Shown piece after piece: positions 1 through 40,105 of a stretch of DNA of 40,105 nucleotides. Source of the DNA: Bacillota bacterium (GTDB lineage: Bacteria; Bacillota; Clostridia; Christensenellales; UMGS416); assembly GCA_016281935.1 (NCBI GenBank), contig JAEEJN010000080.1, positions 1 through 40,105 of the forward strand, in the 5' to 3' direction. How positions within the stretch are numbered: the first letter of the stretch is position 1; each line of letters starts with the position of its first letter. The position numbers and the translations under genes are program-made. The notes under the pieces are model-generated. The model was not told the origin of the DNA and did not search any database. It saw nothing but the letters and a program-made list of their open reading frames with translations.

Positions 1-1
1 C

Positions 2-2098
2 CGGTCCCTGTGGCACCGCGCACCGAATATGGATACGCTGGTGGCCATGGGTTCCGCCGCTTCCTTCGTTTGGAGCGTTTATGTCCTGTTCGCCATGACC
101 CGAGCACAGGCAGACGGAAATGCGGAGACGGTCTCGTCCCTTATGATGGATTTCTATTTTGAATCCGCCGCCATGATCCTGACGCTTATCACCGTGGGCA
201 AGATGCTGGAAGCACGAAGCAAAGGCCGTACGACCGACGCTCTGAAGGGCCTCATGAAGCTGGCTCCCAAGACTGCTGTGCTGGATGTAGGCGGGACTGA
301 GACGGAAGTGCCGATCGAGCAGGTGAAAACAGGCGATATCTTTCTTGTCAAGCCTGGTGACAGCATTCCCGTTGACGGCGTGGTCCTGTCGGGAACAAGC
401 GCGGTGAACGAGGCATCGCTTACGGGAGAGAGCATTCCCGTCGACAAGACGGAAGGCGACACCGTTTCCGCGGCGACGGTCAACCAGTCCGGTTTTCTGC
501 GCTGCCGGGCCACCCGTGTGGGAGAAGACACGACGCTCTCCCAGATCATCCAGATGGTATCCGATGCGGCGGCGACCAAAGCGCCGATCGCCAAGATCGC
601 GGATACGGTATCTGGGATCTTTGTACCTGTTGTTATCGGGATCGCCCTGGTGACGACTGTCGTATGGCTGCTCGTCGGACGGGAATTCGGCTATGCACTT
701 GCCAGAGGCATTTCCGTGCTCGTGATCTCGTGTCCCTGCGCACTGGGACTTGCCACACCCGTTGCGATCATGGTCGGAAACGGTCTCGGAGCCAAGAACG
801 GCATTCTCTTCAAAACGGCTGTCTCGCTGGAAGAAGCCGGGAAAACGCAGATCGTCGCTCTGGACAAGACGGGAACGATCACGACAGGCGATCCCAAGGT
901 CACGGATCTCCTCCCCGCGTCGGGCGTGACGGAGGATGAACTGCTCGGCCTCGCCTATTCTCTGGAAAAGCAGAGTGAGCATCCCCTTGCGAAAGCTGTC
1001 GTGGCCGCAGCCGAGGAAAGAGGACTGAGCGCACGTGAAGTCACCGACTTCGAAGCGCTTCCCGGTCATGGCCTGCAGGCCAGGATCGACGGGGAAAAAC
1101 TCGTCGGCGGAAGCATGAAATATATCTCCACGCGTATGGAAGTGGACGGAGACCTTCTGGCCCGTGCGTCTTCGTTGGCGGAAGAAGGAAAAACGCCTCT
1201 CCTGTTTACGAAGAGCCACCGTCTCATGGGCGTCATCGCGGTCGCGGATGTCATGAAGGAAGACGCGCCTCAGGCGATCCGGGAACTCCAGGGAATGGGG
1301 ATCCGCGTCGTCATGCTGACGGGCGATAACGAACGGACCGCCCGGGCGATCGGAAAAGAAGCAGGCGTGGATGCGGTGATCGCCGGCGTACTGCCGGACG
1401 GAAAGGAAGCCGTGATCCGCGAACTGGAACAGCGCGGAAAAGTCGCCATGGTCGGTGACGGGATCAATGATGCTCCTGCGCTCACGAGGGCGGACGTGGG
1501 CATCGCGATCGGTGCCGGAACGGACGTGGCTATCGACGCTGCGGACGTGGTCCTCGTGAAGAGCAGGCTTTCAGACGTGCCGGCCGCTATCCGGCTTTCC
1601 CGTGCGACGCTGCGCAACATCCGTCAGAACCTTTTCTGGGCGTTCATCTACAATACGATCGGCATACCGCTTGCGGCAGGCGTCTGGATCCCCATCTTCG
1701 GTTGGACACTGAATCCCATGTTCGGTGCCGCTGCCATGAGCCTTTCCAGTTTCTGCGTGGTCACCAACGCGCTCCGGCTGAACCTGTTCCGTCTGAGAGA
1801 CGCATCGGGGGACCGCAGGATCGAGCCGGTGAGCCTGGACGGACTGGAATCGTTCCGAGGGAACGAACAGCCCGAAGGCCGCACCATGACTCTGGAGATC
1901 GAGGGCATGATGTGCGAGCACTGTGAGCGCGCCGTCAAGAACGCTCTGGAAAGCGTACCGGGCGTAGCGTCCGCATCCGCATCGTATACTGCCGGAAAAG
2001 CGGTCGTGACCCTGTCCGGCGAGCCGGATGTCCAGGCGATGATCGCGGCTGTCGCCGAAGAAGACTATGAAGTGAGGGGCGTATCCTATGACGATTGA
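2..2098 (+). CDS. copA: Copper-translocating P1B-type ATPase, 5' end cut by window edge
   Basis: This is a heavy-metal P-type ATPase that uses ATP to export Cu(I) across the cytoplasmic membrane. The frame is open from base 2 and reads R-S-L-W-H-R-A-P-N before the first Met at 29, so the true start lies upstream. Counting from Met29, visible motifs are TGES (132-135, actuator), the metal-binding membrane CPC (235-237), the phosphorylated Asp of DKTGT (279), the SEHP motif of the nucleotide domain and GDGINDAP (476 onward). A heavy-metal-associated domain sits at the C terminus with a CxxC pair (C629, C632); many CopA proteins carry this domain only at the N terminus. The stop overlaps the next gene by 11 bases, implying translational coupling. 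Cu(I) specificity is inferred from CPC plus the C-terminal HMA domain. Confidence 0.93.
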   Translation, partial: RSLWHRAPNMDTLVAMGSAASFVWSVYVLFAMTRAQADGNAETVSSLMMDFYFESAAMILTLITVGKMLEARSKGRTTDALKGLMKLAPKTAVLDVGGTETEVPIEQVKTGDIFLVKPGDSIPVDGVVLSGTSAVNEASLTGESIPVDKTEGDTVSAATVNQSGFLRCRATRVGEDTTLSQIIQMVSDAAATKAPIAKIADTVSGIFVPVVIGIALVTTVVWLLVGREFGYALARGISVLVISCPCALGLATPVAIMVGNGLGAKNGILFKTAVSLEEAGKTQIVALDKTGTITTGDPKVTDLLPASGVTEDELLGLAYSLEKQSEHPLAKAVVAAAEERGLSAREVTDFEALPGHGLQARIDGEKLVGGSMKYISTRMEVDGDLLARASSLAEEGKTPLLFTKSHRLMGVIAVADVMKEDAPQAIRELQGMGIRVVMLTGDNERTARAIGKEAGVDAVIAGVLPDGKEAVIRELEQRGKVAMVGDGINDAPALTRADVGIAIGAGTDVAIDAADVVLVKSRLSDVPAAIRLSRATLRNIRQNLFWAFIYNTIGIPLAAGVWIPIFGWTLNPMFGAAAMSLSSFCVVTNALRLNLFRLRDASGDRRIEPVSLDGLESFRGNEQPEGRTMTLEIEGMMCEHCERAVKNALESVPGVASASASYTAGKAVVTLSGEPDVQAMIAAVAEEDYEVRGVSYDD

Positions 2099-2762
2099 AG
2101 AAGCGGTTCTGAACCGTCATTCCGTACGGCGGTATCAGGATGCGCCGCTGCCGGAGCCGGTCCGTTCCGCGCTGGAAGATGAGATCGGGAAAGTGAATGA
2201 GGAGAGCGGGCTTCACATTCAGCTCGTGTGTGACAGACCGGAGGCTTTCGCGACCCTGATGAACCGCTACGGCTGGTTTGCGGGCGTGCGTCACTATATG
2301 GCGCTCGTCGGTCCGGACGACGGAAAACTGGATGAAGCCTGTGGATATTACGGAGAACATCTCGCCCTGTATGCGGAAACGCTCGGATTGGGAAGCTGCT
2401 GGGTCGGCGGGACCTTCAGCAGGAAAAAAACGGCATATGAAGCCGGTGCCGGAGAAAGACTGGCGCTGATCATCGCGGTCGGCGTGCCGTCAGTTCCCGG
2501 GAAGCCGCATAAAAGCAGATCTTATGCCGCGGTGACGCGGAACGGCGAGAATGCGCCTGATTGGTTCAGAAAAGGCGCGGAAGCGGCCCTTCTTGCACCG
2601 ACGGCTGTCAATCAGCAGAGATTCCTTCTGGAATACGAGGCTCCCGATCGGGTGAGAGCGACAGCGGGACGCGGATCTTTCACGAAAGTGGATCTCGGCA
2701 TCGTGAAATATCATTTCGAAATCGGCGCGGGAAAGGAAAACTTTTCCTGGGCGGAATCATAA
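2088..2762 (+). CDS. Nitroreductase family protein (FMN-dependent)
   Basis: A 224-residue nitroreductase-like flavoprotein. The N terminus carries the family signature N-R-H-S-V-R-R-Y, which in relatives contacts the FMN phosphate, and the middle holds a glycine/tryptophan segment around GLGSCWVGG typical of the fold. The length suits the putative TM-nitroreductase type, in which two half-domains sit in one chain. The substrate cannot be read from the sequence. The start overlaps the end of copA, and the next gene follows after 10 bases, so the three are probably one operon. A role in redox or metal stress is inferred from that position only. Confidence 0.82.
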   Translation: MTIEEAVLNRHSVRRYQDAPLPEPVRSALEDEIGKVNEESGLHIQLVCDRPEAFATLMNRYGWFAGVRHYMALVGPDDGKLDEACGYYGEHLALYAETLGLGSCWVGGTFSRKKTAYEAGAGERLALIIAVGVPSVPGKPHKSRSYAAVTRNGENAPDWFRKGAEAALLAPTAVNQQRFLLEYEAPDRVRATAGRGSFTKVDLGIVKYHFEIGAGKENFSWAES

Positions 2763-2772
2763 GGAGGCAAAC

Positions 2773-3174
2773 ATGAACGCGATCGAAAGAGTATGCAAGT
2801 ATTTGCAGGAAGCCGGGACCTACTACCTGGCGACGGTAGAAGGGGATCAGCCCCGTGTGCGCCCCTTCGGCGTGGTCCATCTGTATGAAGGACGTCTGTA
2901 TCTCATCACCGGAAAAGTGAAAGCCGTGAGCCATCAGATCGCAGCGAATCCCAAAGTGGAGATCTGCGCCTGCAAGGGCGGAGACTGGCTCCGCGTCGCT
3001 GCGACGCTCGTGAACGACGATTCTCTGGCTGTCAAGACTTCTTATCTCGAAGCCAATCCCGGACTGAAGGCTATGTACAAGGCGGATGACGACAATATCC
3101 AGGTCCTGTATCTGAAGGACGCCGTCGCGACGTTCTCGTCTTTCTCCGCCGCTCCCGAGACCGTGACGTTCTGA
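2773..3174 (+). CDS. Pyridoxamine 5'-phosphate oxidase-like flavin-binding protein
   Basis: A 133-residue single-domain split-barrel protein of the PNPOx-like superfamily. It shows the characteristic opening 'YYLATVEGDQPRVRPFG', then the strand 'LYLITGKVKAVSHQIAANPKVEICA' that shapes the flavin site in relatives. It is much shorter than true PdxH (about 215 residues) and lacks the PdxH C-terminal region, so vitamin B6 oxidation is unlikely. Such small proteins usually bind FMN or F420-like cofactors and reduce or shelter unknown substrates. A strong ribosome binding site (AAGGAGG, 2761-2767) precedes the ATG. It is the last gene of the copA operon and ends just before a bidirectional terminator. 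Confidence 0.82.
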   Translation: MNAIERVCKYLQEAGTYYLATVEGDQPRVRPFGVVHLYEGRLYLITGKVKAVSHQIAANPKVEICACKGGDWLRVAATLVNDDSLAVKTSYLEANPGLKAMYKADDDNIQVLYLKDAVATFSSFSAAPETVTF

Positions 3175-3196
3175 TCCTTTCGGGAAAAAGAAACAG

Positions 3197-3230
3197 CGGG
3201 CCGCATCAGCTGAAAGGCAGATGCGGCCCG
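3197..3230. terminator. Bidirectional intrinsic terminator between convergent genes
   Basis: An 11-bp perfect stem (CGGGCCGCATC at 3197-3207 with GATGCGGCCCG at 3220-3230) lies between the convergent PNPOx-like and DUF1537 genes. On the minus strand it is followed by a good T-rich run (CTGTTTCTTTTTCC); on the plus strand the tail TAATGTTTCTTT is weaker. Confidence 0.8.
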
Positions 3231-3245
3231 TAATGTTTCTTTGTG

Positions 3246-4400
3246 TCATCCGCAGAGGATCTCTTTCAATTCCAGGATGAGATCCGAATCTCCGAATCCT
3301 CCGGATTTGGTGATGATGCGGAAAGCGCCGACCGGCGTTTCCACCTGTGAGAGAACGGCTCCGCCGGGAAGCGGGAATTCAGGAACGATCCTGGATGCGT
3401 GCATCGAACGGATCAGCCCCTCGAGAGCATCTCCGCCGATGATCATGGTATACAGGTCATCCCTAGCGAGAACGGGAGGCAGGAGACGGGAAAACAGAGC
3501 CTGGATCTTTTCCGTGATCACGGAAGGATCTTCATCGGGGAAGGCTTTGCCGTCCGTGTGCAGAACGGAAAAGCGGCCGGGCCGGAGAGAGGCGGGAGAG
3601 ACCCATTCGGAAGACGCGGGAGACAGATCCAGGAAACCGGACGAGAGGGCTTTTTGGATCTGAGCCAGTGAGACCGGATGGATGCTTCCGCATGCAACGA
3701 AGAGCCCGTTCCTTTTGGGCAGAGCATGGGATACCCTCTTCGGAAGAGGAAGTTCTTCAGCCAAAGCCGATGCGAATCCGGCACATCCGGCGAAAAGGTG
3801 GATCCCTCTTGCAAGTCCTTCCCTGAGGATGTCCGTCATCAGGTCCGAACGGTCGCAGTCGAATACCGCGATCCCTTTCTGACCGGATGGGAATGAACCG
3901 GCAGGAACGATCTCCACAGGGACGCTCGCGCTTTCGGAGAGCAGGTCGTCCAGCCGTGAGAAGCGCACGGGATCCACAGGGTCCTTCCCGAAAGGCGATT
4001 CGGCGACGGGGACGCCGTCGATATAGTGGACGCCTTCGCGGGTGATACGGTTCATTTCCGGATAAGCGGGAATGAACCAGAGGCTTTCGCCCGACGCACG
4101 GCAAAGAGCTGAAAGTTCCGCGCCGATGCGGCCTCTCAGACCGGAGTCTGTTTTTTTATACAGGATATCCGCTCCTGTACTGAATCCGGCTTCGGCGATC
4201 TCCTTCACACGGGAATAAGCTTCGTCGGCGGGAAGATGGCGGCTGGCGCTGTGAGCCGTGACGATGGGGCATTCGGGAACGTCCAGATGCATCGGCCCGG
4301 CAAGGCCGGTCTCCACGCATACAGGTATCCCTTTTCTCGAAAACTGGATGCCTGTGTCGAGTGCGCCCGTCAGGTCATCGGCGATGATCAGGAGCTTCAT
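3246..4400 (-). CDS. Four-carbon acid sugar kinase family protein (DUF1537, DtnK/OtnK type)
   Basis: A 384-residue member of the DUF1537 kinase family, which phosphorylates four-carbon acid sugars such as D-threonate, L-threonate or D-erythronate at O4. Visible motifs are the N-terminal substrate-domain signature ADDLTGA (7-13), the K-K-T-D-S-G-L-R-G motif (82-90) and the C-terminal nucleotide-binding signatures IIGGDALEGL and ITKSGGFG. It is slightly shorter than the usual 400-430 residues. Its start overlaps the upstream pdxA2 stop by four bases (ATGA), so the two are translationally coupled. Characterised kinase/PdxA2 pairs convert threonate or erythronate to dihydroxyacetone phosphate. 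Which four-carbon acid is used here cannot be told from sequence. Confidence 0.88.
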   Translation of the reverse strand: MKLLIIADDLTGALDTGIQFSRKGIPVCVETGLAGPMHLDVPECPIVTAHSASRHLPADEAYSRVKEIAEAGFSTGADILYKKTDSGLRGRIGAELSALCRASGESLWFIPAYPEMNRITREGVHYIDGVPVAESPFGKDPVDPVRFSRLDDLLSESASVPVEIVPAGSFPSGQKGIAVFDCDRSDLMTDILREGLARGIHLFAGCAGFASALAEELPLPKRVSHALPKRNGLFVACGSIHPVSLAQIQKALSSGFLDLSPASSEWVSPASLRPGRFSVLHTDGKAFPDEDPSVITEKIQALFSRLLPPVLARDDLYTMIIGGDALEGLIRSMHASRIVPEFPLPGGAVLSQVETPVGAFRIITKSGGFGDSDLILELKEILCG

Positions 4401-5425
4401 TTCCGGTTCTCTGCCAGGCGGATGGCGTAATCGATGGCGTTCTTCAGACTCAGTTCGTTCGCGTCGCCCTTTCCGGCGTGATCGAAGGCCGTTCCGTGAT
4501 CCACGCTGGTCCGGATGATCGGCAGGCCGAGCGTGATGTTGACGCCGGCAACGGAGTTCCAGCGCCCCAGTTCACGGTCATAGACGAATCCGACGAGTTT
4601 CAGCGGGATATGGCCCTGATCGTGATACATGGCGACCACGATGTCATACCAGCCGCCTCTCGCCTTGGAGAAGACCGTATCCGGAGGGACCGGGCCGTCA
4701 GCGTCGATGCCTTCCGCCAGCGCCGCTTCGATGGCAGGCCGGATCTCCTCGATCTCTTCGCGCCCGAAAAGACCGTTTTCCCCGCTGTGGGGATTGAGGC
4801 CGGCCACGCCGACCCGGGGCTTTTCGATGCCCAGAGCCCTGCAGGCCGAATCGGCGATCCGGATCACGTCGAGGACCCGGGCTTTTTTGACCCGGTCACA
4901 GGCTTCCCGGAGAGACACGTGCGTGGACACGTGGACGACGCGCAGATCGTCATGGGCGAGCATCATCGTGTATTTGTCCGTGTTCGTGAAGTGAGCGTAG
5001 ATCTCGGTATGCCCGTCGAAATGGTGGCCGGCGAGGTTCATCGCCTCCTTGTTCAGGGCGTTGGTCACGGTAGCGTCCACTTCACCTGCCAGAGCCAGAT
5101 CGATCACTTTTTTGACATAGGCGAATGCCGCGTCGCCGCACTGGGCGGATACTTCTCCGAAGCGGAAGGACGAAAGATCGAGTCCGGGGATGTGGAGCAC
5201 GTCGATCGTGCCGGGCAAAAAGACCGCTTCCCGGACGTCGGATACGGGATGGATCTTCAGCGGGGCGCCGATGATCCGGACGGCCTGTTCCATGATATCT
5301 TTGTTGCCGATGACGATCGGACGGCATTGTTCGAACAGTTCAGGGTCGTTGAAAACTTTGACGGTGATCTCTGCTCCGATGCCTGCGGGATCGCCCATGG
5401 TGATGCCTATGATTTTACGGTCCAT
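4397..5425 (-). CDS. pdxA2: PdxA2-type 4-phospho-threonate/erythronate dehydrogenase
   Basis: A 342-residue protein of the 4-hydroxythreonine-4-phosphate dehydrogenase (PdxA) family. It keeps the N-terminal MGDPAGIGAEI, the metal-site segment around D-G-H-T-E-I, the HDQGHIPLK motif and the C-terminal LGLPIIRTS-DHGTAFDHAGKG. In vitamin B6 synthesis PdxA oxidises 4-phosphohydroxythreonine; PdxA2 paralogues beside a DUF1537 kinase instead oxidise and decarboxylate 4-phospho-threonate or -erythronate to dihydroxyacetone phosphate. That context applies here, and no other B6 genes are in the window, so the catabolic role is preferred. It is the first gene of the operon, with AAGGAG eight bases before the ATG. 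No aldolase (OtnC) or transporter is adjacent. Confidence 0.88.
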   Translation of the reverse strand: MDRKIIGITMGDPAGIGAEITVKVFNDPELFEQCRPIVIGNKDIMEQAVRIIGAPLKIHPVSDVREAVFLPGTIDVLHIPGLDLSSFRFGEVSAQCGDAAFAYVKKVIDLALAGEVDATVTNALNKEAMNLAGHHFDGHTEIYAHFTNTDKYTMMLAHDDLRVVHVSTHVSLREACDRVKKARVLDVIRIADSACRALGIEKPRVGVAGLNPHSGENGLFGREEIEEIRPAIEAALAEGIDADGPVPPDTVFSKARGGWYDIVVAMYHDQGHIPLKLVGFVYDRELGRWNSVAGVNITLGLPIIRTSVDHGTAFDHAGKGDANELSLKNAIDYAIRLAENRK

Positions 5426-5466
5426 TGGTTTTCTCCTTATGTCTGTGCTTCAGCGGTTCTGTCTCT

Positions 5467-5495
5467 ATTATACGGCAGTATTTCTTTCGAGAAAA
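5467..5495 (-). promoter_or_regulatory. Probable promoter of the pdxA2-kinase operon
   Basis: A perfect minus-strand TATAAT lies at 5467-5472, about 40 bases before the pdxA2 start. The matching -35 region (5490-5495, TTTTCT) is poor. The imperfect repeat TTTCT-CGAA-AGAAA overlaps the -35 position and could be an operator, so activation by a regulator is possible. Confidence 0.42.
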
Positions 5496-5595
5496 GACTG
5501 CGGACATATGGGAATGCCTGAATAAGTACCGGAGAAGATTGCGGAATGCCAATGCGGAGGATGTCTTCCCGATTCCTGAAATACGGGAAAACAGG

Positions 5596-5624
5596 CTGAT
5601 TCTTTCTTCCGTTTGTGGTACAAT
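5596..5624 (+). promoter_or_regulatory. uvrBA promoter with extended -10
   Basis: TGTGGTACAAT at 5614-5624 is an extended -10 element (TG-n-TACAAT), with a weak -35 CTGATT 17 bases upstream (5596-5601). The same 12-mer, TGTGGTACAATA, heads two other genes in the window. No recognisable LexA box was seen next to it. Confidence 0.55.
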
Positions 5625-5663
5625 AAAGTGCACATCACATGAAGCAGAGGAAGGGAGAAAGTC

Positions 5664-7664
5664 ATGCCTGAATTCCAGCTCGTTTCAGACTATGCTCCGA
5701 CGGGAGATCAGCCCCAGGCGATCGAAACGCTGGTACAGGGACTGCGGGACGGCCTGCAGGACCAGGTCCTTCTGGGTGTGACCGGGTCCGGCAAGACGTT
5801 CACCATGGCCAACGTCATCGCGCAGGTACAGCGTCCGACACTCGTGATCGCGCCGAACAAGATCCTCGCGGCCCAGCTCTGCTCGGAATTCCGCAAGTTC
5901 TTTCCGCACAATGCGGTCGAGTATTTCGTATCCTATTACGACTATTATCAGCCGGAAGCCTATATCCCTTCCACGGACACCTACATCGCGAAGGATTCCG
6001 CTGTCAACGAGGAGATCGACAGGATGCGCCATTCGGCGACGTCCGCGCTTCTGGAAAGGCGCGATGTGATCGTCGTGGCTTCTGTTTCCTGTATCTATTC
6101 TCTGGGAAGCCCTGAAGAGTACAAATCCATGGCCCTCTCCCTGCGCCCCGGCATGACTCTGGACAGAGATCAGGCGGTCGCTTCCCTCGTGGACATGCAG
6201 TATGACCGCAACGATCTGAACTTTATCCGAGGCACGTTCAGGGTAAAAGGCGAAGTGCTGGAGATCTTTCCTGCTTCCGAACACGAACACGCGCTGCGTT
6301 TGGAATTCTTCGACGACGAACTGGAACGCATCGTGACTTTCGACGTGGTGACGGGCGACGCGATCGCTTCCCTGTCCCATGCGATCGTATATCCCGCGAC
6401 GCACTATGCGACGTCACGGGATAAGATGGAAGCGACCTATGAGCAGATCCTGGCCGACATGGAAGTCGAAGCAGCCGATTTCGAAGCCCGGGGGAAGCTG
6501 ATCGAAGCCCAGCGGATCCGGGAAAGAGTGAATTACGACGTCGAGATGATGCGGGAGATCGGATACTGCTCGGGCATCGAGAACTATTCCCGTTATTTCG
6601 ACGGCCGTCAGCCGGGGGAAGCCGCTTATACGCTTCTGGATTTTTTCCCCGATGATTATCTTCTTTTCATCGATGAGTCGCACGTGACTGTGCCGCAGAT
6701 CCGGGGCATGTTCGGCGGTGACCGCTCCAGAAAAGACATGCTGGTCTCCTACGGATTCCGCCTGAAGGCCGCCTACGACAACCGGCCGCTTAATTTCGAA
6801 GAATTCGAAGCCCGTATGGGGCAAACCGTCTACATGAGCGCGACGCCCGCGGAGTTCGAGATGGAGCGCGCGGGACAGGTGGCCGAACAGCTGATCCGCC
6901 CCACGGGCCTTGTGGATCCGGAAGTGGTCCTGCGTCCCGTCAAGGGACAGATCGACGACCTGATCGGAGAGATCCGCAAAACGACGGCTGCCGGATACAG
7001 AACGCTTGTCACGACGCTGACGAAGCGTATGGCGGAATCCCTTACGGATTACCTGACGGAACTGGATCTGAGGGTACGGTATCTGCACAGCGACGTGGAT
7101 ACGCTGGAACGCATGGCGCTGCTCCACGATCTGCGCGTCGGAGAATTCGACGTGCTCGTGGGCATCAACCTGCTGAGAGAAGGGCTCGATCTGCCCGAGG
7201 TCGCACTCGTGGCGATCCTCGACGCGGACAAGGAAGGCTTCCTGAGGTCGGATCGCTCCCTGATCCAGACGATCGGACGCGCCGCACGCAACGCGGAGGG
7301 CAGGGTCATCCTGTACGGAGACGTCATGACGGACTCCATGAAACGGGCCCTCGACGAAACGAACCGCCGGCGCAGGAAACAGATCGCCTACAACGAGAGC
7401 CACGGCATCGTACCGAAAACGATCGTTTCCGCCCTTCCGGAAGACCTTATGGTCACGAAGCCTCTGGAAAGCAAGGGAACGAAGGGAAAAGCCGGCCGCG
7501 GCAAAGGAAAGAAGGACACGGGATACCGCGTGGACCAGCAGGTCCTGCCGGATATCGAGACGGTCCGTACGGAAATGTACAAAGCGGCTGCGGCTCTGGA
7601 TTTCGAGCGTGCCGCACAGCTGCGTGATCAGCTGCTCGAACTGGAATCACTGATGGGGAGATAA
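5664..7664 (+). CDS. uvrB: Excinuclease ABC subunit B
   Basis: UvrB, 666 residues, the damage-verification helicase of nucleotide excision repair. UvrA2B2 loads it on DNA, where it recruits UvrC. Visible are Walker A GVTGSGKT (38-45), the beta-hairpin segment [13 protein letters not shown] that clamps the strand, the DESH helicase box, the [14 protein letters not shown] and QTIGRAARN motifs, and a C-terminal UVR domain ([25 protein letters not shown] region split over two helices) that contacts UvrC. Length is normal. The ATG is preceded by AAGGGAG. uvrA starts one base after the stop, giving the usual uvrBA operon; uvrC is not in the window. Confidence 0.98.
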
Positions 7665-7665
7665 T

Positions 7666-10548
7666 ATGGACAACGTGATCACGATCCGGGGAGCCCGGGA
7701 ACACAACCTGAAGGGGATCGACCTGGAGATCCCCCGGAACAAGCTTGTCGTCCTGACAGGCCTTTCGGGATGCGGGAAAAGCAGTCTGGCCTTCGATACG
7801 CTGTACGCGGAAGGCCAGCGCCGCTATGTGGAAAGCCTTTCGTCTTATGCCCGTCAGTTCCTCGGCCTTATGGAGAAACCGGATGTGGACTATATCGGAG
7901 GCCTGTCTCCCGCCATTTCCATCGATCAGAAGACGACGTCCCGAAACCCGAGATCCACGGTGGGCACCGTGACGGAGATCCACGACTATCTGCGTCTGCT
8001 TTATGCACGTGTCGGTACGCCTCACTGCCCCAGATGCGGGAGAGAGATCCGTCAGCAGAGCGTGGATGAGATGGTGGATCAGGTCCGCAGCTGTCCGGAA
8101 GGCACGAGGATCTATCTCCTTGCTCCTGTCATCCGCAACCGCAAAGGTGAATACATCCGTCTTTTGGAGGATTATGTCAAGGAAGGATATGCCCGTTTCC
8201 GGGTCGACGGCATCATGTATCTGGCTGATGCGCTCCGGGAAGAGGGCCGCTTCACGCGCCTGGACGAACAGGGCCGTGAGGACGCCGTTCTGGAAAAGAT
8301 CCCGCTGAACCGGAACCAGCGCCATACGATCGAAGTCGTGGTGGACCGCCTCGTCGTACGCGAAGGAGACGCCATGCGCAGACGCCTGGCGGACAGCCTG
8401 GAAACCGCGCTCGGCATGGCTGACGGGATCGTGACCGTACGGCAGGAAAACGGGGAGGAGAAGACTTTTTCCGCAAACTACGCCTGTATCGACTGCGGGA
8501 TCAATATCCCCGAGATCACGCCGCGCATGTTTTCTTTCAACAACCCCTACGGAGCCTGCCCCACCTGTACGGGACTGGGAACGCTCCTCAAGATCGATCC
8601 GGAAAGGGTCGCCGAGGACTGGAACACACCGGTGGGGGAAACCAAACTCCCCGGGATCGCCAACGGGGACGCATCTCTAGGGAAACAGATCCTGGAGGCG
8701 CTTGCGTCTGAATACGGCGTATCGCTGAAGGACGGTCTGAACGAATGGACTGAAGAAGCGCGCCAGGCTCTGTTCTACGGTACCGGAGACAAAAAGATAT
8801 CCGTGAAATACAGACGTGGGAACAGTTACGGGGTCTATGAAATGGAATTCGAAGGCGTGATCCCCATGCTCCAGCGCCGTTATGAGCAGACGACGTCCGA
8901 TTCCATGCGGGCCTATTATGAAGAACTCATGAGTCCTGTTCCCTGCCCGGACTGCGGCGGGAGACGACTGAAGCCGGAAGTCCTTGCGGTAACGATCGGA
9001 GGGAAGTCCATCGCAGAATTCTCTGACATGTCTGTCGATGACGCCTTGGATTTCCTGAAAAAAGTGGATTTTACACCGACACAGAGAATGATCGGCGCCC
9101 AGGTCCTCAAGGAGACGTTTGCGAGACTGGGCTTCCTTCTGGACGTAGGACTGAACTATCTGACGCTTTCCCGCGCCGCGGCGACCCTCTCCGGCGGCGA
9201 AGCGCAGCGTATCCGGTTGGCGACCCAGATCGGATCCGCACTTTCGGGCGTGCTCTATATCCTCGATGAGCCTTCCATCGGCCTGCATCAGCGGGACAAC
9301 GGAAAACTCCTGGCAACGCTCAAAGGACTGAGGGATCTCGGCAATTCCGTGCTGGTCGTTGAACATGACGAAGAAACGATGCGGGAGGCGGATTATCTGA
9401 TCGATATCGGCCCGGGTCCCGGCATACACGGCGGGACTGTTGTCGCAGCAGGAACACCCGAAGAGATCATGGCCTGCGAGGCGTCTGTGACGGGGGCTTA
9501 TCTTTCAGGACGGAAATCCATCCCTGTTCCCCCTATCCGCCGGAGTTCTGACAGAATGCTTACAGTCCGGGATGCCAGGCAGAACAATCTCAAGGGGATC
9601 GACGTGTCGTTCCCGCTCGGTGTTTTCACGTGCGTGACGGGCGTGTCCGGGTCGGGCAAGAGCTCGCTCGTGAACGAGATCCTTCTGAAGACTCTTCAGA
9701 GAGATCTGAACCGGGCCCGTACGAAACCCGGGAAATGCGCGGGCATTGAAGGGGTGAAACAGCTGGACAAGGTGATCTCCATCGATCAGAGTCCGATCGG
9801 GAGATCGCCCAGGAGCAACCCTGCGACCTATACCGGAGTTTTCGATATGATCCGCAGTCTGTTCGCGGAGACGACGGATGCCAGGAACAGAGGCTACAAT
9901 GCGGGAAGATTCTCCTTCAACGTCAAGGGCGGACGCTGTGAAGCCTGCAAGGGCGACGGTATCCTGAAAATCGAAATGAATTTTCTGCCGGACGTATATG
10001 TTCCCTGCGAGGTCTGCAAGGGAAAACGGTACAACCGTGAGACGCTGGAGGTCCATTACAAAGGAAAATCCATCGCCGACGTTCTTGCAATGACGGTAGA
10101 GGAAGCCTGCGATTTTTTTGCAAATGTGCCGAGGATCGCGGCAAAGATCCGTGCGCTCAGAGATGTGGGACTCGGGTATATCCAGCTGGGACAGCCGTCC
10201 ACGCAGCTCTCCGGAGGAGAAGCACAGCGGGTGAAACTGGCTACAGAACTGTCCAGAGCCAGCACCGGAAATACGCTCTACATTCTGGATGAACCGACTA
10301 CGGGACTGCACACGGATGACGTATCACGTCTTCTGACGATCCTGCAGCAGTTCGTCGATGCGGGGAACACGGTCATCGTGATCGAGCACAATCTGGATGT
10401 GATCAAATCCGCTGACTATATTCTGGATCTCGGGCCGGAAGGCGGAGATGCGGGAGGCACACTCATCGCAAGCGGTACTCCGGAAGAAGTCTCTGCATGT
10501 GAAAACAGTTATACGGGACAGTATTTGAGAAAGGTCCTTCACGGATAA
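7666..10548 (+). CDS. uvrA: Excinuclease ABC subunit A
   Basis: UvrA, 960 residues, the damage-sensing dimeric ABC ATPase of nucleotide excision repair. It has two ATPase modules: Walker [10 protein letters not shown] (32-40) and GVSGSGKSS (659-667), each with its own LSGGEAQR signature and a DEP(S/T)-type Walker B. Cysteine pairs of the zinc modules are visible: CxxC in CIDCG and CPTC in the first module, and CEAC and CEVC near 745-780 in the second. The segment [20 protein letters not shown] is highly characteristic. Only one base separates it from uvrB, and it is followed by a strong terminator. Confidence 0.98.
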
Positions 10549-10573
10549 GGTCCGGGAAAAACCGTATATGAGA

Positions 10574-10609
10574 AGGAAAAGCATCCTGTGGGTGCTTTTC
10601 CTGCTTTTT
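10574..10609 (+). terminator. Intrinsic terminator of uvrBA
   Basis: A 13-bp stem with one G-U pair (10574-10586 with 10590-10602, three-base loop) is followed by GCTTTTT. It lies 25 bases after the uvrA stop. Confidence 0.88.
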
Positions 10610-10651
10610 AAACCATATGGACATCTCTCGAAAACAGAAGAGAAACAGAAA

Positions 10652-10673
10652 CCCGGACCGCTGACGGTCCGGG
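10652..10673 (-). terminator. Intrinsic terminator of the lipoprotein gene
   Basis: A 9-bp perfect GC-rich stem (CCCGGACCG / CGGTCCGGG, four-base loop) is followed on the minus strand by TTTCTGTTTCTCTT. It lies just past the stop of the minus-strand lipoprotein gene at 10684. Confidence 0.75.
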
Positions 10674-10683
10674 AAGGGATAAG

Positions 10684-12132
10684 CTATTTAGTGCCGGTCA
10701 GTGCCACACCGTTGACATAGAGCGTGTAGCCGTTTGTAATCACATTTTCGGCTTTGCCGTTGAATGCTGAAACATAGGAATCTCCGGTCAGCGTCCAGGT
10801 GCTTGTTTCATCCAGCACAACGGAGACGGAGCCTGTTTCTGTGGAAACGGTCTCGCCGTTGGCATTGACTATGCTGCCCCCGATCAGACCGGTGAACGTC
10901 GAACCCTCTGTCAGTTCCAAAGTCAGGCTGGAATCGCTGCCGACAAGAATCGAGCCCTCGAGTTCCTGAGCGATACCCTTCAGGACCGCGGTATTGCTTC
11001 CGCCGCTCCATCCGTCTGCACACACGGAGAGAAGAATATCGTCGGTGTCTTCGTTGACTATCTTTACGCCGTTCAGGGTGATGACGGCATTTGTGTTTGT
11101 TACGTGGAAGACATGACCGTTTTTGCTGGTGAGGCTGCCGCCGGTCATGGTGAAGCTGCTCGTACCACTTGCCGCATCACCGGACATGGACTGATAGATC
11201 ATGATGGTGTCCAGGAAAGTCGCGTTCCCGTTACAGCGGGTGTTATTAGCAGTCAGATCACAGTTGTTCAGAGTGATCGAGTTGAGTCCTTCGATGCAAA
11301 CGCCCTCGGAGAGCGTGGAGATGAGCACCGCGTTGGATACGGAAACATCTGCCGTGGAATAGATCACGGGAGATCCCAGACCGTTGGAAGTATATGTGCC
11401 CCCGTCCACGACTACCGTACCGCCGCCCCGGTCGGTCCGGATCGCTGCGGAAGACTGGCCGGAAGTCTCGACTGTCAGATTGTAGGCATAGGTCACTCCT
11501 CCGCCTGTGGTCATGATGCCTCCGGATCCGTTCCCGCTCGTATTGATGACTGTGTCATAGATATATATGGTCGTACCGTCTCCTTCAGCCCCGTTCTGTC
11601 CTCCGTTTCCTCCGTAACAGAACACTCCGTTGGCTCCGTCCGCATCGGAAGTGATCGTTCCGCCGGTGATAGTGGCCGTGGCACCGTCTTTGACCAGTAC
11701 AGCCGCATTCAGACCGTAGAAGTTACAGTTGTCTCCGCCATCCGAATCGCCGGTTTTGGTAACGGTGGGATTCGTGATTGTGACGTCATCGGATGTGCTG
11801 ATCAGCAGTGCGCTTTCATCGGGCTCCGAGCTGGCATAGGTCTGTCCGTTTTGTGTATCGGCTGCACTGATTACTTCTGCACCGGTATATTCGATGTCAG
11901 CGCTGCTGCTTCCGCCGGGAGCGCCTCCGGGCATACCGCCTCTGTTCCCGTCAGGAGGAACGCCTCCGGGGCCTCCGCTTTGATCCGAAGCATCGGCAGG
12001 TGCTTCCGCCGTTATTTCTGTCTGTACGGATCCGCTGTCCGTATCATCGACAGAAGAAGCCGTATTGCTGCATCCTGCCAGGGCGAAAAGGAGCATCAGT
12101 ACGGCTATGATCAATGCGCATATTCTTTTCAT
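10684..12132 (-). CDS. Surface lipoprotein with right-handed beta-helix repeats
   Basis: A 482-residue secreted lipoprotein. Residues 1-21 form a lipoprotein signal peptide ending in the lipobox L-A-G-C, with C21 the lipidation site. Next come an acidic/Ser-rich linker (about 22-50) and a Gly/Pro-rich flexible stretch (about 52-76). The rest is a long array of short beta-strand rungs rich in Asn, Thr, Ser, Gly and Val (for example 'ATITGGTITSDADGANGVFCYGG', 'GGTVVVDGGTYTSNG'), typical of a parallel beta-helix as in pectate-lyase-like folds and adhesins. Such proteins are often annotated as carbohydrate-binding. No catalytic residues can be assigned, so binding or adhesion is more likely than cleavage. 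It is monocistronic with its own terminator. GGAGAT precedes the ATG. Confidence 0.75.
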   Translation of the reverse strand: MKRICALIIAVLMLLFALAGCSNTASSVDDTDSGSVQTEITAEAPADASDQSGGPGGVPPDGNRGGMPGGAPGGSSSADIEYTGAEVISAADTQNGQTYASSEPDESALLISTSDDVTITNPTVTKTGDSDGGDNCNFYGLNAAVLVKDGATATITGGTITSDADGANGVFCYGGNGGQNGAEGDGTTIYIYDTVINTSGNGSGGIMTTGGGVTYAYNLTVETSGQSSAAIRTDRGGGTVVVDGGTYTSNGLGSPVIYSTADVSVSNAVLISTLSEGVCIEGLNSITLNNCDLTANNTRCNGNATFLDTIMIYQSMSGDAASGTSSFTMTGGSLTSKNGHVFHVTNTNAVITLNGVKIVNEDTDDILLSVCADGWSGGSNTAVLKGIAQELEGSILVGSDSSLTLELTEGSTFTGLIGGSIVNANGETVSTETGSVSVVLDETSTWTLTGDSYVSAFNGKAENVITNGYTLYVNGVALTGTK

Positions 12133-12178
12133 GTCAGGTATCTCCTTTCCTTGGATGCATTCATCTTACGGGAGAAAC

Positions 12179-12194
12179 CTTAATCTATACTTAA
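12179..12194 (-). promoter_or_regulatory. TTAAG-N6-TTAAG direct repeat upstream of the lipoprotein gene
   Basis: On the minus strand TTAAG-TATAGA-TTAAG forms a direct repeat with 11-base spacing, 47 bases before the lipoprotein start. One-turn direct repeats of this kind are typical binding boxes of OmpR/PhoB-family response regulators. The intervening TATAGA could be the -10 element itself. Confidence 0.4.
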
Positions 12195-12302
12195 GAGATA
12201 ATTGTTCTGAAAAAAGTTTGGAGGGATCCCGGAATAGCCGTCATGATTCTCACGACTGCAGAGGACGGAAGGAAGTCTGGATTCGAAGCAGTCCGTCCCG
12301 CA

Positions 12303-13922
12303 TCAGCCCCAAAGAGCCGCCAGTGCAGGAACGACCTGTTTTTTGCGTGAGACCACGCCTTTGAGGAAGACCGAGTCGTCCTGTACCTTTTCGTCTGCGA
12401 ATGCCTGCCGTATGATCTCCTGGTCACCCAGGAAAAGCAGTTCAGTTCCTTCCTTCAGAACGTCTGTGATCATAAGAAGGACCATATCGTACCCCTTCTC
12501 CTTCTTGATCTTCCGCAGGGCTTCGCGGAATTCATCGGCTCGTTCGAGCATCTGCGCGGAATCCATCGTTGTGATCTGGCTGATGGCGATGCTGTGCTCT
12601 CCGATGTTGAATTCCTTGAAATCGGTCATGAAGATCGCTTCGGCTGATTTGTCGGCAGGCTGTCCGGCGGAGAAAATCTCCGTGCCCAGCGCTTCCAGAT
12701 CCAGTCCTGCGATATGAGCGAGCCAGCCGGCGACGCGTCTGTCTTTGGGAGTGGCTGTCGGAGATTTGAACAGAACCGTATCCGAAAGGATAGCAGCCGC
12801 CATGAGACCAGCCAGAGATTCGCTCGGCATGATACCGTGCTCCTGGTACATCGTGGCGATGATAGTGGCGGTGGACCCTACAGGCTCATTGCGCATGAAC
12901 ACGGGATAACCGGTCTGCACGTCTCCCAGTCGGTGATGGTCGATGATGCCGAGCAGTTCGGCCTGCTCAAGTCCGGAAACAGACTGCCTCGTCTCGTTGT
13001 GATCGACTAAAACTATTTTTTTGCGTGACGGACGAAGAAGGTGGAAACGGCCGAGAGTTCCGACGACATGATTCTGCTCATCCAGAACGGGATAACTGCG
13101 GTGACGGCTCTGAAGGATACGGTCGTTGACGTCGTCCAGGAAATCGTCCAGATGGAAGACCACGAGGTTATCCGTCTGGGCCACGCGTTCCACAGGTATC
13201 GACTGATAGATCATCCGGGCAGCCCGATAGGCGTCACAGGGCGTAGAAATAATGCAGGTCCCGGATGAAATGCCTCGGTACTGCGCTCCCAGATCGCTCT
13301 GGCAGAGGATGACACAGGAAGCTGGAAGAGCCAGTGCCTGTTCGATCACGTCCGGCTGCTGTCCGCAGATGATGATGCTCCCGGGCTTGACGCCCCGAAG
13401 CGGTTCGCCGACAGTGGGAAGCGTGATGACGACGTCGCCGGATACGGATTCAAAAACATCGTCGTCGCTGTTGAGGATACGGCCTTCAAGTGCGGATAGC
13501 AGGTTGAAGATGGGAACGTTTTCCACCTGCGGATGACGGACAGAACCCATGTCGCTCTCCGCGACGGAGCTCGTCGTGATGAGACCGTACAGGGAGCCGT
13601 TTTCCTCCGTGACGGGGATGGCGCTGTAACCTTCGCTTCCCTGCAGCATCTCCCAGGCGTGACTGACCGGTACCTTTCGGGAAAGGCAGGGCGGATGATC
13701 GATATCCAGATCTCTGACCTGGGTCCTGACTGTGGACAGATAGAGGGGAGGCTTGAATCCGAAACGTCTGAGGATAAAAGCGCTCTCATCGTTCAGGTGC
13801 CCCAGCCGGGCAGCAACATAGCCGTTTTCGCCCAAAGCGTTTCGAAGCGATGCGTAGGCTATGGCAGAGACGATGGAATCGGTATCCGGATTGCGGTGTC
13901 CGCATACGTAGATGGTGTCCAT
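12303..13922 (-). CDS. ppaC: Family II Mn-dependent inorganic pyrophosphatase with CBS and DRTGG domains
   Basis: A 539-residue family II (DHH) inorganic pyrophosphatase that hydrolyses PPi with Mn or Co. The N-terminal metal-site motif GHRNPDTDS is at 8-16, then a long insert (about 65-300) of paired CBS domains with a DRTGG domain between them. The DHH domain resumes with DHN (from 307) and DHH (328-330), and a C-terminal DHHA2 domain contains SDTVLFKSPTATPKDR. CBS-containing family II enzymes are inhibited by AMP/ADP and activated by ATP or diadenosine polyphosphates, so activity probably follows energy charge. The start was set at 13922, behind GGAGG and at the conserved MDTIYVCGHRNPDTDS, not at the longer frame from 14000. 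Confidence 0.94.
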   Translation of the reverse strand: MDTIYVCGHRNPDTDSIVSAIAYASLRNALGENGYVAARLGHLNDESAFILRRFGFKPPLYLSTVRTQVRDLDIDHPPCLSRKVPVSHAWEMLQGSEGYSAIPVTEENGSLYGLITTSSVAESDMGSVRHPQVENVPIFNLLSALEGRILNSDDDVFESVSGDVVITLPTVGEPLRGVKPGSIIICGQQPDVIEQALALPASCVILCQSDLGAQYRGISSGTCIISTPCDAYRAARMIYQSIPVERVAQTDNLVVFHLDDFLDDVNDRILQSRHRSYPVLDEQNHVVGTLGRFHLLRPSRKKIVLVDHNETRQSVSGLEQAELLGIIDHHRLGDVQTGYPVFMRNEPVGSTATIIATMYQEHGIMPSESLAGLMAAAILSDTVLFKSPTATPKDRRVAGWLAHIAGLDLEALGTEIFSAGQPADKSAEAIFMTDFKEFNIGEHSIAISQITTMDSAQMLERADEFREALRKIKKEKGYDMVLLMITDVLKEGTELLFLGDQEIIRQAFADEKVQDDSVFLKGVVSRKKQVVPALAALWG

Positions 13923-13961
13923 ATGAACCTCCAGAAGCACAGATCTTCCGTCTGTATCCAG

Positions 13962-13970
13962 ATTGTAACA
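13962..13970 (-). promoter_or_regulatory. Candidate promoter of the pyrophosphatase gene
   Basis: TGTTACAAT on the minus strand is an extended -10 (TG-n-TACAAT) 40 bases before the start codon. No good -35 is visible, which is common with extended -10 elements. Confidence 0.42.
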
Positions 13971-14004
13971 CAGGAACGATGAAATTTCACTCTTTATCAA
14001 TGAA

Positions 14005-14033
14005 ACCCCCGTTCCATACAGTGAACGGGGGGT
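14005..14033 (-). terminator. Intrinsic terminator of the hup gene
   Basis: A 10-bp stem (ACCCCCGTTC at 14005-14014 pairing with GAACGGGGG(G)T at 14023-14033) lies directly after the hup stop on the minus strand, followed by TTTCATT. The T run is short, so efficiency is uncertain. Confidence 0.6.
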
Positions 14034-14055
14034 CTCAAATGAAAGAGTGGAGATC

Positions 14056-14328
14056 TTATTTGACCTGGTCTTTCAGGGATTTGCCGGCACGGAAGGCAGG
14101 CACGCGGCAGGCGGGCACCTGAATGGTTTCCTGGGTCTGGGGAACCTTGGCTTCACGGGCTTTGCGCTGACGGGTCTCAAAGGTGCCGAAGCCGACGAGA
14201 GAAACTTTTTCGCCGTTGGCCAGAGCATCCGCCACCAGTTCCATGAAGGACAGGAGAGCCTTCTCGTTATCCTTGCGGCTCAGTCCGTTTTTCTGAGCCA
14301 TCGCCTGAATCATTTCCACTTTATTCAT
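14056..14328 (-). CDS. hup: HU-family nucleoid DNA-binding protein
   Basis: A 90-residue HU/IHF histone-like protein that bends and compacts DNA as a dimer. It starts MNKVEMIQAMAQKNGLSRKD and contains the conserved VSLVGFGTFETRQRKAR turn that leads into the DNA-gripping arms, ending in F-R-A-G-K-S-L-K-D. The frame stays open upstream to 14586, but the start at 14328 is fixed by family alignment, a GAGG ribosome binding site and a promoter at 14391-14419. It lies downstream of mazG, as in many Clostridia, but has its own promoter. Confidence 0.96.
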   Translation of the reverse strand: MNKVEMIQAMAQKNGLSRKDNEKALLSFMELVADALANGEKVSLVGFGTFETRQRKAREAKVPQTQETIQVPACRVPAFRAGKSLKDQVK

Positions 14329-14390
14329 AACAAAAACCTCACGATATAAATTTCTTGCTGCAGAAGGACCATCCTGCCGCAGCATAATAT

Positions 14391-14419
14391 ATTGTACTCG
14401 AAAACTCACGAATTGACAA
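14391..14419 (-). promoter_or_regulatory. Sigma-A promoter of hup
   Basis: On the minus strand TTGTCA (14414-14419) and TACAAT (14391-14396) are separated by exactly 17 bases. The element sits in the mazG-hup gap and would allow strong, independent expression of HU. Confidence 0.72.
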
Positions 14420-14473
14420 GGGGGAAGAATGCAATAGAGATAAAAATAGAATAATGCTGTTCTATCTAGATGA

Positions 14474-15718
14474 TTACCTTCCCACTTGTCTTTCGCAGGC
14501 CTCCCGCAGAGCGGATTCCGCATCGATCCCCTGCTCACGCAGCGCATAGGCAGCAGCCAGGAGCCAGTCGCCTGCGGCTCGGTCATCCATTTCCGGAATA
14601 TCCAGTTTTTCTCCCGGCAGATACTTGGCCAGTTTCTGCGCGCGCATCAGAGCCGGGAGCGCCTTTGCGATTCTGGAAGCGGATTCCAGTGCCGATCCGT
14701 CTCCATGAGCACGGGCTTTATTGGCTTCCCAGTTCTCGTTGTCCGAATCGGGATCACCTTTGCCGGAGAAAACTGCCGGATGCCGGGAGATCATTTTACG
14801 GCAGATGGAATCCGTGATATCCAGGATATCGAAGTCACCCATGCCCGAAGCGATGACCGCATGGAATACGACCTGATAGAGCACGTCTCCAAGCTCTTCC
14901 GCAAGAGACTGCGGATCGTCCCTGTCGATGGCGTCGACGGCTTCATAGGCCTCTTCCAGAAGATAACGCCGAAGACTCTCATGACTCTGTTTCCGGTCCC
15001 ATGGACACCGGACGCGTAGAGTTTCCATGATCCCGAGAAGATCAGTGAAATCCATGCGGGCCTTCTCGTCCCGTCCGGGAAGATAGTACACACAGCGATG
15101 GTCTATGTCTTTCTGCCGGTCCAGTAGAGCCAGAGGAAGTCTGCGTGCTCTTTCAGGAGAGATATAGATGCCTGACGCGTCGTCTCCGTATACGGACTGC
15201 AGGATAAGCTTGGCTTCTCCCGCCTGATAAGGATCGTCGAGTTCGGTCACGATCAGGGGAAGACGGGGGTTCAGCGCGGCAGAGGAAATGAGAGACGCGG
15301 GGATCTGTGTCAGACCGTCCGCGGCATGAGCAGATTCTCTGCCCGCGGCCGTGAGAGCCAGATCGGCAGGGGAGATCCCCGGAAGGATGCGGACACGAAT
15401 GCGGCTGCGAAGGAGCTGCTGGACGGAACCGTCCGAAAGGATGCCCTGTCCGGGCACACCATACGTCACATCCCCTGTTTTCAGCGCTTTTCGGACGGCT
15501 TTCGCACAGGCTTCTTCGATCTCTTCAAAATCATTGGCGCCTTCGTAAAGAGGATCCAGCGTCGTGAACCTGATCCCTTCGGCACGAAGCCCATCTGCCA
15601 CGCCGTGCCTTTCCGTGCGCAGAATCAGGGTATCCGCTTCGATAAGGGCCCGGCGGGCTTCCAGCGTGAGAAGATCCGGATCTCCTGGGCCGAGGCCCAC
15701 GATCGTCAGTTCAGCCAT
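14474..15718 (-). CDS. mazG: Fused SAM-dependent methylase-like and MazG nucleotide pyrophosphohydrolase
   Basis: A 414-residue fusion like B. subtilis YabN. Residues 1-200 form a tetrapyrrole-methylase-fold domain (GLGPGDPDLLTLEA start, GVPGQGILSDGSV loop). From about 215 a MazG domain follows (LRVRCPWDRKQSHESLRRYLLEEAYE, EELGDVLYQVVFHA) with the Mg-binding E-E-x-x-E and E-L-G-D motifs. MazG domains hydrolyse NTPs to NMP and PPi, usually to clear non-canonical nucleotides. It is shorter than YabN (about 490), mainly through a reduced C-terminal half. AAGGAGG precedes the ATG, and the start overlaps the upstream flippase gene by eight bases. PPi release fits the nearby pyrophosphatase only loosely. 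Confidence 0.92.
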   Translation of the reverse strand: MAELTIVGLGPGDPDLLTLEARRALIEADTLILRTERHGVADGLRAEGIRFTTLDPLYEGANDFEEIEEACAKAVRKALKTGDVTYGVPGQGILSDGSVQQLLRSRIRVRILPGISPADLALTAAGRESAHAADGLTQIPASLISSAALNPRLPLIVTELDDPYQAGEAKLILQSVYGDDASGIYISPERARRLPLALLDRQKDIDHRCVYYLPGRDEKARMDFTDLLGIMETLRVRCPWDRKQSHESLRRYLLEEAYEAVDAIDRDDPQSLAEELGDVLYQVVFHAVIASGMGDFDILDITDSICRKMISRHPAVFSGKGDPDSDNENWEANKARAHGDGSALESASRIAKALPALMRAQKLAKYLPGEKLDIPEMDDRAAGDWLLAAAYALREQGIDAESALREACERQVGR

Positions 15719-17330
15719 GAGTCCTCCTTATGCCGGCTTTGTGTGCCAGTTTCATGAGTTTATCGCCGCCGGGTACGGAAGCCAGTTCTTCCTCGCTGAC
15801 CGCACGGAAAAGGCCGAGAAGAATGACATATACGATCACGCCGACAACGACTCCGGCAAGAGCAGTCAGACGCATGCCGATGCGTCCCTCCGCCAGGATG
15901 CGGAAAGCATAGACTGCAAGGCCCATCCCCAGCGCGGCGAGCGCCGGCTTGCCGAGCAGATCGGCAGGGCGCCAGCGGATTTTCATCAGCCTTCCCGCTT
16001 GCCATGCATCCAGAATCGCCGCGACTCCGTAGCAGACGACGGTACCGATCGGAGCGCCGAAGATGTGGACTCTCGGATCGCCAAGAAGAAGGAAACTCAG
16101 GACGATCTTGCAGACGGCGCCTGCAAGGAGGGAGAACACGGGAATATACACCCGCCCATATCCCTGGATAGCGCCTGTCAGCGTCTGTACGAGACCGAGG
16201 AAGAAGATACCGGGAGCCATAGCCGTCAGAAGCTGAGCGGCCAGTGTGATCCGTTCAGGCGCAAGACTGCCGTACAGAAGCCGTATGATCGGCTCGGAAA
16301 GGATCGCCATTCCGACCGCACAGGGCAGTCCGATGAGCACCGCGAGCTTCGCACCGAGACGCGTGTTGTCGCCTGCAGCCGCAAGATCCCCGCGGGCACC
16401 TGCCTGGGCGATCGCCGGGACGAGAGACATGCATAAGGCGAGAGTGAGCACGCTCGGCATATTGACCAGCGTGTATACTACGCCGGTCAGCAGTCCGAAC
16501 ATGGAGGTGGAATCCGTGACGGAGTAGCCGATGGACTGGAGGCGGTTCATGACGAGGAAATTGTCGAAGGACGATACGATGGGCATGACGCAGGCCCCGA
16601 TCATGACCGGGACAGCCAGCGGCAGCAGGCGGCGGAGTATGCTGCCTGCAGAGATCTTCCGGGCTTCTTCGTCTTCCGGAGCCAGCAGATCGCGGCGGCA
16701 GTGACGCATATACAGGATCAGAATCAGAGCCAGGGCGGCGATCTCGGAAAGAGTTACGCCCGTGAGAGCGCCTGCCGCTCCGTAGTCGGCGCCGCGCCCG
16801 AGCCAGGCAAAGGCCAGCGCAAAGCCGATGACCAGTTTGAAGGCCTGTTCGACGATCTGTGTTGCCGCTGTGGGAAGCATATCCTGATGTCCCTGGAAGA
16901 ACCCCCGGTAGGCGGAAAGGACTGCCGCGAAGAAGACTGCCGGCGCGATGGCCCGGATCGTCAGTGCGGCTTTCGGCTCACCCATGGCCTGTGCGATCGG
17001 ATCGGCAAAGAAGAACAGGATCGCCGACATCAGAAGGCCTGCCACGGCAAGCAACCATAGAGATACGGTCAGGATCCTCCTTGCTTCACCTTTCCTGTCC
17101 CGGGAAAGCGCTTCACTCACCATTTTGGAAATGGCGGTCGGAAGGCCTGCAGTGGAGATCGTCAGGAGCGCGGAGTAGATGGGGTAGGCAGCCTGATAAT
17201 ATCCGATGCCGACGTCTCCTATGATATGGGTCAGGGGAACGCGGTAGAAAGCGCCGATCAGCTTCACGATGAGCCCGGCGGCGCCGAGAAGGGCAGCTCC
17301 TTTGACAAAACGGTTTTTCTGCTGTGTCAT
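15711..17330 (-). CDS. SpoVB/MurJ-type polysaccharide (lipid II) flippase, MATE-like
   Basis: A 539-residue integral membrane protein of the MVF/oligosaccharidyl-lipid exporter superfamily with about 14 predicted helices. It opens with a basic cytoplasmic segment and a K-G-A-A-L-L-G-A-A-G-L-I-V-K-L-I-G-A-F-Y-R-V-P motif typical of the SpoVB/YabM/YtgP branch, which flips lipid-linked cell-wall precursors. It stands directly upstream of mazG with an eight-base overlap, the same order as yabM-yabN of Bacillus. The start at 17330 (MTQQKNRF, AGAGG upstream) is preferred over the longer frame from 17396, because the longer frame runs through the promoter element. Whether it serves vegetative wall synthesis or sporulation cannot be decided. 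Confidence 0.9.
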   Translation of the reverse strand: MTQQKNRFVKGAALLGAAGLIVKLIGAFYRVPLTHIIGDVGIGYYQAAYPIYSALLTISTAGLPTAISKMVSEALSRDRKGEARRILTVSLWLLAVAGLLMSAILFFFADPIAQAMGEPKAALTIRAIAPAVFFAAVLSAYRGFFQGHQDMLPTAATQIVEQAFKLVIGFALAFAWLGRGADYGAAGALTGVTLSEIAALALILILYMRHCRRDLLAPEDEEARKISAGSILRRLLPLAVPVMIGACVMPIVSSFDNFLVMNRLQSIGYSVTDSTSMFGLLTGVVYTLVNMPSVLTLALCMSLVPAIAQAGARGDLAAAGDNTRLGAKLAVLIGLPCAVGMAILSEPIIRLLYGSLAPERITLAAQLLTAMAPGIFFLGLVQTLTGAIQGYGRVYIPVFSLLAGAVCKIVLSFLLLGDPRVHIFGAPIGTVVCYGVAAILDAWQAGRLMKIRWRPADLLGKPALAALGMGLAVYAFRILAEGRIGMRLTALAGVVVGVIVYVILLGLFRAVSEEELASVPGGDKLMKLAHKAGIRRTHG

Positions 17331-17363
17331 ATGGACCTCTCTGTGGAACACTCTGATTCCATT

Positions 17364-17374
17364 ATTGTACCACA
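17364..17374 (-). promoter_or_regulatory. Extended -10 promoter of the flippase-mazG operon
   Basis: TGTGGTACAAT on the minus strand lies 34 bases before the flippase ATG. The -35 position (TACCCC) is poor, so the promoter relies on the extended -10. The same element is found before uvrB and before the gene at 19516. Confidence 0.52.
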
Positions 17375-17444
17375 AAGGACCCCCAAGGGGTAGCACAGGG
17401 CCTCAAAAGGGCAAATGTGAGGCATGAAGGGAGAAAGGCACAGA

Positions 17445-17474
17445 CTGGAAAGAGCGTGGTGGTTATGGTATAAT
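17445..17474 (+). promoter_or_regulatory. Promoter of the 17518-19436 operon
   Basis: TATGGTATAAT (17464-17474) gives a perfect TATAAT with an extended TG, and CTGGAA at 17445-17450 is a weak -35 with an 18-base spacer. It points away from the flippase promoter about 100 bases away, so the two are divergent. Confidence 0.55.
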
Positions 17475-17517
17475 ATGAGAAATCCGCCGATACTGGCGAA
17501 AAAGGAAGGAAGAACGA

Positions 17518-17769
17518 ATGCTGGAATTCCGTTTTGACACGCAGCTCCTGATCGAGGGCGAGAATCTCGACGAGGATGAGATCTATGATTATTTCGTCGC
17601 CAACTTCAAGGGGGACAGCCTTCTGGCGGTGGGCGATGAGGAGCTGATCAAGATCCATTATCATACGAACGAACCCTGGAAGGTCCTGGAATATTGCGCG
17701 AGTCTAGGCGATATCCATGATATCGTGGTGGAAAACATGGAACGGCAGGCGGCGGGACTTCAGGGATAA
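17518..17769 (+). CDS. Small free-standing protein like the FakA/YloV middle domain
   Basis: An 83-residue protein that matches the middle region of FakA (YloV, fatty-acid kinase subunit A): 'GDSLLAVGDEELIKIHYHTNEPWKVLEYCASLGDIHDIVVENM' corresponds to the FakA stretch ending in VHVHTN-P-VLEYAL-G-L-IKIENM. There is no DhaL kinase domain before it and no C-terminal FakB-binding domain after it. The H-Y-H pair (H47, H49) that helps hold zinc in FakA is kept, while the FakA cysteine near the domain start appears to be lost; C60 is an alternative ligand. Short proteins of this type have been labelled 'kinase to dihydroxyacetone kinase', but they cannot be kinases by themselves. AAGGAAGGAA precedes the ATG, and the stop overlaps the next start (TAATG). 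Confidence 0.72.
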   Translation: MLEFRFDTQLLIEGENLDEDEIYDYFVANFKGDSLLAVGDEELIKIHYHTNEPWKVLEYCASLGDIHDIVVENMERQAAGLQG

Positions 17770-18185
17770 TGGAGCGCAAGGTTTTCCTGTATATAGAAGA
17801 ACAGTATGAGCGTCATGGATATCCCCGTCATACGGAGATCATGACGCAGGGGCGTCTGATCTCCGAAGACAATCTCCTGAGGCTCGAATACGCATTCAGC
17901 CCGGAGAACTCTTCGGACCGGCCGATCGCGGCATCCGTCATGCGGGTGGATCAGGCATGGCATGTGACACGGCCCAGCTTCGGACCCGAGATGCTTACCC
18001 TGCATCCTCGGCTCATGACGCAGAATGAATACGCAGGAGAGGATTCTCTGACCGCTCTTCCCGTGGAGCTTTCATGGAACGACCGTGAGGATGAGGGAGA
18101 CGTAACGGTCTCCATGCGCGTTGCAAGAGAAAAGCGTGCGTTCCATCCCTACAGTCTCTCGATCCATTATGTGAAGGAAACATGA
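17769..18185 (+). CDS. DUF1934 (YwiB-like) beta-barrel protein
   Basis: A 138-residue protein resembling DUF1934 (B. subtilis YwiB): an N-terminal strand 'KVFLYIEEQ', the 'TEIMTQGRLISEDNLLRLEYAFSPE' segment, and a C-terminal strand 'FHPYSLSIHYVKE'. The family folds as a small lipocalin-like barrel of unknown function, and in many Firmicutes its gene lies directly upstream of argS. Here the following gene resembles only the N-terminal domain of arginyl-tRNA synthetase. Both boundaries overlap neighbours (TAATG before, ATGA after), so the three genes are probably translated in a coupled way. Confidence 0.68.
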   Translation: MERKVFLYIEEQYERHGYPRHTEIMTQGRLISEDNLLRLEYAFSPENSSDRPIAASVMRVDQAWHVTRPSFGPEMLTLHPRLMTQNEYAGEDSLTALPVELSWNDREDEGDVTVSMRVAREKRAFHPYSLSIHYVKET

Positions 18186-18658
18186 ATCCGCTGAGGGAAA
18201 CAGTCTCGAAAATGCTTTTCCGGATCACCGGAAAAGAGCAGGTCCCGGAGTTTACCCGCTCAGGCGGCGGCGACCTGTCTTTCGTTCTGAGAGATGGATC
18301 AGATCCGGGAGAGACGGCAGCTGAGTGGAACTCGATGTATCCCGGTACAGCCAGAGCGGAGGCTCGGGGCAATTATCTGAACCTCTATCTCACGGAAGAA
18401 GCCCTTCTTGAGGACATGAAGCGTCTGTCTGGCGAACTGCATTCGGAAGACCCTGTCTGGAGCGGGCCTCATGCCGCTGAGATATACAGGCTCAGGGCGG
18501 ACAGAGCGTTCGGACTGGCGGGGGCTTTTTCTCATGAGTCCGCCATGGCCGTCTTGAAACTTGAACACGGACTGTACACTGAGATTCCGGAAGGACCGCT
18601 GCATCCAGAGGTTTCTCTGGCTCTGGAGGCTGTCTTGCAGAGGAAAAACCGGGAATAA
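18182..18658 (+). CDS. Unknown protein resembling the ArgRS N-terminal domain, no catalytic core
   Basis: A 158-residue protein not confidently assigned to a family. Its first 85 residues follow the pattern of the arginyl-tRNA synthetase N-terminal (Add-1) domain: an opening helix, then 'FTRSGGGDLSFVL' where ArgRS has a G-D-x-x-x-N/x motif, then 'ARAEARGNYLNLYLTEEAL' where ArgRS has the A-G-P-G-F-I-N-F-x-L strand. The catalytic HIGH and KMSKS motifs are absent. The remainder is helical ('PHAAEIYRLRADRAFGLAGAF') and could recall the start of the DALR anticodon-binding domain, but this is weak. The position behind a DUF1934 gene, normally the place of argS, supports the idea. It overlaps the DUF1934 stop by four bases. 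Confidence 0.6.
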   Translation: MNPLRETVSKMLFRITGKEQVPEFTRSGGGDLSFVLRDGSDPGETAAEWNSMYPGTARAEARGNYLNLYLTEEALLEDMKRLSGELHSEDPVWSGPHAAEIYRLRADRAFGLAGAFSHESAMAVLKLEHGLYTEIPEGPLHPEVSLALEAVLQRKNRE

Positions 18659-18691
18659 GACTTACGACAAGTGTTCTATTGGGAGGATGAA

Positions 18692-18964
18692 ATGCGTCTG
18701 GATAAGTTTCTGAAAGTCAGCCGTATCATCAAGCGGCGCACAGTCGCGTCCCAGGCGGCAAGCATGGGCAAGGTGACGGTAAACGGACGTCCGGCCAAAC
18801 CGGCCTCGTCAGTCAACGCGGGCGATATCATCGAGATCGAATACGGACGTTATACGGAGACTTATGAAGTGCTCCGTACGGCTGAGACTGCGGGAAAAGC
18901 GGAAGCCGCGGAACTTTTCCGTCTGATCGGCCGTCGTGAAAACGAGGGATCCGAAGATGAATGA
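18692..18964 (+). CDS. rqcP: S4-domain RNA-binding protein, RqcP (YabO) homologue
   Basis: A 90-residue S4-domain protein: MRLDKFLKVSRIIKRRTVASQAASMGKVTVNGRPAKPASSVNAGD. RqcP binds the 50S subunit and 23S rRNA and works with RqcH in alanine tailing of stalled nascent chains. The length and the R-L-D-K-F-L-K-x-S-R-I-I-K-R-R-T opening fit RqcP better than Hsp15 or pseudouridine synthases. The start at 18692 is set by GGGAGG at 18681-18686; the upstream in-frame ATG at 18671 lacks a site. In Bacillus this gene follows yabN (mazG); here it stands apart, with its stop overlapping ispF. Confidence 0.9.
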   Translation: MRLDKFLKVSRIIKRRTVASQAASMGKVTVNGRPAKPASSVNAGDIIEIEYGRYTETYEVLRTAETAGKAEAAELFRLIGRRENEGSEDE

Positions 18965-19436
18965 ACGGATCGGGCTGGGCTGGGATCTGCATCGTCTGGA
19001 AGAAGGCTGCCGTCTGATTCTGGGCGGTGTCGAAATCCCCTTCGAGAAGGGACTTCTCGGGCATTCGGATGCAGATGTGCTGGCTCATGCCGTGACGGAC
19101 GCTCTCCTGGGTGCCTGCGGGCTTCCGGACATCGGTGAATGCTTCCCCGATACCGATCCCACCTATGAAGGCGCCGACAGTCTGATTCTTCTTTCTCGGG
19201 CTGCTGAAATGGCGGAAAAGAAGGGATACAGACCTGTGAACTGTGACTGCGTCATCGTATGTCAGAAGCCGAAACTGGCTCCCTATAAAAGAGAGATGGC
19301 ACTGCGTCTGAGTACGGCGTTGGGGATAACGCCGGAGCAGATCAACATCAAGGCCAAGACTGCAGAGGGACTCGGGCCCGAAGGAGAGAGCCTGGCTGTT
19401 TCCGCACAGGCCGTGATGCTTGTAACAAAATCGTAA
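18957..19436 (+). CDS. ispF: 2-C-methyl-D-erythritol 2,4-cyclodiphosphate synthase
   Basis: IspF, 159 residues, a zinc-dependent trimer that closes CDP-methylerythritol 2-phosphate to MEcPP with loss of CMP in the MEP isoprenoid pathway. The metal ligands are visible: D10 and H12 in GLGWDLHR, and H44 in GHSDADVLAHA; the C-terminal 'KAKTAEGLGPEG' binds the cytidine ring. The start at 18957 overlaps rqcP by eight bases. A longer frame from 18936 is ruled out by the family alignment. ispD is not in the window. Confidence 0.96.
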   Translation: MNERIGLGWDLHRLEEGCRLILGGVEIPFEKGLLGHSDADVLAHAVTDALLGACGLPDIGECFPDTDPTYEGADSLILLSRAAEMAEKKGYRPVNCDCVIVCQKPKLAPYKREMALRLSTALGITPEQINIKAKTAEGLGPEGESLAVSAQAVMLVTKS

Positions 19437-19444
19437 CAATTTCT

Positions 19445-19472
19445 TTGATTCCCGCCCCGTCTGTGGTACAAT
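19445..19472 (+). promoter_or_regulatory. Promoter of the propeller protein-radA operon
   Basis: TTGATT (19445-19450), a 16-base spacer and TACAAT (19467-19472) with extended TG (TGTGGTACAAT from 19462) lie directly after the ispF stop, 44 bases before the next start codon. Confidence 0.65.
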
Positions 19473-19515
19473 AGGGCACGGCGCGGGATCCGATCCCCAC
19501 TATGGAGGGACGAAA

Positions 19516-20991
19516 ATGACGGACAGAAAGAGAAAAGGGACACAGAACAGAAACCGCAGGAGCGAGACCAGAACGACGGGAAAAGGCCGGCCGAAGGCAT
19601 GGATCTTTCTTTCCATCGCTGCGCTGATCGTTCTTGCCGGTATTTTCATGCTGTGGCATTCTCTGCAGGACGGGACCGAACAGGGGACCTCTCTCAATGC
19701 CGATCCGACGCTCCTTCTGAGCGCTACTCCGACGCCGAGGGTCAGCATGGATTTCTCCTATCCGGGCATCCAGGCCCGTGATCCCGGGACGGAGCCTTCC
19801 CTGACCGCAAATCCGAACATCGTCCGTGATCTTTCCTATTTTGCCGAGGACGCGACTTTTACGGAGAAGCAGATCAACTCACCCGGCGTGTTCGGTAATG
19901 AGATCTTTTTCTCCGCGGGAACGGGGAGTCTGGATACCAACGTACTGACCAAGCTGTATCTCTACAACCTGGAAACGAAAAAGGAAGAGAAGATCTCCAC
20001 GACCGAGATCTATATGGGCGAATACTATGAGACGCTCATCAACGATAAATGGCTGGTGTATCTGGAGACGGACCACGGCAAGAAAAACAACATCTACGTG
20101 CGCAACAGAGAGACCGGACAGGTCACGCTTCTGAAGACGTGCACGAACGGAAAGCCCAAGCTCCGTCTGTCGCAGGACAACCTGATCTGGATGGAGCAGG
20201 AAGAGAAAAACGTCGACTACCTGTACATGGTCGATCTGGTCAGCCAGGAGAACCTTACGCTTTTCACTTTTGAAGACGTGGCGACCTACGGCGTTTCAGC
20301 ACCGGCGGTCTATGGAGACTGGATCGTATGGGCGGCGCCTGATCCGAACCAGTCCGAGGCCGAACGTCAGGTGGAAGAGCATTCCGCGATCTACTATCTG
20401 AACATCTCCTGCGATTTCGATGAGGAAGGAAAGCTGAAGCCGCGTATCTATACGCCCGGCACTTATGTGCACGAGCCCTATTTCAACGGCGAGTATTTCC
20501 TCTGGATCGATACGAACAAATCTTTCAATTCCAATCTGTACATAGCCGCTCCCGGTGATACGGTACCTAAGATCATCGACACCAAGGTCACAGCGTACGG
20601 CCTGGGCGATGACGTGGCCGTTTACGGCAAAGACAGCATCATCTGGCTGTATATCATCCCCACCGGAGAGACATGCCGCCTGACGTCCATGGATGAAAAG
20701 GGCATGCTACCCCAGATCAACGGACGGACCGTTGTGTGGCAGAACAACGGTGCCGGAGGCAGCAAGGATACGCTTCGCTTCAAGATCCTGACAGACGAGG
20801 ATCTGTATCCATACGGGAAACCTGAGATCGATACCACGCCGAATCCGTATCTCATCGTGCAGGATACGAAGGTCGGCGATGACGGAGAGGATGATACGCA
20901 GAAACCCGAAGATACGGCGGAACCGTCCCCGACGCCGACTGGCGGAGACGACGGGGCGCCGTCGCCTTCCCCGACACCCGGAGGCAACTGA
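19516..20991 (+). CDS. Membrane-anchored extracytoplasmic protein with propeller-like repeats
   Basis: A 491-residue protein of unknown function. Residues 1-27 are strongly basic and cytoplasmic, about 28-48 form one transmembrane helix, and the rest is outside the cell. A short Thr/Pro linker (70-75) leads into repeats of about 45-60 residues with the pattern 'G..I.W....N...LYLYNL.T...' ('LYLYNLETKKEEKIST', 'NIYVRNRETGQVTLL', 'WLYIIPTGETCRLT'), as in TolB-like or DUF5050-type beta-propellers. The C-terminal 50 residues are an acidic Thr/Pro/Gly tail with P-S-P-T-P blocks, likely a disordered wall-spanning or exposed stalk. The stop shares one base with the radA start. A role linked to RadA is not implied. 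Confidence 0.7.
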   Translation: MTDRKRKGTQNRNRRSETRTTGKGRPKAWIFLSIAALIVLAGIFMLWHSLQDGTEQGTSLNADPTLLLSATPTPRVSMDFSYPGIQARDPGTEPSLTANPNIVRDLSYFAEDATFTEKQINSPGVFGNEIFFSAGTGSLDTNVLTKLYLYNLETKKEEKISTTEIYMGEYYETLINDKWLVYLETDHGKKNNIYVRNRETGQVTLLKTCTNGKPKLRLSQDNLIWMEQEEKNVDYLYMVDLVSQENLTLFTFEDVATYGVSAPAVYGDWIVWAAPDPNQSEAERQVEEHSAIYYLNISCDFDEEGKLKPRIYTPGTYVHEPYFNGEYFLWIDTNKSFNSNLYIAAPGDTVPKIIDTKVTAYGLGDDVAVYGKDSIIWLYIIPTGETCRLTSMDEKGMLPQINGRTVVWQNNGAGGSKDTLRFKILTDEDLYPYGKPEIDTTPNPYLIVQDTKVGDDGEDDTQKPEDTAEPSPTPTGGDDGAPSPSPTPGGN

Positions 20992-22391
20992 TGCCCAAAG
21001 CCAAATCGCTTTATTTCTGTTCCGAGTGCGGATTCGAGACCGCAAAATGGGCGGGACGCTGTCCTTCCTGCGGAGCCTGGAATACGATCACGGAGGCTCC
21101 CGTTAAGGCGAGGGAGGCTGTCAGCCGAGCCAAAGGCCATACGGCGCTCACGGATGCGGAGCACCCGACACCCCTGCCGGATGTCATTCGGGAGGATTTT
21201 CCCCGTACATCCATCGGGATCGGAGAGCTTGACCGGGTACTGGGCGGCGGGATGGTCGCCGGATCCGTCATCCTCATCGGCGGCGATCCCGGCATCGGCA
21301 AATCCACGCTGCTGCTCCAGGCGGCCGAAAAACTGGCCGAACAGGGAAGCAAGGTCCTGTATGTCTCGGGGGAAGAATCCCTGCGTCAGGTCGCTCTTCG
21401 TGCGTCCCGGCTTCAGGCTAAATCGCCTCGTCTTCTTCTTTACGCCCAGACCCAACTGGAGGCGATCCTGGAAGAAATCGAGCGCACCGCGCCGGATACA
21501 GTCATCATGGATTCTATCCAGACAGTCTCGTCCCAGGAAGTGGATGCAACAGCTGGAAGCGTTTCCGCCGTACGAGATGCCGCTGCAGCGTTCGTCCGTG
21601 TCGCCAAAACACTGGGCTGCTCTGTTTTTCTCGTAGGTCACGTGACCAAGGCAGGCAATCTGGCCGGACCGCGGATTTTAGAGCATATGGTCGATACGGT
21701 TCTCTATTTCGAGGGAGAGGAATACCAGAGCTACCGTGTGCTTCATTCGGCCAAAAACCGCTTCGGGCCTACACATGAGGTCGGTCTCTTCGAAATGACG
21801 GAAGACGGTATGAGAGAAGTGACCAACCCTTCCGAGATGTTCCTGTCCGAAAGGGAAAGGGAGGCACCGGGCTCCGTCGTTGCCGCTTCCATGGAAGGGA
21901 GCCGCGCAGTGCTTGTGGAACTGCAGTCTCTCGTATGCCGTTCGGTATTCGGCATGCCCCGCCGTCAGGCTTCCGGTCTGGATTATAATCGCCTGACCCT
22001 TCTGCTGGCAGTCCTGGAGCGAAGAGCGGGCATCAAGTTCTTCGATCAGGACGTATATCTGAATGTTGCAGGCGGTCTGCGCGTGAGCGAACCCGCCGTG
22101 GATCTTGCGGCTGCCGTTGCAGCCGCCTCCGCAAGAAGGGGAAGGGTACTGCCACGCGGTACAGCGGTCTTCGGGGAAGTCTCTCTCACGGGGGAGATCC
22201 GGCCGGTGCGGTTTGCTCAGGCGCGTGTGACGGAAGCTGCCCGAGCAGGCTTTACGCATGTCATCCTTCCTAAGCGAAATCTCAAAGGACTGAAAGCGCC
22301 TAAAGGCATGGAACTCCACGGTGTGGGGACGGTCGCTGAAGCTCTCATTTTCCTGTCCGATCCCCCCGAAGGGGCATATGAAGAAGAATAA
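20991..22391 (+). CDS. radA: DNA repair and branch-migration protein RadA/Sms
   Basis: RadA, 466 residues, a RecA-like hexameric DnaB-type helicase that extends recombination joints. It has an N-terminal C4 zinc finger (C10, C13, C24, C27), Walker A GGDPGIGKST (97-106), the RadA-specific KNRFG motif (255-259) and a C-terminal Lon-protease-like domain ('GEVSLTGEIRPV', 'ILPKRNLKGLKAPKGMELHGV') without protease residues. Length is typical. It is translationally coupled to the membrane protein upstream and ends at a perfect bidirectional terminator. disA, a common neighbour of radA, is absent. Confidence 0.97.
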   Translation: MPKAKSLYFCSECGFETAKWAGRCPSCGAWNTITEAPVKAREAVSRAKGHTALTDAEHPTPLPDVIREDFPRTSIGIGELDRVLGGGMVAGSVILIGGDPGIGKSTLLLQAAEKLAEQGSKVLYVSGEESLRQVALRASRLQAKSPRLLLYAQTQLEAILEEIERTAPDTVIMDSIQTVSSQEVDATAGSVSAVRDAAAAFVRVAKTLGCSVFLVGHVTKAGNLAGPRILEHMVDTVLYFEGEEYQSYRVLHSAKNRFGPTHEVGLFEMTEDGMREVTNPSEMFLSEREREAPGSVVAASMEGSRAVLVELQSLVCRSVFGMPRRQASGLDYNRLTLLLAVLERRAGIKFFDQDVYLNVAGGLRVSEPAVDLAAAVAAASARRGRVLPRGTAVFGEVSLTGEIRPVRFAQARVTEAARAGFTHVILPKRNLKGLKAPKGMELHGVGTVAEALIFLSDPPEGAYEEE

Positions 22392-22403
22392 CGCCAAACA
22401 TTG

Positions 22404-22432
22404 AAAGGACATACCCATTGGGTATGTCCTTT
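22404..22432. terminator. Bidirectional intrinsic terminator between radA and prsW-like gene
   Basis: A perfect 13-bp stem (AAAGGACATACCC / GGGTATGTCCTTT, loop ATT) lies between convergent genes. On the plus strand it is followed by GTGTTTGT; on the minus strand the stem ends in TTT and continues CAATGTTTGG. Confidence 0.85.
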
Positions 22433-22462
22433 GTGTTTGTGATAGAAAGATCTTAGGTTTTT

Positions 22463-23191
22463 TCAGATGTAGCGGTCTTTCTTTGAAGCGGTGACGGCTA
22501 CGAAATAGGAGATCGCAAAAAGAACGGCGATAAAGCCTGCGAAATACCATCCGCTCTGCATCTGTTCCATCGAAGCGATGTAGTCATAGGCTCCGTGAAG
22601 CAGTGCGGGGATGAGGACGGAAAAAACGCGGAATATCTTTGAGAGGGCCGTCAGGCCGTAATCCTGATATCTGCGTGCAGCCCCATATAAGACACCCATG
22701 AATACGCCGAAACAGGCGTGGCCGGGAATCGCCGTGACAGCACGGACGACAGCGGTGGAAAACCCGAAGTTCAGGACATAGCTTATGTTTTCCCATAAGG
22801 CGAAACCAAGAGACACGAACACCGCGTAGACGACGCCGTCATACTGGCAGTTGAACTCCGGATTCTCCCATGTGTTCCTGCGAAGGAAGAAGAATTTGGC
22901 TCCTTCCTCGGAAAAGGCCACTATGATGAAATACAGGATCACGTCATAAACGACCGTATCCTGTGCGACCGCAAGATTCAGCAGCCAGGAGAGGACGCGT
23001 TCCGCAACCAGAGCGGCAAGGGAGGACAGGATGCCCGCGACGACCAATCGCCGCAGAAGCACCGGACTTTCCGGTTCCAGTCTGTCCATACGGTAGACGC
23101 GGACCATGAGGAAGACCGCGGGAATAATCGCAGCGGCGATCAGGATGACGTTGTACATCATCACGGGCTGCAGGAAGTAGTAATAGAACAT
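22463..23191 (-). CDS. PrsW-family intramembrane protease
   Basis: A 242-residue polytopic membrane protein of the PrsW glutamic-type intramembrane protease family. The catalytic signatures are present: E-E-x-x-K (E95, E96, K99), F-A-L-W-E-N (130-135), an H in 'IPGHACFG' (158) and H199 in 'LLHGAYDY'. About eight hydrophobic segments are visible. PrsW in Bacillus makes the site-1 cut in an anti-sigma factor; other family members have different or unknown targets. No anti-sigma gene is adjacent. It follows the beta-mannosidase gene by nine bases on the same strand, with its AAGGAGG in that gap. Confidence 0.88.
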   Translation of the reverse strand: MFYYYFLQPVMMYNVILIAAAIIPAVFLMVRVYRMDRLEPESPVLLRRLVVAGILSSLAALVAERVLSWLLNLAVAQDTVVYDVILYFIIVAFSEEGAKFFFLRRNTWENPEFNCQYDGVVYAVFVSLGFALWENISYVLNFGFSTAVVRAVTAIPGHACFGVFMGVLYGAARRYQDYGLTALSKIFRVFSVLIPALLHGAYDYIASMEQMQSGWYFAGFIAVLFAISYFVAVTASKKDRYI

Positions 23192-23200
23192 GAACCCTCC

Positions 23201-25633
23201 TTAACGAATGTCATACACACTGCGGCATGAAACGGTTTTTACATCACCCCGCAGGATTTTTACCCGACGCTCGCCGGGCGTCATATCGAAGAAGTTGTCC
23301 GACAGGACCGTATCCGCACTGCACCGGATCTCCACCGAACGTGCATAAGCGGACGCCGTGACGACGATCTCGTCGTCTTCGATCCTTGCTGACAGTTCGG
23401 GATCGGCAAAACGGAAGTGTTTGGGCGGACAGAACAGGACGGATCCGTTCGACAGGATCCTGCCGTTTTCATCCTCCAGGACATAGGTATATACGGTCTC
23501 AAAGGGGTTGGCTTCGGGAAATTTCTGTTCGGGCAGCCAGACAGCAGAAAGAGGAGCTGCCTCGATCTCTTCTCCGCCGGATTCGATGACGGAACCGTCA
23601 GGTTTGCGCAGAGCCCAGAGGGCCCGTCCGCGGAAAGGCTGCAGGGTCTCGTTGGAGAGATTCAGTCTTGCGCTCTTTCGGAGAACAAACGGTTCTGCAT
23701 TGACGTTGGTATCCTGGGAGAGAATGCCTTCTTCATGACAGGAGAGGAGCACGGGAGCAAAGAAACGCCGTGCCGCATAGTGCAGAGCTTTCCAGCGGCC
23801 GTAGTAGTCGATGGAAGACCAGGACGCCACGGGCCAGCAGTCGTTCAGCTGCCAGATGATCGCTCCCATACAGCGGCCGCGATTCCGACGCCAGTGTTCT
23901 ACCCCGTACTGCATGGCCTGTGCCTGAAGGAGCTGGGATGCATATACAAGCGTATCCAAATCCTTCGGATAGAGATACATTTGGGATATATAGGAAACGA
24001 TACGCCCATTCGCCGAAGCGTTTCGCTGGTGTTTTTCCATGACGTAGGAGAAAGGATTTCTGTCTCCGGGTTCCGTAAAGCTCTCGATCGTTTTCATACA
24101 TGGAAACGACTGAAAACCGAATTCGGAGACGTACCGGAAGAAATGATTCCGATAATCCGTGAACGGCTTGAGACCGTGCCACACCTGCCAGTAATGCACG
24201 TCGCCTCTGTCCGGGTCCTGCGGGAAGTCGAAACTTCCGCCGGAAGACGGACTTGCCGGCCAGTAGAAACGCTGGGGATCTTCTTCCTTCAGGATACTGG
24301 GCAGGATATATTCATACATCTTGATGTAATCCGCTCTCTGCCTGTCGCTGGAGACCCACTGGCCCTGTTTCACGAAATCTTCCATCTCGTTGTTGCCGCA
24401 CCACAGAGCCAGAGATGCATGATGGCGAAGACGGCGGATGTTGTCCAGGAATTCCGCGCGGATATTGGCTTCGAAAGAATCCGTCAAATTGTAGACCGCA
24501 CATGCGAACATGAAATCCTGCCAGACGAGGAGGCCCAGTTCGTCGCAGATGTCATAGAAGGCATCATCAGGATAATATCCGCCGCCCCAGACGCGGATCG
24601 TGTTCATGTTTGCTGCTTTCGCATCTTCCAGCAGACGGCGCGTTCTTTCCGGTGTGACTCTGGGAAGAAGATTGTCCTCCGGGATGTAATCAGCGCCCAT
24701 GGCGAAGATCTCGACCCCATTGACGCAGTGTGCGAACGATTCGCCCCAGGCATCCTTATGCCGTGCGACCGTCAGCGTACGCAGACCGATCCGGCAGCTC
24801 CATGTATCCGTAAGGGTACTGCGGTTTATGAGAAAGACCTCGACTTTGTACAGTGGTTGTTCTCCGTAGCCTGAAGGCCACCACAGCATGGGACTGCTGA
24901 TCCGGATCGTGCAGTCCGTGCCTTCTCCGGCAAACTCTCTTCCGTCAGGTGCGGTCACATGGATGACGACTTCCGACTGGTGATTCGGCTTGTCGAGGAA
25001 GGACGTGCGCAGATGCAGAAGAACACCTTCCCTGTCGTGTTCCTGAAGGATTCTGACGTCTCTGATCCTGCCGACCGAAACCCCGATGAGGGAGACCGAC
25101 CGCCAGATGCCCGCGTCGGGCAGACGGGGACCCCAGTCCCATCCGAACATGCAGTGGGCCTTACGCAGCAGGGGGAACCCTACCATAGCATCCGAAGAAC
25201 CGTCTGCACGGCTTTCGGCATAAGCCCTGCGGATGAACCGGGTAGGAGAGGAAAACCGGACCGACAGTTCGTTTTCTCCTGTGCGGATATGCTCCCATAC
25301 TTCCCATTCCCAGATCCGGTGCATATTGTCCGCGTGTCCGAGAACGGTACCGTTCAGACTGACTTCCGCCAGCGTGTCCAGTCCTTCGAAGCGAAGATAG
25401 ATCCGCCCGCAGGCAAGGATCTCTTCCGGAACGGAAAAAGTCCTATGGTAGATGAAATCATGGTCCATGAGAGGAAGGGCCCGGTTCTCATTGTCCCTGT
25501 AGAAAGGATCGTCGATAAGACCTTCGCGGAGCAGGTCGTGATAGACAGAACCGGGGACTTCGGCAGGGACCGATGTGTATTCGGTTCCGGGAATGTCAAG
25601 GATCCAGGATCCGTTCAGAGAGAAAGTGTTCAC
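23201..25633 (-). CDS. GH2 beta-mannosidase
   Basis: An 810-residue glycoside hydrolase family 2 enzyme of the beta-mannosidase subgroup, releasing terminal beta-mannose from oligosaccharides such as mannobiose or N-glycan cores. Order: sugar-binding jelly-roll (1-165), Ig-like domain (170-270), catalytic TIM barrel with 'WGGGYYPDDAFYDICDELGLLVWQDFMF', acid/base Glu in G-N-N-E (about 416) and nucleophile in S-E-F-G-F-Q-S (about 504), then 'IIWQLNDCWPVASWSSIDYYGRWKALHY', diagnostic for beta-mannosidases. No signal peptide is present, so it acts in the cytoplasm on imported sugars. No ATG lies at the right place; the GTG at 25633 with GAGGAGG seven bases ahead starts exactly at the conserved domain. 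Confidence 0.92.
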   Translation of the reverse strand: MNTFSLNGSWILDIPGTEYTSVPAEVPGSVYHDLLREGLIDDPFYRDNENRALPLMDHDFIYHRTFSVPEEILACGRIYLRFEGLDTLAEVSLNGTVLGHADNMHRIWEWEVWEHIRTGENELSVRFSSPTRFIRRAYAESRADGSSDAMVGFPLLRKAHCMFGWDWGPRLPDAGIWRSVSLIGVSVGRIRDVRILQEHDREGVLLHLRTSFLDKPNHQSEVVIHVTAPDGREFAGEGTDCTIRISSPMLWWPSGYGEQPLYKVEVFLINRSTLTDTWSCRIGLRTLTVARHKDAWGESFAHCVNGVEIFAMGADYIPEDNLLPRVTPERTRRLLEDAKAANMNTIRVWGGGYYPDDAFYDICDELGLLVWQDFMFACAVYNLTDSFEANIRAEFLDNIRRLRHHASLALWCGNNEMEDFVKQGQWVSSDRQRADYIKMYEYILPSILKEEDPQRFYWPASPSSGGSFDFPQDPDRGDVHYWQVWHGLKPFTDYRNHFFRYVSEFGFQSFPCMKTIESFTEPGDRNPFSYVMEKHQRNASANGRIVSYISQMYLYPKDLDTLVYASQLLQAQAMQYGVEHWRRNRGRCMGAIIWQLNDCWPVASWSSIDYYGRWKALHYAARRFFAPVLLSCHEEGILSQDTNVNAEPFVLRKSARLNLSNETLQPFRGRALWALRKPDGSVIESGGEEIEAAPLSAVWLPEQKFPEANPFETVYTYVLEDENGRILSNGSVLFCPPKHFRFADPELSARIEDDEIVVTASAYARSVEIRCSADTVLSDNFFDMTPGERRVKILRGDVKTVSCRSVYDIR

Positions 25634-25738
25634 GGGTTGGCCTCCTCTTCGTTTTGCATATATTTCTTCACTTTCGAGAGGAAATCCTGCAGACGGCGCA
25701 GAACTGGATTTCGCTGAAGAGTATGGAACAGAGCAGGA

Positions 25739-25762
25739 CGGCACGGTCAAAAGACCGTGCCG
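25739..25762 (-). terminator. Hairpin after the LarA-like gene
   Basis: A perfect 10-bp stem (CGGCACGGTC / GACCGTGCCG) with an AAAA loop lies about 50 bases past the LarA-like stop. The downstream tail on the minus strand is only mildly T-rich (CCTGCTCTGTTCC). Confidence 0.5.
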
Positions 25763-25809
25763 CGCAGTATATGTTTGTCAGAAATCAGGTGCCGCATACC
25801 GGACCAGAT

Positions 25810-27087
25810 CTAATCACGGAATCTTTCCCTGTTGATCCAAAGGCCCAGAGCGGGATTGGGAATGAAATACACTTTTTCTCCGTCGATCTCATTGTATCCG
25901 TAGGAAAGGCGGAAGGGATCGTAGCGGGACGCCAGATCATCATAAGCTGCTGCTGTATATCCTACGCTCCTGATCTCATCCTGGGAGATCTTCTTCACCG
26001 CATAGGTGATGGAGAAACGGCCGTCGGAGGAACCGTGGATTAGATGGGCAGCCGCGCCCATATTGTCGCGAAGATCCTGGTTTGCGGGATCGCGGAAGGC
26101 TTCCAGCGTCGCCAGACGCCCGCGGTATCCGTATTTGCGGATGAGCCTGTCACACTCCGGGTCTTCGCCGAAACGTTCCACACCAGGCGCAAGGATGATC
26201 AGCTCTCCGCCGTCCGCCATCATCATGCGTGTGCGGTAGACCGCTTTATTGCCCAGCCAGGTGCTGCGGAACTCAAGAGGATCCAGATAGACCACGCATT
26301 TGCGGACGCCTGTGGGAACAAAGTCGATGTTTTTCTCCTGGGCGAGTTTGACTGCATGAGTCAGACATTCGCGCCCTTCGCCGATGAACAGTCCGTGTGT
26401 CGTGATCTTTCCGCCGGGGGCAGTGGTCACGGTCAGGATGAAGGTGATCGGACGATCGGAAAGGAAATGCTCCATTCCGTAGTCAAAGAGCTTCCGCACG
26501 GGGGTATGGTCCCTTCCCATCATGCGTTCCATCCCGTAGACGGCTCCGATCATATGAGATTTGTTGATCATATCGCTGCCGCCTGCGCCGACAAAGAGAT
26601 TTTTGGCGTGATTGCTCATTCCGATGACTTCATGGGGAACGACCTGGCCCGGTGACAGAATCAGGTCATAGGAAGGATCCATGACCCGCCTGTTGATCTC
26701 GGCCGTCACGGCTTCGTTCCAGAGTCCGTCCGTGATGTCCGATATGAAGTCTGCGGGGATCTCACCCAGGCGGATCACGTCGCGGCGCCAGTCGTGGACG
26801 AGGAAGCGATCCTTCGGGATGTCTCCGAACATGGCATCGATCTGCTCAGCGCTCATGGCCTCATGCGTGCCCAGCGCAGGCAGGATGTCGACCTGGGCTC
26901 CGCGTTCCGTCAGTGCGTGATAGTATACGTTCGTGATGAAACCTGCGCCGGAATGATAGCGGGTGAAATCGGGAGGGAGGATCAGGACTTTTTTCGGGTC
27001 TTTTCCTTCCAGCGACCGCAGGAGCGCCTGCCGGATCTCATTCTGACTGAGACCGTTCCGGTCTTTTGCGGTAAGATACAGTTCCAT
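25810..27087 (-). CDS. LarA-superfamily nickel-pincer racemase/epimerase
   Basis: A 425-residue LarA-superfamily protein (DUF2088 plus C-terminal domain), which uses a lysine-tethered nickel-pincer nucleotide to invert 2-hydroxy acids by hydride transfer. Residues lining up with L. plantarum LarA, with steady offsets, are R43 (R75), H75 in GTHE (H108), H152 in VVPH (H174), K162 (K184, the cofactor lysine) and H178 (H200). The usual GG before the lysine is replaced by N-H (SNHAK), pointing to a non-lactate subgroup. Being last in an operon with 6-phosphogluconate dehydrogenase and a KdgK-like kinase suggests a sugar-acid substrate, for example C2 epimerisation of an aldonate. The cofactor genes larB, larC and larE are not nearby. 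TAGGAG overlaps the gnd stop. Confidence 0.85.
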   Translation of the reverse strand: MELYLTAKDRNGLSQNEIRQALLRSLEGKDPKKVLILPPDFTRYHSGAGFITNVYYHALTERGAQVDILPALGTHEAMSAEQIDAMFGDIPKDRFLVHDWRRDVIRLGEIPADFISDITDGLWNEAVTAEINRRVMDPSYDLILSPGQVVPHEVIGMSNHAKNLFVGAGGSDMINKSHMIGAVYGMERMMGRDHTPVRKLFDYGMEHFLSDRPITFILTVTTAPGGKITTHGLFIGEGRECLTHAVKLAQEKNIDFVPTGVRKCVVYLDPLEFRSTWLGNKAVYRTRMMMADGGELIILAPGVERFGEDPECDRLIRKYGYRGRLATLEAFRDPANQDLRDNMGAAAHLIHGSSDGRFSITYAVKKISQDEIRSVGYTAAAYDDLASRYDPFRLSYGYNEIDGEKVYFIPNPALGLWINRERFRD

Positions 27088-27096
27088 CCCGTACTC

Positions 27097-28533
<1,437 letters not shown>

Positions 28534-28537
28534 GGAT

Positions 28538-29611
28538 TTACCTCTGTACTCTGGCGTTGCCGGCGTAGATATCCCAAACCTGTTTTTCATCCGCGGGTTC
28601 CGCATAGTCGTTCAGGGAGGTGGTGGCGAGGACTCCGCAGGCCCAGGCGAACTGGAGCCACTTCTCAGGTGCCCATCCTTTCAGGATCGAATAGAGAAGG
28701 CCGCCGGAGAACGCGTCTCCCCCGCCGATGCGGTCCATGATCGGGATCGGACGGGGCTCTTCCACGTACCAGTCGTTTCCGTCGTAGAGAAGGGCTCCCC
28801 AGAGATGTTCGTTGGCGGAGATCACCTGACGCAGCGTCGTAGCGTAGGCGGATGCGTTGGGATAGGCTTTTCTGACTTCGCCGATCATGCCTTTGAAGGA
28901 CTCGATCTTGGACGCCAGATCTTTTCCGCCGGCGTCGGGTCCCTTGAATCCCAGACAGAGCTGGAAATCTTCCTCGTTGCCGATCAGGATGTCAGCCAGG
29001 GAAGCGACTTCCCGGAAGGCTTCGGAGAGTTCTTCCTCACGGCCGGCCCAGAAGGTGGCCCTGTAGTTCAGGTCGAATGAGATCAGAGTGCCTAAGGATT
29101 TGGCCTTGCGTGCGACTTCAAGGCAGCAGCGTGTCGTTTCAGGGCTCATGGCCAGGATCAGTCCGGAAAGGTGGAGGATCTGAACGCCTTCTTCTCCAAA
29201 GATACGGTCAAGATCGAAATCGGAGGCGGAAAGCGTACGGCCCACTTCGCCTGCACGGTCGTTCCAGACCCTGGGGGCGCGAAGGCCGAAGCCGCAGTCG
29301 GCGATGTTGAACTGATGACGATAGCCCCAGGGTCCGCCCTGCGGGACAGTCTGTCCTTCATAGGCGATGTTCCGGGCACGAAGCTGTGCCTGTATGAACG
29401 CGGCGATGGGACTTCCTTCCACGAATTTGGTCAGCGCTACGCAGGGTTTGCCCAGAGAGGACGCCACGTTGAGCACGTTCGTTTCGGCGCTCGTTGCCTG
29501 AAGATAGAATTGATTGCTGTTCTGTACGGCCATGCGGTCGGCAGGCGTGATGCGCACGCCCATGCTCGTGACACAGGCAACCGCGTACCGGCAGTTCTGA
29601 CGGATTTCCAT
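28538..29611 (-). CDS. PfkB-family sugar kinase, 2-dehydro-3-deoxygluconokinase-like
   Basis: A 357-residue PfkB/ribokinase-fold carbohydrate kinase. The C-terminal anion-hole and catalytic motif is D-R-I-G-G-G-D-A-F (catalytic Asp about 299), with G-G-G in place of the common G-A-G, a variant frequent in KdgK-type kinases. The middle 'ISFDLNYRATFW' also matches KdgK, whose substrate is 2-keto-3-deoxygluconate. It is the first gene of the kinase-gnd-LarA-like operon, with AAGGAGG 11 bases ahead of the ATG. With Gnd next in line, a gluconate-type or 2-keto-sugar-acid substrate is also conceivable; no KDPG aldolase is present. It is divergent from the AraC gene. Confidence 0.85.
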   Translation of the reverse strand: MEIRQNCRYAVACVTSMGVRITPADRMAVQNSNQFYLQATSAETNVLNVASSLGKPCVALTKFVEGSPIAAFIQAQLRARNIAYEGQTVPQGGPWGYRHQFNIADCGFGLRAPRVWNDRAGEVGRTLSASDFDLDRIFGEEGVQILHLSGLILAMSPETTRCCLEVARKAKSLGTLISFDLNYRATFWAGREEELSEAFREVASLADILIGNEEDFQLCLGFKGPDAGGKDLASKIESFKGMIGEVRKAYPNASAYATTLRQVISANEHLWGALLYDGNDWYVEEPRPIPIMDRIGGGDAFSGGLLYSILKGWAPEKWLQFAWACGVLATTSLNDYAEPADEKQVWDIYAGNARVQR

Positions 29612-29652
29612 GGATATGCTTCCTCCTTAAAGAATGCTTATTGACTCCCTTG

Positions 29653-29681
29653 ATTATAGGACCGTTCCTGCAGGGTTGCGA
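29653..29681 (-). promoter_or_regulatory. Promoter of the kinase-gnd-LarA-like operon
   Basis: On the minus strand TCGCAA (29676-29681) and a perfect TATAAT (29653-29658) are 17 bases apart, 42 bases before the kinase ATG. The -35 lies seven bases from the palindrome at 29688-29711. Confidence 0.58.
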
Positions 29682-29687
29682 TTGTGC

Positions 29688-29711
29688 GTTTTGCTTAAAA
29701 TATTGCAAAAC
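29688..29711. promoter_or_regulatory. 24-bp palindromic operator candidate in the divergent promoter
   Basis: GTTTTGC-N10-GCAAAAC is a perfect 7-bp inverted repeat with an AT-rich spacer. It overlaps the -35 element of the AraC promoter (29703-29708) and touches the upstream edge of the kinase promoter, the right place for joint control of both directions. Confidence 0.5.
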
Positions 29712-29730
29712 TTGTTGCTTTTGTTATAAT
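29703..29730 (+). promoter_or_regulatory. Promoter of the AraC-family regulator
   Basis: TTGCAA (29703-29708), a 16-base spacer and a perfect TATAAT (29725-29730). Because the -10 includes the first base of the ATG at 29729, that ATG cannot be the start codon. Confidence 0.66.
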
Positions 29731-29752
29731 GGTGAAAAGGAGGAGAGGTTCT

Positions 29753-30601
29753 GTGAAAAGAAAGCTCCAAAGCGCGTTCGACCCAAGACAGTATATGCTT
29801 TCACGGGATTTCGAGGTGTTCTACTACAGTGACCTCGATTTTCACAGTGTGGGAAGCCACAGTCACGATTATTATGAATTCTATTTCTTCGTGGAGGGAA
29901 GCGTCGTCATGGAGATCGATTCCGTCCCGTACGAGGTCAGGCCGGGCGATCTCATCATCATTCCGCCCGGTACGCGCCACCGTGCGATGATCCAGGACGG
30001 GTCTGTTCCCTACAGACGCTTCGTGTTCTGGATCAGCCGGGACTACTGTGACGCCCTGTGTGCACAGTCGGAGGATTACGGTTATGCGCTGCACACGGGA
30101 AAAACGGTTTTTCATTATGACGTGATCGGTTTCAATACACTGACGGGGAAACTTTTTGCGCTTCTTGACGAGATCCATTCGGAACGCTTCGCGAAGGACA
30201 GCAGGATCACGCTCTGCGTAAGCGATCTCATGCTCCATATCGCCCGTACGGTATGGGAAATGGAGACGTCATCCGCCGGAGACAGGGAACTGTCCGCATA
30301 CGAAGCCGTCACGGCTTTCATATCGGCCCATCTGGATGAAGATCTCTCTCTGGAACGGATCTCGGGTGAACTCTTTCTCAGTAAATTCTATCTGTCTCAT
30401 CTGTTCAGGGAGAATACCGGACTCAGTCTGCACCAGTATATCGTAAAAAGAAGACTGGAAGCAGCCTGTGAGGCTCTGCGGGCGGGAGCCGGAGCGGCCG
30501 ATGCCTGCGCCTTGGTGGGTTTTTCGGACTATTCCAGTTTTTTCAGAGCGTTCAGGAAGGAATACGGTCTCAGCCCTGCACAGTTCAGACAGCGGTACTG
30601 A
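29753..30601 (+). CDS. AraC-family transcriptional regulator
   Basis: A 282-residue regulator with an N-terminal cupin sensor (about 20-110: 'HSHDYYEFYFFVEGSVVMEID', 'RPGDLIIIPPGTRHR') and a C-terminal double helix-turn-helix (about 185-282: 'LSLERISGELFLSKFYLSHLFRENTGLSLHQYIVKRRLEAA', 'VGFSDYSSFFRAFRKEYGLSPAQFR'). Such proteins bind a sugar or sugar acid and activate nearby catabolic genes. It is divergent from the kinase-gnd-LarA-like operon, its most likely target. The start is the GTG at 29753 behind AAGGAGGAGAGG; the in-frame ATG at 29729 lies inside the -10 element. Confidence 0.92.
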   Translation: MKRKLQSAFDPRQYMLSRDFEVFYYSDLDFHSVGSHSHDYYEFYFFVEGSVVMEIDSVPYEVRPGDLIIIPPGTRHRAMIQDGSVPYRRFVFWISRDYCDALCAQSEDYGYALHTGKTVFHYDVIGFNTLTGKLFALLDEIHSERFAKDSRITLCVSDLMLHIARTVWEMETSSAGDRELSAYEAVTAFISAHLDEDLSLERISGELFLSKFYLSHLFRENTGLSLHQYIVKRRLEAACEALRAGAGAADACALVGFSDYSSFFRAFRKEYGLSPAQFRQRY

Positions 30602-30616
30602 TATCCAGAACAGACA

Positions 30617-30656
30617 AGACCGCACCGATGAAAAATCGGTGCGGTCTGTTGTTTTT
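30617..30656 (+). terminator. Intrinsic terminator of the araC gene
   Basis: A perfect 13-bp stem (30617-30629 with 30635-30647, loop GAAAA) is followed by GTTGTTTTT. It also lies at the end of the convergent GtrA gene. Confidence 0.88.
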
Positions 30657-30660
30657 AGGA

Positions 30661-31674
30661 TCAGTTTTTCTGTTTTTCACGGAAGATCACGTCCCGCTGG
30701 ACGAAGTAGTTGAAAACGAACAGGATCACTTCGGCTATGGCTTTGGAGATCAGGACTGGGATACCGAGCGTTCCGTTGAACAATGCGAGCAGGGCGATAT
30801 TCAGCAGCAGGACGATGCCGACGAGGGTATAGTACTGGAGCAGTTCCATCCAGAGGTTTCCTTTTCTGTTTTTTACACGAAAGATCACTGTGCGGTTGAT
30901 CGTGAAATTCAGCGCGGAAGAAACGATGCGTGAGATCACGGCGCATGGCGTGCGGGTCAGACCGATCGCATAGTAGAGCAGTGCGAACAGGCCGTAATCG
31001 ACGATGAAGGAAAGCATGGAGGCGATCAGGAACCCGGAAGCGATGCCGAGCATCCGAAGCCAGCCTCTCATGCTGATGGGAAGGGGAGGCGCGGGGGGCA
31101 CGTCTTCTTCCAACTGACGGAGAACAAGGGATTCCCGCCGCAGACTGAGGAAAAGCTCCAGAAGATAGTTGCCGGAATCACCCGAGAATACGACGGCACG
31201 CTGCAGGAAACTCTGCGGGAAGCCTATGAGCGTCACGTCCGCAGGAAGGCTCTTATCCCTTCCGCCCACGATCTGCGTGAGGATCTGGAACATCCGGTTC
31301 TTGGCTTTTCCCTTCAGTTCGGATATATCCGCATGCGCAGCCCAGATCGTATTCGGCTGTGAAGCAGTCTTTTCACAGGCATTGAGAACGGTCTGGCAGG
31401 ACACGGGTGCCCGCAGAAGCAGCACGCCTCCGCAGTTCGGATCATCCAGGAGGATCCTGTTCATGGCTGTCTTTATGCTTCGCCCAAGACCGAGCGGCAC
31501 ATGATGACGGAGCCTGTGTACAGGAAGAGCATCCCACGCCCGGCGCGTCTCGTCGTCAGCGCCGTCGAATACGACGTAGAACGGAAAAACCTGTGCCAGT
31601 TCGGCATAGGTCGGATCCGGCGTCTGTCCGCTTTCAACGGAGAGGATCAACGGGAGAAGGGTTTCGTTTCCCAT
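30661..31674 (-). CDS. GtrA-family membrane protein fused to a degenerate GT2-like domain
   Basis: A 337-residue fusion. The C-terminal part (about 208-337) is a GtrA/DPMS domain with four hydrophobic helices ('FIVDYGLFALLYYAIGL', 'NFTINRTVIFRVKNRKGN', ending 'FNYFVQRDVIFREK'); GtrA proteins help move lipid-linked sugars across the membrane. The N-terminal 200 residues follow the layout of a family 2 glycosyltransferase of the usual GT2-GtrA fusion ('HVPLGLGRSIKTAMNRIL' for the H-x-x-N-x-G-K-G-x-A-L-K-T-G motif), but the metal-binding D-A-D-G-Q-H box is replaced by L-R-A-P-V-S (87-92). It is therefore probably inactive as a transferase. Its ATG shares one base with the HAD stop (TAATG). Confidence 0.82.
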   Translation of the reverse strand: MGNETLLPLILSVESGQTPDPTYAELAQVFPFYVVFDGADDETRRAWDALPVHRLRHHVPLGLGRSIKTAMNRILLDDPNCGGVLLLRAPVSCQTVLNACEKTASQPNTIWAAHADISELKGKAKNRMFQILTQIVGGRDKSLPADVTLIGFPQSFLQRAVVFSGDSGNYLLELFLSLRRESLVLRQLEEDVPPAPPLPISMRGWLRMLGIASGFLIASMLSFIVDYGLFALLYYAIGLTRTPCAVISRIVSSALNFTINRTVIFRVKNRKGNLWMELLQYYTLVGIVLLLNIALLALFNGTLGIPVLISKAIAEVILFVFNYFVQRDVIFREKQKN

Positions 31675-32357
31675 TATCGGACACCCATCATTTTTTTGAG
31701 TTCTGCCAGGCCGGGAAGGACCGCATCAGGCTGAACTTTTCCCGTGAAGGGCCTTCGGGCACGGTTGATCCATACGGTCTTCATACCGGCGGCAGCCGCG
31801 CCTTCCACGTCATAGATCAGAGAATCTCCGACATGGAGGACTTCGTCGGCAGGCAGGTTCAGGATGCGGAGCGCGGCTTCAAAGATCTCTTTTCTGGGCT
31901 TGTAGCAGGAGACATCCTCGCTGCACAGGACCGGTACGGAAGGAAGATTGGCGAAGGAGAGCGCGCTTTCCAACGGCTGACGGTCCGCGTTGGTCAGGAT
32001 GAGAACGGGGAGGGGAAGCTTTATGAAAAACAGTCTGGCGTCGGGATAGACCTCGGGCTTAGCCGAGGCAGTATCCATCAGTTCCGCCAGTTCCGCGGGA
32101 TCCGCATCGGATCCTACGGCGCGCAGAGTCTGGCGCAGAGCCTCTTCTTCCACCGTACGCAGAGGAACGAAAGAAGATTCCGTATAGGATTTCAGATAGA
32201 AGGCGTGAGCTTTTTCCCAGAGGATCCTGGCTGCGTCCTGGGGCAGGCAGAGACTGTTCGCCGTTTCAGAGATACGACGGCAGACTTCCATCATGACAGA
32301 ACTGTCTTCACGGACAATCGTGCCCCCGAAATCCAGCGTGATAGCTCGAATCGCCAT
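31674..32357 (-). CDS. HAD-superfamily hydrolase
   Basis: A 227-residue haloacid-dehalogenase-like protein with a helical cap (type IA). Motif I is D-F-G-G-T (9-13): the nucleophile D9 is kept, but the usual second Asp, the general acid of phosphatases, is Gly. Motif II is the Thr of L-T-N, motif III a Lys in Y-K-P-R-K, and motif IV is G-D-S-L-I-Y-D-V. The 'DxGGT' variant occurs in a subset of HAD proteins of unknown substrate, so phosphatase activity is uncertain. The AAAGGAG site and a consensus promoter precede the ATG. It is the first gene of a two-gene operon with the GtrA fusion. Confidence 0.88.
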   Translation of the reverse strand: MAIRAITLDFGGTIVREDSSVMMEVCRRISETANSLCLPQDAARILWEKAHAFYLKSYTESSFVPLRTVEEEALRQTLRAVGSDADPAELAELMDTASAKPEVYPDARLFFIKLPLPVLILTNADRQPLESALSFANLPSVPVLCSEDVSCYKPRKEIFEAALRILNLPADEVLHVGDSLIYDVEGAAAAGMKTVWINRARRPFTGKVQPDAVLPGLAELKKMMGVR

Positions 32358-32389
32358 GCCTATTCTCCTTTGCGATTTCTGATTCTATC

Positions 32390-32418
32390 ATTATATGGTG
32401 AAAACGACGGTTTTTCAA
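32390..32418 (-). promoter_or_regulatory. Sigma-A promoter of the HAD-GtrA operon
   Basis: On the minus strand TTGAAA (32413-32418), 17 bases and a perfect TATAAT (32390-32395), 33 bases before the HAD start codon. Confidence 0.72.
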
Positions 32419-32473
32419 GCGGGACGCGGACGGACGGGCTTAATGCCGGGAAAAGCTTCAGCCTTACCGACTC

Positions 32474-32502
32474 TTGACGAGAGATCATCGATTTTATATT
32501 AT
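32474..32502 (+). promoter_or_regulatory. Promoter of the MFS transporter gene
   Basis: TTGACG (32474-32479), 17 bases and TATTAT (32497-32502), in an AT-rich patch about 75 bases upstream of the ATG. The leader holds a short palindrome, GTGAC-T-GTCAC, of unknown meaning. Confidence 0.55.
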
Positions 32503-32573
32503 ATATCTGTTTAGAATACGAATCAGCCCTGATACAGGTGACTGTCACATAATATCCGGAAAAGGGATACCGA

Positions 32574-33770
32574 ATGGAAAACAGAAATGAACCGACCGAG
32601 AACACGATGAAGCCGCGGCTCTGGAGCGTGAGTTTCCTTCTTCTGATCCTCATGACGTTCCTCAACGGAGCGGCGGGACAGATGACCGTGCCTCTCGTAG
32701 CCAAGTACGCCTTATCGCTGGGCGCCGAACTGACACTGGCTTCGACCGTAGCCGGACTGATGTCTCTGGTTTCACTCGTGGTCTGTCCTTTTGCGGGAGC
32801 GCTCGCGGACAAAGTGAGCAGAAAGTGGATCCTCGTTTTTTCCAATCTGGGATACGGTATCTGCCTTCTTCTCCACAGCATCTGTGTGAACATACCGCTC
32901 CTTATCGCGATGAGACTGCTGACCGGCGTGTTCTTTTCTGTATGCAGCGTGACGAACATCGCTTTTTCATCTTCCTTCCTTCCCAAGGAAAGGACGGGAG
33001 AGGGACTCGGATACGTTTCCCTGGCTTCCATCGTAGCGCAGGCGCTCGGACCTTCCATCGGACTGGCGCTGGTCGGAAAAAGCGGATTCGGAGCGGCGTT
33101 CTCACTTGCGGGGCTGCTGCCGCTCGCGTGCATCGCGGTCATCCTTCCGCTGAAGTACCGGAAGCCTGAATCTGAAAACGAAACCGCGCGCCGTTTCTCC
33201 TTCCGGAACCTGTATGCGGTCGAACTGACCTGCTTCATGCTCATGGCTGCTCTGTTCAGCGCGGGCAACGGCATGGTCAGCACCTATCTCGCCATCATTG
33301 CCGACGAGAGGCAGATCGTCAACATCTCCCTGTTCTTTACCTGTTACTCTCTGTTCCTTGTGGCTCTCAGACCTTTCACTGGCAAGCTCCTGGACAAAAA
33401 AGGCGTGTTCCTGATCCTGGTGCCGTCCTTTCTTTTCGCGGCTCTCGGCATGGTCTTCGTGGGCGTCGGCACGAGCCTTGCGATGATGCTCGTAGCCAGC
33501 GGGATGAAAGCTCTTGGGCAGGGATCCGGCCAGCCCTCGATCCAGGCCTACTCCGTCAAGCGGCTGAGCAGAGACCGTGCAGGCGTTGCTTCTTCTACGA
33601 TCATGATCGGACAGAACGTGGGCAACGCGCTGGCACCGATCGTCGGAAGCTTTTTCGTCAAGTCCTTCGGCTATACCGGTATGTTCTGCGGCTTCGGCGG
33701 CCTTATGGCTGCGGCCGGACTCGCTCTGATCGCCGTCCAGTATTTCATTGAAAAGAAGGCCCGTTGCTGA
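32574..33770 (+). CDS. Major facilitator superfamily transporter
   Basis: A 398-residue, 12-helix MFS permease. The loop after helix 2 reads 'GALADKVSRKW', the classic G-x-x-x-D-(R/K) motif A, and 'FLPKERTGEGLGYVSLASIVAQALGPSIG' is the helix 4-5 region of the drug-H+ antiporter/YfmO-like group. A second motif-A-like loop, 'GKLLDKKG', lies after helix 8. The substrate is unknown; drug or small-metabolite efflux fits the family. The ribosome binding site (AAAAGGGAT) is weak compared with other genes here. It is flanked by its own promoter and a terminator-like hairpin, so it is probably monocistronic. Confidence 0.88.
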   Translation: MENRNEPTENTMKPRLWSVSFLLLILMTFLNGAAGQMTVPLVAKYALSLGAELTLASTVAGLMSLVSLVVCPFAGALADKVSRKWILVFSNLGYGICLLLHSICVNIPLLIAMRLLTGVFFSVCSVTNIAFSSSFLPKERTGEGLGYVSLASIVAQALGPSIGLALVGKSGFGAAFSLAGLLPLACIAVILPLKYRKPESENETARRFSFRNLYAVELTCFMLMAALFSAGNGMVSTYLAIIADERQIVNISLFFTCYSLFLVALRPFTGKLLDKKGVFLILVPSFLFAALGMVFVGVGTSLAMMLVASGMKALGQGSGQPSIQAYSVKRLSRDRAGVASSTIMIGQNVGNALAPIVGSFFVKSFGYTGMFCGFGGLMAAAGLALIAVQYFIEKKARC

Positions 33771-33794
33771 AACCGGAACCGTTCTGAAGCCATA

Positions 33795-33825
33795 AGCCTC
33801 CTTGCCAACGGTCGGCAGGGAGGCT
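33795..33825 (+). terminator. Hairpin after the MFS gene, overlapping the next promoter
   Basis: A 12-bp stem with one G-U pair (33795-33806 with 33814-33825, seven-base loop) follows the MFS gene by 24 bases. The tail ATAATAATT is not a classic U run. The -35 and the first base of the -10 of the DUF975 promoter lie inside it. Confidence 0.5.
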
Positions 33826-33830
33826 ATAAT
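33802..33830 (+). promoter_or_regulatory. Sigma-A promoter of the DUF975 operon
   Basis: TTGCCA (33802-33807), exactly 17 bases and TATAAT (33825-33830). The same hexamers and spacing occur before ppdK. Transcription would begin near 33837, which rules out the in-frame ATG at 33802. Confidence 0.74.
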
Positions 33831-33888
33831 AATTATGAATAATGGTATTTTGCCGTTGTTTCGCAGTGCTTTTTACAGGAGGATTGAA

Positions 33889-34701
33889 ATGAGATCCCGT
33901 CATGAAATCAAAGAGATCGCGAGCCGGCTCTTCGCCGCGCAGCGCGGTACCTGTATCCTTGTCATTCTGGTCTATATGCTCGTGACTTCCGCCGTAGCTT
34001 CTCTGGCGTTCATCCCTCTGCTCGGGACTATCGCGACTTTCATGCTGGCCATCGTATTCGAAGCCGGTGTGGCCGGATCGTTCCTCAAGGGCGTCCGCGG
34101 AGAGCGAATGGAAGTGGAAGACGTGTTTTCGGCATTTTCGGGCGGCCGCTTCGGAAGGACTCTCGGCGGCGGAGCATTCCGTTACCTGAAGGTCTTTCTC
34201 TGGATGCTCCCCGGCCTGGTCCTTTATCTCGGCGGTTTCATTTACCTGATCGTCAGCCTGGGATTTTCCACAGCGTCATATGCCATGGACCCGGAGGCCT
34301 TTTTCGAGTCAGCCCATATCGGTTCCTATATCGGACTGGGCGTAGCGATCCTCGTGATGGTCGCCGGCTACGTGCTCATGCTGGTGTTCGGCCTGATCAA
34401 GCAGTATGCCTATATCTTCACTCTCCAGATCCTCATGGAGAATCCGAACGTCTCTCCGACCTACGCCGTGAAACTTTCCGAAAAGATGACGTCCGGACGC
34501 AAGGGCGATATCTTCGTCATGCAGCTGTCCTTCATCGGGTGGATCCTTCTGGGAACACTGACCTTAGGTATCCTGAACCTCGTATATGTCCAGCCCCGGA
34601 TGGAGATGACGCTCGCCGCGTACTATTACGAGATCAAGCAGGAAGCGCTGGCTTCCGGCCGCGTGCGGTATGAGGAATTCATGGGGGCCCAGTATGTCTG
34701 A
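33889..34701 (+). CDS. DUF975 family membrane protein
   Basis: A 270-residue integral membrane protein of the DUF975 family with about five or six hydrophobic segments. The family pattern is visible: an N-terminal amphipathic helix 'RHEIKEIASRLF', the helix pair with 'FMLAIVFEAGVAGSFLKGVRGERMEVEDVFSAF', and the C-terminal 'IGWILLGTLTLGILNLVYVQPRMEMTLAAYY(Y)E' that ends most members. Function is unknown; such proteins recur in Firmicutes and have been thought to be envelope or transport-associated. AGGAGG at 33878-33883 fixes the start at 33889. The YwlG-like gene overlaps its end by eight bases. Confidence 0.88.
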   Translation: MRSRHEIKEIASRLFAAQRGTCILVILVYMLVTSAVASLAFIPLLGTIATFMLAIVFEAGVAGSFLKGVRGERMEVEDVFSAFSGGRFGRTLGGGAFRYLKVFLWMLPGLVLYLGGFIYLIVSLGFSTASYAMDPEAFFESAHIGSYIGLGVAILVMVAGYVLMLVFGLIKQYAYIFTLQILMENPNVSPTYAVKLSEKMTSGRKGDIFVMQLSFIGWILLGTLTLGILNLVYVQPRMEMTLAAYYYEIKQEALASGRVRYEEFMGAQYV

Positions 34702-35254
34702 TCTGTTCCTTGAATCGATCCGCAGCGATCTGACGGCTGCTCTGGATACACTGGCCGCCCGCGGGGCACTCGTGCCCGGCAGGGTGCTTGTGCTCGGCTG
34801 TTCTTCCAGTGAGATAGCGGGAGAACGCATCGGAAAAGGATCGTCGCAGGAGATAGGGGATACCGTAGTGGATACGATCCTGGACTATATCCGACCGCTG
34901 GGCGTAGAACTGGTCATCGGGTGCTGTGAACATCTGAACCGGGCTCTCGTGTGTCCCCGTTCCCTTGCAGAAAAAAAAGGCTGGACGATCGTCATGGCCC
35001 GGCCTGCGCTGCATGCGGGCGGTGCCTGCGGCGTTGCGTACTATGCCCGGTTGGAAGACCCCTGCATGGTGGAGACTGCACAGGCGGACTGCGGACTGGA
35101 CGTGGGACATACGATGATCGGCATGCACCTCAAGCGCGTTGCCGTTCCCGTCCGCGGGGATATCGACCATGTGGGCAAGGCGCCCTTGGTCATGGCTGTT
35201 ACGCGTCCTCCGTATATCGGCGGTCCGCGTGCGGAATATCCCGAACTTCAGTAA
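34694..35254 (+). CDS. TIGR01440/UPF0340 (YwlG-like) family protein
   Basis: A 186-residue member of the UPF0340/TIGR01440 family (B. subtilis YwlG), small cytosolic proteins of unknown function. The family signature 'VLVLGCSSSEIAGERIGKGSS', the 'GCCEHLNRAL' segment and the C-terminal 'DVGHTMIGMHLKRVAVPVR' and 'TRPPYIGGPRAEY' are all present. Conserved Cys, Glu, His and Asp residues suggest an enzyme, but no reaction has been assigned with confidence. The start at 34694 overlaps the DUF975 stop; the earlier in-frame ATG at 34670 lies inside that gene. A strong terminator follows. Confidence 0.9.
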   Translation: MSDLFLESIRSDLTAALDTLAARGALVPGRVLVLGCSSSEIAGERIGKGSSQEIGDTVVDTILDYIRPLGVELVIGCCEHLNRALVCPRSLAEKKGWTIVMARPALHAGGACGVAYYARLEDPCMVETAQADCGLDVGHTMIGMHLKRVAVPVRGDIDHVGKAPLVMAVTRPPYIGGPRAEYPELQ

Positions 35255-35258
35255 ATCC

Positions 35259-35285
35259 ATGCCGGGAAAGCTTCCCGGCATTTTT
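35259..35285 (+). terminator. Strong intrinsic terminator directly upstream of the next ribosome binding site
   Basis: A 10-bp stem (ATGCCGGGAA / TTCCCGGCAT, three-base loop) followed by TTTTT begins four bases after the YwlG-like stop. The AGGAGG of the following gene starts only a few bases later, leaving no room for a promoter between them. Confidence 0.85.
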
Positions 35286-35304
35286 GTAAAGAGGAGGAAA
35301 AAAC

Positions 35305-35604
35305 ATGGCAAAAAAAGAACACATCCTGATCGATCAGAGCGAGATCATCCTCCGCTATATGAACGGGAACCGTCCTGTCGTGGCGAATCTGACACAGGAT
35401 CAGATCCAGCGTTTCGCGTTCGAGCATTTCACCGACCGTATCCTGAACATCTTCCCCAAGCCCTCCGAGCGCATCGTCATCACGACCAACCGCGGGATCT
35501 TCACCCTGACGCGCCGCATGGTCGGAGATGAATCCTTCGAACAGTACAAAGAGATGCTGGAAGCGTACTCCAAAAAGTACCATATCGGCATCGCACGGAA
35601 CTGA
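35305..35604 (+). CDS. Small conserved-looking protein of unknown function
   Basis: A 99-residue soluble protein that I do not recognise. It has no signal peptide or membrane segment and no cysteine. Its layout is an N-terminal 'ILIDQSEIILRYMNGNRPVV' strand-like part, a helix 'LTQDQIQRFAFEHFTDRILNIFP', a two-strand unit 'RIVITTNRGIFTLTRRM' and a C-terminal helix 'ESFEQYKEMLEAYSKKYHI'. It is rich in basic and aromatic residues. The strong GAGGAGG site and good codon use indicate a real gene. It sits two bases before the enolase-like gene, and an unusually tight terminator precedes it. Confidence 0.72.
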   Translation: MAKKEHILIDQSEIILRYMNGNRPVVANLTQDQIQRFAFEHFTDRILNIFPKPSERIVITTNRGIFTLTRRMVGDESFEQYKEMLEAYSKKYHIGIARN

Positions 35605-35606
35605 TC

Positions 35607-36740
35607 ATGGCCGAACAGAACAGGGTTTTTCCTTCATCCTGGTCCCAGGAGCTGGCCAGACATACGATCGACAGGGCGGAAGCCTTTACGCTCCGCTGCC
35701 GTTATCCCCGCCTTTTCGGACTTTCGGGCCGTGATACGGAATGGGGTTACGGGAGACTCATGAAAGTCTACCGCCTGCATACGAATACGGGATATACGGG
35801 ATGGGGTCTTGTCGCGCCGACCGTAACGGAAGCGGAAAAATGGCTGAACGGCAAGACGCTGAACCAGTTCTTCCTGCCCGGTGAAGGGATCCGGCCCGAG
35901 GGCCGTTCTGCGGAGTTCCCGATACTGGATCTTGCGGGGCGTGTTTTGGGGCAGCCTGTCTACCGTCTGCTCGGCCTGCCCGTCAGCCTGAGCCTTCCGA
36001 CATATGACGGATCGGTCTTCATGCAGGATCTCTCGCCCAGAGAAGACCCGGGCGGCATGCGGGCGCTCGTGGATTCCGTTGCACAGGATTATGACGCAGG
36101 CTACCGCACGTTCCGTCTCTCCATGGGACGCGGGATCCGCTGGTGTCCGCTGAAGGAAGAAGGCCTCCAGAGGGATGTGGCTGCGCTTCAGACACTGCAC
36201 GCTCATTTTCCCGGCGCGGGATTCATGGCCGACTTCTCCGCAGCGGATACGGAATACATCCTTTCTTTCCTCCGGGAAAGCGAAGGACTGCCGCTCATCT
36301 GGCTCGAGACCTCTCTGAGAGAAGACCGAGAGATGTGGAACATCCTTCGGGAAACACTTGCAAAGCACCAGCCGCAGGCTCTGCTCGTTGCGTCCCAGAG
36401 CAAAACAGGACCCGAGATCGCCGTGCGTCTGATGGAAGAGGGACTTCTGGACGGATATCATCCGGACGTGACTTCCATGGGACTGTCGAGGTTTGCCAAG
36501 CTTCTTCCCAGGATCGAAGAAGCTCATGGCTTCCTGTCGCCCGGCTGCTACGGCAATCCGCTGAAAACACTGTATGCCGAACATCTCGGAGCCCTTTCTT
36601 CTGCGATCCACAGCATCGAAGGCGTGAATGCGACGCTGGAGGGAGTAACTCCGGAATCCTGTCTGCCTCACCTGGGTGAATGCCTGGTTCCCGAAAAGCC
36701 CGGTTTCGGCGCGGAACTGATCTGGGGTCAGCGGGCATAG
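35607..36740 (+). CDS. Enolase-superfamily protein with degenerate active site
   Basis: A 377-residue protein with the two-domain layout of the mandelate racemase/muconate lactonising branch: capping domain (1-125), then barrel from 'YDGSVFMQDLSPREDPGG'. Expected catalytic positions are altered. Where relatives have K-x-K before G-R-G, this protein has R170-L-S172; the first metal ligand D209 (D-F-S-A) and second E234 (W-L-E-T) remain, but the third ligand region reads A-S-Q-S-K (262-266) with no acidic residue. Without the base lysines and the full metal site, dehydratase or racemase chemistry is doubtful. It may be a pseudoenzyme or use a new mechanism. It follows the 99-residue protein by two bases with only a weak ribosome site, implying coupling. 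Confidence 0.8.
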   Translation: MAEQNRVFPSSWSQELARHTIDRAEAFTLRCRYPRLFGLSGRDTEWGYGRLMKVYRLHTNTGYTGWGLVAPTVTEAEKWLNGKTLNQFFLPGEGIRPEGRSAEFPILDLAGRVLGQPVYRLLGLPVSLSLPTYDGSVFMQDLSPREDPGGMRALVDSVAQDYDAGYRTFRLSMGRGIRWCPLKEEGLQRDVAALQTLHAHFPGAGFMADFSAADTEYILSFLRESEGLPLIWLETSLREDREMWNILRETLAKHQPQALLVASQSKTGPEIAVRLMEEGLLDGYHPDVTSMGLSRFAKLLPRIEEAHGFLSPGCYGNPLKTLYAEHLGALSSAIHSIEGVNATLEGVTPESCLPHLGECLVPEKPGFGAELIWGQRA

Positions 36741-36761
36741 AAACAACTGCACAGTTCATTA

Positions 36762-36791
36762 TCCCGGAACGACACGTTCCGGGACTCTTTT
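36762..36791 (+). terminator. Intrinsic terminator after the enolase-like gene
   Basis: A 10-bp stem (TCCCGGAACG / CGTTCCGGGA, three-base loop) followed by CTCTTTT. Confidence 0.75.
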
Positions 36792-36846
36792 CCTGTCGGA
36801 AGGCGCACATTTCCGCAGGACAGCTCAGTACCGAAAGGAGATCGAA

Positions 36847-38307
36847 ATGTTCAGCAAAGTGATTACGATCCGGCCGGAACCCGCATCCGGGTTCCACGGC
36901 GGCCGGTTCGAAGGATGGGGATCCAGCTTCTGCTGGTGGGCGAACCGGGTCGGATACAGTCCGGTACTGAACGAGCAGGCGGCCCGTCTGTTCTACAGCA
37001 GTGAAGGACTCGGCCTCAATATCATCCGCTTCAATATCGGAGGCGGAGACGATCCGTCCCATACGCATATCCGGAGAACGGATTCCGCGATGCCCGGCTA
37101 CTGGAAAGCGGGCACTGAAAGATGGATGGACGGTTCGTGTTCCTGGGAGTATGACTGGACCATGGACAGGAATCAGCGGGAAGCTCTGTTTGCATGCGTG
37201 AAAGCCTGCGGAAAGGGAGCCGTCGTGGAAGCGTTCTCCAATTCGCCGCCGTATTTCATGACGGTTTCCGGCTGTTCCAGCGGGTCTGCGGACGGAGCAC
37301 ACGATAATCTGAAGGAAGATGCCGTCGGTGCGTTCGCGGAATACATGGCGGATGTCGCTGCGCATTATCGGGACGAATGGGGCGTGGAATTCCAGAGCAT
37401 AACGCCGATGAACGAGCCGGATACGGATTTCTGGAAAGCGATGAGTCCCAAACAGGAAGGATGCCACATCGATCCCGGTGTCTCTCAGTCCCGGATCCTG
37501 ACGGCCCTGGCACGGGCAATGCGCAGCCGGGGTTTTACGGATACGGTGTTCAGCGCTTCGGATGAGACAGATCTGGACAGCCAGTTCCGTTCGTACGGGA
37601 TGCTTTCGGAGGAAGCCCGTTCCTTTGTGGGACGCATCGACACTCACAGCTATTCCGGAACTGGATACGAGGCTCTGAGATGTCTGGCGATGACGGAAGG
37701 AAAAGATCTCTGGATGTCGGAAGTGGACGGAGGGGACACAGCCGGAACGGATGCGGGAGAAATGGGCGCCGCTCTTTTCCTCGCGGAAAAGATCTTGTCC
37801 GATATGAACGGTCTCCTGCCGTCCGCATGGGTCCTCTGGCAGCTGATCGACAATCATATATCCCGTGACGGCGTCGGAGGGATCCCGGATTCCGGCATGC
37901 CGGATCTTTCGGGAGGATACTGGGGAGTGGCCGTGGCAGATCATGACCGGGAACGGATCCTGCTGACGAAAAAGTATTATGCGTTCGGACAGTTCACACG
38001 CTATGTCCGGCCGGGCTGCAGGCTCCTTCAGGGCACGGATCATATCCTTGCGGCGGCAGATCCTGAACGAGACCGCCTGATCCTGGTCGTCTCCAATCCT
38101 CAGAGCAGGGAAGAAAAACTCACGCTGGATCTTTCGGGTTTCGACTGCTCGGACTGCATCGTGAGTGCGGTGCGCACGAGCGGTTCTCTTGCGGACGGAG
38201 AGAACTGGGCGAAACTGCCGGAACAGCGTCTCGAGAGGCGCTGTCTGCGTGCAGGGCTGAAAGCATGTTCCGTCACGACTTTTCTGATCGACGGCGTGCG
38301 GTTCTGA
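36847..38307 (+). CDS. GH30-family glycoside hydrolase, endo-beta-1,6-galactanase-like
   Basis: A 486-residue family 30 glycosidase. The barrel starts 'FEGWGSSFCWWANRVG', with the acid/base Glu in M-N-E-P (E190) and the nucleophile in S-E-V-D (E292). The 'GLGLNIIRFNIGGGD' and 'VEAFSNSPPYFMTVSG' segments match the endo-beta-1,6-galactanase-like GH30 group. The last 100 residues form the beta-sandwich that GH30 enzymes carry next to the barrel. No signal peptide is visible, so it would act on imported oligosaccharides, for example from arabinogalactan side chains. AAGGAG precedes the ATG. The exact substrate is an inference from similarity. Confidence 0.88.
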   Translation: MFSKVITIRPEPASGFHGGRFEGWGSSFCWWANRVGYSPVLNEQAARLFYSSEGLGLNIIRFNIGGGDDPSHTHIRRTDSAMPGYWKAGTERWMDGSCSWEYDWTMDRNQREALFACVKACGKGAVVEAFSNSPPYFMTVSGCSSGSADGAHDNLKEDAVGAFAEYMADVAAHYRDEWGVEFQSITPMNEPDTDFWKAMSPKQEGCHIDPGVSQSRILTALARAMRSRGFTDTVFSASDETDLDSQFRSYGMLSEEARSFVGRIDTHSYSGTGYEALRCLAMTEGKDLWMSEVDGGDTAGTDAGEMGAALFLAEKILSDMNGLLPSAWVLWQLIDNHISRDGVGGIPDSGMPDLSGGYWGVAVADHDRERILLTKKYYAFGQFTRYVRPGCRLLQGTDHILAAADPERDRLILVVSNPQSREEKLTLDLSGFDCSDCIVSAVRTSGSLADGENWAKLPEQRLERRCLRAGLKACSVTTFLIDGVRF

Positions 38308-38440
38308 AAAGACGGAGCCGGAACGGCCCGCTTTCCGTGTGAGCGGGTGGAAGACGGGGATGATACGGACAGACTGTGAAATGCAGAGACGTAATTATAA
38401 GGAAAAATGCCGAAAATATGCCACATGTATCCCTAAGGGA
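38308..38440. other. Gap between GH30 gene and ppdK promoter
   Basis: This stretch has no coding signal I can support. A 7-bp inverted repeat (GCCCGCT / AGCGGGT, near 38326-38348) could be a weak terminator but has no T run. The end of the gap is AT-rich and leads into the ppdK promoter. Confidence 0.4.
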
Positions 38441-38441
38441 T
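38429..38441. promoter_or_regulatory. 13-bp palindrome touching the ppdK -35 element
   Basis: ATCCCT-A-AGGGAT is a perfect inverted repeat whose last base is the first base of the -35 hexamer TTGCCA. Its position is right for an operator. Confidence 0.38.
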
Positions 38442-38469
38442 TGCCAAATCACCGGATAATCTCTATAAT
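38441..38469 (+). promoter_or_regulatory. Sigma-A promoter of ppdK
   Basis: TTGCCA (38441-38446), exactly 17 bases and TATAAT (38464-38469). The expected transcript starts near 38476 and has a leader of about 70 bases. Confidence 0.82.
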
Positions 38470-38478
38470 AGATTGGAT

Positions 38479-38501
38479 GAATGAAGGTAGTGCCTTCATT
38501 C
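38479..38501 (+). promoter_or_regulatory. 5' leader hairpin of the ppdK mRNA
   Basis: A perfect 9-bp stem (GAATGAAGG / CCTTCATTC, loop TAGTG) starts within a few bases of the predicted transcript start. Its place at the extreme 5' end suggests an mRNA-stabilising stem; no T run follows. Confidence 0.5.
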
Positions 38502-38545
38502 TATGACTCTGTTAACCCTTATTATTTCCAAGGAGGATAATAAAC

Positions 38546-40105
38546 GTGGCGAAGAAGTATGTGTACCTCTTCACGGAAGGCCGTGCCGACATGCGTGAGC
38601 TGTTGGGCGGCAAAGGCGCCAACCTGGCTGAAATGACCAATATCGGTCTGCCTGTACCTCAGGGCTTTACGATCACCACCGAAGCCTGCACCCAGTACTA
38701 CGAAGACGGCCGCCAGATCAATGAAGAGATCCAGGCGCAGATCAATGAGTACATCGTCAAGATGGAAGAGATCACCGGCAAAAAGTTCGGTGACAAGACG
38801 AATCCTCTTCTGGTTTCCGTGCGTTCCGGTGCCCGCGCTTCCATGCCCGGCATGATGGACACGATCCTGAACCTTGGCCTGAACGAAGAAGTCGTGGAAG
38901 CGATCGCCGAGCAGTCCGGCAATCCCCGCTGGGCTTATGACTGCTATCGCCGTTTCATTCAGATGTATTCCGACGTCGTCATGGAAGTAGGCAAGAAGTA
39001 TTTCGAGCAGCTGATCGACGAAATGAAGGAAAAGCGCGGCGTGAAGCAGGATGTTGAACTGACCGCCGACGATCTGAAGGAACTTGCCGAGCAGTTCAAG
39101 GCCGAGTACAAGGCCAAGATCGGCACCGATTTCCCCTATGATCCCAAAGAGCAGCTGATGGGCGCCATCAAGGCCGTGTTCCGTTCCTGGGACAACCCCC
39201 GTGCCAATGTCTATCGCCGCGACAACGATATCCCCTATTCCTGGGGCACTGCCGTCAACGTCCAGTCCATGGCTTTCGGCAACATGGGCGATGACTGCGG
39301 CACCGGCGTCGCCTTTACCCGCGACCCCGCCACAGGTGCCAAGGGCCTCTTCGGTGAATTCCTGACCAACGCTCAGGGCGAAGACGTCGTAGCCGGCGTC
39401 CGCACCCCCATGCACATCACCGAGATGGAAGAGAAGTTCCCCGAAGCTTTCCAGCAGTTCGTCAACGTCTGCAAGACGCTGGAAGAGCATTACCGCGACA
39501 TGCAGGATATGGAGTTCACCGTCGAGCACGGCAAGCTGTACATGCTGCAGACCCGTAACGGCAAGCGCACGGCTCAGGCCGCTCTGAAGATCGCCTGCGA
39601 TCTCGTGGACGAAGGCATGCGCACTCCCGAGGAAGCGGTCGCCATGATCGATCCCCGCAACCTGGACACGCTCCTGCATCCCCAGTTCGACGCGAAGGCC
39701 CTGAAGGCTTCCGCTCCCGTGGGCAAAGGCCTGGGCGCTTCTCCCGGCGCTGCCTGCGGCCAGATCGTCTTCACAGCTGACGACGCGGTGGCCTGGGCTG
39801 CTAAAGGCCACAAGGTCATCCTGGTCCGTCTGGAGACCTCTCCCGAAGACATCACCGGCATGAAGAGCGCTGAGGGCATCCTGACCGTTCGCGGCGGCAT
39901 GACCTCCCACGCGGCCGTCGTGGCCCGCGGCATGGGCGAGTGCTGTGTTTCCGGATGCGGAGACATCACGATGGACGAAGCCAACAAGCGCTTCACTCTG
40001 GCCGGCAAGGAATATCATGAAGGTGACTTCATCTCCATCGCCGGTTCCACCGGCAACATCTATGACGGCGTGATCCCCACGGTCGACGCCACTATCGCGG
40101 GCGAG
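38546..40105 (+). CDS. ppdK: Pyruvate, phosphate dikinase, 3' end cut by window edge
   Basis: The first 520 codons of PPDK (full length about 875), which interconverts pyruvate, ATP and Pi with phosphoenolpyruvate, AMP and PPi. It starts with GTG at 38546 behind AAGGAGG and reads V-A-K-K-Y-V-Y-L-F. Visible parts are the ATP-grasp domain ('LLGGKGANLAEM', 'SVRSGARASMPGMMDT', 'TRDPATGAKGLFGEFLTNAQGEDVVAG', 'LYMLQTRNGKRTA') and the swivelling phospho-histidine domain 'GGMTSHAAVVARGMG' with the catalytic His at 455. Codon use is strongly biased to C-ending codons, more than in neighbours, which suits a highly expressed gene. The frame has no stop up to the window end. Confidence 0.97.
   Translation, partial: MAKKYVYLFTEGRADMRELLGGKGANLAEMTNIGLPVPQGFTITTEACTQYYEDGRQINEEIQAQINEYIVKMEEITGKKFGDKTNPLLVSVRSGARASMPGMMDTILNLGLNEEVVEAIAEQSGNPRWAYDCYRRFIQMYSDVVMEVGKKYFEQLIDEMKEKRGVKQDVELTADDLKELAEQFKAEYKAKIGTDFPYDPKEQLMGAIKAVFRSWDNPRANVYRRDNDIPYSWGTAVNVQSMAFGNMGDDCGTGVAFTRDPATGAKGLFGEFLTNAQGEDVVAGVRTPMHITEMEEKFPEAFQQFVNVCKTLEEHYRDMQDMEFTVEHGKLYMLQTRNGKRTAQAALKIACDLVDEGMRTPEEAVAMIDPRNLDTLLHPQFDAKALKASAPVGKGLGASPGAACGQIVFTADDAVAWAAKGHKVILVRLETSPEDITGMKSAEGILTVRGGMTSHAAVVARGMGECCVSGCGDITMDEANKRFTLAGKEYHEGDFISIAGSTGNIYDGVIPTVDATIAGE

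Follow-up and report, generated by a model that had tools for sequence, protein, structure and literature searches.

A GT2-GtrA fusion stripped of most of its conserved glycosyltransferase residues and a paralog with the opposite loss in related genomes

Results

The window analyzed here is a 40,105-nucleotide stretch of DNA from a Bacillota bacterium of the class Clostridia (contig JAEEJN010000080.1 of assembly GCA_016281935.1). On its minus strand, positions 30661..31674 encode a protein of 337 residues that starts with ATG, contains no internal stop and joins a putatively non-catalytic GT2-derived domain (residues 1-205; 31060..31674, minus strand) to a GtrA_DPMS_TM membrane domain (PF04138, residues 215-331; 30682..31032, minus strand). 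We refer to this fusion, and to its counterparts in other genomes, as copy B. Directly upstream lies an ORF for a HAD-family hydrolase (31674..32357, minus strand), and because its TAA overlaps the ATG of the fusion (TAATG), the two genes are probably co-transcribed. Also nearby are a convergent AraC-type regulator gene on the downstream side and a divergent MFS transporter gene on the upstream side. The HAD gene is not a conserved neighbor: the genes upstream of copy B vary between genomes (an oligoendopeptidase-like gene, as read from its sequence, in genomes G001 and G006), no gene context is common to all copy B genes and no conserved operon partner was found in the window's family. Elsewhere in the window, positions 28538-29611 (minus strand) encode a PfkB-family sugar kinase without an aldolase part, whose match to a KHG/KDPG aldolase/sugar kinase fusion model of 580 residues spans model residues 243-579, and three long ORFs (10684-12132, 19516-20991 and 38522-40018) have no Pfam match at E<=1e-8.

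Codon use supports the annotated frame throughout the fusion. Its two halves score log-odds of 0.18 and 0.39 per codon, compared with 0.15-0.27 for the neighboring genes, and the remaining two frames of the same strand score negative, in agreement with a preliminary description of this DNA, made from the window sequence alone, that had reported an intact frame and normal codon usage. The GtrA domain reaches 61 bits against a PF04138 cut-off of 26.1 and is the only Pfam domain above cut-off in the protein; it displays three hydropathy peaks, and four long helices in a low-confidence model.

The N-terminal half is harder to recognize. Pfam reports no match to PF00535 (GT2) in the window protein at E<=1 and none in three other copy B proteins at E<=0.01, and the sole NCBIfam match, to a polyprenyl-phospho-GalNAc synthase, is sub-threshold (E 0.061). 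Over its length the N-terminal half aligns with the GT2 domain of common GT2-GtrA fusions, and it scores 36 bits against a model built from the GT2 domains of active fusions, where the best of 1,200 shuffles (200 for each of six copy B domains) scores 5.4. Compared profile to profile, the copy B GT2 halves of six genera match the same model with a probability of 99.9% over 181 columns. This above-chance similarity argues that the N-terminal half is a homolog of the GT2 domains of polyprenyl-phosphate GT2-GtrA fusions. Decay of this half is graded among the six copy B proteins, which score 97, 59, 36, 36, 10 and 8 bits against the active GT2 model. A hydrophobicity-pattern test lends weak support to the same relation: the window domain (0.644) exceeds all 60 of its shuffles, narrowly (maximum 0.641), and shuffles reach the values of G001, G002 and G005 in 5/60 and that of G003 in 3/60.

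Searched against the PDB, a full-length profile of the six proteins finds the GT2 enzyme ArnC (PDB 9hwj) as its best match (E 4e-4, positions 19-208), whereas a profile of the N-terminal part alone gives no significant match, ArnC again being the best (E 0.47); ArnC further differs in being an active enzyme. Structure prediction, which the preliminary description had proposed as a check on the GT2 half, gave two single-sequence AlphaFold models of low confidence (pLDDT 45 and 51) in which the alternation of strands and helices is compatible with a GT-A fold and the segment LRAPVS, discussed below, forms a loop after the fourth strand. A Foldseek search of the PDB with the low-confidence N-terminal model returns no hit at E<=0.001; the matches listed include Rossmann-type dehydrogenases and others and no GT-A protein, and we treat them as uninformative.

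To score the loss of catalytic residues, we used a reference of 51 active fusions, which are canonical by construction (52 loci picked by motif, one identical row dropped), and counted the positions conserved in at least 90% of them, 48 in GT2 and 14 in GtrA. The window protein keeps 13-14 of the 48 GT2 residues, depending on the alignment, the other copy B proteins keep 6-19 and the active fusions 45-48. Of the 14 GtrA residues the window protein keeps 12, the two changes being A to S and V to I, while the other five copy B proteins keep all 14 and the active fusions 11-14. The earlier view of a GT2-derived domain without its catalytic residues on an intact GtrA domain thus holds.

The residues lost from the window GT2 half comprise the N and K of NxGKG, the DxD together with its Q and H, the arginine of GxR, DTQTGLR and the SHF loop. 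The replacement of DADGQH by LRAPVS (residues 87-92; 31399..31416, minus strand), described earlier, is confirmed by alignment to the active fusions, in which the segment falls on the box with a two-column gap and the exact pairing of residues depends on the aligner. The landmark loop pointed out at the same time, H57-T69 or HHVPLGLGRSIKT (31468..31506, minus strand), does align with the active-fusion loop HxxNxGKGxAxKT, of which it is a relic; the changes of N to P and of K to L or I recur in copy B of G001 and G006, and the loop HxVPLG(L/I)GR is common to three genera. No D-x-D occurs anywhere in the window protein, acidic-x-acidic being found only at positions 40 and 189, and the relocated DxD motif that the preliminary description had raised is therefore absent. 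The former metal box contains different residues in every one of the six copy B genera. An aspartate occupies the DTQTG position in four of the six proteins, and four of six also keep the VxDG aspartate, which by our alignment corresponds to Asp39 of PfDPMS, a base-binding position according to the excerpted text of PMC5526996. In PfDPMS the residues of DADLQH bind metal and donor, and the variants D89A and D91A are described in the same excerpts as having some residual activity (PMC5526996). Because those variants retain activity, loss of the DxD alone is no proof of inactivity; here several motifs are lost together, from which we infer that the window GT2 half is probably catalytically dead. 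Two trivial origins of the lost box can be set aside. A compensated frameshift is ruled out, since DADGQH is absent from both other frames, and a single-gene oddity or assembly error is ruled out by a loss common to six genera.

That loss is spread across the window's family, sampled here by eight genomes in seven genera. Copy B is present as one gene in each of six genomes and thus six genera (the window genome, G001, G002, G003, G005 and G006); the two genomes of the seventh genus, g5, give a stand-alone GtrA as their best match. The family alignment called for in the preliminary description accordingly places the loss of catalytic residues at the level of the clade. A search of 200 relatives matched 71 at E<=0.001 and supplied 29 loci beside the window's own, namely 22 active fusions, four copy B genes and three stand-alone GtrA genes. 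Class-wide, 75 of 391 genomes matched; examination covered 29 retrieved loci, the window excluded, all of which have the DxD box and 28 of which have DTQTGLR, and two further matches from a second family, both of them dead.

The second family, f31 of the same order, encodes a shorter dead-GT2-GtrA protein in 9 of 18 genomes, distributed over genera g37 (6/6), g79 (1/1) and g98 (2/2). Active fusions occur in g316 (2/2) and in G197, and none of the 18 genomes was seen to encode both a dead and an active fusion. In four of five contexts examined a tandem GT2 protein is encoded upstream of the dead fusion on the same strand, and in all five a thioredoxin gene is nearby, an arrangement that hints at another partner in this family; at L160:7626-11285, the dead fusion sits between a tandem GT2 protein of 754 aa and the thioredoxin gene. 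In a third family, locus L142 (G028) encodes a GT2-GtrA fusion without DxD (VESGRGF) whose GT2 half scores 106 bits. Locus L144 (G045), a 562-aa frame, encodes a fusion with DYDGGY in the box (D-x-D kept), 29 of the 48 GT2 residues and an additional C-terminal stretch of about 150 residues; judged by these residues, it is probably active. One scan with the active-fusion alignment found no viral relatives, and a dead GT2-GtrA fusion is not named in the entries listed by a search of open-licence papers.

A first tree of the GtrA domain places all but one of the six copy B domains with five stand-alone GtrA proteins, that of genus g5 among them (95/93); a larger tree, limited by short and long-branched domains, does not resolve this grouping and does not reproduce the g5 placement. 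AU tests reject neither a single clade of the six copy B domains (p 0.5) nor one clade of copy B with the second family (p 0.165). The number of independent GT2 losses is at least one and probably two or more.

Conservation of the two halves is reversed in the dead fusions. Among active fusions, GT2 is the better conserved half in 1276 of 1323 pairs (means 0.464 vs 0.363 for GtrA; three near-identical pairs of 1326 were dropped), in contrast to none of the 15 copy B pairs (0.237 vs 0.361) and none of the 28 second-family pairs (0.432 vs 0.790). GtrA conservation is alike in copy B (0.361) and in active fusions (0.363), indicating that the relaxation is limited to the GT2 half. Invariant positions within residues 1-205 number three over the six copy B genera: M1, P153 and G165. 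The genomes searched contain no relative of the window gene, nor any copy B pair within the family, close enough for dN/dS. In two close second-family pairs, the dead domain gives dN/dS values of 0.214 and 0.107 and GtrA 0.019 and 0.037; no such GT2 excess appears in close active-fusion pairs, whose GT2/GtrA values are 0.179/0.342, 0.236/0.340, 0.166/0.147 and 0.042/0.028. The second-family values indicate that the dead domain is retained, loosely. Together with a frame kept in six genera they bear out, indirectly, the earlier statement that the gene is not a pseudogene.

A profile search of the family with the active fusions reveals a second protein, copy A, which consists of a live GT2 domain followed by a hydrophobic tail of 112-135 residues. 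Copy A is complete in six of the eight family genomes (G001, G003, G004, G005, G006 and G007). In G002, 41 residues of a copy A-like start run into the contig end, and in the window genome, whose assembly is 88% complete, copy A was not found, possibly by chance. None was found in the second family. Copy A proteins keep 40-44 of the 48 GT2 residues and 1-3 of the 14 GtrA residues, and Pfam assigns them PF00535 and no GtrA; in its losses, copy A is the mirror image of copy B. The tail is less conserved than the GT2 of the same protein in 15/15 pairs and, in one close pair, its dN/dS is 0.654 vs 0.191 for GT2. Compared by hhalign with GtrA, the tail gives a probability of 3.1% (E 0.014), a result that leaves its homology to GtrA without support, so that copy A could be a protein that never had this GtrA. 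In copy A of G006 (L173:1228-2259, minus strand) and five proteins like it (alignment A5), the tail is conserved, matches no Pfam model and contains the invariant residues W312, W313, Y324, G333 and P336 (G006 numbering); it may be a new membrane module. Rooted with other GT2s, the copy A GT2 domain groups with those of the fusions (97/83), its placement within them being weakly supported. Copies A and B of G006, the latter at L040:7367-8458 (minus strand), lie about 20 kb apart on the same contig. One origin for both copies is not rejected (AU p 0.164, on very long branches), and a single duplication may lie behind them.

Discussion

The preliminary description had suggested a sensing, binding or scaffolding role for a dead transferase domain on a flippase-like partner. 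That interpretation has changed because relatives of the window genome carry copy A, a live GT2 without GtrA that is invisible in the window sequence alone; this paralog with the opposite loss is what is new here. Ligand sensing or binding loses its place in the proposal, since no putative ligand site is conserved, while scaffolding or docking survives as the best guess.

The reading that we favor, and to which we give even chances, is that the window gene encodes a GtrA-type translocase bearing a dead GT2 domain, with the jobs of a once bifunctional protein divided over copies A and B and the dead domain serving as a cap or docking surface. An ancestral GT2-GtrA fusion would have loaded a sugar onto polyprenyl phosphate and then moved it across the membrane. 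The family would now split these jobs between copy A, with its live GT2 and a tail lacking the GtrA signature, and copy B, with its GtrA and dead GT2. Synthesis of the lipid-linked sugar at the inner face would most likely fall to copy A, or to a different GT2 in genomes without copy A, and copy B would use its GtrA half to bring the product outward for a GT-C transferase, in keeping with the excerpted account of GtrA proteins as thought to carry lipid-linked sugars outward (PMC7389260). The dead GT2 of copy B, seemingly retained under relaxed yet purifying constraint, may form a cap or a docking surface in the cytosol that contacts GtrA, its like or copy A, plausibly by the same contacts that such enzymes make when they assemble. 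The catalytic domains of GtrB, an active relative, are described in the excerpted text as packed in an apparently rigid way within its tetramer (PMC4728340). Against such a split in the window genome itself stands the partner, copy A, which is missing or undetected there. The lack of a copy A in the second family, the unsupported homology of its tail to GtrA, a common origin of the copies that the trees do not establish, the varied gene context of copy B, the poor structural models and PDB matches and the two altered GtrA residues of the window protein count against the reading as well.

Copy B resembles active Clostridia-like GT2-GtrA fusions (PF00535-type GT2 plus PF04138) in domain order, length, GtrA signature and residual GT2 profile similarity, and departs from them in having lost DxD, DTQTGLR, NxGKG and SHF and in its reversed conservation of the halves. 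The polyprenyl-phosphate GT2 enzymes GtrB of Synechocystis and PfDPMS likewise place a cytosolic GT2 before membrane helices, and the membrane part of PfDPMS weakly matches the copy B profile (E 0.012); as excerpted, however, both are enzymes with a DxD (PMC4728340, PMC5526996), which the window protein lacks. With the stand-alone translocases of lipid-linked sugars in the GtrA family, such as GtcA, the window protein shares PF04138 above cut-off and 12 of the 14 fusion-GtrA residues, whereas GtcA is described as a small four-helix protein (PMC7389260, excerpted) and the window GtrA bears a dead GT2 of about 200 residues at its N-terminus.

A bolder form of the proposal is possible, and we put it forward tentatively. 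A duplicated synthase/translocase would have lost opposite halves in its two copies. These would now act together as a hetero-oligomer that sets the dead GT2 of copy B beside live GT2s of copy A and passes their product straight to GtrA. Such an arrangement would explain both the family-wide retention of the dead domain and its recurrence in the second family, where the partner would be another GT2, encoded next door.

Rather unlikely, in our judgment, is that the GT2 half is a disappearing vestige that serves at most the folding or insertion of GtrA and whose endpoint would be a GtrA without GT2. The three invariant positions within residues 1-205, the graded decay from 97 to 8 bits and the grouping of the stand-alone GtrA of g5 with five of six copy B domains all fit a domain on its way out. 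Yet that grouping is not reproduced in the larger tree, some 200 residues stay in frame in six genera, with a shorter version in three more, and the dead-domain dN/dS in the two close second-family pairs is not near 1.

The GT2 half might instead act as a gate for GtrA, binding a nucleotide sugar or a lipid phosphate but not catalyzing transfer, and survival of the VxDG aspartate in most copy B proteins (four of six), together with the loop shared by three genera, would suit a binding site; we consider this improbable, as none of the putative ligand sites is invariant over six genera and the box residues differ in each genus. It might also still be a glycosyltransferase, either metal-independent or with relocated residues. 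GT-A enzymes without DxD exist, and the residual activity of the PfDPMS variants points the same way, as does the aspartate that four of the six copy B proteins have at the DTQTG position. The window protein nevertheless has no D-x-D and no conserved substitute, and box, DTQTGLR and SHF loop have gone together, which makes continued catalysis very unlikely.

Natural fusions in which either half is switched off offer a direct test of the coupling between synthesis and translocation: should the dead GT2 prove necessary for GtrA function, or bind the live paralog, that coupling would be physical. They would also exemplify reciprocal loss in a membrane protein with two functions, the dead half at least recurring in two families. 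For annotation they counsel caution, as the labels 'glycosyltransferase' or 'GtrA', when assigned by fusion architecture, may cover one activity of two.

A possible user of the lipid-linked donor at the outer face is encoded in all eight family genomes, each of which contains one PMT_2-matching ORF of about 1.1-1.3 thousand residues, often with two matches and possibly a double GT-C transferase (G000:C10:4154-4573 in the window genome). YfhO was found in one of the eight. At G001:C25:39190-43236, genes for a stand-alone GtrA, a GT2 and YfhO adjoin one another and, judged by its parts, this would be a complete three-component glycosylation set.
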